64,000 bases of DNA from NCBI GenBank assembly GCA_963556145.1, contig OY744463.1, forward strand, positions 1 to 64,000. Reading direction: 5' to 3'. This DNA is from Hygrocybe punicea. Taxonomy: Eukaryota; Basidiomycota; Agaricomycetes; Agaricales; Hygrophoraceae. The translations under genes and the position numbers were made by a program. The notes beneath the pieces were generated by a model that saw nothing but the letters and a program-made list of their open reading frames with translations, had not been told where the DNA came from and did no database searches. Position 1 is the stretch's first letter. Each line of letters starts with the position of its first letter. This document shows positions 1 through 64,000 of this stretch, one piece after another.

Positions 1-3000
1 GAACAAACCTGGTCGGAATTTGCTTCAAATTGTTGAAAAACAACCTCTAACTAACGGTGCGGATTACTTGATTTTACTACGAACAAACCTGGTCGGAATT
101 TGCTTCAAATTGTTGAAAAACAACCTCTAACTAACGGTGCGGATTACTTGATTTTACTACGAACAAACCTGGTCGGAATTTGCTTCAAATTGTTGAAAAA
201 CAACCTCTAACTAACGGTGCGGATTACTTGATTTTACTACGAACAAACCTGGTCGGAATTTGCTTCAAATTGTTGAAAAACAACCTCTAACTAACGGTGC
301 GGATTACTTGATTTTACTACGAACAAACCTGGTCGGAATTTGCTTCAAATTGTTGAAAAACAACCTCTAACTAACGGTGCGGATTACTTGATTTTACTAC
401 GAACAAACCTGGTCGGAATTTGCTTCAAATTGTTGAAAAACAACCTCTAACTAACGGTGCGGATTACTTGATTTTACTACGAACAAACCTGGTCGGAATT
501 TGCTTCAAATTGTTGAAAAACAACCTCTAACTAACGGTGCGGATTACTTGATTTTACTACGAACAAACCTGGTCGGAATTTGCTTCAAATTGTTGAAAAA
601 CAACCTCTAACTAACGGTGCGGATTACTTGATTTTACTACGAACAAACCTGGTCGGAATTTGCTTCAAATTGTTGAAAAACAACCTCTAACTAACGGTGC
701 GGATTACTTGATTTTACTACGAACAAACCTGGTCGGAATTTGCTTCAAATTGTTGAAAAACAACCTCTAACTAACGGTGCGGATTACTTGATTTTACTAC
801 GAACAAACCTGGTCGGAATTTGCTTCAAATTGTTGAAAACAACCTCTAACTAACGGTGCGGATTACTTGATTTTACTACGAACAAACCTGGTCGGAATTT
901 GCTTCAAATTGTTGAAAAACAACCTCTAACTAACGGTGCGGATTACTTGATTTTACTACGAACAAACCTGGTCGGAATTTGCTTCAAATTGTTGAAAAAC
1001 AACCTCTAACTAACGGTGCGGATTACTTGATTTTACTACGAACAAACCTGGTCGGAATTTGCTTCAAATTGTTGAAAAACAACCTCTAACTAACGGTGCG
1101 GATTACTTGATTTTACTACGAACAAACCTGGTCGGAATTTGCTTCAAATTGTTGAAAAACAACCTCTAACTAACGGTGCGGATTACTTGATTTTACTACG
1201 AACAAACCTGGTCGGAATTTGCTTCAAATTGTTGAAAAACAACCTCTAACTAACGGTGCGGATTACTTGATTTTACTACGAACAAACCTGGTCGGAATTT
1301 GCTTCAAATTGTTGAAAAACAACCTCTAACTAACGGTGCGGATTACTTGATTTTACTACGAACAAACCTGGTCGGAATTTGCTTCAAATTGTTGAAAAAC
1401 AACCTCTAACTAACGGTGCGGATTACTTGATTTTACTACGAACAAACCTGGTCGGAATTTGCTTCAAATTGTTGAAAAACAACCTCTAACTAACGGTGCG
1501 GATTACTTGATTTTACTACGAACAAACCTGGTCGGAATTTGCTTCAAATTGTTGAAAAACAACCTCTAACTAACGGTGCGGATTACTTGATTTTTACTAC
1601 GAACAAACCTGGTCGGAATTTGCTTCAAATTGTTGAAAAACAACCTCTAACTAACGGTGCGGATTACTTGATTTTACTACGAACAAACCTGGTCGGAATT
1701 TGCTTCAAATTGTTGAAAAACAACCTCTAACTAACGGTGCGGATTACTTGATTTTACTACGAACAAACCTGGTCGGAATTTGCTTCAAATTGTTGAAAAA
1801 CAACCTCTAACTAACGGTGCGGATTACTTGATTTTACTACGAACAAACCTGGTCGGAATTTGCTTCAAATTGTTGAAAAACAACCTCTAACTAACGGTGC
1901 GGATTACTTGATTTTACTACGAACAAACCTGGTCGGAATTTGCTTCAAATTGTTGAAAAACAACCTCTAACTAACGGTGCGGATTACTTGATTTTACTAC
2001 GAACAAACCTGGTCGGAATTTGCTTCAAATTGTTGAAAAACAACCTCTAACTAACGGTGCGGATTACTTGATTTTACTACGAACAAACCTGGTCGGAATT
2101 TGCTTCAAATTGTTGAAAAACAACCTCTAACTAACGGTGCGGATTACTTGATTTTACTACGAACAAACCTGGTCGGAATTTGCTTCAAATTGTTGAAAAA
2201 CAACCTCTAACTAACGGTGCGGATTACTTGATTTTACTACGAACAAACCTGGTCGGAATTTGCTTCAAATTGTTGAAAAACAACCTCTAACTAACGGTGC
2301 GGATTACTTGATTTTACTACGAACAAACCTGGTCGGAATTTGCTTCAAATTGTTGAAAAACAACCTCTAACTAACGGTGCGGATTACTTGATTTTACTAC
2401 GAACAAACCTGGTCGGAATTTGCTTCAAATTGTTGAAAAACAACCTCTAACTAACGGTGCGGATTACTTGATTTTACTACGAACAAACCTGGTCGGAATT
2501 TGCTTCAAATTGTTGAAAAACAACCTCTAACTAACGGTGCGGATTACTTGATTTTACTACGAACAAACCTGGTCGGAATTTGCTTCAAATTGTTGAAAAA
2601 CAACCTCTAACTAACGGTGCGGATTACTTGATTTTACTACGAACAAACCTGGTCGGAATTTGCTTCAAATTGTTGAAAAACAACCTCTAACTAACGGTGC
2701 GGATTACTTGATTTTACTACGAACAAACCTGGTCGGAATTTGCTTCAAATTGTTGAAAAACAACCTCTAACTAACGGTGCGGATTACTTGATTTTACTAC
2801 GAACAAACCTGGTCGGAATTTGCTTCAAATTGTTGAAAAACAACCTCTAACTAACGGTGCGGATTACTTGATTTTACTACGAACAAACCTGGTCGGAATT
2901 TGCTTCAAATTGTTGAAAAACAACCTCTAACTAACGGTGCGGATTACTTGATTTTACTACGAACAAACCTGGTCGGAATTTGCTTCAAATTGTTGAAAAA

Positions 3001-6000
3001 CAACCTCTAACTAACGGTGCGGATTACTTGATTTTACTACGAACAAACCTGGTCGGAATTTGCTTCAAATTGTTGAAAAACAACCTCTAACTAACGGTGC
3101 GGATTACTTGATTTTACTACGAACAAACCTGGTCGGAATTTGCTTCAAATTGTTGAAAAACAACCTCTAACTAACGGTGCGGATTACTTGATTTTACTAC
3201 GAACAAACCTGGTCGGAATTTGCTTCAAATTGTTGAAAAACAACCTCTAACTAACGGTGCGGATTACTTGATTTTACTACGAACAAACCTGGTCGGAATT
3301 TGCTTCAAATTGTTGAAAAACAACCTCTAACTAACGGTGCGGATTACTTGATTTTACTACGAACAAACCTGGTCGGAATTTGCTTCAAATTGTTGAAAAA
3401 CAACCTCTAACTAACGGTGCGGATTACTTGATTTTACTACGAACAAACCTGGTCGGAATTTGCTTCAAATTGTTGAAAAACAACCTCTAACTAACGGTGC
3501 GGATTACTTGATTTTACTACGAACAAACCTGGTCGGAATTTGCTTCAAATTGTTGAAAAACAACCTCTAACTAACGGTGCGGATTACTTGATTTTACTAC
3601 GAACAAACCTGGTCGGAATTTGCTTCAAATTGTTGAAAAACAACCTCTAACTAACGGTGCGGATTACTTGATTTTACTACGAACAAACCTGGTCGGAATT
3701 TGCTTCAAATTGTTGAAAAACAACCTCTAACTAACGGTGCGGATTACTTGATTTTACTACGAACAAACCTGGTCGGAATTTGCTTCAAATTGTTGAAAAA
3801 CAACCTCTAACTAACGGTGCGGATTACTTGATTTTACTACGAACAAACCTGGTCGGAATTTGCTTCAAATTGTTGAAAAACAACCTCTAACTAACGGTGC
3901 GGATTACTTGATTTTACTACGAACAAACCTGGTCGGAATTTGCTTCAAATTGTTGAAAAACAACCTCTAACTAACGGTGCGGATTACTTGATTTTACTAC
4001 GAACAAACCTGGTCGGAATTTGCTTCAAATTGTTGAAAAACAACCTCTAACTAACGGTGCGGATTACTTGATTTTACTACGAACAAACCTGGTCGGAATT
4101 TGCTTCAAATTGTTGAAAAACAACCTCTAACTAACGGTGCGGATTACTTGATTTTACTACGAACAAACCTGGTCGGAATTTGCTTCAAATTGTTGAAAAA
4201 CAACCTCTAACTAACGGTGCGGATTACTTGATTTTACTACGAACAAACCTGGTCGGAATTTGCTTCAAATTGTTGAAAAACAACCTCTAACTAACGGTGC
4301 GGATTACTTGATTTTACTACGAACAAACCTGGTCGGAATTTGCTTCAAATTGTTGAAAAACAACCTCTAACTAACGGTGCGGATTACTTGATTTTACTAC
4401 GAACAAACCTGGTCGGAATTTGCTTCAAATTGTTGAAAAACAACCTCTAACTAACGGTGCGGATTACTTGATTTTACTACGAACAAACCTGGTCGGAATT
4501 TGCTTCAAATTGTTGAAAAACAACCTCTAACTAACGGTGCGGATTACTTGATTTTACTACGAACAAACCTGGTCGGAATTTGCTTCAAATTGTTGAAAAA
4601 CAACCTCTAACTAACGGTGCGGATTACTTGATTTTACTACGAACAAACCTGGTCGGAATTTGCTTCAAATTGTTGAAAAACAACCTCTAACTAACGGTGC
4701 GGATTACTTGATTTTACTACGAACAAACCTGGTCGGAATTTGCTTCAAATTGTTGAAAAACAACCTCTAACTAACGGTGCGGATTACTTGATTTTACTAC
4801 GAACAAACCTGGTCGGAATTTGCTTCAAATTGTTGAAAAACAACCTCTAACTAACGGTGCGGATTACTTGATTTTACTACGAACAAACCTGGTCGGAATT
4901 TGCTTCAAATTGTTGAAAAACAACCTCTAACTAACGGTGCGGATTACTTGATTTTACTACGAACAAACCTGGTCGGAATTTGCTTCAAATTGTTGAAAAA
5001 CAACCTCTAACTAACGGTGCGGATTACTTGATTTTACTACGAACAAACCTGGTCGGAATTTGCTTCAAATTGTTGAAAAACAACCTCTAACTAACGGTGC
5101 GGATTACTTGATTTTACTACGAACAAACCTGGTCGGAATTTGCTTCAAATTGTTGAAAAACAACCTCTAACTAACGGTGCGGATTACTTGATTTTACTAC
5201 GAACAAACCTGGTCGGAATTTGCTTCAAATTGTTGAAAAACAACCTCTAACTAACGGTGCGGATTACTTGATTTTACTACGAACAAACCTGGTCGGAATT
5301 TGCTTCAAATTGTTGAAAAACAACCTCTAACTAACGGTGCGGATTACTTGATTTTACTACGAACAAACCTGGTCGGAATTTGCTTCAAATTGTTGAAAAA
5401 CAACCTCTAACTAACGGTGCGGATTACTTGATTTTACTACGAACAAACCTGGTCGGAATTTGCTTCAAATTGTTGAAAAACAACCTCTAACTAACGGTGC
5501 GGATTACTTGATTTTACTACGAACAAACCTGGTCGGAATTTGCTTCAAATTGTTGAAAAACAACCTCTAACTAACGGTGCGGATTACTTGATTTTACTAC
5601 GAACAAACCTGGTCGGAATTTGCTTCAAATTGTTGAAAAACAACCTCTAACTAACGGTGCGGATTACTTGATTTTACTACGAACAAACCTGGTCGGAATT
5701 TGCTTCAAATTGTTGAAAAACAACCTCTAACTAACGGTGCGGATTACTTGATTTTACTACGAACAAACCTGGTCGGAATTTGCTTCAAATTGTTGAAAAA
5801 CAACCTCTAACTAACGGTGCGGATTACTTGATTTTACTACGAACAAACCTGGTCGGAATTTGCTTCAAATTGTTGAAAAACAACCTCTAACTAACGGTGC
5901 GGATTACTTGATTTTACTACGAACAAACCTGGTCGGAATTTGCTTCAAATTGTTGAAAAACAACCTCTAACTAACGGTGCGGATTACTTGATTTTACTAC

Positions 6001-8960
6001 GAACAAACCTGGTCGGAATTTGCTTCAAATTGTTGAAAAACAACCTCTAACTAACGGTGCGGATTACTTGATTTTACTACGAACAAACCTGGTCGGAATT
6101 TGCTTCAAATTGTTGAAAAACAACCTCTAACTAACGGTGCGGATTACTTGATTTTACTACGAACAAACCTGGTCGGAATTTGCTTCAAATTGTTGAAAAA
6201 CAACCTCTAACTAACGGTGCGGATTACTTGATTTTACTACGAACAAACCTGGTCGGAATTTGCTTCAAATTGTTGAAAAACAACCTCTAACTAACGGTGC
6301 GGATTACTTGATTTTACTACGAACAAACCTGGTCGGAATTTGCTTCAAATTGTTGAAAAACAACCTCTAACTAACGGTGCGGATTACTTGATTTTACTAC
6401 GAACAAACCTGGTCGGAATTTGCTTCAAATTGTTGAAAAACAACCTCTAACTAACGGTGCGGATTACTTGATTTTACTACGAACAAACCTGGTCGGAATT
6501 TGCTTCAAATTGTTGAAAAACAACCTCTAACTAACGGTGCGGATTACTTGATTTTACTACGAACAAACCTGGTCGGAATTTGCTTCAAATTGTTGAAAAA
6601 CAACCTCTAACTAACGGTGCGGATTACTTGATTTTACTACGAACAAACCTGGTCGGAATTTGCTTCAAATTGTTGAAAAACAACCTCTAACTAACGGTGC
6701 GGATTACTTGATTTTACTACGAACAAACCTGGTCGGAATTTGCTTCAAATTGTTGAAAAACAACCTCTAACTAACGGTGCGGATTACTTGATTTTACTAC
6801 GAACAAACCTGGTCGGAATTTGCTTCAAATTGTTGAAAAACAACCTCTAACTAACGGTGCGGATTACTTGATTTTACTACGAACAAACCTGGTCGGAATT
6901 TGCTTCAAATTGTTGAAAAACAACCTCTAACTAACGGTGCGGATTACTTGATTTTACTACGAACAAACCTGGTCGGAATTTGCTTCAAATTGTTGAAAAA
7001 CAACCTCTAACTAACGGTGCGGATTACTTGATTTTACTACGAACAAACCTGGTCGGAATTTGCTTCAAATTGTTGAAAAACAACCTCTAACTAACGGTGC
7101 GGATTACTTGATTTTACTACGAACAAACCTGGTCGGAATTTGCTTCAAATTGTTGAAAAACAACCTCTAACTAACGGTGCGGATTACTTGATTTTACTAC
7201 GAACAAACCTGGTCGGAATTTGCTTCAAATTGTTGAAAAACAACCTCTAACTAACGGTGCGGATTACTTGATTTTACTACGAACAAACCTGGTCGGAATT
7301 TGCTTCAAATTGTTGAAAAACAACCTCTAACTAACGGTGCGGATTACTTGATTTTACTACGAACAAACCTGGTCGGAATTTGCTTCAAATTGTTGAAAAA
7401 CAACCTCTAACTAACGGTGCGGATTACTTGATTTTACTACGAACAAACCTGGTCGGAATTTGCTTCAAATTGTTGAAAAACAACCTCTAACTAACGGTGC
7501 GGATTACTTGATTTTACTACGAACAAACCTGGTCGGAATTTGCTTCAAATTGTTGAAAAACAACCTCTAACTAACGGTGCGGATTACTTGATTTTACTAC
7601 GAACAAACCTGGTCGGAATTTGCTTCAAATTGTTGAAAAACAACCTCTAACTAACGGTGCGGATTACTTGATTTTACTACGAACAAACCTGGTCGGAATT
7701 TGCTTCAAATTGTTGAAAAACAACCTCTAACTAACGGTGCGGATTACTTGATTTTACTACGAACAAACCTGGTCGGAATTTGCTTCAAATTGTTGAAAAA
7801 CAACCTCTAACTAACGGTGCGGATTACTTGATTTTACTACGAACAAACCTGGTCGGAATTTGCTTCAAATTGTTGAAAAACAACCTCTAACTAACGGTGC
7901 GGATTACTTGATTTTACTACGAACAAACCTGGTCGGAATTTGCTTCAAATTGTTGAAAAACAACCTCTAACTAACGGTGCGGATTACTTGATTTTACTAC
8001 GAACAAACCTGGTCGGAATTTGCTTCAAATTGTTGAAAAACAACCTCTAACTAACGGTGCGGATTACTTGATTTTACTACGAACAAACCTGGTCGGAATT
8101 TGCTTCAAATTGTTGAAAAACAACCTCTAACTAACGGTGCGGATTACTTGATTTTACTACGAACAAACCTGGTCGGAATTTGCTTCAAATTGTTGAAAAA
8201 CAACCTCTAACTAACGGTGCGGATTACTTGATTTTACTACGAACAAACCTGGTCGGAATTTGCTTCAAATTGTTGAAAAACAACCTCTAACTAACGGTGC
8301 GGATTACTTGATTTTACTACGAACAAACCTGGTCGGAATTTGCTTCAAATTGTTGAAAAACAACCTCTAACTAACGGTGCGGATTACTTGATTTTACTAC
8401 GAACAAACCTGGTCGGAATTTGCTTCAAATTGTTGAAAAACAACCTCTAACTAACGGTGCGGATTACTTGATTTTACTACGAACAAACCTGGTCGGAATT
8501 TGCTTCAAATTGTTGAAAAACAACCTCTAACTAACGGTGCGGATTACTTGATTTTACTACGAACAAACCTGGTCGGAATTTGCTTCAAATTGTTGAAAAA
8601 CAACCTCTAACTAACGGTGCGGATTACTTGATTTTACTACGAACAAACCTGGTCGGAATTTGCTTCAAATTGTTGAAAAACAACCTCTAACTAACGGTGC
8701 GGATTACTTGATTTTACTACGAACAAACCTGGTCGGAATTTGCTTCAAATTGTTGAAAAACAACCTCTAACTAACGGTGCGGATTACTTGATTTTACTAC
8801 GAACAAACCTGGTCGGAATTTGCTTCAAATTGTTGAAAAACAACCTCTAACTAACGGTGCGGATTACTTGATTTTACTACGAACAAACCTGGTCGGAATT
8901 TGCTTCAAATTGTTGAAAAACAACCTCTAACTAACGGTGCGGATTACTTGATTTTACTAC
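1..8960. repeat. 80-bp satellite array, 112 head-to-tail units
   Basis: The unit starts gaacaaacctggtcgg and ends gattttactac. It repeats every 80 bp from base 1 to 8960, so the array probably continues off the left edge. By eye all units are identical except two: the unit starting at 801 has lost one A from its A5 run (79 bp), and the unit at 1520-1600 has gained one T in its T4 run (81 bp). Eighty is not a multiple of three and every frame meets stops, so the array is non-coding. The right flank (from 8961) keeps a short degraded match to the unit start (acaaacctgg). Near-zero divergence implies very recent amplification or strong homogenisation; both indels sit in homopolymers and could be long-read errors. 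Confidence 0.98.
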
Positions 8961-9862
8961 AGTTCAAAATACAAACCTGGGCGAAATGCCCAAGCAATGT
9001 TCATCCTTCACTGAAACTTCATCTGTCACAGCCCACACTCTTCCTCAACCTCCAGTCCTTGTCATAATACATTACAGTTTAATACAAACATCAGGCCACC
9101 TCACCAGTTCAGACAAAAACACATATCCTCTTACAGTATTTCCCACCATTCAGTCAGGCCTTCCACCTTTTGCTGATGGGTCCAGTAAACTTAATTAGAG
9201 TCTCTCTTCACTCTAGTTGAGATTTAACCCTAGATTCAGCTGTTGGAGCTGTTTCTGAGACCTCATGGTCTCACCTTGATCCCCAGTGAACATCAACATG
9301 AACTGGAATGAACTACACTGTGTCTGGCTCATGACACCAGTGCAATTCTGATTAATGAGATATTTTTATCATACACTCAATCTCAATATATTAACCGTGA
9401 GCTGCCGTGAACTGGTATGATATACATGATGTGTATTCAGTGAGAATAGAATTTATTGTTTTCATGTTATCACATTTTCCGATATAAACGAATCCCATTG
9501 ATTTGCCTTGAATACTACAGCTACTCAATTGCCCTTGATTTCCTCAATTTCTCTCAGCTCCCCCTCCCCCCCTTGTCATTCTCAAAGTTGTACAAGCCCA
9601 GTGTGTTGAGTAATACAAATGAAAGTTGTCTAGACAGAGTGTAATCATTGTTGTCAGCAATTGAACTCACCAAACAGCCTTGCATAGTAGAGTCGAAGTC
9701 GAATTCAGATGCCTCAAGACTTTGCAGCTTTCTGCACAAGCAAAATGGTTATGAAGCAAATAGACGAAGTGGTGATGTGATGTACCGCTTGCTTTTCCAT
9801 CTCCTGGCATAGAAATTCATGTTGTCACTGGCATGTTGGCTCAGCATCTTTGCCTGTATTAG
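8961..9862. other. Unique AT-rich spacer, no supported gene
   Basis: This is single-copy sequence right of the satellite. I see short open frames only (the longest about 70 codons), with no recognisable motif and no splice pattern joining them. Nothing can be assigned. Confidence 0.6.
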
Positions 9863-10391
9863 TCAAAGGTGGTGTTGCCAAAGATGAACCTCAAATGCTG
9901 GCATCATCACGGCGGGTGACCAGAACTGGACAGGGTCTTGTGGGGATCGTGGTATTGACAGTATTCTTGGTGTTCTCCAAATAGGTGACTTGAACATTTG
10001 AGCTACAAGACCACATCAATCCAAGGGAAAAATAAAGTGAGGTACTTGCAGAGGATCAATGGCTTGTATCTGCAAATTAAGACTAATGTAGTAGAACAGT
10101 GTTGAAAAAACATACCAGCACTTTCTGTTTCTCCTGAGTTGCCATCATGTTGATGTGGTGCTTATGTTCCTTCGATTCAGGCAGATGTAGCACCTTTTTG
10201 AGTGGTATTTTGTTGGCATTGTTGTTAGTGTCCAAGTTGTTGTTGTTGTTGTTGTCAGAGATGGATGCACCTGTTTTTACAGAGCTAGCATTCATTGAAG
10301 CACTGCTGCATCTTGGTACTCGAATTGTATCTACATATTTGCACTTCATCTGCTTCCTCAAACCAGCCAATATCATTCTAACTTGATTCAT
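9863..10391 (-). CDS. Hypothetical small protein, three exons
   Basis: I do not recognise the product. Exon 1 (10116-10391) encodes a basic N-terminus followed by a poly-Asn/Asp stretch. A GTATGT donor and TTTGCAG acceptor lead in phase to exon 2 (about 10045-10069), and a GTACCT donor with a TTCAAG acceptor leads to exon 3, which ends at a TGA at 9863-9865. All three joins keep one frame, giving roughly 130 aa. The Asn run and lack of a domain make function unguessable. The support is the coherent splicing alone, so this could be chance. Confidence 0.3.
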
Positions 10392-10940
10392 ATCAATTCA
10401 TTCACACCGACTCAGTCTGGTTCATTGCAGTTTATGTCAATTTTGTGCATAGATTTATAACGTTTCAGATATCGGCGTTGTTGACTGATCGTGGATTTCC
10501 TACACTCAAATGGTGTGCGAGATTTCTTCATATTCCATGAATGCAACAGGGATCAATTTCAGGCGGAAGAGGTTGGGGGATTCGGGATAGGGAAGATGAA
10601 AGAGTTGCGAGTTTCCAGTCGGTATATTGGCAAAGGGCTTCGGATGGGGATTCAATCTTCATTGTTTCTTTTTCTGGTGCATTTACTGCCTTACTGGTTG
10701 GCAGCACATCAGGTTCCTTCCCACATGGGATTGGAGGTCATTGGGTTGATAACCAGTATCCTTCTGGTGCAGTTGTCCATAGACATCAAGGTTCATTCTA
10801 CAGCTTGATTGTAATAATTGTCAATAACAGAACACATACAACATACTACTCCTTACCAATTTGGGTAGCACAGATCGGCTTATCGTGTGATATCCCGCTA
10901 CACACCCTCTTTTTCTAGAAGTTTGATCCCTGACCATACA

Positions 10941-11956
10941 TATGAATCCACGAGGCAACCAAGACCCTGGTACATGGACCGATCAATGGAAACTCCGACA
11001 TGTTGCTGACAACGAGGCATGGTAATTACCGAAGACAGAAAACTTCTTTAAATCACCCACCTGTCGTCACCCGGGCCACCCTCTGCCCCCCATCCCTACC
11101 CATGGCCTGACCATCGCTGGTGGCAGTGTTCCCTTGCTTGGTTCCCCCTCAACCGACCTGACGACTGGGTCGACTATATCAGCTGGAACGATCCTCACAT
11201 CCCTCACCTTGTTTTCCTTCTGCAATTCGTGACACTGGTCCTTGACGAACTACATCATCTCCTGGGTGGTCTATGGATCACTGAACAAAGACATCGTCAA
11301 AATCAACTCCTCCAGCGTCTCCAATACATTTTGGACAAGGAACTTCCTCATCATCGATTCGTTGTTCACATCCCCACTCCTCATCTTGCACCCATACGCC
11401 AGAATCATTGTGACACACGCATTGTCCAACATCCCCGACACCGTCCCCACCATCGATATCGACGATGAATCTCGATGTGCCCTTTATTTTTGATGATATG
11501 GACAACGAGATATATTTTGGTGCAATGAACATTTGCAGTGAAGAACATCTGATTCCCCCCATTGATGACTTTGATGCATACATGGACAGTCTCATTGATC
11601 TTCCGACATCCCCTCCACGTTTAACCCACCGACTGGATGTCGAGATGGATGATGAATACCGAGCGTGGTTATTTTCTCCACCTCTTGTCTCGCTCCAAAC
11701 CCAGTCACGTCGCCGCTCTCCACTTCTTCCCCAATCCCAGAAAGAGAAACTCGACCATACACACTGTTCTGATGGCCATAACATGCAGAACAATTGCTTG
11801 AGACATGGGACCAAAGAACCTGATTATCATCGTCATGCCTTATTTCATGCAATGCATATGCGTATGGTGATGGGGAAGGAGAATGACATCCATGGATTGG
11901 ATTGGAGATTGATGTTGTTTGTGAAAGGATACACCCCTGTAATGTATGATTCATAG
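10941..11956 (+). pseudogene. Possible decayed gene fragment, unknown family
   Basis: Translated stretches on + look protein-like: a start at about 10941 encoding a Trp-rich N-terminus, a Trp/Asp/Leu-rich stretch at about 11115-11465, and an acidic stretch at 11465-11956. They lie in different frames with stops between, and I could not find introns that join them. I do not recognise the family. Either this is a degraded gene or the resemblance to coding sequence is chance. Confidence 0.2.
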
Positions 11957-12199
11957 AATGGACTTTCCCTTGTATGTAAACGACTTCAACATTATTTACA
12001 CCAATGAAAACACCTTATACCAATGAAAACACCCAGAAGAACAAACAGAATACCCAGAAACAGAAGAGAAGAAACAGAAAGGGAATGGACAGATGGAACA
12101 TGACCATGGAGAAACATGTAGCAGGTTCTCTCACCAGCTATACAAATAAGAGATGAATATCCATAAAATCTATGACCCCCAGACACATGCATGATCGCT

Positions 12200-13385
12200 A
12201 TAAGTTCGGTCCAACCAAATAGGGCAAGTTCGGTAGGTTCGATGAGGTTCGGTAAGTTCGATCAAGTTCAGTCCAACCAAATAAGGCAAGTTCGGTAGGT
12301 TCGATGAGGTTCGATGAGGTTCGGTAAGTTCGATCCAACCAAATAAGGCAAGTTCGGTAGGTTCGGTGAGGTTCGATGAGGTTCGGTAAGTTCGATCAAG
12401 TTCGGTCCAACCAAATAAGGCAGGTTCGGTAGGTTCGATGAGGTTCGGTAAGTTCGATCAAGTTCAGTCCAACCAAATAAGGCAAGTTCGGTAGGTTCGA
12501 TGAGGTTCGACAAGGTTCGGTAAGTTCGATCAAGTTCGGTCCAACCAAATAAGGCAAGTTCGGTAGGTTCGGTGAGGTTCGATGAGGTTCGGTAAGTTCG
12601 ATCAAGTTTGGTCCAACCAAATAAGGCAGGTTCGGTAGGTTCGATGAGGTTCGACAAGGTTCGGTAAGTTCGATCAAGTTCGGTCCAACCAAATAAGGCA
12701 GGTTCGGTAGGTTTGATGAGGTTCGATGAGGTTCGGTAATTTCGATCCAACCAAATAAGGCAAGTTCGGTAGGTTCGGTGAGGTTCGATGAGGTTCGGTA
12801 AGTTCGATCAAGTTAGGTCCAACCAAATAAGGCAGGTTCGGTAGGTTCGATGAGGTTCGACAAGGTTCGGTAAGTTCGATCAAGTTCGGTCCAACCAAAT
12901 AAGGCAGGTTCGGTAGGTTCGATGAGGTTCGATGAGGTTCGGTAAGTTCGATCCAACCAAATAAGGCAAGTTCGGTAGGTTCGGTAGGTTCGATGAGGTT
13001 CGGTAAGTTCGATCAAGTTCGGTCCAACCAAATAAGGCAGGTTCGGTAGGTTCGATGAGGTTCGACAAGGTTCGGTAAGTTCGATCAAGTTCGGTCCAAC
13101 CAAATAAGGCAGGTTCGGTAGGTTCGATGAGGTTCGATGAGGTTCGGTAAGTTCGATCCAACCAAATAAGGCAAGTTCGGTAGGTTCGGTGAGGTTCGAT
13201 GAGGTTCGGTAAGTTCGATCAAGTTCGGTCCAACCAAATAAGGCAAGTTCGATCAAGTTCGGTAGGTTCGATGAGGTTCGATAAGGTTCGATCAAGTTCG
13301 GTACCACTAATTAAGGCAGGTTCGGTCAAGGTTCGGTCAAGGTTCGATCAAGTTCGGTCAAAGTTCGATCAAGTTCGATTACTAG
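12200..13385. repeat. GTTCG-rich minisatellite, units of about 60-74 bp
   Basis: About 16 units each contain the block ccaaccaaataaggca followed by runs of 9-11-bp submotifs of the type ggttcgatga, ggttcggta and agttcgatca. Unit length varies with the number of submotifs, so this is a two-level repeat. The minus strand reads open over about 160 codons at a time as a Thr/Pro/Leu/Glu-rich repetitive peptide, which I take as a by-product of the stop-poor submotif. The 3' end (13310-13380) loses the block and keeps only the submotif. Confidence 0.9.
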
Positions 13386-13639
13386 CCGTGGAGCCAAGCC
13401 GCAGTTAGCCGAGCCACGCCATTACAACTGTCTACGTCTACTATACGCCATTCCAGTGGCATCGACTCATCTCTCACTAACTCAGTCTTTCTCCGCGAGG
13501 GACAAGGTTTGTGGTTGTGTTGGCTCAGCACAGAGGGCCAAAAATGTAAGTTTTCACTTGTTTTACCTCGTATATCGACTCATGTAATCATGTTCCAGCA
13601 ACTACGCCGACCCACGCTGCCACCAAACGATGTAGAAGG

Positions 13640-14460
13640 GAAACAGCCGGGAGGGTGGTCCATCCAACTCCCGGCCCAGGTGCATCGACGATCAACACGG
13701 TGACCAAGACAACAGCCACGAGTGCTTGACACGGCGACCATCACACATCATCACCACAGGCCACAATGACCAACTTACAAGGACCAACACGACGGGGACG
13801 AGCGGGAGAACGGTGAACAAGGCCGGAGGTGTGGTGCGCCCACACTCCGGCCCAGGTGTGTGTTTTCTTTTCATCAACGTTCATCCCCCTCCTCGATTAT
13901 CTCGTGAACGCCATCGCGCATCGAATGACGTCGGTCTTCGATTCCCGAGGTGGAGATTTCGTCAAGACGATGACGAGAACCGGCGCCAGGACCTTGCGAG
14001 GGCACGCCAGCACCAGCACCGGCACCGGCACCCCCGAGTACTTCGCGAAGGCCAAGCCCACGTCCATTGACGTGGCCGGCCATCCTCGCGAGGTAAGGCA
14101 AGACCACAGCACCACCGGCAACGGCACCAGCACCAGCACCCGCACCAGCACCAGTACCGGCTCCATCATCACCCGCGAGTACCTCGCGAGGGCCGGGCCC
14201 ACGTCAATTGAGGTGGCCGGCCACCCTCGCGAGGTATTACAGGCAAGACGACAGCACAGATGCCAGCACCGGCAACAGCACCAGCACCAGCACCAGCACC
14301 AGCACCAGCACCACCCTCACGAGGGCCAGGCCCACGTCAATGGGCGTCGACAGCCACTCTCGCGAGGTAAGGCAATGCCACAGCACGGGTGCCAGCACCG
14401 GCACCAGCACCAGCGCCAGCGGCGTCAGCGGCACCAGCACCGGGGCCTGAGTGCCTTGCA
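13640..14460. repeat. CACCAGCACC-rich block with interspersed CTCGCGAG palindromic units
   Basis: Three copies of a roughly 65-bp GC-rich unit containing cgagtacctcgcgagggcc and ending in cctcgcgaggta occur near 14032, 14171 and 14311, spaced about 140 bp. Each unit is bounded by the self-complementary octamer ctcgcgag. Between units lie runs of accagc or caccgg, the longest at about 14276-14312. Open frames exist on both strands but are compositional. No gene is supported. Confidence 0.75.
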
Positions 14461-14629
14461 ATCCTGCGATGAGCCCCCCCGCGTTTTTCACAGCCAGGAT
14501 AAGCCCTGCCCCACGATGTTCGAGCGTCCCTGACACAGGTACAAGCCCTGCGGCTCGTTCGTGTTGCAAACGAGCAGTCGCGGGGCCTGAGACCCTTCGA
14601 TTCCCGCTATGGGCCCTTAACCCACCCCC

Positions 14630-17600
14630 ATATTTTCAACACGTAGGATACCCCGTCCCAGACGGTTTTCGACTACCCCCGACTCGACTAGTCCATCCGC
14701 GTCTCGTTCGCGTTGAGAACGGGACGACGAAGGGCCCAAATACGTCACCATGCCGCCCTTTGCCCAAAAACCCACCCCCACTGGGTAAAAACCCACGGCA
14801 CCCCGTCCCCGTCCGTTTTCGAGCAACGTAGACTCACTTACAACCCCCGCGTAACGTACGCGTTGGGAACGGGACAACGGGCAGCCCACATACGCCACCT
14901 CGCCACCCTTTGCCCCAAACGCCCTCCCCCACACACTTGGTTCAACACCGACGGCACCCCTTCGTCGTCCATTTTCTACCACCCTCGACTGGAATACACC
15001 CCCCGCGTATCGTTCGCGTTGACAACGAGGGATTTGGGGCCCAAATCAGTCACCTCGCTGCCCTATGCCCAACCCCCAACCCCACCTTTTCAACTGCGAA
15101 GGTACACCCGCCCATGGTGTTTTCGAGTACCATCGACTCAATTATAGCCCCGGCGTCGCGTTAGCGTTGGGAATCGGATAACGAGGCGCCCAAATATGTC
15201 ACCTCGCCCCCTTTTGCCCAAAACCCCCAACCCCGCTTGGTCAACACCCATGGCACCCCTTGCCCGTCCGTTTTCGAGCACCCCCAACTCACTTACAACC
15301 CCCGCATTGCCTTCGCGTTGAGAACGGGACGACGGGGGGCCCAAATTACGTCACCTCGCTGCCTTTTGCCCCAAACCCCCACCCCCATTTGGTCAACACC
15401 CACGGCACCGCTTCCCCGTCCGTTTTCGAGCACGCCGGACTCACTTACACCCCCCGCATCGCGTCCGCATTGAGAACCGGACAGCGGGGAACCCAAATAC
15501 GTCACCTCGCCCCGTTTTGCCCACAACCCCCAACCCCGCTTGGTCAACACCGACGGCACCCCTTGCCCGTCCATATTCGATCACCCCCAACTCACTTACA
15601 CCCCCCGCATCGCGTCCGCGTTGAGAACCGGACAACGGGGAACCCAAATACGTCACCTCGCCGCCCTTTGGCCAAAACCCCCAGCCACACCTTTTCAACT
15701 GCCAAGGCACGCATTGCCCGTCCGTTTTCGAGCACCCCCGACTCTCTTACAACCCCAGCATCTCGTTCGCGTTCAGAACTGGACGACGGGGAGCCCAAAT
15801 CCGTCACCTCGCCGCCATTTGCCCCAAACCCCCACCCCCCCTTAGTCAACACCCACGGCACCCGTTTCCCGTCCATTTGCGAGCACGCCGGACTCACTTA
15901 CACCCCCCGCATCGCGTCCGCGTTGAGATCAGGACAACGGGGAACCCAAATACGTCACCTCGCCCCGTTTTGCCCAAAATCCCCACCCCCGCTTGGTCAA
16001 CACCCACGGCACCCCTTCCCCGTCCGTTTTCAAGCACCCCCAACCCACTTACACTCTCAGCATCGCGTTCCGGTCGAGAACGGTACGACGGGGAGCCTAA
16101 ATACGTCATCGCCGCCCTTTGGCCAAAACCCCCACCCCCACCTTTTCAACTGCCAAGGTACGCATTCCCCGTCCGTTTTCTAACACCCCCAACCCACTGA
16201 CACCCCCAGCATCGCGTTCGCGTTGAGAACGGGACGACGGGGAGCCCAAATACGTCACCTCGCCCCTTTTTGCCCAAGACCCCTACCCCCACTTGGTCAA
16301 CACCCACGGCACCCCTTCCCCTTCGGTTTTCGAGCACCCCCACCTCACTTACAACTCCAGCATTTCGTTCGCGTTGAGAACTGGACGACGGGGAGCCCAA
16401 ATACGTCACCTCGCCCCGTTTTGCCCAAAACCCCTTCCCCCACCTGGTCAACACCCACGGCACCCCTTCCCCGTCCGTTTTCGAGCACCCCTAACTCACT
16501 TACAACCCCCGCATTGCCTTCGCGTTGAGAACGGGACGACGGGGAGCCCAAATCCGTCACCTCGCCGCCATTTGCCCCAAACCCCCACCCCCCCTTAGTC
16601 AACACCCACGGCACCCGTTTCCCGTCCATTTTCGTGCACGCCGGCCTTACTTACACCCCCCGCATTGCGTCCGCGTTGAGAGCAGGACAACGGGGAACCC
16701 AAATACGTCACATCGCCCCGTTTTGCCCAAAATCCCCAACCCCGCTTGGTCAACACCCACGGCAACCCTTCCCCGTCCAGTTTCGAGCGCCCCCAACTTA
16801 TTTATAACCCCCGCATCGCGTTCGCGTTGAGAACCGGACAACGGAGAGCGCAAATACGTCACCTCACCGCCTTTTGCCCAAAACCCCTTCCCCCACCTGG
16901 TCAACACCCACGGCACCCCTTCCCCGTCCGTTTTCGAGCACCCCCACCTCACTTACAACCCCCGCGTTGCCTTCGCGTTGAGAACGGGACGACGGGGGGC
17001 CCACATACGTCACCTCGCCGCCCTTTGCCCCACCCCCACCTTTTCAACTGCCAAGGTACGCCTTCCCCGTCCGTTTTCGAGCACCCCCAACTCACTTACA
17101 ACCCCAGCATCTCGTTCGCGTTGAGAACGGGACAACGGCGAGCCGAAGTACGTCACCTCGCCGCCTTTTGCCCCAAACCTCCACCCCCACTTGGTCAACA
17201 CCCACGGCACCACTTCCCCGTCCGTTGTCGAGCACCTCCAACTCACTTACAACCCCCGTATTACCTTCGCGTTGAGAACGGGACGACGGGGGGCGCACAT
17301 ACTTCACCTCGCCGCCCTTTGCCACAACCCCCAACCCCGCTTGGTCAACACCCATGGCTCCCCGTCCCCGTCCGTTCTCGACCACCCCTGACTCACTTAC
17401 ACCTCCCGCGTCACCTTTGCGTTGAGAACAGGATAACGAGGGGCCCCAGTCCGCCACCTCGCCACCCTTTGCCCAAACTAACCACCCCTACTTGTTCGAC
17501 ATCCATGGCTCCACCTCCCCGCCTGCTTTCAACACCACCTCAGTCGACGACACCCCCAGCATCTTGTTCGCGTCGAAAATGTGGTATCCGGGGCCCCAAA

Positions 17601-17740
17601 TCCAACGCATCCCTGCCCCTATGCCCCAACCCCCACACCCCACTTATTCAGCAACCAAGGCACCCCCACCCTGTTTACCGCCATCCCCGACTTGACCACA
17701 CCTCTGGCATCTCATTCATGTACAGACCTGTAGACTACAC
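14630..17740. repeat. GC-rich satellite, about 20 diverged units of roughly 152 bp
   Basis: The landmarks ccgtccgttttcgagcac, gcgttgagaacgggac and caaatacgtcacctcgcc recur in order every 148-154 bp through the block. Divergence between units is clearly higher than in the 80-bp or 610-bp arrays, and it rises towards both ends. Many units carry the same sub-variants (for example acttggtcaacaccc against ccttttcaactgcc), as expected if two or three parental types were amplified. Open frames up to 337 codons cross it on +, but they switch repeat phase and encode only Pro/Arg/His-rich repeats. Confidence 0.9.
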
Positions 17741-17947
17741 ATTGTCTATTGAGTATTAATAAAATATTTTCCTCAGTCCAACTTGCTAGATTCTGGAATC
17801 CAGAGCCTCGGTTGACTTGTACAAATTCACCTCAATCAACCAGCTAAATTTTTCAAAGGAGATGATTGTTGATGCTAACAATTGTGCTACCAAATTATTT
17901 ATGTATCTCAAACCATGTCCTTCATCACCTGACAATTCTGAAGCAAT
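17741..17947. other. Spacer between satellite and hAT-like element
   Basis: This is AT-rich sequence with no gene. Its last bases (gacaattctgaagcaat) match the empty site in the paralogous copy at about 20441-20458 and include the left target duplication of the next element. Confidence 0.6.
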
Positions 17948-18676
17948 TAGACTGTCCACGGGCAGGGCCATGAGCCTCTGGCCCTAGGGTCGACCCCGGC
18001 CTGGCCCTAAAGGGCCCTCCAATTGAGGGCCAAGGGCCAAGTCAGTAAACAGCTGGCCCTGAGGGTCGGCCCTGGGCTGGCCCTGGCCCGGCCCTCTTAG
18101 ATGTCTGAGGTACATGTATGTCATTTAGCTTACTCTAACCATGCATGCTTTAGCATTTCCAAAGGCACCAGGCTTGGAAAATTTGTTCCCATAGTTGGAG
18201 ATCCTTTTAGCCTTGGGGTCCCCACAGGTTCATAACTCCATGGTATAAAAGGCTACCAAGATGGCTCATGACTATCTAGCTATAAATACACCCTGAACCC
18301 ATATTGCTGAGCACATATACTATGGCCCTCAATAATGCCAATGAAGGAATTCAAATTCAGAGGACTGTAAGCTACATGCTGCATACACAGATAAAATGCT
18401 TGATGTGGAAGGAGAGATCATGAAGAAATATGTTGGGGATTTTGACTTTAATGATGACTATGTGGATTAGAATACTGTTATGTGGATTAGAATACTGTGA
18501 ATGGAGAGTATGTATGGACAAATCTTTGAGATAGAGGGCCAGGACTGACCAAGGCCGACCCTGACCTGGCCTGGCCCTGACCTGGCCCTTATGACCCAGG
18601 GCTGGGGCCAGCTGAGGTTGGCCTGGGCCAGCAAAATCAGGTGAGGGCCAGAGTGGACTGACCCGTGGACAGTCTA
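17948..18676. mobile_element. hAT-like non-autonomous element (MITE), 729 bp
   Basis: The ends are inverted copies of tagactgtccacggg (15 of 15 match). Subterminal regions are packed with ggccct/agggcc motifs in opposite orientation. The element is flanked by a perfect 8-bp duplication, gaagcaat, at 17940-17947 and 18677-18684; 8-bp duplications are characteristic of hAT elements. The paralogous copy near 20450 lacks the insertion and shows an uninterrupted gacaattctgaaacaacactccac, which confirms the borders. No transposase is encoded, so it would need help in trans. Superfamily assignment rests on duplication length and general TIR form only. Confidence 0.85.
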
Positions 18677-18684
18677 GAAGCAAT

Positions 18685-19080
18685 ACTCCACTAAATGTAA
18701 CACCAGCAAATGTCAACTGTAAACTTGCCAAGTTTGCCTCCAACTCATTTGTTTCAGGTGTGGATTCTTCATCCACCAAGTGTTGAAGGGACACAAGATT
18801 AACCAATTTGCAGGGGTTCAAATGGTCAAGGTCGGGATCAGCAGAAGGACTGACATGTGGCAGGTAGTGGACAAAAGATTGAGAAGGTTTGTGAATGGGC
18901 TGAGAAAGAGGCAGCTCCAAATGATTGGAGACAGTTGCTTGGTCCAGTGTTTTGTGGATGAAATGATTCAGACACATTAGTACTGTTATGAATGTCCTAC
19001 ATGTCTTCACCAAATTTGAACTGTTGCCAGTGCACTTGTAATGCAATCATGACCAACACCATTGTTTTGTACTTGATGGA
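18685..19080 (+). pseudogene. Internally deleted copy of the BAH-PHD-like gene region
   Basis: The first part (18685-18785) matches 20455-20595, which is the 5' exon of the Ulp1-like gene read antisense. The next part (about 18805-19080) matches 21905-22150, the last exon of the BAH-PHD-like gene. About 1.3 kb present in the other copy is missing at the join, so the copy is a deletion derivative. Several substitutions also break the frame, for example a TAG where the intact copy has a Trp codon near the C-terminus. Confidence 0.8.
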
Positions 19081-19542
19081 AATTTGGATGGTTAAAAACT
19101 TGCAAATTTCTCATATGGACAGTGGGATTCGGCACCAGTAGAGTGGATTTAGACAATGTTGAAGACTCCAAGGCCACAAGTCCACTTTACATGGCAAGCA
19201 GAGTTGAATACAATAGATGGTGGTACAATTGTGAACAGAGCAGAGACAAGATCATTGGCAATGAAAAGGACTATGGAGACATATAAAGTGCAGGATGCCC
19301 ACAATACAGTTATGAGATTGATTTAGAAGTGAGCCCCGAAAGGAGATTCACAACCCATATAAGACATAAAAACATGACCAAACAACTTGATTGTGAATCA
19401 TAATTGATGCCATCATCACATGATAATTAGAAGCCAAACTTGGACTAATTTCCCACATTAACACATATTCCCCTCCCAACTTGCATGGACTCTTTCTCCA
19501 TAACCGGTCCACCGATTTCTTAGAAAATTGGTACAGAGCACA
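19081..19542. other. Intergenic tail shared with 22123-22470
   Basis: This non-coding AT-rich sequence lies between the 3' ends of two convergent genes. Its right half (from about 19385) is nearly identical to 22415-22500, showing that the duplicated unit includes this spacer. Confidence 0.7.
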
Positions 19543-20666
19543 TCAGTAGTGTTCCCAATGGATTGCCAACTTAAATCTGCAACAATTTGATGTCCCAGAC
19601 TTGTATATATATACATAGAAGACCGGTATAATGTAATTCATCCCCAGAACATGGACCCTTTGCTCTTCTGGTTGCCAGTATACCACACAGTAGTGATTAC
19701 CTCCTCGGTACTCCCCTTTCTCATTCAGACTTCGCCCCGTGTTTAACATCCCAACAAGTGGAGCCAGCTCACATGGTTCTTCCAGTGGCAAGTGGTAGGT
19801 TTCACGGAATTGCCGAATTTCAACATCCATTATGGTTTCCAGCATCCACCAGTTGAATGAAATGTATCGTCCCACCGGGCATCCGAGCTCAAGCCAAAGG
19901 TGAGACAACCAGAAGTCCAGCAGTAACCCATCTAGCCATGTGCGATCTTTGAGTGTCGACAACTGAAGCAGAGCTCCACCCCATTTAAGGGGATGTAGCA
20001 ACTCCAATGCTGAATAATGAACACATTGTGATAAGATGATTGAGGTTTTCAGAGTGGATGACTGACCAAGAACTGATGGACCTACAACCTCCTGATCAGG
20101 TGGGTCATTCCCTTCTGCAGCTGGTACAGCTGGTGCAGGTTCATATGAACTGTTGGACCCAGTCCCATCTTCACTCTCAGGGATTGACTGTGAAGCCTCG
20201 TCAGATGAAACATAAATGGGGACAGGTGGTGTTGACTGCGATGGAACTGCAGGGCGTTGACTAGGGGAGTTGCACCCAGATGCAACAGATACATCTTCTG
20301 GTGTTGATGGCTGAAGGTTTCAGTTTGAGCATGGAAAATCTGAAACAAGATCAAGCTACCAACAGGACTGTCAAACCATCGTGCTTGACCTTCATCTTCA
20401 CATGTCTATGATAATGAGAAAATGAGTGAGAGCAATCACCGGACAATTCTGAAACAACACTCCACCGGAAATGTAACCCCTACAAAGGTCGACTGTAAGC
20501 TTGCCATGTTCATTTGTAAACTTGCCAAGTCGGCCTCCAACTCATTTGTTTCGGGCTGGGATTCTTCATCCAGCAACTGTTCAAGGGTTGCAAGACTATT
20601 TTGAAGTTCGGTGAGATCTGTTAACATGGTACTCGAGCTGTCTGTGGTTTTAATTTGTTGTGTCAA
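19543..20666 (-). CDS. Ulp1/C48-like cysteine peptidase, probably C-terminally incomplete
   Basis: The start at 20666 gives a Thr/Ser/Glu-rich coiled-coil-like N-terminus. Two short introns then lead into a Pro/Ser-rich linker and a region resembling the first half of a Ulp1 fold: WLDGLLLDFWLSHLW (compare WLNDEVIN in Ulp1), then NHYCVVYWQPEEQRVHVLG, where the His is the expected catalytic one. In the continuous frame it stops at 19543 before any Gln or Cys of the triad. Reading further through a possible intron gives a short TDVLCTNFLRNRW-like tail, but no clear QxxxxxCG motif. The gene is divergent from the BAH-PHD-like gene across 205 bp. Ulp1-type genes are known passengers of KDZ and related basidiomycete transposons. 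It is probably degenerate. Confidence 0.5.
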
Positions 20667-20871
20667 TTGTCAATTGGAAGGCTATATATTGGCTGGGCCA
20701 TGAGGCTCAGGCACCAGATTAGGGCATGAGGCTAGGCATGAGATTAGGGCATGAGGCTAGGCACCATCATCACCTGTCCATTCAATTTCATATTTGATCA
20801 GACTGGTGCCTGAATTTGATATTGGTGAAAATCCCCTATAAAAGACCCATCTATCCGGGATATAATTATCA
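20667..20871. promoter_or_regulatory. Shared divergent promoter region with TATA box
   Basis: The 205 bp separate two divergent start codons. A TATA box (cctataaaag, TATA at 20837) lies 35 bp upstream of the BAH-PHD-like ATG. A short direct repeat, gcatgaggctaggca/gcatgagattagggcatgaggctaggca, sits in the middle (about 20690-20765). Confidence 0.55.
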
Positions 20872-22122
20872 ATGGCCTCCCAAAGCAACCTTGCGGTTTT
20901 CCACCAAAGACGTCTGGCTCCTGCTGGAAAGCCTCCAACACATGCTCAGTATGCTAAGATGAAAACTTGGGCCTCATATCGTGGCAAGTTGAGATTCACA
21001 TTTATTTGGAAAACCTTACATGACAATGTTTCAACCTTAGTTGTAGATGAAGGTGATGAGACAGTGAACTTTGTTCGAAAAGACACGTAAGAACGTCATG
21101 CGCAATGGTTATACATTGATCTGAGCTCATCCTTTCCCCAAGTGTGGCAATCATCCCACCAGAGACAGAGTATGCTACTCTTCCTCCTCGACGGCCGGAT
21201 GGACATCTTCATCCAGATTGCTATTGGTATGGGACCATTGAGGATCTCAGAGCCTCACCTGAGGGTGATGATGGTGAACCCCCTGAGCTGTGGGCAAAGG
21301 TGTCCTGGTTTTACACCCAACAGCACATTCAGGATGTGAAGTTAAGTAAAAGGCTGAAAAGGAAGCTGCTTGCCTTGCTGTAAGATTTATTCATCTGCCA
21401 TCATAGTCTTGGATTGAATCATCCATTCTCTTCAGTCCATTTGAGCAGATGAGCTCTACTGAGCTCATCAAGAGCAATCATGATCAAATCATTCCTGCTC
21501 TAAGTATTGAATGTGAGCTTACCTTGATGGTTGTATTTCTTCACATTGAACACATGGATTATCCTTGCCAGCCCCCATGAAAATTCCTTACTTTGATGAC
21601 AGGCGATCCAACAGTCGGGAAGTTGGTGTTGGTGCATGGTTTTGGCGGTTTGAGGTCAACTTCCTAAACAAGAATCTTGAGGTGATGGTGAGTGGCTAAA
21701 CATGGCAGTGAAAGCTGTTATTAACTGAAGGACTTGCTGCTCAGAGGATTCAGAAAGGCTGTTGCAAGAGAGTCTACAGTCCAAGCAAGGATCTCCAACG
21801 TTTTTGCGTTTACTGTGAAGAATGGCTTCATGAGGGATGCCTCACAGGGCCCATTGAAGTGACACTTCGGGAGCTGAATGATTTGGATAAGTTGACACAG
21901 AGCGTGCCAATTTTCAGGGGTTCAAATGGCCAAGGTCGGGATCAGCAGAAGGACTGGCATGTGGCTGGTACTGGACGAAAGATTGAGAAGGCTCGTGACT
22001 GGGCTGATAAAGAGGTGGCTCCAAATGATTGGAGACAGTTGCTGGGTGCAGAGTTTGTGGATGAGATGATCCAGACACAGTGGGACTGTTATGAATGTCC
22101 TACATGTCTTAACCAGATGTGA
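20872..22122 (+). CDS. BAH domain plus PHD-like zinc-finger protein, about 337 aa
   Basis: I read five exons: 20872-21086, 21143-21379, 21436-21512, 21572-21687 and 21754-22122. All splice sites are canonical and the frame is open throughout, totalling 338 codons. Residues from about 60 to 190 look like a BAH module (WYGTIEDLRASPEG, then LWAKVSWFY). Exon 5 begins with a compact Cys cluster, CCKRVYSPSKDLQRFCVYC, then WLHEGCL, typical of a PHD-like finger, and the C-terminus has a second pair (CYECPTC). BAH and PHD modules read chromatin marks. In mushrooms such genes are repeatedly found as cargo of KDZ-type transposons, and the Ulp1-like gene sits divergently beside this one. I infer a mobile-element cargo gene rather than a housekeeping factor. 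It appears intact. Confidence 0.65.
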
Positions 22123-22654
22123 ACTATTGCCAGTACACTTGTAATTCATTCATGATCAACACCATTGTGATGAAATTTAGATTTACAAATATCTCATACA
22201 GACAATCATGACCAGTGGAGTGGAATTAGGCACTGTTGAAGACTCCATGGCCACAAGTACACTTTAGATGGTGACCAGAGTTGAATACATGTATCAATAA
22301 AAGAGTCTATAGAGGCACATAAAGTGCAGAATGACCACAGTACAGTTATGAGAATTGAGGCCAGAAGGAGTCTCATAACCCATATCAGACAAGTAAACAT
22401 GACCAAACAACTTGATTATGAATCATAATTGATGCCATCATCACATGATAATTAGAAGCCAAACTCGGACTAATTTCCCACATTAACACAGATTCCCCCC
22501 CAACTTGCATGGACTCTTTCTCCATAACCGGTCCGCCGATTTCTTAGAAAATTGGTACAGAGCACCTCAGTAGTGTACCCAATGGATTGCCAACTTAAAT
22601 CTGCAACAATTTCATGTCCCAGACTTGTATATATATACATAGAAGACCGGTATA
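22123..22654. repeat. Second copy of the intergenic spacer and Ulp1-like 3' end, cut by the 610-bp array
   Basis: 22415-22654 repeats 19385-19635 with few differences (ccgcc for ccacc near 22531, for example). The match stops exactly at gaccggtataatgt, where the 610-bp array begins. The minus strand therefore carries only the 3' remnant of a second Ulp1-like gene. Corresponding points in the two copies are about 3.03 kb apart. Confidence 0.85.
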
Positions 22655-25585
22655 ATGTCGTTAACCGGGTATACCGTTGTTTATTTGTATTTGTGGACGT
22701 CACGGTTGCGATCGTGGACCCTGAAAACCCCCCCCGGACATGTGGTTCGGTGCTGACTAAGCAGGTCGCTGTCTCGCACATGGCCAGGGTGACAACAGGG
22801 CGACCGGGTGGCTGCAGGGTGAACCGGTGCGTGTACCTGTTTGCTTGGCTGGAGAATCTTGACCGTGGACCCTGAAAACCCCCCGGCGAATGTCGTTCGG
22901 TGCTGACTAAGCAAGTTCCCGTCTCAGAAATGGCCAGGGTGACCGCAGGGTGACCGTGCCGTGACTGGGCGAACCGCTGCGCGTGCATGTTTGCTTGGCT
23001 GGCGAGAATCGACCGTGGACCCTGAAAACCCCCAGCCACCATCACCCTGACCTTCCCACGCCTCCAGGTTCCTTATAAATCCCAGTTCTCTGCCAGGGTA
23101 ACCAGGGTGGATATTCCTGTGTTCAATGGAATCGGAATCTTAGTAGCAGTAGTTATAGTATATTCTGTGTTACTAGTATATTCTGTGTCGAATACGATGG
23201 TTACAGTACATCCTAACTGACCGAGCAATGACGTTGTCAGACCGAGAAACCTACCGAGCAGCTAATGTCGTTAACCGGGTATACCGTTGTTTATTTGTAT
23301 TTGTGGACGTCACGGTTGCGATCGTGGACCCTGAAAACCCCCCCGGACATGTGGTTCGGTGCTGACTAAGCAGGTCGCTGTCTCGCACATGGCCAGGGTG
23401 ACAACAGGGCGACCGGGTGGCTGCAGGGTGAACCGGTGCGTGTACCTGTTTGCTTGGCTGGAGAATCTTGACCGTGGACCCTGAAAACCCCCCGGCGAAT
23501 GTCGTTCGGTGCTGACTAAGCAAGTTCCCGTCTCAGAAATGGCCAGGGTGACCGCAGGGTGACCGTGCCGTGACTGGGCGAACCGCTGCGCGTGCATGTT
23601 TGCTTGGCTGGCGAGAATCGACCGTGGACCCTGAAAACCCCCAGCCACCATCACCCTGACCTTCCCACGCCTCCAGGTTCCTTATAAATCCCAGTTCTCT
23701 GCCAGGGTAACCAGGGTGGATATTCCTGTGTTCAATGGAATCGGAATCTTAGTAGCAGTAGTTATAGTATATTCTGTGTTACTAGTATATTCTGTGTCGA
23801 ATACGATGGTTACAGTACATCCTAACTGACCGAGCAATGACGTTGTCAGACCGAGAAACCTACCGAGCAGCTAATGTCGTTAACCGGGTATACCGTTGTT
23901 TATTTGTATTTGTGGACGTCACGGTTGCGATCGTGGACCCTGAAAACCCCCCCCGGACATGTGGTTCGGTGCTGACTAAGCAGGTCGCTGTCTCGCACAT
24001 GGCCAGGGTGACAACAGGGCGACCGGGTGGCTGCAGGGTGAACCGGTGCGTGTACCTGTTTGCTTGGCTGGAGAATCTTGACCGTGGACCCTGAAAACCC
24101 CCCGGCGAATGTCGTTCGGTGCTGACTAAGCAAGTTCCCGTCTCAGAAATGGCCAGGGTGACCGCAGGGTGACCGTGCCGTGACTGGGCGAACCGCTGCG
24201 CGTGCATGTTTGCTTGGCTGGCGAGAATCGACCGTGGACCCTGAAAACCCCCAGCCACCATCACCCTGACCTTCCCACGCCTCCAGGTTCCTTATAAATC
24301 CCAGTTCTCTGCCAGGGTAACCAGGGTGGATATTCCTGTGTTCAATGGAATCGGAATCTTAGTAGCAGTAGTTATAGTATATTCTGTGTTACTAGTATAT
24401 TCTGTGTCGAATACGATGGTTACAGTACATCCTAACTGACCGAGCAATGACGTTGTCAGACCGAGAAACCTACCGAGCAGCTAATGTCGTTAACCGGGTA
24501 TACCGTTGTTTATTTGTATTTGTGGACGTCACGGTTGCGATCGTGGACCCTGAAAACCCCCCCCGGACATGTGGTTCGGTGCTGACTAAGCAGGTCGCTG
24601 TCTCGCACATGGCCAGGGTGACAACAGGGCGACCGGGTGGCTGCAGGGTGAACCGGTGCGTGTACCTGTTTGCTTGGCTGGAGAATCTTGACCGTGGACC
24701 CTGAAAACCCCCCGGCGAATGTCGTTCGGTGCTGACTAAGCAAGTTCCCGTCTCAGAAATGGCCAGGGTGACCGCAGGGTGACCGTGCCGTGACTGGGCG
24801 AACCGCTGCGCGTGCATGTTTGCTTGGCTGGCGAGAATCGACCGTGGACCCTGAAAACCCCCAGCCACCATCACCCTGACCTTCCCACGCCTCCAGGTTC
24901 CTTATAAATCCCAGTTCTCTGCCAGGGTAACCAGGGTGGATATTCCTGTGTTCAATGGAATCGGAATCTTAGTAGCAGTAGTTATAGTATATTCTGTGTT
25001 ACTAGTATATTCTGTGTCGAATACGATGGTTACAGTACATCCTAACTGACCGAGCAATGACGTTGTCAGACCGAGAAACCTACCGAGCAGCTAATGTCGT
25101 TAACCGGGTATACCGTTGTTTATTTGTATTTGTGGACGTCACGGTTGCGATCGTGGACCCTGAAAACCCCCCCCGGACATGTGGTTCGGTGCTGACTAAG
25201 CAGGTCGCTGTCTCGCACATGGCCAGGGTGACAACAGGGCGACCGGGTGGCTGCAGGGTGAACCGGTGCGTGTACCTGTTTGCTTGGCTGGAGAATCTTG
25301 ACCGTGGACCCTGAAAACCCCCCGGCGAATGTCGTTCGGTGCTGACTAAGCAAGTTCCCGTCTCAGAAATGGCCAGGGTGACCGCAGGGTGACCGTGCCG
25401 TGACTGGGCGAACCGCTGCGCGTGCATGTTTGCTTGGCTGGCGAGAATCGACCGTGGACCCTGAAAACCCCCAGCCACCATCACCCTGACCTTCCCACGC
25501 CTCCAGGTTCCTTATAAATCCCAGTTCTCTGCCAGGGTAACCAGGGTGGATATTCCTGTGTTCAATGGAATCGGAATCTTAGTAG
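22655..25585. repeat. 610-bp tandem array, four full units and one partial
   Basis: Units start with gtcgttaaccgggtatacc at about 22657, 23267, 23876, 24486 and 25096. Spacing is 610, 609, 610 and 610 bp; the single difference is a C8 run that is C7 in unit 2. The fifth unit stops after 488 bp at atcttagtag (25585). Each unit contains three diverged subrepeats of about 150 bp, each opening with gtggaccctgaaaaccccc, then a TATA-like ccttataaatccc and an AT-richer part. Repeated open frames of 77-134 codons are present on both strands, but they show no domain and no codon-position signal beyond copy number. Confidence 0.95.
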
Positions 25586-25643
25586 TTCATTGCCCTGCTC
25601 TGTTTTCGGTGAGTCATATGCCCTCAATATCACCAGCACTGCA

Positions 25644-26385
25644 GCCACCTACTCTCAAGTTTCTCCAGATCAACACTGCTGACCTTTTTGACAGCCTCCT
25701 CCCCATCACTTTCTTCACTGGCGTCATCGTTGCCTACGGACACTTCTTCAACCTCTTCTATTTGTCGTTTCTTCCCTTTTCTTCCACTAGTGCCCTCTTC
25801 AGCCTCTTTTTGGTTCCCAGTCGCTACTTAGGATCTGTTGCTATTACGGGTTGATTGGGCCTTCACTCTTTCAGAAGCACTGGCTGCTAGTACATCTTCG
25901 ATCTGTTCCGAATCAGAACCAATCATCTCGGTGTCATTTGCTGTGTTGGCTGCTCCTTCCGTAATGAGTTCATTTATCGCCATCCTGGTATGCTGATAGG
26001 TGTTCTGTGCAAGCTGAAGCAGTTTGTACGCTTCATTCAAAGCATCTATTTCATGTGATTGGTTAGTGTCTCAGTATGTGACGTGTAAACGTTTACAACT
26101 TTTTCCACCACCAGACATTTTTCTTCGTGTTTTCTCCTGAACAATATTGTGCTTGCTTTGTGCCTCTGCAACGCATTTCTCTTGGACCTGAAGCTGTGCC
26201 TGCAGTATTGCTGAGGAAGGCCCAGGTGAGCAAGAATCAACACATCCATTGTGCAAAACTGACCTAGTCGTTCTCTCCTCTCGTCCATTAGGGTGATGTG
26301 TCTCTGGCGAGGCGATCAAAACCATATTTATGATTAATATAGCGGAGTGTGGAGTGCTCAGATGGTGCAGCACAACTATCCTCAC
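25644..26385 (-). pseudogene. Accessory gene of unknown function beside the KDZ-associated gene
   Basis: A Gln/Lys-rich, probably coiled-coil stretch (about 26071-26310) joins through an intron (GTAAACG to GAAATAG, about 26042-26092) to a helical acidic segment that reaches a TAA at 25828-25830. Beyond that stop the same frame continues for about 60 codons as a Glu/Asp/Lys-rich tail, ending near 25644. This suggests either a nonsense mutation or an unrecognised intron. I do not recognise the family. The start is uncertain because several frames are open near 26330-26385. Confidence 0.4.
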
Positions 26386-26432
26386 AAGGGGGACGTATCA
26401 TTGTATGCTGAAATGGTATCATTGTTCTCGAA

Positions 26433-27597
26433 CTATAGGTTATACTTGTCTCTGTAACGTGCAATCAAGGCATCCTTCTCCTCAATCTCAGTTTGTTGCT
26501 GTTCCAGAGCCTGTCGTGATGTTTCTGCTTGAGCCTCTGCCTCCTTCCTCAGTGCTTCTGTGTGAGCCAATTCTCTTGCTATCGTGAGAGCATCTTGCCG
26601 CCGAGCATGGGTGAGAGCCATTGTCGTAATATTGAACTGATTGACCAACTTGCTGGCATCATCCTTGGCATCACGGCAGAGACGGCTTGAAGTGTAGTGA
26701 ATGACTTCCCCGTTTGCATGGGGATGTTGCGCAGCAAGAAATAACCAGCAATTGGTTTCCTTTGAGACTCGTTCACACTGTCCATACTAAGACATCAGTT
26801 ATTCAAGAGACGCCAAAAATTTATACGTACACGTAGAGCAAGATCCTCCAGGCATCGAGCAAACCGACGTGCAGCTGCTCGAGAATCTTGAAGCAACAGT
26901 CGCAGTGGTTTCGTCCTTGCAACAGCTGGTAAAACATTCATCATTGTCTGACTTGTGATAGTATTTGACATACACCAGTCCTTATTACCACGCTTCACTC
27001 CTTCAACATATCCATGTTTCGCATCATACTTTGTTGGTCGACTTGGAGTTGGCGTGGTCTGTGGTGGGGTCACTGGCATGTTTGAGAGGTCACCCGGCTC
27101 TGTACTGCTTCGTTCACTGATAGACTCAATTGGAGCATGTGGTGCTGGATGATCTAGCTGAGTGCAGATTTCAGGTCGGGGGCCTTGTAATACTGGATCA
27201 ATTTGCGGTTCCAACTAGACATAGCATTGAACAATTAGTAGATAGCCGAGTTGCATACTTGTCTACTCACTGGAAAGGCTCCGAGTGGTCCATCAACACC
27301 TGCATTTACTTGATATTCGGCATGCTCCGGCAGCTCTGCTGGAACCAGTACAGTGTCCATGGGATGTGATTGCTATGAAACAACGGTCGAAAATACAAGA
27401 GGATCAAAATTTTTATTTAAGACATACCGCTGCAATAAATCGTTGACCAATCTTTGTGTGTGGGCATTCAGATCTGAGAGGTCGATTGGGACACCGTCGA
27501 CATCGACGTTTTCTCTCCCGGTCAGGGCCAGCCATTCTAGCCAGGTACTAAAAGAGAAACGACCCACCAGGCACTGTTTGTATTCTGTGGCGAACAT
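26433..27597 (-). CDS. Coiled-coil accessory protein of the KDZ-associated locus
   Basis: A well-spliced core runs from a Met at 27360 through three exons. One intron begins gtgagtagac and ends atgtctag; the next begins gtacgtata and ends atgtcttag. The frame ends at a TAG at 26433. The protein has a Pro/Thr-rich N-terminal third, a conserved-looking central part with Trp and Cys, and a C-terminal coiled coil rich in Ala/Glu/Gln. An upstream open segment (27430-27597) looks coding but joins out of frame by the obvious splice site, so the true start is unsettled. Divergent from the + strand cysteine-cluster gene by only 81 bp, it is likely co-mobile with it. Function unknown. Confidence 0.45.
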
Positions 27598-27678
27598 GGA
27601 TAGGATGGTGTTGAGGCACTAGATCATAGAGATCGCCCAGAAGGAAAACTCGAAGGACTCTGCATCTCACCTTGCGCT

Positions 27679-30600
27679 ATGCTACATTCACCGCCTCATT
27701 CGCCTCCACAGTTGATCCATGTCAATACGCCCCCTTCCTCTCCTATTGAGCTTGAGCTTGGCTACGTTGAGGACTGCGACATAATTCAGTTGCCGATGAT
27801 TGAGGGCCCTGGGCCTGTCCAGCTCACACCTGCAAAGCGCACGAGGCAGCCCAAGAGACGGCGACAAAAGAGAACATGACAAGGCTCACCTCAGTCATCA
27901 GAACCATTATTGGACTCACCATTTGATCCTCTGGACCAAGCGGTCTTCTCAGTTCCAAACCAGAATAGCAGTGTCGAGGATTTCAATCTCGACCCACATC
28001 AGACTTCCGAAACTGCTGAACACGAAAATCTGGATCAATACATTGACCTTGTTCAAGCTGACTGCCAGGGATTTTATCAGATTGCACAGACAGTGTTTGT
28101 TGTACAAGGGTGGGATGCAAAGACGATTTCGGGCACCGTAAGCACAATCTAGAACAACTTGAGCAAGAACGATGGCTCATATTCATTTGAAGTCAATGTG
28201 GTATAACCTTCAACGCAAGAAGATCGGTGATGAGTGGACCATTGCATGTTTCTGTCCATACAAAAAGGGTTGCGTTCATTATTACTTCGCGAGGGACTAT
28301 GGTGACGAATATTTTCTGAACAATGACTTGGAGATTCTCAATCAAGGTGAGCCAAAAATATCAACCATGGATTGCAGATTGATTGTTCTTACTAGATCAC
28401 GAAGACGCCATTCTATTTACCCGTGAACCAGCAAGTAACGAAGATGAATTTTTGAATCGATTTTCAGTAACATCGCCTGGACGGACAGCAGTGAAGGATC
28501 GTACAATCGTGACACACACCGGTGCAGACAGTGGGGCAGGAGTCTGGAGCTGTTCAAAAGACCGTGGCAACGGATGTCCTCATATCAAGAAGGCACGGAT
28601 TCAGCTGCAAAGGTTGATTCACGCAAACACCAATGCAACAGACAATAATGTAGAATTGGAGGTCCTAGACGATGGTGATGCTGGTGCGACTCTCCATCCC
28701 CTCCCAATGTTGCCTCAGCCCTAACCTGATCTAGTGCCCCATGTCTTTGGTGCAGCCGCACGAGTCAAGAGAACGATCTCGCATTTACCAGTACTTCCGC
28801 CACTGTGGGCTTCCCTTCCTAATGATCCACAACTTTATCCACGCTGTCTCTTTGATCTCAAACAGCTTCCATCTGTACTCACCTTGAGTCCCAATGCCAG
28901 ATGTGTTTGTTCCCGCAGCGCATACTCCAACTCACAGCCATCGGAGAGGCAACAGTGTGTAATCTATGCACTATCAGGCGGACATTATGCCCAGGTTGAA
29001 CTACAGCACTGCTCTTGGTGTCCACCCCGCCTCCGTCGCTTCATAGGTCCCGAAACCCGGGACATGGGACTCTTTAATTACAACAACCGAATCCTTGTTA
29101 CACACGACCTCCTTGATGAATACACAAGTGCATATACGTCCTCAGAAACCCCATTCATTGCCTGGGTCACAGTTGTCTCACGGCGTTATCAGATTCACTC
29201 CCCTCAAATGCCGTTTCTCAATGAGAAGATGTTTCGGGCCATTTGGTTCTCTTACGTTCAGGTGCAAGACCTTGATACCGACATGCAATGCCCAAGCTGT
29301 GGTCCCGAGCCCAATGAAACCATTTGGGATGGTGTCACGTTGGCGTTCAATCAAAAGTACCTCCTTCCTTCTCTCCGACCGCCTACAGCCTTCCACGAGC
29401 ATGCACTTCAACGCGATCAAGTTCGTTATCGAGCTGGCCAGCAGTTGATTCCTGATCCCAAGGTTCGGAAAACTGTACGGCATGTTCTTGAAGGCAGATC
29501 GCTGGTGCTTGATTCCGATGAAGAGGCGGATGACATTCATGAAGTTGATGATGATACCACCACTCGTACTGCCTCTAGTCTCAAGGCTGCGAATCAACTC
29601 ATTGATCGGGTGAATGCAATACCTGGGTTGTGTGAAGCATTGCGTCACATGGAGCTATCCCTCGGTGACCTATTCGATGCATACTTTGGCATACATACTT
29701 TGACCCAACGGAAGAAACCACCTTCTGAGTACCGGAGGCTTTTTACGCAGGTAACCCGATGAGTTCCTTGCCGTTGCCAACCAAAATACTGAAGTTTTCA
29801 TTCAGCTCAGCGCCGAGGAGTCAGTCTTGCAGATGGCAAACCGTCCAGCTCTCAACTCTCTTGCAAGCTTTGTTTCTCAGCCAAATTCACACAATTCATC
29901 CCTCCTTGTGGCCATACCATCTATATACGACGTTCTTCGATATCATGAATCCAAGCAGGAGCCATACCCTCCCTCATTATTGAGCTTGTGCTCGTGGATT
30001 TTGCAGAGAGGCTGGGGTGCATTGACTGGACTAATAGTTCACGCAGTGCCACCTATTGACCCAGAGGCACGAGAAACTGACCCGGGCTGGAAGCTTGTGA
30101 GTGTTCGAACTGTTCAATGACTGCAAGTGTTCACAACTTTCATAGAGTGGGTGTTGCTACGGACTACCACAGCTTCGTCATCGACCTCAATACCCATTCC
30201 TCAAACATGACCGCCAAAACGAACCAGGCGGCCGTCGCAGAGCTAAGTGCTCAAAATACTATTCAAAGTATGGGGAGAAGAGACTCACAGGAGGTATCAT
30301 GTGTGCGTGGTGCACTCATAGCATTTGTTATGGGTTTCACTGCATTCCCCGGGGTGAAGGTCGGAATGATGTATTCTCCGCAATCGTAACACGCTGGCCC
30401 AAGGCACCGAAGACAGTAGTTTACGATTTTGCCTGTGCCCTTGGGCCTTACTGCATGGTTCGGGAACCCGAATTCTTCGCCGATACCCTTTTCGTTATCG
30501 ATGCATTCCACTCAAAGGGTCACACAAAATGTTCTCCAGCAGCTTTTCTTACGACTTATGCCAACGTGGATCCCCGCCTCGCCCATGTCAATTCCAGCGC

Positions 30601-30739
30601 TGCAGAGTGTGGGAATGGTGGTTTAAATCGCATTCGCAAATCTGTAAGTTACATGGCACAGGATCGTGCAATTGCGTATACGAGAGTCTTCCTGTGTATT
30701 TGGAATAGGCTGCAAACACGAAGGATTCTGGGGCTTTGA
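27679..30739 (+). pseudogene. KDZ-transposase-associated CxC5/CxC6-like protein, broken
   Basis: Recognisable parts in order are an acidic N-terminus, a conserved motif around CFCPYKKGCVHYYFARDYG, Cys pairs (CSWC and MQCPSCG), and a C-terminal module CAWCTHSICYGFHCIPRGEG with FACALGPYC and HTKCSP. These are the hallmarks I associate with CxC5/CxC6 cysteine-cluster proteins that accompany KDZ transposases. Introns at 28347-28395, 29751-29805 and 30097-30145 are canonical. The gene is damaged: TGA at 27877-27879 and TAA at 28722-28724 lie inside otherwise continuous frames, and the frame shifts between about 28100 and 28175. The C-terminal 670 codons are undamaged. No KDZ transposase is in the window, so mobility would be in trans, if at all. 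Confidence 0.75.
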
Positions 30740-31283
30740 CGATAGTGATGTCGCATTCTTGATTACTTCGTGTACTTGTGTAGTTTCTTCAGCCATTCTA
30801 AATGTGATCATCCGAGTACACAAAGGAATTGATGCACCTTGAACATCTCAACCAAGGGCGGTCCGTGCACGAACCTGATGGTGGCGCGATCGTACAACCA
30901 GATCTCCCATGGATAGCATATAGTAACGCTGAACTATCTTGTTGGTGCTTGGAACATAGTACGCCGGGACTATCAACGGGCAGTGAACGTTGTTCAGTGA
31001 GGTGCAGTGAACGTTGTTCAGTGAGGTGCAGTGAACGTTGTTCAGTGAGGTGCAGTGAACGGGTTTGGCCGTGGGTAGGTGTACATTATGTAAGGGACTT
31101 ATCCGGATGATAGTATCAAGCAATTAAACGAAGTTGCAACTCACCTATCAATCTCTGCTCTGCCGTGATTCTCCTCGACTCCACGATCTAGCCTAACCTT
31201 TCCCCTGCTATCCAAAATTCTCATCTGCTCTCCTTCTGTCCTGGCTAATTCCCCAAATTTGTCCAATAACCCGGCCTCCTTCA
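30740..31283. other. Intergenic region with a 24-bp triplicate
   Basis: There is no gene. It contains the short tandem repeat listed separately and is otherwise unremarkable. Confidence 0.6.
30981..31062. repeat. 24-bp tandem repeat, 3.4 copies
   Basis: The unit cagtgaacgttgttcagtga plus ggtg occurs at 30981, 31005 and 31029, followed by a partial copy. Each unit contains a short inverted pair (gaacgttgttc), so a hairpin is possible. It lies downstream of the KDZ-associated pseudogene. Confidence 0.9.
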
Positions 31284-32557
31284 ATGCAAGTTGTCCGCTG
31301 TCCTCATGCAAGTCAAGAGAACCTCCTTGAGTTCGAGCAGAACGCGAAGGCTCATGTTCGTAGACCGTACATGGGACCGAATGGAGCTGTAGGTATCAAG
31401 CGAGGAGGAGACCGCCAGGACCGGCACCGATGGTCATTCTACGATGGAAAACCATTCTCCAGCTACATTTATATACTTGCAGTGAGCTTATCAAACTGGG
31501 TATCATTTTTGTGCTCATGTCAAGCTGCTGATATCGCGTTGCAACGGAACGTATTATAATCCTTGCATAGTGCTGCTGCTGCGCTTTGCTGGTAACCAGG
31601 TAACGACAAACAGGCACAAAAGAAAGGTAACTGGCTTACTCATGGTAGGATCATAAAGGATTCAAGAGCCCAATGCCCACCAAAGATCGATATCGCGTCC
31701 GACGGGCTCAAAAAATGGACCGAATGCAATGTCGGCCTGTATAAAGAAGACACATCTCCACTTCTTTGGTGCAGACTCGGCATCGAGCAATCGTACGATC
31801 TCGATATCGTGGTTTTCAAAGTTGTCGACCGTGGCGACGATGGAGGCGCGTCTTTGATGACAATGCACATGCCAGATTCACGGGATCGAGTTCCCAGGTG
31901 GCTTCCCGCCGGCGGTGACTAGTGACTTGCACCCGGTGCCGTCCGCACACCATGTGCGCGGGCGCGAGGACGATGATCTCCAGTGGCATATTCAAGTCAC
32001 CGCGACCTACATACCGGCTATCTGGCCTAGGCGGGTGGCCGATCCCAGCCTGGACATCCAGGGTTTAGCTCCAGATTGCGAGGGTGCGCCGGATAGTGCC
32101 CAGTTGGAGGGGTCTGGCAACCGCGTCATCGTGTGTGCGTCACATTTTTTCCATTTCAATTGTTCGCTGTAAGAGACTGACCAAACACAATTGAATAGCC
32201 TGCTCCATCCTCAGGCGAGCTCCCTCCAAATGCTTTCTCTTGGGTGAAGTTCAACCCTGGCGATAAAGACTTGACTACAAATGTGCACGTCAACCTTACG
32301 CTTTCAAACGCAGCCGCAGAACTCTGGGATCTTATGGAAGAGCGGGCGTATGATGCCCCTGTTCAATCCCAATTGATCAGAATTTCTGACGCACGAATTC
32401 AGATTCGACGTGATTGACGCTATTGTTGGGGCCGAGAACGGGACCGGACTCGACTATTGGAACATTGATCGTCACTCATGGGAGGAAGTGCACAACACGC
32501 ACGACGACCTAATCCTGGACGACAGCGTCAAGCGGGTGGCCAACGGCATAAACTAAT
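31284..32557 (+). pseudogene. Decayed host-like gene, family not recognised
   Basis: Protein-like blocks on +: 31284-31490, about 31650-31919, 31915-32150, about 32205-32415 and 32400-32557. Two ends fit introns (ctcatggtag acceptor near 31650; gcctgctcc after about 32200), but the blocks at 31919 and 32415 change frame without a usable intron. The final block ends at a TAA in a tidy Asp/Trp-rich tail. I cannot name the family. A real gene with at least two frameshifts is the simplest reading. Confidence 0.4.
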
Positions 32558-33000
32558 CGCGTCCCGCCCTTGTTCCATGAGGCGTCGACCGGATGCCTGG
32601 CAATGACCCCCATCACGTGGATAGAAGTCGACGCAAACAGTTTTAAAGGATCCCGGCCCTCGGTGGTAGGAAATTGTGTAGTTGGCGACATTGACCTCAA
32701 TAAGGGAGTCGTAGAACAGGAGGCCTCTGGGATCTGAGAATGCCGGAACATGTAAAGGAAATGGTTCGGGCTACCTCTTCCAAACTGAACGTCGCCTACA
32801 AATTCCATCATGATCTCGAGAGCTTGGATGCGCAACTTAGGGTAATTCCTGCCGTTTGGACGGAGTTGCGCATAGGCGTCGCTCATATTGGGGAATATCG
32901 TGGCGGCCTCCGAGAGTAGACGAGGTAAGGGATCCTCCACTGGCGGTCTGTTGTACTCCGTCGTGATCGTGTCATCCTCTAACATCTGGTCGTTCATCAT
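32509..33000 (-). CDS. Hypothetical protein, 163 codons
   Basis: This open frame overlaps the end of the + strand pseudogene by about 50 bp. The first 100 residues look globular (helix-rich, with GRGSPNHFLYMFRH), while the C-terminal part is low in character. No family is recognised. It could be one exon of a larger gene, or chance. Confidence 0.25.
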   Translation of the reverse strand: MMNDQMLEDDTITTEYNRPPVEDPLPRLLSEAATIFPNMSDAYAQLRPNGRNYPKLRIQALEIMMEFVGDVQFGRGSPNHFLYMFRHSQIPEASCSTTPLLRSMSPTTQFPTTEGRDPLKLFASTSIHVMGVIARHPVDASWNKGGTRLVYAVGHPLDAVVQD

Positions 33001-33109
33001 GAGTTTGTGAGTGACGGCACGAGGTCAAGCAGGTGGATTGGGCTAAATAGAGGCTCCGGATTCCTCCCCTCGGAAGCCATTTTGTACGGTGCGTTTGGCT
33101 AAAATCGCA

Positions 33110-34325
33110 ATGGCTCGCCGGAGTCCTACGTACAAAGATATCGAGACAAAGAGAGGCCTCAGTTACCACTACGTCTCCGTTCCCCCCGATGCTGGAAAAC
33201 CTACCATCCTTTTCATCCATGGGTTTCCATCCACATCCTATGATTGGCGTCGCCAGATTGAGAATTTCTCTGCAAAGGGCTTCGGTTTAATCGTGCCCGA
33301 CATGTTGGGCTACGGCGGAACAGACAAGCCCACCGAGCTCAAGTATTACTCCCTCAATGGCATGTCCGCCGATCTCATCGATATCTTGGACGCAGAACAC
33401 GTCGATGCGGCTTTTGCAGTCGGACACGATTGGTTAGTATTAGTTCTGCTGTTGGCATCCATGATATCACTGTATTAACAGCTGCACTCACCAAGGGGTT
33501 GTGCACCCTTGTCCCGTCTCTCGCTTCTGCACTCTGATCGTTTCCTTGGATTTGCATGGCTTGCACGCGGATTCAGAAGCCCTTCTCCGCCGGATTTCGA
33601 CCTCGATCAAGTCATGGCAAAGATGAAGGCCCGCTTCGGAACAGAGCTCTACGGATACTGGACTCTTCTGATCCGGGATGATGCAGCGTCTCTCATAGAG
33701 AACAACGTGCGTCATCGCAATCTGTACTTGGTCCCTCTGAGAATACTCACATTTTCATCACTGGCCTCTCTAGATTGATCCCTCCCTTAGTGTCCTCTAT
33801 GCAGCTGACCCTGACATTTGGCGCACTCTAGTGAACATCCCTGGCCAATGGGAAGATTGGATATGAGAGGGTAAAATGACCGAGAGAGCCAAGTACATTA
33901 CACAAGAGGTGAATATTGTCCCTCGTTTTGTTATTCAGAAAATTCTCACGTCCAATATGGTGTAGGAATACAATACTGTACGTGAAACGATCCTGAAAGG
34001 CGGCTTGACGGCGCCCCTGAAGTGGTACAAGGCCTTTACCACGAACCTTAACCGTCAGGATAACATCGGCAAGTCACTCATTGCTCCCGCCTTTCTAATA
34101 GCATGGGCAGATATTCCCAAGGAGAACTACATAATTACCAAGCCTGCATTCTTTGGTGCTACTCTCAGGGACCACTCGAGCCTTGCCGAAGCTGGTAAAA
34201 AGAGCTTTGAAATGCTGACGAAGGACTTGACTGTAGTTGATTTTGACACCGGTCATTGGCTTCAGCTAGAGGAACCCGAGAAGCTGAACAAGGCCCTCGA
34301 AGCCTGGGTTGAGAGTAAGGTATGA
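33110..34325 (+). pseudogene. Epoxide-hydrolase-like alpha/beta hydrolase with one nonsense codon
   Basis: I read four exons (33110-33432, 33496-33706, 33774-33908, 33966-34325) totalling 343 codons, the usual length for this family. Residues seen are the oxyanion motif HGFP (about residue 43), the nucleophile context GHDW-G spanning intron 1 (Asp about 107), the cap-domain region in exons 2-3, and the catalytic-base context DTGHW near the C-terminus. These fit soluble epoxide hydrolases, which open epoxides to diols through an Asp ester. The only clear defect is TGA at 33864-33866 (codon 209), in a context where CGA (Arg) would be expected. Start choice: ATG in good context (gcaATGG). It is otherwise so well preserved that the loss must be recent, or the base should be checked. 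Confidence 0.8.
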
Positions 34326-35465
34326 TGACAATGCACTCGCAATTTATATATCTTGAATATGGGCTTGTTCCGATTATTTATATCGCCCAAGTACGATAAC
34401 TATTTCTCACCAAATGTATAACTAGTTCGTCCTCGCAATTATGGGTCCCAACTACGGTATAGAAAGCAAATGTTTTGACCTCAGGTGGCTTTGTTGTAGC
34501 AGTTCGCGAAGGAGTGGTACCCTCATTCCCTTCTGACAGATGACCCCGCCCCGATCGATACGTATAGGATACAAGTATATTGAACTGTAATTTTGCATCA
34601 AAGTTGGCAGAACTGCGAAAATCTTCCAAACACACCTTGACGTTTCCGCGTGCTTCTTTCCCAATAACGACCTCCCCACCAACCACCGTCACATTAGCCC
34701 TCTTCTCCAGCACACCCACCGTCTTCGTCTTCCCTCGGCCCTCCTTCTCCCTAACCTCCGCGCCCACCAACATCTCCGAACTCTTCGTCGTCCGCTCCAA
34801 ACGTGTCTTCACTATCCTCGTACTCCCACGCCTCCGCAAACGCAGCAATAGAGAATTGCGACGTCGGAAGGGACAGGGCGAACGGTGGCCGCCATGCCTT
34901 CTCAGAAGGACTCCCGTCAGCCGGAGGTGCAGCAACGTGAATACGCTGGACAGACAATCTGACTTGGATAGGGTCGTAAAGGGGGGTTCGTCATCGCCAG
35001 ATGGAAGGGATATGTCTTCCCAGCAAGCATGCCAACCGAATTACTCGCGCCACTGTCATCATCAACAGCAGCACCAGATGTGGACTTCGCCCAACTGCCG
35101 TTTGGTTGTGTCAGAATTCATTAGCGTTGCGTGGGTGTGCGGGAAGAGTGACAGTAATCGCGGGTAGGTAATTGGCAGCGACGAGTTTGATTTTGTGACG
35201 GACGGACTGAGCCCTTTTGGTTTAATAAGGATGAGTACAAGTTGGGCAACGTTTGGATGTCTTGGAGTGCAGCGGTATACGTAAAGGTTTCAAGTCTCTG
35301 CATACACACACAGACATAGATACGGTGAATCAACTGATCCAACAGGAAAGAACACAGACGAACCTTGTCTGGCACGACATCGCACAACTATTCGTGCATC
35401 TCTGTTCAAATGTGGTCACCTCTCCCATAGTCTCAATGTGCCTCATAAAATCGACATCTGCGTCT

Positions 35466-35486
35466 CCCCCCCCCCCCCCCCCCCCC
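35466..35486. repeat. C21 homopolymer
   Basis: Twenty-one C residues in a row (a Gly run on minus) lie inside the p62 pseudogene. Length is likely to be unstable in vivo and in sequencing, and it coincides with one of the reading-frame uncertainties. Confidence 0.95.
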
Positions 35487-36191
35487 ACCCGTTCCCAAGC
35501 TACTCGCGACGGCAATCTCAATCCCGCTCCTGTCCTCCGGCATCTCATCCTTATTCGCCATCTTGTCCCTCCCACTCCGACTACGTGTCAAAGGATTGTA
35601 CTTCATAACTCCAGGGATATCACGCGCAAGCGCTGCAGAAGCGGCAGCAGTGATAGAATTTGTGTGAGAATGGTGAGGGGCGGCGCTAGCGAGGACAGAG
35701 GATGATCCTGACGATGAACGTAGGAAAGGCTCAAAATGTTCCTTTAGACGTTCAAATTCGAGTGAATCTGGGGCGGAGTCTTCGAATCTTTGACGTTGGG
35801 CTTTCACGAAATCGAGTGATGAGCTTGGAAGGCATGATTCATGGATTGGGCCGAAAAGGTTTTGTACCTGCAAGACTAGTTGGTTTCTCGAAGGTGATTC
35901 CAACTTCGGCGGAATCCCATCTACAATAATTGCAATAAAGGAGAAATGGCAGTTCAGTGTTCACTGATGACGCTGACCGGGGTTGCAGACCGATGACTGT
36001 CTCCTGCGTCAGGTGAGGGCACCACCGAAGGCGTGTTTCGGCAATTAGAACAAAGGAAACAATTACAAGCACATCTGTCATCCGGTATGTTTTTTTAAGC
36101 AGGAAGCACATATGAAAAGATAATATTTTCCATACCTGTTCCTCTCTGCGCGTACACTAGCCATAGGGACCTCGAACAAGCAGTTCGGGCA

Positions 36192-36194
36192 GTA
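36192..36194. repeat. Probable target-site duplication (left), GTA
   Basis: The same trinucleotide flanks the element on the right at 42780-42782. A 3-bp duplication by itself is weak, but the split p62 gene fixes the border to within a few bases. Confidence 0.55.
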
Positions 36195-36240
36195 GTGCAT
36201 CAGAAGATTTACACATCGGCTTTGGTGTGCTTATTCAGCT
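36195..36240. repeat. Left terminal inverted repeat region of the Plavaka-type element
   Basis: It holds the catcagaagat core (36198-36208) and the inner gtgcttatt block (about 36228-36236). Its partner is at 42735-42779. Confidence 0.75.
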
Positions 36241-36276
36241 TATATAAGCACGAAAAGCACGAAAAGCAAAAAGCTC

Positions 36277-36321
36277 GGCGAGCTTATATTAGCGGGGTCG
36301 GTCCGCTAATATAAGCTCGCC
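36277..36321. repeat. Perfect 19-bp inverted repeat (hairpin) in the left subterminal region
   Basis: The arms at 36277-36295 and 36303-36321 (ggcgagcttatattagcgg and its complement) are separated by 7 bases. Position just inside the element end suggests a transposase-binding or strand-structure role, which is inference only. Confidence 0.85.
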
Positions 36322-37103
36322 CAGCTTTTCTAGGAGCGAAAAAGCTGGTAAAAGAGCCGTTAGCTTTCTAATAAGCACATTGCTTTTAGCTCTCAGTACT
36401 AGCTTATTTGAAGAATAGGGACATGGAGACGGAAGCAGCAGTAATATTGGGGTCTATGAACTAGGAGTACGATAAGATGTGCGAGCGCGGGAATCCCGAA
36501 AGGGTCCTTCGACGTCTCACTGATTCGGTATTCCCGCTGGATGTATCCCAGTTTCCGGATCATTGTCCCACCCCTGTACATCTCCGGTTGGTTGGGTCCG
36601 CATGCGCTACTCACGCCATGCTACCGGTTCAGGTCTTGCCCTAACCGGGCCACTCCCCATCAGCATTACACGCTTAGAGGTAGTACTCCGTAAAAAGAAC
36701 ACAGATGGTCTAGAGGTCAGGGCAGGCGGTAGCCTTCTGATGAGATCCTTCGCCGGATCGAAACCTCTTGCCCGTAATCCTCTAACTTAGTCAGCGTAGC
36801 AAGCTGGACCACGTGCACCTTATCTTCGGAGACGGTGGCACGTGGGATGCCCTAGTACCTGATCGTCAGCCTGTACATAGACCACGGTCTGAGCCTGGGC
36901 CTTTGGCCCAGACCCAGACTACCATAAACAAAGAATCTAAGTCCGTATTGACTACCAAGGGTAAGACGTAGTGAGTGGAACATGGATATATGCGCGGCCG
37001 CGTTTGTTCCGAACTGGTATATAGGTAGCCAATTCTGCCACAAAGTTGTCACCGTTGACCGACGGTCCATGTGTTGTGAGGCAAAAAACTCACCTGCGAG
37101 CAC

Positions 37104-39250
37104 TCAAGCCTCGTCCTCGGAATCCGATTGCTCCAGCAAAAATCCTTCGTCATCGCTGACATCCACAGACGTGGCCGGGAGAGAAGGTTCACTCCTGTTA
37201 TCGAAGGCATGCCTTTTTGCCGCAGTGGTGATTTCAAACCATTGTTTGGCCGACAACTTTTTCACTGAGGGGAGCAGACCTGAAGCCCGTTTCTCAATCT
37301 TCATAACACCATTTGCACCAAGAACTTCTCGATCGCCATAGTTTTCCTGAGAGAAATGCCCAAGTTTTTGCGCAGGAATCACTTCTTCACCAGTGACCCA
37401 ACAGGAAAAAGCTCGCTCCACCTATGAACAGAAATCAGTGAAAATCCATAGAAGATAAGCTGAATTTCTATGGCTTGGATAGACAGAATCAAAGCACCAA
37501 TGGGGTGTTGCTCCCGGAACAGAAGGTCCGTCGCATTCTTCGTGTGCTTGAAGTGCGGAGACAAGGTGAAAGTAATCACGTCAGACTGAAAAAGCTGACA
37601 GTTTGCCGATGTCAGTTACTGCAATGTATTCGCGTATCCCAGCAACGCACCAGCTTTTTCCCATCTGGTCGTTGCTTCCAGTAGAATGGACGATTTGCCG
37701 GATTCGTTCCGAGACATTCAATGGCTTTCTTTGCACGATCTTCTTTCGTAGGGAACTCTTCTCCAGTGAGTAGCGCTTCGACGGCGAGCATGGCATGCTG
37801 TGCAAACGTGTTGTGCCACGACTCAAGGCGATAACTGATCTAAAAGTGGTCAAGAGAAGTATGTGTGAGACATAATATGTAGTTTGACGTACAAGGAGAC
37901 GAGTCGTCTCATCCTTATCCCAACTGCACTCAATCTTCGCATAGATGTTGTCCCATATTTCTTTGAGCACGCCTACATCAGGTTCGGCCCAAGCAGGTAA
38001 TGTGCCCACATAGAGTTTGACGTTGGGTATGTACAGCGCACTGAACTTGATTGTCGCTTGATCAGGCAGATCCCTGAGTGTCGCCTTCCCCTTCCGCGAT
38101 TTCTCCTTCTGTTTACGCATCGACCCTTGATCCAAGTCAACAGCGGTACCTGTGGCAACACGGACTTTGGCAATAGGTTGGGCCTGCTGCTCGTATCAGT
38201 GACACATCAATAGTTTATCGGATGAACGTACACGAGGTGTGATACCGGGTTCGGATTTTACTTTGATGGGACCTTGGACATATACTAATTCGGCCTCATT
38301 GTCGCTGATACCACCAGATTGAAACATATCCGACTGAGTGGTCTTCGTGCTTGTGAAGCTAGTATGAGTAGTAGTCTGGGGAGAGCCAGCAGGAACCTTC
38401 GACTCCCAGTTTTTGATCATGCCAACGAGGGCTGCTGTGGGTTTCGGATGTTTGGCCATTGATCTAAGGAAACACAAGAGATTACGTAGTAATGAGAGCA
38501 TGACACATAAGGGGCATCACAAACTGTTTCTTGGGGGAAGTGTGAATATCTGCCTTGCGCTTGCTTCCCGGATCCGGGTACATGCGGTGAGCCGTGACAC
38601 GTAACCTCGCTTCTTCTCCCTTATCAGCACGCAGTTTGCTTTTTCGCACCTTGATCTCCACCTCCTTGCTGGCCTTGGAGGCTGGCTTGGAGATGTCCTT
38701 GTCACTCTCTTCGTGGCTGAACTCGTCGTCTTCGTATGTTGATCCTGCTTCATTACTAATATCATTTTCATCATCCTCATAGATATCAGTTTCACTATTT
38801 TCTCGTGGGCCATCCACATCGGACACGTCACCAGGTGCCGAGGTTGTACCTTCATATTAAGTGAGTACAATAACTTTGTGTTTACAAGGTGTTACCTTGT
38901 AACACTGGATCTGCAGTGATGGTAGACGAGACCCTGCGATGCACCCGCTTCAACTTGGTCGATATGGGTTGGTTCGCGTTGGCGTCTTTTGCAGTCTCTG
39001 CTTGGTTCAGAGCATCCTCAATTGCGGCTACCTTTTTCACGGCCTCGAGGTTAGTTGCAAATTTGTGGGCCTTCTCGTGCTCAGCCGCGGTTTTTTTAGC
39101 AGCTACCTCTTCTTTTGTGGCCCTTTTTGCTGGCATGTCAGGGAGACCGACGACGCGATCCCTATTCCCAGTACGAGTGGTCATCCGACCAGCCAAGGAG
39201 ACATCAGAAGTGATGTCGGACGTGATCACCAGTTTTTTTTTGTTGGGCAT
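37104..39250 (-). CDS. 607-aa partner protein of the Plavaka-type element, function unknown
   Basis: I read seven exons: 38896-39250, 38525-38849, 38232-38463, 37893-38183, 37651-37839, 37472-37585 and 37104-37421, totalling 608 codons with no internal stop. The N-terminus is Lys/Thr-rich and basic, followed by an acidic Ser/Glu stretch. The C-terminal 300 residues look globular, with many conserved-type aromatics (LYVGTLPAW, EIWDNIYAKIECSW, HPIGALILSIQAVERAF). It resembles a large Agaricomycete-restricted family of unknown function, but I cannot fix a name. The last intron begins AT instead of GT (37471-37470), so splicing there may be impaired. It is divergent from the transposase across 147 bp, inside the same terminal repeats, so probably an element-encoded accessory factor. 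Confidence 0.7.
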
Positions 39251-39397
39251 TGAGCAAAGCGGTTAATGTGGGAAATGGTTCGTTTTGATATATCTTGTAC
39301 CTTTTTATCGTGGCTGAGTTTACAATGATACAGGACCACACGTGTTCTCACTCAGGCCGCCAACCTCACAGCCAACATACGCCAGCTCAATCCATCA
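39251..39397. promoter_or_regulatory. Divergent promoter of the two element genes
   Basis: Only 147 bp lie between the two start codons, so regulation is probably shared. No clear TATA box is seen; tgatatatcttg at about 39285 is a weak candidate for the - gene. Confidence 0.4.
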
Positions 39398-42300
39398 ATG
39401 CAGAGAATAAAGAAGTTCTTCAAACCTCTCCAGTTTCCATGCCCCCACCCAGGATGCAACAGATACTTCCGAAGCCGATCCGGCCATACGCAGCACTTAA
39501 ATACTCACATAAAACCACCGCCGAATCATCCTCCCGTACAAACACCACCTCGCGACACCCCATCTCAACGGGATGACACACCGTCTCAACGGGATGACAC
39601 ACTGAATTATGATAATCATGATCTTGATCGTGGCTCACCTAACCCTCATGTGTGGATGGCTGACGGACAATTTATCATTAACCACCCCATCATCGACGGT
39701 GAGTCAACTCCAGGTATGCTTGCACTTGCCATATTGATGCCAAATGTGATAGGCACCCCTTGCGATCCTGAAGGTGATGACCTTCCACCCAATACTCCCC
39801 CTTTCCCATCTACTATCAAAGCTATGAATGATTATTCGCCATATGCGGGCCGGGCCGAGTTCGAATTGGCAGATTTTCTGTTCCATGACGTTGAGATGTC
39901 TGCGGGTAAAATCAACCGACATATGGAATTGCTAGCCGCTTTATATCCTGAGTCGGATCCACCTTTTGCGGATGAAAAGGAGCTATATTCTACCATAGAC
40001 GCTACACAGCTTGGCGATGCACCGTGGAAGTCGTTTGAAGTAGAATATGCCAGTGAAATAGAGGCAGAGGATCCGCCACCTTGGAAAACGGCCACCTATG
40101 ATGTTTGGCATCGCGATCTTTTGGACGTGATGGAATCCCAGCTCAGCAACCCTGATTTCGCCAAAGAGATGGACTATGCCCCCAAACGTGTCTACAAGAA
40201 TGCCAAACGACAGTACACCGATTTGTTCTCTGGGAATTGGGCATGGGAGCAGGCGGTAAGCTGCCCAATTGGTAATCTAACTGAAACTAACAACCCTTGA
40301 AATGACAGGACCTCATTGCCGAAGACCCAGAAAATCATGGTGCTATGTTTGCACCTATCGTGTTAGGCAGCGACAAAACAACCGTGTCAGTCGCCACTGG
40401 CCAGAATGAATACTATCCACTATATGCATCACTTGGACCTGTACATAATAATGTCCGTCGAGCACATCGAAATGCTGTGACATTGGTGGGCTTTCTTGCG
40501 ATTGCAAAGAGTGAGTTTTTTTGTTGTCCTTAGGTTCGGCAACTAACCTCCCTGGCCCAGCTGATCGTGAGTTTCAAGATGACCCGGATTTCCGCCGCTT
40601 TCGCCGACAACTGTTTCACACATCCCTGGCACATATTCTTCAATCCCTCAAACCACATATGATCAAGCCACGCGTCACCCGATGTGGTGACGGACACTTC
40701 CGCCGTGTCATTTACGGTGTGGGACCATATATTGTGGATTACCCCGAACAGGCATTACTGGCCTGTATAGTTCAGGGCTGGTGTCCAAAGTAAGTCTACA
40801 GTTGTCATTTTAAACCCATGCACTTCGCTGATTGAATATTCAGGTGTCTTATACCAGCAGATAAACTGGATTCGGCGGAACCATGTGGGCTTCGATCACA
40901 TGTGCATACGGATGCACTTCAAGAGGCGTTCACCGCTCAGGAACTATGGAATGGGTATGGTGTGGTCGGCGATGTCACAGTATGTTAGCCGATGTCGCTA
41001 AAAGATATCTTTATTTACTCCAATCAAACAGCCATTTACAGTATACTTCCCGCGGGCCGATATCCATGAGCTCTTGTCACCCGATATCCTCCACCAAGTC
41101 ATCAAAGGATCATTCAAGGACCACCTCGTAACCTGGGTGGTTGACTATATAGAACACACACACACACCGGCCAATGCACGCAAGATGCTGGCTGATATAG
41201 ACCGTCGAATAGCGGCTGCCCCTGCCTTCCCTGGTCTACGTCGGTTCCACCAGGGCCGAAACTTCAAACAATGGACCGGTGATGATTCCAAGGCACTTAT
41301 GAAGGTATATTATAGCCTCTATAAAATTATTGTACCTCATTGCTCTCAACAGGTCTTTTTGCCGGCAATTGTTGGTTATGTACCTGACCAAATGGTCCGT
41401 GCAATAAGTTCATTCATGGACTTCTGTTATTATGTACGCCGGTCAGTTGTAGACGAGGACACGTTATGTGCAATTGACATGGCTCTGGCCAACTTCCGAC
41501 GAGACCGTGTTATCTTTGTTGACACTGGTGTCCGTAACAACTTCGTACTCCCTCGACAACATTCCCTCGACCACTACCGACGCGGCATACAACAGTTCGG
41601 GGCCCTCAATGGCCTTTGTTCTTCAATCACCGAGTCAAAACACATAAAGGCTGTCAAAAAGCCCTGGCGACGATCGAGCCGCTGGAAAGCGCTGGGCCAA
41701 ATGTTACTCATTAATCAAAGGCTTGACAAGCTTGCGGCGGCTAAGGTCGACTTTGCTCACCGTAAAATGCTTGACGGCCCAAGCACTGGGATACCTGTGA
41801 TTGTCGACGTGGCCCCTCTTGCCCTCGTGTTGCCCACTGTCAACGAGACAGGTAACGATGATGACGTGGACGAGGGCCCGGTGGATGGAAACAGATACGA
41901 GGGTGAAGTTTCGCTGGCAAGAACCAAAGGTACGTGTAATGTGTCTATATGTTAATTCATAACTCAAACCCATGACAGCACGAGGTTATCCGGGCCATGT
42001 GAAGGTACTCATGCTCTACATCCAGCAACCACGCCTTCAAGAACATATTGGCCGCTTCCTTTATGATGTATTACATCCGGATTCCATAATTCCGGGTGCC
42101 GACGTTTCTCTAGAAGACTGTCCAGTGTTTTCAGGCCAAGTACGTGTGTATCATTCGGCCACCTCGATCTACTATGCACCCAGTGATGTCTCGGGAGTTG
42201 GTGGTATGCACCGGGAGGTTATTCGAGCCACACCATCATGGTATAAAGGTGCAGCGCGATACGACACAGTCTTTATTGCCAAAGACCAGGAACAGGACGG

Positions 42301-42637
42301 ATTCCGTGGCTTACACGTTGGATGTGTACGCCTTTTTTTTGATTTTCACTTTGCCGACATTCTGTACCCCTGTGCACTTGTTGAATGGCTCATCCCTTCT
42401 GATTTGCAGCCCTGTGAGCTCACCAGGATGTGGATTGTCAAACCTCATATTGTGAGAGGGCAACGGGCGATGTCAGTAATACACACGGACATGATCCTGC
42501 GGGGTGCACATTTGATGGCGGTCTATGGTAAACAGCGTTTGCCACGTAATTTTGGCTTCCAGCACACTCTATATGCGTTCCATTCTTACTATGTCAACAA
42601 GTATATAGATCACCATAGTCATGAAATTGCATTTTAA
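39398..42637 (+). CDS. Plavaka-type transposase with N-terminal C2H2 finger, 977 aa
   Basis: I read seven exons: 39398-40255, 40309-40510, 40561-40789, 40844-40979, 41032-41304, 41353-41929 and 41979-42637. All introns are canonical, the sum is 978 codons, and there is no stop. An N-terminal C2H2 finger (Cys15, Cys20, His33, His37) should bind DNA. The middle contains family landmarks: PIVLGSDKTTVS, VRRAHRNAVTLVGFL, a YIVDYPEQALLAC segment and a CPKC pair. The C-terminal half covers the RNase-H-like region and ends in a conserved-looking tail (CALVEWLIPSDLQP, MWIVKPH). I recognise this as the Plavaka family, described in Agaricomycetes and related to CACTA/CMC transposases. It would excise and insert the element through the terminal repeats. 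It appears intact and may be active. Confidence 0.85.
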
Positions 42638-42734
42638 CAGTTGGCTCTATATGAAAGCATAAGCTCAACCAAGAAAGCGAGAAGCATGTAAAAAGCTTCG
42701 ATAAGTTCGCTGAGAAAAGCGTAAGCAAGATTAA

Positions 42735-42779
42735 ATAAGCACTAAGCCGAAATAAGACATTGTAGATCTTCTGATGGCT
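42735..42779. repeat. Right terminal inverted repeat region of the Plavaka-type element
   Basis: It contains aataagcac (about 42736) and the terminal atcttctgatg (42766-42776), inverted relative to the left end. GTA follows at 42780-42782. Confidence 0.75.
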
Positions 42780-42782
42780 GTA

Positions 42783-42960
42783 GCCACTCACTTCCAATGA
42801 GACACAACGATCCGCATCACACTTCAAAAGACAAGCTTGTGCAAAGGATGAAAGCTGTACAATGACTCGAAGGGAGATGCGGTGGTGGTGGAAAGGGAGA
42901 CGTGGACAAGCACGGACAGTGCACACTGTACGATTTCAGACTACTGACAACACAATTACT
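42783..42960 (-). pseudogene. Dynactin p62 subunit, 5' part
   Basis: On minus this encodes a CPCLSTSPFPPPPHLP stretch, then (one frame later) CDADRCVSLEVSGY, the N-terminal Pro-rich and first zinc-ligand segment of p62. It stops at the transposon border and is continued by YCPNCLFEVP on the other side at 36194. A frameshift between the two blocks shows decay after or before insertion. The start codon cannot be fixed. Confidence 0.75.
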
Positions 42961-42998
42961 AGTATGACGGACAATATGTACAACACCAGCAGATTTCA

Positions 42999-44226
42999 TC
43001 ATTTGCACTCATCATCATCATCATCGCTGTCTTCCATGTCATCATCATCGTAGCCCTCATCATCATCATAATCATCATCATCATCATAATGTCCCTTCAT
43101 CTCATACTGCACGGATTCGGCATGTTTCTTCGCCTCAGCTGCATCCCGACCGAGCTGGAAGCCAGCAGCCTTCCTTATGCCACGTGCAAACCAACGAGGA
43201 ATACCTTCCAAAGCCCAATCCAATCCCCCACCACATCGACTCGGTAAATGGTCGACGTTGTCTTCAGGGTCCTCGGTAAGGATGGTGCAGTCAATGCCGA
43301 CACATGCAAGGAGGAGACGCGCGGTTTGGACGAGCCGCTGGCGTTTCAACATAATATTTTCAGGGTTTTCGTTTTCGGCGTTGTCCATGCATGGGTGGGG
43401 TCCCAAAAGCGCGTCATGCACCTCTATCAAACCATCTTCGTATAGACCCATGTTCTTGACCTCGTACCTCTTCCAGTGACGACCGCTAAATCCCATTTCA
43501 TCGTCAAAATAGGCCTTGTAGAAATTCCTCCACCCATTCGAGGTGTACATGTCAGTAAACGAGAACTGCGAGTTCTTCGACAGTCCCAGCTGGCGTAGCA
43601 TTCGGGATGCTTGGGGAAGTTTATTTGGGGTTGGTTGGGTGTTGATTTTGTAGCCGATACCACTGTACCATTCGACTGAATCCATGCGGGAGCGACTGTG
43701 GTACGTAAAGTGAAGATCAACTGAGACTGGTGAAGAGACGGAATATATTCGCGTCAACAGCATTACCGTCCTGGGCTGGTTGGAAGACAAGAGAATATCA
43801 ACATGTGAAACGAGTATAGTAGTGACAACGGCCTGCTACTCACATCGCCTACTTCCTCAAATTCGGAGTCTTCATGCAAGATGGATGTGCCACTGAGCAA
43901 ACTGTTTTCCGGAAGGCCAAACTCTCCTTCAAGCTTCCCAACTGTTAATGCGATGGCTTCCGCTATTTCTTCATCCCCAGGCTCCTTCTGTCAAAAACCA
44001 AAACATGAGCCTGATTCAGTCCCTAAGAAAATTCTATAGAAGACAAGTTTACCCAACATTCATCTTCGGGGTCGGTGCCATTTCCTTCTAGGACGGTGCT
44101 AAATTTTGCTTTCACCGTGTTCCTTTCCGCCGTGTATGCATCCCACAGTTCGTCTGAACCGCCGACGGGTCCTACGAGCGTAAATGCAGATCTGGCATGT
44201 TCCAGACCAGATGTCTCATTTGACAT
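42999..44226 (-). CDS. Hypothetical protein with acidic C-terminal tail, 364 aa
   Basis: I read three exons: 44053-44226, 43844-43987 and 42999-43775, all with canonical sites and all in phase 0, giving 364 codons without a stop. The N-terminal third is acidic and helical. The middle has Trp/Tyr-rich segments (WRNFYKAYFDDEMGFSGRHW) and a Cys-containing stretch. The last 35 residues are almost all Asp, encoded by a (atc/tca)n-type simple repeat at 43010-43090. I do not recognise the family. It lies directly upstream of, and in the same direction as, the p62 remnant. The Asp tail suggests binding to basic partners such as histones, but that is a guess. Confidence 0.6.
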
Positions 44227-45293
44227 GGTAGAATATATCGATGAATATCTGAAGCTGCTCTAGGTGGTCCGACTTGCAATTGCCAAATCGAGCGAACACG
44301 TTTCGACACGAAAACCAACAGGGCTCTATTCACATAACAAACTCATGGTCTCATCGCTGTGCCAGCTAGTTTGGTAAATCACTCAAACTCGTAAGACAGA
44401 ATTTATCCGCAACAGTACTAGTCCCTCGCAATCGGATCCAGCGGGATGACCGTTACAGGACTGCATTGTAAACGCGGCTCTCATCTGTCAGTGTCGCCAT
44501 CGCACCAAAACTCCTCTTGCTCAAGCAAATGCATCCTGGGACTTATGCCAGTAGTCTGACTTCCGAGGGACTGCAGGTTACTGTAAACGGCGTTCACTCT
44601 GCCTTTCGATTCGTGGCATGCCCGCCCCCCTCGTCGCAGGTGGTACTGTGGCCAACATTGATCCTTATCATGATTCATGGTCTAAATCCGGCCTGGCTGA
44701 GCCTATGTCATTGTTGCCACCACTTGGCCGGAGCACTTACGAAGTCGACATCGACAACCTTCGGAACAAACTCAAGCAGGGCCTGAAGGTGGTACTGGAT
44801 CCTACCTACCTCCACGAGGTGAGTGGTAAACTTGAAGCCGGTTTGTTTTCTCAGGTATGAAGGGAAAATTCGCCGTATGAGTCAAATCCACTGCGGAACG
44901 TTCTTCAGACGGCACTATGGGAATCTGCGGCATGACCATCAGCTCAAAGTTCTGTGTAACTTTGTAAACATCTGTACAGCCGCTAGACCATGATTGCGTT
45001 GGTGCATCATGAACTGCCGTCTCCCGCTTTCCGGTGCTCCATCTCCTTTCAACCTTAGCTCACCGACGTTCATTCTTATAACTCATTTGCATTTTGTAGG
45101 CAACAAAGCCGCCGCAGGCCGACCATGGCAGTCGAGTTCACAGCAAGTGGACCGCCCAGGCAAATTGCTGCTGCCACACAATCTCGCCGTCTGTGGGACG
45201 TCCTAGAAATGCCTCAGATCGCGCCGAATTAATACGGTGAGCTTACTTGACCGCCTCACGTAAATGCCGTGTAATAAAGACTTGGAAGGATGA
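44227..45293. other. Spacer with a possible coding fragment at 44618-44815
   Basis: A + strand stretch at 44618-44815 looks protein-like and ends at a good donor (cacgaggtgagtgg), but no matching downstream exon in a consistent frame was found. The rest holds no supported gene. Confidence 0.3.
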
Positions 45294-46050
45294 CTAATCT
45301 AGAGGGTCCCAGCTTCTAGGTTTGAGTGCGCTCTTTCCAGATCTTGCGTGAGCACAATTTGAGCAGCGGTGCTGATATCCAATCTTCCAAAATGGTCCAT
45401 TCACGTCCACCCATCGTCTGGGGTCGAGGAATTTGACCATGTGGCTGTAACACAAGATGACAACGATGCAATCAAGGCACGGAGCTGCTGGATCCCACAA
45501 GACGAAACGGGGATTGCAAAGATCTTGCGGCGAGATTGAATTCCGGTCCAGAAAAAGGTGGAAGGACGGAGAAACTAGAACTTCCTGGGATCACGATAGA
45601 GGGGTGGGGCCAAGACTACGTGCTGACTCATTGATCTCGTTATCCAAGGCATCCTTGAGCCAGTGGGGCGGTAGGCGTCATTCACTAGCTTGGCTAGCAC
45701 TTGGATCTAGTTCATCATCTCCCAACTCTATCGCACAGTAGTCCGAAATAGCCATCTTCTTCATCGTCATCCGCACAGGCAATGCTCCATTCCATTCCAT
45801 TTCTCCAAGCCTCGCTAGTGATTTCCCAGTACGGTTGAGCCGTCGCAGTGCTCTGACAAATTGAGCACTTAACGTCATTCGAGCGTACCTGCAAAATAGG
45901 ATCGGTGCCAAACAAATCTCTGACAAGACCCTCGCCGTGTCCAGAATATTGAGCCATATGACCAGCTGGTTTCTGCACGAGTCGCGAACATGCGGGAGCA
46001 AAACCATTATTCGGTGAGTTTGAACTATGTCTTCCTCTGTTGTCTCTCAT
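45294..46050 (-). pseudogene. Fragment of a transposon-type cysteine-cluster protein
   Basis: The minus strand encodes RRWVDVNGPFWKIGYQHRCSNC followed by a basic stretch at 45294-45460, a pattern I associate with transposon-derived proteins of Agaricomycetes. A separate CSIC-containing segment lies at 45715-46050. Stops and frame changes separate them. The specific family is not named with confidence. Confidence 0.35.
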
Positions 46051-46835
46051 CAGTGATGCAGTCCGACGTGGAGGAAAATAACTCTACACCCACACTAGTC
46101 AGGTCCAGTGACTTCATCCAAAGTACTATTCTCCGCTGCCTACTTCGTCCCGTGTTTGACCTGATCCACGCTACATGGTTTTTGTTGCTAGATCAGGCTC
46201 CTTGTGTAGTTCTATTCACGTAACTTTATATCTCCGACCAAAATCGCTTGAATTGCTCCCGGCCTTCATTGATATCAAAGAACTTCGACCAGGGCTTTCC
46301 TGCTATCACTCAGCGCCACCGGTCACTACGAGTTTTTTGCTGAAAGCTCGTGCTTTGGGAGTCGGGACTCACAACCCCATTACAAAATTGGTCATCGCCT
46401 ACAACAACGTTGTCGTAGATATAGGCTTTCAAGTTTCATCTACTTTACGATGGACCAATATCTTTGAATCTGGCGAAATTGGTGACAAGTACGACATCCT
46501 TCCTTTATATTACCTTGCATGCGGAGGTTTGAATGAATTTAGGTCCAAAAGACTATAGCAAGCTGCATTGGCCTTTGGTTTTTTTGCCAATCATTTTGCT
46601 GCACAACGGATTCAGGCTCCACCCAAAATAACAGTAACGCTTGGTATGGAAACCGAGAGTGATCAGGTCCAAATCGAGCATTGGCAGGTCCAAATCGAGG
46701 GGATGCCGAGCCATTATCCCTCAGCCGCCAGCAATGACCCCGTACAGTGCTGAAGCAATATTGTTGTTCATAGTATACAAACTCCGAGTGTAGGAAGAAG
46801 AATCAAAATTTTAAGCTTTTCCTCAGCATGCAAAG
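46051..46835. other. No supported gene
   Basis: One 127-codon open frame on + (46175-46558) and short neighbours show no motif. I leave them unassigned. Confidence 0.5.
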
Positions 46836-49514
46836 ATGTCAACCAACCAAGTGGCCAATTTCACCACTGGAGGTGATGAACCGGTTGTATGCCAGCGGTG
46901 CAAGCTTTCTTTTCCAGGAGGCACACAACTATTCTACATGCATGACAAAATTCCCAGTAGGCCGGGTAAACACCTTTGTAGTGGTTGTCACCGCTACCAT
47001 GTTCAGAAAACTGAGTCACTTCGACGTGCACAAGGTACATTACAAGCAACCTACATGTTCAGATTAATAATAACTGAAGGTACACTCAGATACCAGTGAC
47101 AGCGCAAAACACAGTAAAATACATAAAGATGTCGCTGCAGCACAACGAGAAGGTTCTCAGTCCATATATCCAAGTGTGCAATTCTCAACTCTTATTTATA
47201 GGAACCTCCCATCCTACACGCATTGGGCCGACCCCAGCAATTGGACAAAACCGTCAATTACCTAACCGTCAGATGCTTCCCCCACCAGTACCAGGCGCTT
47301 TTGCTGACCAGGAGCAAAATAATACCATACTGCGACAGCCTTGGCCTAAACGGAACAATGGGCAACAGCCGACCAGTGGCCCAATAATATTCACGCCAGG
47401 TCAACTTGCACCAAGCATGAATATACCGGATTTTTTTGTCCAAGGTTCGGCATGCCCAGGATACCAAGAAGCCCACCAAAAGTATGACGAGATGCGGGAC
47501 TATTTTGCAAAACGTGCCTATGCATCCAACAACCATGAGCTAGTAATTGTCAAAGCAACGATGATGTTACTGAAGCCTGGTTATAAAAATCCATCCATAG
47601 TATCCGCAAGTCTGTCCAGTTTTGTTTTGTCCTTATTCTGCTAACGGTTTGCATAGAACATTTCTGAAACTATCAACAATGTCCCCGTTCATATTGGAGT
47701 TCACGACCTCAAGAATGTCACATTCCTGACACTTCGTCCTCTCTTCCTGAAGTGGTCAAAGGATGTTGTTATCTCCATAGATGATGTCCGACTTCGCAGC
47801 AAGGATTGGGTCGAGATGATACCACTTCTGGGGGTCCCAGATGTTGATGCGATCGCGCAGAAGTTCTTCGTAGCAAAAGGAAAGGCGAGGCATGTTCAAT
47901 TTCATGCTGGAAAAGGCATTGAAGTATATCTTGAGCTGGAGCATGAGAAATACCAAGAAATTTTATTGCGTCTCGAGGAACTTGAGACAGTTGACCGTGA
48001 CGTGGCAACTCAGGTTTGTTCTGTAAATCTTATGTGACAATGGGCAATAACTAAATGCATCAACTGCCGGCATAGCATCACATTCCTTCCACCCCCCCGG
48101 GTAGCAACCATCAGTCAGCATTATGCCCACACGACCAAGGACAGGATGATGGAAATCAACATTCTAAGCCGTCTGGCCTTCGAAAGTGACAACTTTCAGT
48201 GAGATATTTCAGCGCCAATAGACTTAGAAGTCTCTAATGTCAAGTTTGCGATAGCCAAAGAGTCCCACTGGCACATCATTGACTGGTGTCAGTTGTAAGC
48301 GGCCAGCTATAGCACCAAACTCACCAAGTGCCAGTGCAGTCCGACGAGCACTCCAAGCTCAAAAAGCTCCATCCAAAAAAGTTGTGAAATCACTCAGTAT
48401 GTCTTCAAATATATGTTTCATTTCCATGCTCTAAGTTACTGCAGTGAATACCATCTCCATTTCGTGCACAATGTACCCGACCTCGGCTATCTCATTCACC
48501 AATCTAGTCTCTGATGCACGGCCATTCCATGCCATCGAAGACTGCAAGAATCCTGTCCACGTTATGTTGATTTTCAACCCAAATGCATCAGCAAAATACG
48601 GTGGCTTCAAGAAAGCGACATTTGGCCATACCAACGGTTTCCGTTTGGGACCCTCAGCCCAGATATGCATCAAGCAGTGCTGGTATCGATGTAAAGCATC
48701 AGGAATCCATCCCACCTTCGATAACGCAACGCAAATAACCAAACTTAGCTCTGAGATCAACTGTCTGCGCTGGGCTTCAGCATTGATGGATTTGGTGTAT
48801 GATTTCATCGATGAACAGTGTCAATTGCTTGGCAAACCCCCATTCGAGATTCCGGACATGCGGTTCATCAAAACAGCCCTTGCTGTTGTTGATGCTGGCA
48901 ACCGTGATATCTACATGATTGAGGAGATGATTGATGAAGCGGTTGATGGCAAATTTGTCAAATACATCGGAAATGGCTCGGCTGAACCGTTCTTCCATGG
49001 CGACAAGAATATTGCGCATAGAGCTGAGTTCATGGCATTTTGTCAACACGTACAGTACTCGAAAACGAAGAGCTTGGCATTTGTGGGAGATTTTCAGGGT
49101 ACATGCGTGTATGCTCTTCGGAGATTTCCCCTCACAATTGCACGACCTTCAGGTGGAAAACATCTGCTCACTGATCCACAAATCATTACTGCAGCGTAGG
49201 TGCTCGACAGCACTTCTTATTTGTGCAACTTAATGACTGTTTTTCAACTGTACAGTGAGACCGGGCAGAACTTTGCTGACGGAAATCTTGCATCCACGCA
49301 TGACAGGTTCACCATTGAACATACCTGCAATGTGTTCTGTGCATTTTTTTGCCTCTCCACTCTTTCAGCCTCGTCTAGCAGAGCTCTTCCGTCAGCCGCC
49401 TCTCAAGCTAGTCACAGAACACCACTCTTCGAGAATGTGACAGAAACTCATCAAATTGATGGTACAATTCCGATGCAATTCTCTACACAAAGCAGCAACA
49501 TTGGCCGACAGTAA
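46836..49514 (+). pseudogene. Alpha-kinase (atypical protein kinase) gene, broken
   Basis: The N-terminus has a zinc-binding-type cluster (VCQRCKLSF, then HLCSGCHRYH). A Pro-rich linker and a helical middle follow. From about 48450 comes an alpha-kinase domain: YMIEEMIDEAVDGKFVKYIG, AEFMAFCQHVQY, LAFVGDFQG and LLTDPQI, then after an intron (from 49197) DGN and HTCNVFCAFF, the zinc-binding His/Cys pattern that closes this fold. Alpha-kinases phosphorylate Ser/Thr and are expanded in mushrooms. Damage: a frame change at a C7 run (48092-48098), a TGA at 48200-48202 in a frame otherwise open, and a further shift near 48297. The kinase domain itself is uninterrupted. The first intron (about 47035) could not be resolved. 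Confidence 0.65.
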
Positions 49515-49698
49515 CAGGAGCCGGCCTATGATAGATTCCTTTTTTTGTGTTGTAATAATCAAATTGTCATCTTGTCGGTTTATTTTGAAATTTTGTGTGA
49601 TGTCAAATTGTCATCTTGTCAGTTTAATTTTGAATTTTCCTCATTGTCTGCCATTGACGAGGCCACATGTTATCAAGATATATATCACATGAACCGAA

Positions 49699-51562
49699 CT
49701 ATGTATCACCATCATCACCTTCGTTGTCATCTTCATCAGTGGTAAAATGAGCATATTCGGGTTCAACTTCTCCATCCAATTCCGACTCCTCTTGTTCATC
49801 TGACAAGATCCGAGCACCATGAAGCCGAAGACCTTGAGTGGGCGGACTGACCAAGCCACCGATGTACTTATGTCTTTTTGGTCCAACTACATTGCCACCA
49901 TTGCGGAATGGCTTCATGTTCAGTAAAAGCTCCATCTTTCCTGCTCAAGACGACTCACGGTTTCGAGGTGAGCAGTTAGGACAGGACCAAGTTCGGCCGC
50001 TTCTCCATTCTCGTGGAAGGCTTGCAGTAGTTGGTGATACGTTGCCCAAAATGACTTCGAAGATACCACAGGATCGCCAATCGCCGCATACAATTTACTG
50101 GCACGCTCATGAAACAGGGGAGGCACCAGCTCGAAAACTGGATGGTCAGGAGGTGCATAGAGGGATTCGGCCTCATCGAATAGCTCGGGCAGCACAGGTA
50201 TCTATTTCGCTGTGTGAAAACAGGTATCAATGGAATAATTGCGGTACAATACTTTGAAATCAAGCGCATCGAATTGATGTGGTTTGGCCCTGATAAGGGA
50301 TGGAATGCCGTGGGGTAGGATCTTGTTTTTGTCGGCACGAGGAGCCGTTCTATTCTTGAAGCTAACCCAATCGTTGATCTCAGCTTGAAGCCAAGGAATT
50401 GCAAGCCAACGGAAGACTAGGCTACATGACAGTAGAAATAGTCAGAATAGACAATATCTGAAGGCAATAATAGATTACTTTTCAAGAACATCATTCATGT
50501 CGTACCACCCATTGTGAACCCCTTCTTCGAGGATGTCTTCGAAGCCAGGAGAGAAATCACGGCGGAACACAGACCACTTGATTTCCGATAAAATGTTATT
50601 GTGACCCTTTGCATAGCGGTGCTGTAGTGTGTCAGCAAGACTGGGATCGAGCCGGTGGCGGATCATAGTGTGTGAATTGGCGGTACCAGTATTCTCAAGC
50701 CCAGGATCACTCTGCGTTATGACAGGTACACCTTACAGGTAACCAGAAGTCAAATTGACTCAGAAACGTAGAAAAGAATCACCCACCACCAATTCTCCGA
50801 CAGGTCTCCAGGTAATAGCTTGTGATAAGTGTTGGATTCTTGTTGGTCCACCATATTTTGATCCAGTTTATCTCGCCTGAGAACGCTTCCAACCCTGCAT
50901 GTAACCAGAGACCAAAACGTCCCCACTTATCGTGCTGATCTTGAGGCCATACATCATTGACCCCGGCGGCCCAAAATCGTCTTCATTTCAGACGGCGATG
51001 AAGACGATTCTCAACCTCCTTAGGCTCCACTGCTTTTAGAAGTTCTCCGATCACCTCCCTGAGTTTCATTTTATTAACAGATAAAGTGTTCTGATAGGAA
51101 TGATGACACACCTGGGAACACGATCTCCGTGAAGTTCCCTCAAACTTTTGCGGATGGATTCGGCACCACGAAAAGGAAATCGCTGCCAGATATCTCTGAC
51201 TTTTTCGAAAATCGTTTCGGCTGTGTGCTTTTGCTGGCGTGTGGACCGGAGGCCCCACTGTTTTCTGAGTCGTCGAATAGTTATTACACTGTCAGAACAG
51301 AAAAGTGAATTAAATGCATCATATTAGTTTGCAATCCGAGTCAAGGATTCAAACCTTAGCCCATATTGATTAATATCATAGTGGTCTTTGAGATGTTCTA
51401 CAAGCTTCACATCCGATAAACCAAGTTGAAAATATAGCTCCATTGGTGCTCGGATGTTCTCGTCAGGCGCTGCAAAGATATGAAAGACTTCAGATTACTT
51501 CGGGTGGGATCTTTTGGGAGTAACTGACGACGAGGCTTGTGTTGATTTTTTTGTGCAGGCAT
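49699..51562 (-). pseudogene. Integrase-core (rve-type DDE) transposon protein, broken
   Basis: On minus, after a short Lys/Gln-rich start, come a helical N-terminal region, an Arg/Lys-rich HTH-like segment (ITIRRLRKQWGLRS), then a catalytic-core pattern: VWPQDQHDKWG (first Asp), IWWTNKNP, ITQSDPGLEN (second Asp) and NNILSEIKWSVFRRDF (third acidic residue). This matches the eukaryotic integrase-core family common in mushrooms; an IS3-like relation is likely but not proven. Introns are canonical where checked (e.g. after 51347 and before 50715). Defects: TGA at 50983-50985, where CGA is expected, and a frameshift near 49925 before the acidic C-terminus. No terminal repeats were found, so it is a relic. 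Confidence 0.65.
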
Positions 51563-54500
51563 CTTGCCAGGCTTCGTCACGCGTGACCTGCCGGTCTCGT
51601 TTCCTGCCAGTGCACTGCCGAGTTCATGCTCCCCGTCGTCTGCGCCAACCCTACACATCCCGTGCCATTCCGTGATCTCGCTGCACCTCTCGCACTGCCC
51701 TACACCCTTGCGCCCCAACCGCTACCCTTACCCGTGATACTGCAGGTTTCGCCAGGGGATGGAAGGAACTCAGGTAATTACAATTGATGCACTAACTGAA
51801 ACGAACCCAGGACGGCTGATCTGCGATCGTGCGATCGTTTGGTCAGCATTGACAGCACAACCAACGAGGAGGAAGTCCGACATGAGCGGGTCGAGGAGCA
51901 GATGGCGGAGCAGATCCCCCTGCCTTTCCTCACACCCTGCTCTGACGATAATGCCGACGACACCTAACTGATTGGCCCATGTCTACGACGAAAACCATGG
52001 CCCGAAGGCACGAATATGGAATGACAACCAGGTGCGTGCGCCCACACACCCTGTGGGTTTCGCTACTGACCGACAACCGACGAAGACGACGAAGACGACG
52101 GAGGCAGCGATGGGCGGTGGCGGCGAATGAAGAAGACGGCGGATGGTGGCTGTGGTGGTGGACAACAGTGGCAGCAGGTACAGCGGAGGCAGCAGCACAT
52201 GAGGACATCAACATCGACAACGACAACGACAACGACAACGACGGCCACGACAGCCGATGTGCGGTGGCGAGAGTGGAGCCGCTGGATAGCGTCGGTGTTA
52301 CTCTCCTTCTGCATTTGCTCACTGTTCCAGCTACCCTTTCTGCCTCACGCAAGCAGACGGGCGCCTCCCATGCTTCTAACCCCCTCCTACACTTGCCTAT
52401 AGTCATTCCTGTACCTATGTATACTCGTCACTTAAATTAATCACACCATTTGCTTGTCTACGGATTGTAATAGACAATCACCTAATATACTTGCTATGGT
52501 TCTCGGGGGGTCGGGTGTCGTTAGTCAGCTTCGGAGAATCAAAAATCTGGATTTGAGGCTGATCACTCTCGGTTTCCATACTTGGCCTCAGCTGATCCGT
52601 TCGCCTTCTACTCCTTGACACAGAATTCAGTGTTTGGGCCAACACATTCCACCGTAATACCCTTTGACCACGCGAATCTAATTCAGAAGAAACCTGCTCA
52701 TCCCAACCAGCATCCATGAAAGTGTGGCGCTGTGTAGTCCTGTATAGTAGGACCCTGGCTTGTCCGTACCTAGGATACATCCACAGATTTTTCACGTTTT
52801 GGTCAACATGTCAGATCCCTGTTGGAAATTAGCCAGATGTGCTGTCCGGACATGGTTGCCCATCTGCACACCTTGCGAACATGCAAGGACCATGTCAATT
52901 GACGTGTGCATGGCGTTTGTGATGTATTGGGGATTCTTTGGTGAGCACACTGTGGCTGAGGAGCTGACCTGTTACCAAAGGAGAATGTGGAAACAGATGA
53001 CGACGAGGACTTGGGACCAGAGGATGGCAAGGATAACTGGGAGGTTGAAGGGTATGAGCCCATGTAACGTTCACACTCGTTATGATGTTCCCCCTTCCAC
53101 AACAGTGATTTCTCTCATTGTGCCTGTCAATCCCGAGCAGAAATTGATGCCATTGCAGTGAAGTACTCTCCAAGGATCGATAGTCCAGCAATGCCTCAAA
53201 TGCGCTCTGAGGTGCCCAAGTCGCCGAAGAAAAGCACAACATATTCACTGACATCAACATTGCCACAATCCCATTCGCTCTGTGAATCATCACCAATGCC
53301 ACCTTGATTCATTAAGTCTGCAACGGCCTAGATGTTACCGGATAGTACCTTCGACTGATTAACATCCATAGCACGGGCAGGAGCAACTGGTTTGATTAAT
53401 CAGAACTTGAGCTCCACGCAACTCGTATGACTATGATTGATTCAAATACCCCTCGCAGCAACAATAATCATATCGGATCTATATGCTGGCCCGAATCGCC
53501 ATATAGCTGGATCATCTTTATCAGGAATGAGTACAGTGGAGCGTGCATGTTGAAGACAACTCACTACAGCCAACTTCGGAGTCAGATTCCATTGACATCA
53601 ATTCCGGATTATCAAAGGGGCTTCTTGTTCGCACAGATTCATCATCGACGATGGTAGAGAATGACGATGCTACTTCCCAATCGCATGGGTGGATTCCATG
53701 AGAGTTTCTTTCCGGAGAGACTGTTTGTCGAATTTGGTCACGTAGTACATAATTTTATCTGAAAACTGCTCACCACTTTGGTCACTGATTGCTAACTCAA
53801 CCGCACCTGAGGAGCGAGATTTCAAGACATCTTTTTCGTCGAGCTGCTTATGATGGCCTCCTGCTTTCGTTCGGCCTTTCTTGTGGAGTAGTTCATCGCG
53901 CTCCATACTTTGGAGGTTGCCTTTTGGAACGCCACCACTCGGTCTACCACCACCACTACTTGGCGGCCACGACCGGACCCTCGCCCGCGACCTCTCCCAG
54001 ATCCACCACTGCCACTAGGTCCACTTCTTCCACTAGATCGCATCACCCTCACGCCGCGCCTTTCCAGATTTCGTAGCACGGATGGCTACCTCTTCGCCTT
54101 TCATGTATAGTCCAATCCAGGACATCAGTGCTGCGAGGACAGCTTCAATTTTCAATGGCAGCCTCCAGTAACGCCGTTCCTCAATCCGGGATCCGCAGGT
54201 GACAGCGGAATAAAGCTAGGTGATTTACGGGGAGAGGTGGCTGTGATCGCCAGGACGTCAAATATCCGGGGCGCATTTTGGTTCGCTGGAGATGTTCGGG
54301 CAGGGGCGGGTACAAAGTGATTGTTTTGGAGGGTGGAGAGACTTGGCAGGTGCGGAGTGGAGATGAAACTTTCGACCACGTCTTCTGGCCTCAAAATCAC
54401 AATGGTGAAGAGCCCAAGATATGGCAAACTGGATGCTGGATCGGGTAAGGTGACACCATTGCGAGCCAAAGTAAATCAAACACCTGACCATCAAGGCGTA

Positions 54501-54982
54501 AGACAATCAAAACATTCCTATATCGATGGGGTAATTATAGATGTAGTCAAGCACAGGCAAAGAGGGAGTAAGGGCGATAAGATTGGGTGTAAAGAAACCA
54601 ATGTGGCGGGGCACTCTGCATGCTCCAGTTAGCTTCGAACAACTGAATAGCGTCTCACTTACGTGCCAGTGATAATGCCCAGATTAACTTCATCACCGAG
54701 CTGGGGAACGTGATATGCTTAGCGCCAGCTTCAAGCGACGTTTCACTGATACGAACCTGGCTTGCACCCGGCTCGGATGCTGACTTCAGGGAGCCTTTGG
54801 AGGCAAATCGCCTAGCGATGGTGATACCTTTCACGAATCGCGTTTTTGACAGACTTGGCAAACGTGGTTTGAGAATCGCGCAGTATGTTACACTGGGGAC
54901 TCGTACGCAGGGATATAGAAATCCTTGCATATCGTGGCTGTAGTAATTTCCATATTAGGAAGGTTCTGCCAATGCCAGTAAC
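51563..54982. other. Gene-poor region with weak coding fragments
   Basis: Low-complexity (gac/cga)n DNA occupies about 52075-52250. Minus-strand stretches at 53670-53906 (Lys/Ser-rich), 54152-54469 (Pro-rich) and 54655-54930 look partly protein-like, and an 'RGRGRGSGRGR' segment lies at about 53960-54010. I could not join any of them into a gene or name a family. Other open frames appear to be chance. Confidence 0.45.
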
Positions 54983-55958
54983 TTGGGCAAAACGGCAGAG
55001 TTCTGCCAACTGGTTCTAGACTGCGGGATTAGTACACACCGCGTTTACACCACATTGATGGACTTGTGCTACACCCTGGTAGCAAGGTTCAGGGTTCGCC
55101 CAGCAATTTGCCGGAGAAGGTCGATTGAAACGGTCAACACAGGCCTAGGGACTGTGGTTGGTTTTCCAACCGCCCTCGGAATGCCCTTGAAGAACTGTCT
55201 CACTACACTCGGTCGAGCTCTGCTCTACCTGTTCATCATACTTCTATGCTTCCTTTGGGCCGTAGCATGCTTTGTCTCCGTTATGTCAGTTACTTGCTTG
55301 ATAGGTTTCTGCAGGAATTGTCAAACAGGGAGAACGGGGGGACTGCATGACCTCCCTTTGATTTGTGACGGTATGTCATTGGCAGAGCATACACCAGCAA
55401 AGGATGTAGGTGGCTCTGGACTTTTACGGAATCAACGAGTAAAGTGCCTTGATCAGTCCGTCCAAACCAAGCTCAGGCTATTTCCACTTTTTCTCCTCAG
55501 CACCGGTTGATCCACGCAACGAACTACCAGATCTACCGTATCATAACTCGGATGAGCACATACGTATAGCCCAGGTGCGTGATTCTATACCACAACACCA
55601 ACCTCACGACCGCGTACCTCAGAGGCAGAACTCGGCTCGCATAGTTCAACTCCACCAGCCTCAAATTTACCGTCCGAGTCAATCACCTCTACCATATCCT
55701 TCCCCAATCCGAAGTCAGCCCCAATCTCCCCAACGTTCCCCTTCATACTCCGAGCAACCTTCATTCTTGGGGGACCAACCGCCAGAATGGCCAAGCCCCC
55801 CACCTCGGGCACACCAGTCTCCGCATCAGCACTCACCTCCTCCACTGAGAGAAGAGTATCTAGTCCCAACTGAGCCCCCGCCGTACGAGCCCGTATCTGG
55901 ACTGCCCACACCACCGTTGTCACCAGTATTGCCAGTATACCAGCGTCATGCACACTGA
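54983..55958 (+). CDS. Possible membrane protein with Pro/Gln-rich tail
   Basis: The first open segment (54983-55510) encodes a single strongly hydrophobic segment (LYLFIILLCFLWAVACF) near residue 90, flanked by Cys-rich sequence. A second segment (about 55500-55958), in another frame, encodes a Pro/Gln/Ser-rich tail with PPPY-like and SP motifs. A pyrimidine-rich acceptor (tttttctcctcag, about 55500) could join them, but the phase of the obvious donor does not fit. I infer one gene of about 300 aa, possibly with an unseen intron. Function unknown. Confidence 0.35.
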
Positions 55959-56539
55959 AAGCTGAGTATGAAGGAACCAACATTGGTACTTTTCTATGTC
56001 GCCTGGTTCTTTTCTCATCAGTGAAAAGATGTTTTCAGCTGAATGTCAAACAGAAATCAGGGTATTGCGGGACCGATTCATTCAAGAATCTACAAAATAC
56101 CAAGGGACACCGAAGAAGAAGCGTAAGCGGCAGGAAGATTTCTCCGAGGGCGCGTCGCAATATATGTCCATCAAAATATCATGGTGATCTTTTCAAGCAG
56201 TAGATGTCGATGTGCAGGTAGTGGAGGTGCCAATTACCAAGAAGCATTCCTTTTCTCGTATTATTTTTGTAATAGGACACTAGATGGAATTTCAAGGATA
56301 TGTAGCAGTCTTTTCAACTGGAGAAACCTCCTGAGAATCCGAAAGACAGGGTTCCTGGGTAGTCTAACATGCCGACATTAGCCCGGTGGGAAAGAAACGG
56401 CTGCGATCTCACCGAGGATCCACACGAACTGTTTTCGTAACAGTCATGCTATTACATGTTTCTTCCCTGTAGCCACTCGTATTGGTTGTCCCATCTATGT
56501 ATGAACCTCTACTATTCAGGTTATAGAGCATAGTAAGAG
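55959..56539. other. No supported gene
   Basis: Short open frames only; nothing recognised. Confidence 0.5.
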
Positions 56540-56599
56540 CATAGACTCGGCCCAGGCAAAACCCAAATTTCATTGATGCTGCAGAAGTGATCAGTCCCT

Positions 56600-57175
56600 C
56601 TCATGAAGTATTGCAGGTAGACTGACCATTGCTCTCTGTGTCGTTTACAAAATACGACCAAAGATAATAAACAACAACCGATGTCACCGGATAGTGGCTG
56701 CTATAAGCTTGCGAATGAGACTGAACAAATTATTATATCGAGATCAGATGAAGCCCGTCGTTAAAGGCATTAGGAAATATACCTCTGAGTATTCTTGAAA
56801 CGGTGACTTGATCCGACTTAACTGCCAAATGACCGCAACAGCAATGGCAGCTTCTGTAGCCGCACTCAAGCTGAACCAAATTCTACGATCATAAAAATGT
56901 TATTAGAAACTGTCAACGGTAATGGCGGGAATAATACGTACATTCCAGATGCCACCAACAGGTTCCCTTCCAGAAACATAGTGGCGACAAACAGGCGAAT
57001 AGTTTTGAGAGAACCTCCAAACTACAATCAAGATAAAAACATATCACAAACCGGGAATGTGGTGACAAACTTCAGCGAGCACAAGGAGGACCAATATCAG
57101 TGTGATGTACTTGTTTTCACTCCTGTGGATCAGAGCGTGCTTTGAACACCGGAGCTCGAGATGAAAAGAAAATAA
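56600..57175 (-). pseudogene. Remnant of a multi-pass membrane protein (DUF6534-like)
   Basis: The minus strand shows hydrophobic helices (YITLILVLLVLAEVCHH, then LFVATMFLEGNLLVASGM, then WFSLSAATEAAIAVAVIWQL) and a following SLIRKLI segment after an intron-like gap. The order resembles the fungal seven-helix DUF6534 family. The SLIRKLI segment does not join in frame and is followed by several stops, so the gene is decayed. The pogo-like element lies 131 bp upstream, but I could not find the gene's 5' end on its far side. Confidence 0.3.
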
Positions 57176-57305
57176 CTTACATTCGATAGTAACGATCAAT
57201 TGTATGCAAACAGCATGTGTGTATATCACCCCCTGTTTGGCTACTTCGAGGAGAAGGCGCCCCTTCACGTTCAGAAGAATGTCAAATCCCATGGACCGCT
57301 ATTTA

Positions 57306-57330
57306 CTGTACTAAATCAATCAATTCGTCA
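57306..57330. repeat. Left terminal inverted repeat, pogo-like element
   Basis: 25 bp, complementary to 61440-61464 without mismatch by eye. The outermost bases are ctgtactaaatc, preceded by TA. Confidence 0.95.
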
Positions 57331-57451
57331 GTCACGCGTCACAGGCAGGTCGAAATTGACGAAATGTCACACCTGTCCCGCGTCACAGGCATGGGTGACG
57401 AAAATTCAAAACAAGTCTTATTTTTAAGCTATTATTAGATGAAAAATAGAA

Positions 57452-60400
57452 CTACGTGGCCTCGACATCGGATCCCTCGTCATCATTATGGCGCCAGAAT
57501 GTCTTTGCGCTGTAGAGCTTATTCGCCACCTTTATCCTCTTCCCTCGACCAGTGTTTGTCTCAGTTGGCCTAGCCTCATGGTGAGCTTCTTCGACAGGCG
57601 TGTGAATGATGGCCGGAACTTCGTTGATGCCGTTGTCAACAGGATCCTCGTTTTCATCCTCGGCCTTCCTGTTCAATACCAAACCACCACCAGCTTGAGT
57701 AGCCAAGCCATCCGGTCTCTTCCCTTCAACAAGATCGGATAGGACAGCAGCCATACCAACACTGCTGTCGTCACCCAGGTCATCATCATCCCCATCTTCA
57801 AAGGCCATGTCTTCATCAACGTCGTCGGCTGGTCCAGGCAACTGACTATCGGTTTTCTCTTGTTCTAGCTCAGCCCAAAACATCGGATCCTCAGTTTTCA
57901 AGTTGCGGAGCTTCTCGCGGGCTAGAAATGATGTCAAACTCTCATACGAGAGGTTCCAGGTTCGGACGTGGCACAGATGAAATGCCTGGGAGGATCAAAA
58001 TATTCGACATGCAGGCCAACTTGCATACATGTGAGTCAACACACCTTCTTTACAAGGGTTTCATTGCCGATACATTTTTGTGCATTCCAGAGCCATGCAA
58101 CACTGCAATCTCGAAGTGATGCCAAGCGCTTGTCAATCGCAATTACATCAGCCTCCTCCTCTATCTGTTTCACCATCTCTTCTACGACAGCTTCATGGTA
58201 GGAGCGCTTAATGGAGTGCTTGAATGGTCGCTGGATCCCGGTATCACATGGCTGATGTACACCAGTGCATCCGCCGGGTACGTAGTCGAGGATGATATTG
58301 GGGTGATTTTCAGCCATCCAGGTGCGGAACTCCTGGGAACGATGAACGGCCCATACGTCAATCTGCAGCAGTGCCTTCTGACTTTCCGGGAGCCCCAGCT
58401 TCGTCTTCTCCTCTTCAAAATAAGGTGCGAGGATGTGATCCACCCATAAACGCATTGTACGCTGATTGGACCAATAGGTCTTTGTCCTGGAGTATTCAAG
58501 ACGCATCCCTGCACCAATCAGGTCATTGTAGTGAGGGGCCGACTTTGAAGGACACGATCGGTCAGTTTTGCCAACGTAGATTGCCTGGAAGGGTAAGAGT
58601 GTGCCATTATTTGCAATGGCAACCATCACTGTAAATGCTTGCTTCTCATCGCCACCCACCAGGGTCACTTGCTTCGCGTTAGTCGGTGCATATGTGAACT
58701 TGTCACCTGGTGCAAATGTGACTTGAGTTTGGTCCGCATTGACGTAGAGCGATGAAGGTATGTCGTATTCCTTGATACTATAGGCCTTTCGCAGGAATGA
58801 CTTCTCACACTTGTCCTCCCAGTCCTCCGGAATTTTTTGGGCCGCCCGTGTTGCCTTTCTCTGGGACCATTTCAGATTATGCTTGACCCATTTGCGGACG
58901 AAGTTATCGGATGCACGGAATGTTGACCGGTCACGATACTGGACCTCAAGAATGATAGGCTTCATCAGCATGATGGTTGCCAGCATCACACCACGTATGG
59001 TGATAACGGAGAGCGGGGCAGATACATTACGCAGGGCAAGGAGCCTTCTCTTGATCATGTCGACGACCTCAGGGTAGTGTCCCTAAGGTTACAGTCAGCT
59101 AAGGTTCGTGTCAGTCCAGTTGAGCCTCACCAGAACACCACGCTGGCCACCTTTATTATGCCCAGGATCGTTGCCTTGTTCGACCTTCTTCATCATTTTG
59201 TCCGTCCACCGAGGCCTCTCACCGGTCCGGTCAATCCATGAATTAATTGTGGTCCACCTGAGACCAGCAAATACTTCTGGATCCCGCTTCTGCAAGACTC
59301 TCACAATCTCGGACGAGCTCATTGTCCAGCCGACCTGTTTTGCTGCGAGCTGGATTTGAGACCAACAGAAGGGTGTGTGCCAGTTGTGGTATTTGGCCGG
59401 CCTAACAGGTACCTTTTTCTTCCGTCCAGATTTCTTCTTGTTTGCTGCTTTGATCTTCATTTTGAGAGCACGAGCAGGGCGGGTAAGTTCAGCTATGGTC
59501 ATACGCATTTTCTTTGAACTTGAATCATCTTCAAGCTGAACGTCGACTATCTGAAATATCATGACCAATTGGATCAGTCTTTTCCTACGACAACGGAGCT
59601 TTCACGTTACTTTTCGTTTCTTGCCACCTGGGCTCCGGATGCCCTGCTGGATATCCCTGTCCTTTTTCCGACTTCTTTCCTTCTGTTTCCGGAGACGTGC
59701 GCCCTCCCTTTTAACTTCAGTCTTGATATGTGTTGCAAGTTCATTCTGATGCTGATCTTCTTCACGCTGCCGTTCGATTTGCTCTTGTTCCTGTGCTAAC
59801 TGCAAATTGTAGACTTCCACAGTACATGGCTTGAAGAAGCGGAGCAGCCCACGAGGCTCGCTCCCCTGAGACAATTCCAGCCCTGCCCGAATGGATGATG
59901 TAGCTTGAATTTTTGATACCGTTGGTGCTTCCACTGCTTTGCCGTCCGGTCCCCTTGATTGACCAGTTGGCAGTAGCAAGTCCGAGAGGGTCCTGTCGTC
60001 ATTAGATGTCTCAGCTGTCTCCACCTCTGTCGTGACCATCTCTTCATCTGTCCCAATCATCTCAACCTCTGACTCACTGTCTGACATCTTGGCACCCTGA
60101 GCAGGCTTCGATTTCTGAGATATCAGATGAGTCCATTCGACAAAAGTTAGAAAGATGATGTGTTGCTCACCTCAGGCTGACTGAGATGTCGCTCGACTAT
60201 CCTCAGTAAGACTTCTAGCCTCGCATCTGCTACCTGACCTGCATCTATCTTCAGATGTTTTCCCATGGAAAAAAATGCGACAAGAGCATTCCATGACAAG
60301 AGACCACACGAATGTCCATCCCTCTGTGAAGAGATCGGCAAAAGCTTGTGTTTGAAGACAACCCCGCTATGGAAGTGAGTCCACCAGTCAAGTCTGTGCT

Positions 60401-61298
60401 TGACGTCATCTGGGATCTCGTCTCCCAGGGAATCTCCATACCATATAGTGCTTGATGCGAAGTCGAGGACAGCTGCTACCCAATGTGTCTGCTTGAGGTT
60501 GATAAGGAATCCCGTCTGGTCTTGGATGCCAGTGACCATGGCATGGCCCTGCTGGCGGTGCCAACGGAAGGACCTGTCAGTTGCATATTTCTCTGGATCA
60601 TTCTTGCCCTGTTTGATCTTCTCATAGAACCACGATGTTTCGACTTCCACTGACAGAACACCCTCCTGCTCGAGGTCCATGCGTAGCAGATCAAGCATCT
60701 GGTTGGCATGCTCATCTTTTAACCACTGCGTGCCAATGTATTTTGCAAGCCCAGAGATGTCATCTTCGGAATTTGAAGTGAATCCTCGGATGCATCCAGA
60801 CCATGGTAAGCAGCTTAATGCTTTAAAAACTCGGTCAATGACAGCCCGTGATCCAGCTTCTTGATCCTTCAGGTTATGCTGGCGTGTTTGCAGTGTGTTG
60901 TTAGCTGCTGCCCAAAGCTCTTGAGTCTGCCGTATGGTTATTGACTGTTCCCAGTAGGAAACTATCCATAAGGGATAGGTCATGTTGGGACTCGCAGCAT
61001 GTGGGGACCATGCATGTGGGCATTTGATAGAAGATGCCTCTGTATCCCTGCGTTGAAGAGCATCGCGTAACTTTTGGACAATAGCCTCCGGTGGGGTGGG
61101 AATTTGGGAGATTATGTGTGAGTCCGTTGCGGCTGGTGTCCTGCTGTCGAAGTAGGGCTGCACATTATCATATTTGCACACCGAAAGCACCATTGGCAGT
61201 GGATATTGGAGCAACCCCAAGACAGAAAGTTGTGGATCAGGCAGAAGTTGGCTACGAAAAGCAGCTGGAATTATTAGGGCATTTTTACTGGCACACAT
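57452..61298 (-). CDS. Ulp1/C48 SUMO-peptidase fused to a DDE_1 (pogo-type) transposase, about 1207 aa
   Basis: I read five exons: 60171-61298, 59611-60114, 59131-59550, 58045-59082 and 57452-57985. All four introns (48-60 bp) are canonical and in phase 0; the total is 1208 codons with no internal stop. Exon 1 ends in a Ulp1-like domain: THWVAAVLDF (His272), WYGDSLG (Asp289), SSQRDGHSCG (Gln325, Cys331). Exon 2 is acidic, then a Lys/Glu coiled coil. Exon 3 is basic with HTH-like helices. Exon 4 has an HTH_Tc5-like segment (DNFVRKWVKHNLKW) and the DDE_1 core: VNADQT (Asp801), LQIDVWAVHRS (Asp926), HQPCDTGIQRPFK (Asp964). Exon 5 is an acidic tail. The first in-element Met is uncertain; 61193 is an alternative. 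A frame open upstream runs through the TIR, so the exact start needs RNA evidence. Confidence 0.88.
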
Positions 61299-61439
61299 AG
61301 TGGGACGAGGACAGGTGGTGCCTTGCAAAAAAATTAAATTAGGGGGACACAGGCGTGGCGAAATGTGGCCTGTGTCACAGGTCACACCCCAACCTGACGA
61401 AATTTTGATTTCATCAGGCATGTCACAGGTCACATGGGG

Positions 61440-61464
61440 TGACGAATTGATTGATTTAGTACAG
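61440..61464. repeat. Right terminal inverted repeat, pogo-like element
   Basis: 25 bp ending gatttagtacag, followed by TA. It is the inverted partner of 57306-57330. Confidence 0.95.
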
Positions 61465-61466
61465 TA

Positions 61467-61977
61467 CTTCACCTTAGGCAGCACTCTAGGGATGTTCCCA
61501 CGGCCTCAAAGGGGGGGTTCTTATGTGAGGGAGAAGTGGCCTTCGAGGCCGGGTCTCGGGAGGATCCTTCGCCATAATTTTTGCTGACCTCCCAGAGCAT
61601 TTTCTGGGGTCCTATAAATATGTTTTCTGAGCATTTGATGAGCATCCACATATGTCTTATAAGTGAATGTTTTTTCTTCGAGCCTCCTAGACATTTTTTG
61701 AACCTCCTAGAACTTCCTAGACATTACATAGCTACTATAATAGTACTAATTCCACTCCCATGCCCCTGTCAATCGGTAGTATCCCAAGAGCAGGCGCTGT
61801 TGCTGAGTGGTGGTCACAAGCAGATGACCATCGGCCCCAACGTCGCCCTCCACCTCCCGGATTCCACCTGAGCTGCTCTGGCCCTCGGTGAGGCAATTGA
61901 ACCTCTCAGACACTAGAGGACCTCCCAGTACTCCAGGGCCACCGTCCAGCGGAAATGCTGTGTGCACCTAAATTAAT
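61467..61977. other. Spacer with a TATA-like motif
   Basis: No gene is supported. tcctataaatatg at about 61612 could be a promoter of something lost to the insertion or off-window. Confidence 0.45.
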
Positions 61978-62632
61978 GAGGGAGAGGGAGAGGAGAGAGC
62001 AGGGAGGGAGCAGGGAGGGAATGGGGAGGGAGCAGGGAGGGAACGGGGAGGGAGCAGGGAGGGAGCAGGGAGGGAGCAGGGAGGGAACAGGGAGGGAGCA
62101 GGGAGGGAACGGGGAGGGAGCAGGGAGGGAGCAGGGAGGGAGCAGGGAGGGAACGGGGAGGGAGCAGGAGGGAGCGGGGAGGGAGCAGGAGGGAGCGGGG
62201 ACAGAGAGAATGAGGAGAGGGAGGAAACCAGGAGGGAGCGGGGACAGAGAGAACGAGGAGATGGAGGAAACCGGCAGCCTGAGGGAGCGGGAGGGAGCAG
62301 GGACAGAGCGGGGGAAGGAGGGAGAGGGAGAGAGCATGGAGAGAGCGTGTGGGGAGGAGAGGGAGAGAGAGGGAACAGGGAGGAGAGGGAGAGCGCGAGT
62401 GGAGGAGCAGGGAGAGAGGGAATGGGGGAGGGAGAGCGCGCATGGAGGTGGAGGAGAGAGGGAATGGAGAGGGAAGAGAGAGAGCAGAGCAGGGAGAGAA
62501 ATACAGCGGGGGAGAGAGGGACTGGGGGACGGAGAGCGGAGAGGGAGGGAACGGGAAGCAGAGAGGGAGCGAGGGATCGGGGAGCGGGAGGGAGAGAGAG
62601 AGCAGGGAGAAGAGGGAGAGGGAGAGAACTGA
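61978..62632. repeat. Polypurine tract (gggagca/gggaac)n, about 650 bp
   Basis: The + strand is almost pure G/A, dominated by gggagggagcagggagggaa-type units of 8-18 bp, grading into gagagg-rich sequence. All the long open frames here, on both strands, are compositional (Gly/Arg/Glu on +, Pro/Ser/Leu on -). Such tracts can form triplex (H-DNA) or G-quadruplex structures and often stall polymerases. Confidence 0.92.
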
Positions 62633-63440
62633 CCTCGTCATCTGTCGTCATCGTCCCCCTCCCCCTCCCCCTCGTCCTCGTCCTCATCGTTGTCTTCTTC
62701 GTCGTTGTCCTCGGCGTCTCCCTCATTAATATTGTCCTCGTCCTTGGCCTTGGCCTCTTCATCTGTGGTATCCTCACCATATTCCCTCTTCTACCCTCCC
62801 TGAACCTTTCTGGCCTCTCTTTTCGGTCATTAGTTTTGGCAGAATGATTGGAAGGTGAAAGGGACTTACAGGACGCGTGGGTGAAAGAGAGAGGCGCGAC
62901 AAGAAGAAAACGCGACGCGTTTGTTGGTTGATTGATTGTTGATTGACATTGATCACCTGACCACCTGCAACATGGAAGGTATAGGTGGGGAGAGGTGCGA
63001 GGTTTTGGGAGAGGTTCGAGAGAGGTTCGAGAGAGGTCCGGGAGAGGTGCGGAGAGGTGTCGGAGATCGACAACAATTGATCAACCAATGAGAAATCGTT
63101 TAACGGTGCACTGAATGTAAAAATACACATATTCGACAACCACTGCGTCAAAAATCAAGAAAAAAATACCAAGCACTTCAACAGTCACTGCCGCTCATGC
63201 ATGTGCTCATGCTCCATCCTGGATATTACTTGGAGCCGCGACTTTGGTACGTTAGTGCATCCGATGACCCCTGCTAACCAAACCCGTGACTAAACATCAA
63301 GTATTCCTATTAGTACTACTACTACGTATACTAGTACATGTTTTCTCGGTGAGTTTCTCCACTCTCGTGTTCTGCCTCTCACATCTTTGCGGCTCATTGC
63401 ACCCATTTCAGAGCCGTTTGCACCCTCATCCGACCACAAC
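62633..63440. other. Pyrimidine-rich start, then spacer without supported gene
   Basis: 62640-62720 is (cctc/cgtc)-rich. A short tandem of gagaggttcga/gagaggt lies at about 63005-63060. No gene is supported. Confidence 0.5.
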
Positions 63441-64000
63441 TTCACTTGCTTTTTGGTGAGAACACAACCAGTGGAAGCAAGGACGACGAGGCGATGAAGA
63501 CGACGAGGACAAAGAGGATGACACCGATGGGCACGGTGACAGAGACGACAAGGAGGGAAAGGATGACGACAAGAACGCAGACGACAATGAGGAGGGGAAC
63601 AGCAGGAACGATGGGAACACAACGGTATCCGCCCACTCTTCCTCTACCCGCTCACTCTCCCCGTCCCCACTCTCGCCTCGGTCCCACACACTCTCCCTAC
63701 TCCCCCGCCCTCCTCCCACTCTCTCTTTTCCCTCCCCGCACCTCTCCCGCACTCTCCCTCTCTCCATCCCCTCTCCTCCCCATTTCCACTCCCCACTGTC
63801 TCGTTCTCTCTCCATTCCCTCTCCCCGCTCTCACTTCCTCCCTGCCATTTCTTCTTCCCTCAGCCCCCTCTCTCTCCTCACCCCACACTGTCTCCTCCCC
63901 ACACTGTCCTCCCTCCACTCTGGCTCCCTCTCTGCTCTCCAATCAACAAACCGCGACAATGACAACACCGACAACGACAACGGGGAGCATGGAAAGCCGG
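63441..64000. repeat. Low-complexity gac/gag block followed by polypyrimidine tract
   Basis: 63476-63620 is a gacgac/gaggac-type purine-rich repeat. 63630-63940 is nearly all C/T (ctctcccc-type). It is opposite in strand bias to 61978-62632, so the two could pair as an inverted structure. No gene. Confidence 0.8.

Follow-up and report, generated by a model that had tools for sequence, protein, structure and literature searches.

A TA-flanked pogo-type element of Hygrocybe punicea with a predicted transposase fused to an Ulp1-like peptidase

Structure of the element and of its predicted gene

The window, i.e. the whole stretch of 64,000 nucleotides that was analysed, contains a 4.16 kb element at 57306-61464. 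The sequence at 57304-57330 and 61440-61466 bears out the perfect 25-bp terminal inverted repeats (TIRs) and TA duplications of the original prediction; the perfect inverted repeat amounts to 27 bp when the TA is counted in. A subterminal GTGACNNGTGAC repeat, also found close to both ends of the C1 subfamily copy and close to one end of the C33 copy, may be considered a candidate transposase-binding site. The cell-cycle box ACGCGT occurs 1-3 times in each of three elements examined, and this idea was dropped as too weak.

The predicted gene lies on the minus strand and comprises five exons and 1207 codons for a product of 1207 aa (Table 1). All four predicted introns are GT-AG and phase 0, the splicing being a prediction from sequence. 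The uninterrupted, phase-0-spliced gene described originally is thus reproduced and the catalytic residues are exactly those claimed.

Table 1. Features of the element and of its predicted gene, in window coordinates
Feature	Position	Strand	Basis
TA target-site duplication, left	57304..57305	.	sequence; single TA in empty sites of C6 sister copy
25-bp TIR, left, perfect	57306..57330	+	two further full copies end alike (0-1 mismatch)
Subterminal GTGACNNGTGAC repeat	57331..57342	-	sequence
Exon 5, aa 1031-1207, acidic C-terminal tail and stop	57452..57985	-	gene model
Exon 4, aa 685-1030, DDE_1 catalytic core	58045..59082	-	gene model, Pfam, predicted structure, Foldseek
Asp964 codon	58243-58245	-	exon 4
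Asp926 codon	58357-58359	-	exon 4
Asp801 codon	58732-58734	-	exon 4
Exon 3, aa 545-684, DNA-binding region presumed from its position alone	59131..59550	-	gene model
Exon 2, aa 377-544, variable linker and charged region	59611..60114	-	gene model
LLRFF, aa 466-470, short recurrent PIP-box-like motif in linker	59833..59847	-	linker pattern
Intron 1, 56 bp, GT-AG, phase 0, predicted, separating peptidase and transposase parts	60115..60170	-	gene model
Exon 1, aa 1-376, N-terminal region and C48/Ulp1 peptidase	60171..61298	-	gene model, Pfam, predicted structure, Foldseek, tetrad conservation
Cys331 codon	60306-60308	-	exon 1
Gln325 codon	60324-60326	-	exon 1
Asp289 codon	60432-60434	-	exon 1
His272 codon	60483-60485	-	exon 1
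Subterminal GTGACNNGTGAC repeat	61374..61385	-	sequence
Subterminal GTGACNNGTGAC repeat	61422..61433	-	sequence
25-bp TIR, right, perfect	61440..61464	-	sequence
TA target-site duplication, right	61465..61466	.	sequence

The peptidase and transposase halves

Both of the expected Pfam domains scored above cut-off in the whole window protein: Peptidase_C48 (PF02902) at aa 191-304 (E 1.9e-5, 25.1 bits vs a cut-off of 20.7) and DDE_1 (PF03184) at aa 832-994 (E 1.2e-11, 44.9 bits vs a cut-off of 22). Each cut-off was exceeded by seven of eight homologues, P0048 failing for the peptidase at 17.9 bits and P0023 falling below for DDE_1. At E<=1, Pfam gave no domain other than these two for the window protein.

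The predicted structure of the Ulp1 half (pLDDT 89.8) gave 74 Foldseek matches at E<=0.001, the best being 1tgz (SENP2-SUMO1, 5.6e-10); the Ulp1 structure 2hl8 was matched with a TMt of 0.76, and the NEDD8, ubiquitin and viral core proteases sharing the same fold rank lower in the list. A profile match to SENP1 was obtained at 7.5e-12; exon 1 compared as a single sequence to the solved SUMO proteases reached an E value of 0.025 only. Among 28 aligned sequences, the His, Gln and Cys of the peptidase are kept in all and the Asp in 27, so that the complete HDQC tetrad is present in 27, P0010 displaying a gap at the Asp. Owing to this conservation the peptidase is likely to be active, and we consider it quite probable that it acts on SUMO.

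The model of the DDE half (pLDDT 85.2) was matched by Foldseek to Mos1 (1.0e-5) and Sleeping Beauty. In an alignment of 65 sequences, the three catalytic Asp are present in 61, 61 and 60, the remainder being gaps save one Asn at the second position. The DDE_1 core, three acidic catalytic residues, TA duplication and short TIR are features of the pogo superfamily (IS630-Tc1-mariner). The pogo-type core predicted originally is supported, but a named pogo family could not be assigned, given a DD37D spacing (37 residues between Asp926 and Asp964) and the result that no Pfam match to a DNA-binding domain was obtained at E<=1 for the window protein or at E<=0.1 for the eight homologues. The DNA-binding domain of Mover pogo elements is described as likewise undetectable by hmmscan (PMC7386202). 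The Fot family, the main fungal pogo group, was rejected, almost all Fot being DD35D; the spacing ranges published for Lemi (DD29-42D) and pogoR (DD29-59D/E) include DD37D, a comparison of spacing alone (PMC7386202).

Copies in the genome and mobility

Mapping of further copies, as proposed originally, yielded three full-length copies including that of the window. These are of equal length, have matching ends (0-1 mismatch), are dispersed and lie in different flanks; both sisters are 99% identical to the window element, and pairwise differences among the three number 30, 49 and 55 in 4163 bp. The C6 sister copy has paralogous empty sites that contain just one TA; across its junction, one of them matches at 82 of 85 bases and a second at 75 of 81. 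No empty site was found for the window copy itself when searched via its flanks; on its right another repeat begins at 61469/61470 and on its left long matches end near 57201. The three full copies with matching ends, the empty sites of one of them and the conserved homologues place the element beyond chance. In the explanation favoured below, 57306-61464 is an element of IS630-Tc1-mariner/pogo type that moves by cut and paste, targets TA and has been mobile recently. The window copy alone has an uninterrupted frame, one premature stop being present in each of the two sisters, and it differs from both in ten residues; for these reasons its own activity appears uncertain.

Distribution of the fusion and comparison with known systems

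The fusion had been thought unusual. This view was not upheld: it recurs in several subfamilies of the window genome and in Agaricomycetes of three orders, and was found in 22 database proteins, 21 of them from named Agaricomycetes. Domain annotations of proteins in databases already show PF02902 together with PF03184. A homologue is carried, for instance, by Agrocybe pediades. Domain order is constant in the fused proteins. Trees of the Ulp1 and transposase parts, built for 19 of the 23 fused proteins, have 13 of 16 splits in common with a distance correlation of 0.92 and largely agree, in keeping with linked inheritance. Of the 27 DDE matches in the window genome that score at least 300 bits, 23 have an Ulp1 part within 2.5 kb upstream, at a distance of 0.9-1.25 kb in 21 cases. 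An Ulp1 match is lacking in 42 of the 65 DDE-matching proteins (that of the window counted), all 42 being at most 898 aa long and many originating from short contigs, so that fragments and truly unfused proteins are indistinguishable among them. A clearer Ulp1-less relative is L052, and more distant relatives devoid of the domain exist in the window genome. Neither a one-off nor recent, the fusion probably goes far back in Agaricomycetes.

Ulp1 genes had been presented originally as separate passengers of transposons, which holds for some CryptonS but not solely, as fused Ginger1 polypeptides are known (PMC3212892, PMC2836005). In Ginger1, one transposase polypeptide includes an Ulp1 (PF02902) or OTU peptidase domain, some genes bear introns and TIRs are present, as in the window element; however, Ginger1 has a Gypsy-integrase-like core and a C-terminal peptidase and is described from animals, whereas a DDE_1 core and an N-terminal peptidase are found here in fungi (PMC2836005). 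Ginger1 membership was rejected, the peptidase being N-terminal and Pfam at E<=1 giving DDE_1 and Peptidase_C48 only. The pogo superfamily (Fot, Lemi, Tigger, pogoR and others) resembles the window element in its DDE_1 core, TA duplication and TIR below 40 bp; its transposases are reported at 300-977 aa with mostly HTH-type domains, as opposed to 1207 aa, DD37D and no Pfam DNA-binding domain here (PMC7386202, PMC7325037). Neither paper uses protease, peptidase, Ulp or SUMO anywhere in its main text. Ulp1-like peptidases are likewise carried by plant and animal Mutator elements, with a different transposase superfamily (cited in PMC2836005). CACTA elements also contain PF02902 but have a Transposase_21 core and a patchy C48 fragment in ORF2 (PMC8978399). 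CryptonF and CryptonS include an Ulp1-related peptidase too, yet Cryptons are tyrosine recombinase elements in which the peptidase is an additional protein of some CryptonS (PMC3212892). Among the papers listed in the literature searches, no description of a pogo-Ulp1 fusion was found; with Ginger1, Mutator, CACTA and Crypton elements already known to bear Ulp1, the fusion of Ulp1 to a DDE_1 core would be a variation on a known theme.

Proposed working and alternative explanations

The reason for the recurrence of Ulp1-like peptidases in unrelated transposons is, to our knowledge, not settled. The explanation that we favour for the whole, and hold to be fairly probable, is that of a mobile element with a fused SUMO-removing peptidase acting at its ends. 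A single protein would carry, from its N terminus, an Ulp1/SENP-type peptidase, a variable linker, a region presumed to bind DNA and the DDE core of the transposase. The sequence itself gives the element, the single frame (through exon continuity in relatives), both predicted folds and the conservation of the catalytic residues. The transposase part would tether the peptidase to the element ends, where it could remove SUMO from local proteins, the candidates being the transposase itself, silencing factors and repair or replication proteins; this local removal may in turn favour excision, repair or escape from repression. That the peptidase acts where the transposase is bound has roughly an even chance of being correct. 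Since the same fusion occurs in several related fungi, the SUMO enzyme probably aids the movement of the element or its evasion of control. In mushroom-forming and related fungi of three orders, peptidase and transposase form one chain whose active site is intact, and the question whether transposon movement needs SUMO removal is made directly testable by one point mutation in one gene; if so, SUMO would be tied to fungal transposon control via the element's own protein.

Host gene pieces are often captured by transposable elements, and the Ulp1 domain might be such a passenger with no part in transposition; the linker is long and variable, the more distant relatives of the window genome do without the domain, and the link between peptidase and transposition is one that we infer. 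We regard this as quite unlikely in view of the tetrad kept in nearly all of the 28 sequences, the constant order, the largely congruent trees and the Ulp1 part upstream of 23 of the 27 strong DDE matches. It is also unlikely, on the strength of SUMO proteases being best by fold and by profile, that the peptidase targets another ubiquitin-like protein or cuts its own polypeptide to free the transposase in the manner of viral adenain-like proteases, even though CE-clan folds include the lower-ranking NEDD8, ubiquitin and viral core proteases. A Gly-Gly is present in 11 of 23 linkers, including RSPGG in that of the window, and none in the other 12, so that there is no common Gly-Gly cleavage site; auto-processing at such a site was accordingly dropped.

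Two adjoining genes in one element, an Ulp1 gene ending inside intron 1 and a transposase gene starting from Met386, would agree with a stop encountered shortly past the end of exon 1 if unspliced, with Met386 lying closely downstream of the exon 1-2 boundary and with the C48 peptidase known as an additional transposon protein in some CryptonS (PMC3212892). This very improbable arrangement appears nearly excluded by the C1:8912300 copy, a relative in the same genome whose single 603-codon open frame crosses the boundary through Ulp1, linker and charged region without intron 1, by the exact presence or absence of the intron among relatives (fitting at the intron 1 place in the C33 subfamily copy, missing there in the C1 subfamily copy) and by the replacement of Met386 with Thr in both sister copies. 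L050, from a second copy of the C1:8912300 subfamily, is also contiguous across the boundary, and protein record P0065 likewise joins Ulp1, linker and charged region, unbroken for 773 residues. The single polypeptide of the original prediction is supported by this frame and by exon continuity in relatives. A domesticated host gene or an assembly fusion, in line with the uninterrupted frame of just one of the three full copies, is extremely unlikely in the face of the TIRs and TA duplications, the empty sites, the dispersal of three copies among different flanks and the same fusion in other species.

Short motifs were also considered. An acidic motif resembling a SIM, close to the C terminus, was dropped as evidence, its pattern being present in only 7 of 23 proteins. 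An LLRFF-type pattern was found in 16 of 26 linker segments, with a per-segment chance of 0.6-19% for a pattern picked after the alignment was viewed. Speculatively, and with little probability, an old Agaricomycete lineage might combine transposase, SUMO protease and PCNA-binding motif in one protein that strips SUMO from PCNA, or from other proteins active at forks and in repair, wherever the element has inserted, thereby steering repair choice after excision and raising copy number. A canonical PIP box is present in the Trametes versicolor protein.

Structure of the element and its gene

The sequence bears out the perfect terminal inverted repeats and TA flanks of the original prediction, and each catalytic residue it had named (His272, Asp289, Gln325 and Cys331 in the peptidase, Asp801, Asp926 and Asp964 in the transposase) occupies its position in the 1207-aa translation. 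The gene model lies on the minus strand and comprises 5 exons, the predicted splicing of this copy involving 4 GT-AG phase-0 introns of 48-60 bp. Peptidase_C48 (residues 191-304) and DDE_1 (832-994) both score above their curated Pfam cut-offs in this one protein, as had been expected. Repeats of GTGACNNGTGAC are located close to the element ends in three subfamilies, at one end only in a divergent copy on contig C33 of the host genome.

Features of the window and a related locus of the host genome (G000)
Location	Feature	Observation
28725-29762	Open frame	CxC4 cysteine cluster associated with KDZ transposases (Pfam, 1.4e-45)
39329-41955	Two open frames	Plavaka transposase model matched at its start and at its end (Pfam, 5e-30 and 4.9e-16)
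57306-61464	Transposon	TA dinucleotide on either side; perfect 25-bp inverted repeats at ends
61469-61950	Separate repeat begins	Four other loci, 99-100% identity; start 5-6 bp past the transposon's right end
61984-62626	Purine-rich tandem repeats	11-bp unit GAGGGAGCAGG repeated about 20 times, followed by related units; probable cause of the long open frames seen here in either orientation
G000:C40:1858959-1865690	TIR-flanked relative, 6.7 kb	Element parts only, 84-93% identity; interrupted or degraded copy

One protein or two

The unspliced Ulp1 frame stops shortly past exon 1, which encodes the N-terminal region and the peptidase, and Met386 is a possible start; the element could therefore hold a Ulp1 gene followed by a second gene, and this reading had to be weighed against the single-polypeptide fusion originally claimed. 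Met386 is however replaced by Thr in both full-length sister copies (on contigs C1 and C6). In the divergent relative at C1:8912300, one 603-codon frame extends from the Ulp1 domain across the linker and through the charged region; the intron of the exon 1-2 boundary, which fits exactly there in the C33 copy, is absent from this relative, and the fetched part of another one, C34:6199000, is contiguous through the same boundary. In the database homologue P0065, encoded on a JGI contig, 773 residues take in Ulp1, the linker, a presumed DNA-binding region and the first part of the DDE core, apparently without splicing since the frame continues across the position of intron 3. Taken together, these observations support the fusion in a single polypeptide.

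Copies and mobility

Two further full-length copies at 99% identity were retrieved from the host genome (92.2 Mb, 42 contigs), on C1 and C6. All three measure 4163 bp, TAs included, and their flanking sequences are unlike. The C6 copy is inserted in a repeat whose other members lack the element and have one TA at the site (empty sites): across the junction, C1:372600 agrees at 82 of 85 aligned bases and C41:2924520 at 75 of 81, while in a third fetched member (C1:8460480) the match to the flank ends 4 bases beyond the junction. The C1 copy lies within a foldback repeat, both fetched members of which align across the junction, with CA instead of TA. The sister copies and empty sites that the original prediction had proposed to look for exist, the latter for the C6 copy; none was found for the window copy when its flanking sequences were sought in the genome. 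The element is a real transposon that has been recently mobile.

The three copies differ pairwise at 30, 49 and 55 positions, including 29, 45 and 52 transitions respectively. C-to-T or G-to-A changes at CpG sites account for 50 of the 67 differences private to one of the full-length copies (C1, C3 and C6), a bias that would be expected had cytosine methylation acted on the copies. The frame is open in the window copy alone, ten residues of which are unlike both sisters; premature stops occur at codon 146 of the C1 copy and codon 782 of the C6 copy, which, along with the CpG transitions, suggests that the copies are methylated and decaying.

Pairing and distribution of the two domains

Pairing within the host genome was evaluated with 56 of 87 exon-4 (DDE_1 core) matches and 58 of 63 exon-1 matches, second pieces and weak matches being excluded. 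For the 27 DDE matches of at least 300 bits (52-100% identity), a Ulp1 match lies upstream in the same orientation no more than 12 kb away in 25 cases, within 2.5 kb in 23 and at 0.9-1.25 kb in 21. Six of the eight shorter DDE matches at 52% identity or more have Ulp1 within 2.5 kb. At 39-42% identity a single one of seven does, weakly, at C34:305500, where a Ulp1 frame with its Cys motif, the linker and the transposase keep their order and the third catalytic Asp is changed to Asn; the misses in this range may therefore reflect divergence and not absence. At 33-36% identity Ulp1 accompanies none of ten matches, and its motif was not seen upstream of the 605-codon transposase frame at C6:2077500, the sole member of this group that was read. 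In this unrooted comparison, a single gain of Ulp1 in the ancestor of the fused group would be the simplest account.

The homologue set of 66 proteins originates from three protein searches, with about 8000 candidates scored in each, and is a sample rather than a census. Scored with our own profiles, 22 of these proteins display Ulp1 then DDE, as does the window protein, 42 DDE only and 2 Ulp1 only. Twenty of the 23 fused proteins have a Ulp1 stretch of 200 residues or more, the others a partial one; each of the 20 database proteins that are 900 aa or longer carries both domains. The carriers, all automatic gene models, include Pholiota, Agrocybe, Candolleomyces, Psilocybe, Gymnopilus, Mycena, Tetrapyrgos, Tephrocybe, Trametes, Rhizoctonia and Ceratobasidium. 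Agrocybe, Trametes and Rhizoctonia were assigned by look-up to Agaricales, Polyporales and Cantharellales, respectively, and the remaining genera presumably fall within these orders. Because the Ulp1 and transposase trees, built for those 19 of the 23 fused proteins whose matches are long, have 13 of 16 splits in common and a distance correlation of 0.92 (Mantel, 0.0001), the two halves have travelled together; whole-element transfer between species may have occurred.

A separate set of frames was noted in the host genome: 27 of its 68 Peptidase_C48 matches are located in 129-codon frames, where the profile is hit solely at its Cys-motif end; these may represent a further repeat family bearing a C48 exon.

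Relation to known elements

The pogo-type character originally assigned to the transposase holds as far as DDE_1, TA and TIR, all shared with the pogo superfamily. The element could not be assigned to a named pogo family, because it is DD37D whereas almost all Fot are DD35D (PMC7386202), and because a DNA-binding domain was not detectable by Pfam in the window protein. The Ginger1 transposase has Ulp1 or OTU C-terminal to a Gypsy-integrase-like core (PMC2836005), and Ulp1/C48 is known in Mutator (cited in PMC2836005), CACTA (PMC8978399) and Crypton (PMC3212892) elements. The main texts of two large pogo surveys (PMC7386202, PMC7325037) mention neither protease, peptidase, Ulp nor SUMO, and a pogo-Ulp1 fusion was not found described in the literature searched. 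The fusion, first regarded as unusual, is in that sense undescribed and is nevertheless recurrent, given the 22 database proteins. Ulp1-bearing transposons being already known, the recurrent fusion with a pogo-type core would count as a new variant.

Predicted fold, activity and linker motif

The AlphaFold2 model of exon 1, built from an alignment of 10 sequences, has a mean pLDDT of 89.8. In the PDB it most closely resembles SENP2-SUMO1 (5.6e-10) and yeast Ulp1 (2.5e-9), NEDD8 proteases ranking lower; a profile search reaches SENP1 at 7.5e-12, the single sequence only 0.025. All 28 aligned sequences (23 fused proteins, the window's included, two Ulp1-only proteins and three host copies) have the His, Gln and Cys and 27 the Asp, with a gap there in P0010, a database homologue. 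By homology, the peptidase is likely to act on SUMO. The model of exon 4 (pLDDT 85.2) resembles Mos1 (1.0e-5) and Sleeping Beauty (2.9e-5); TM-scores taken over the query are low, near 0.35. The transposase part would carry the peptidase to the element ends, where the GTGACNNGTGAC repeats occur, and local SUMO removal could there aid excision, repair or escape from silencing.

The window linker contains GLLRFFK, and a similar short motif recurs between the two domains of homologues. The pattern [ILVM]xx[FYW][FYWM], picked post hoc after viewing the alignment, matches 16 of 26 linker segments, for a shuffled expectation of 0.6-19% per segment. The non-matching segments include a variant, QTTLPF, in two Ceratobasidium proteins; neither motif nor variant was found in the linker of the homologue P0060. 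According to PMC4103810, PCNA is bound by a PIP peptide designed after DNA ligase and pogo transposase, and PCNA binding by the linker motif would be our guess. In the Trametes versicolor homologue (P0043), the stretch joining the peptidase and transposase parts contains QTSLLSFY, a canonical PIP box of the PCNA-binding type.
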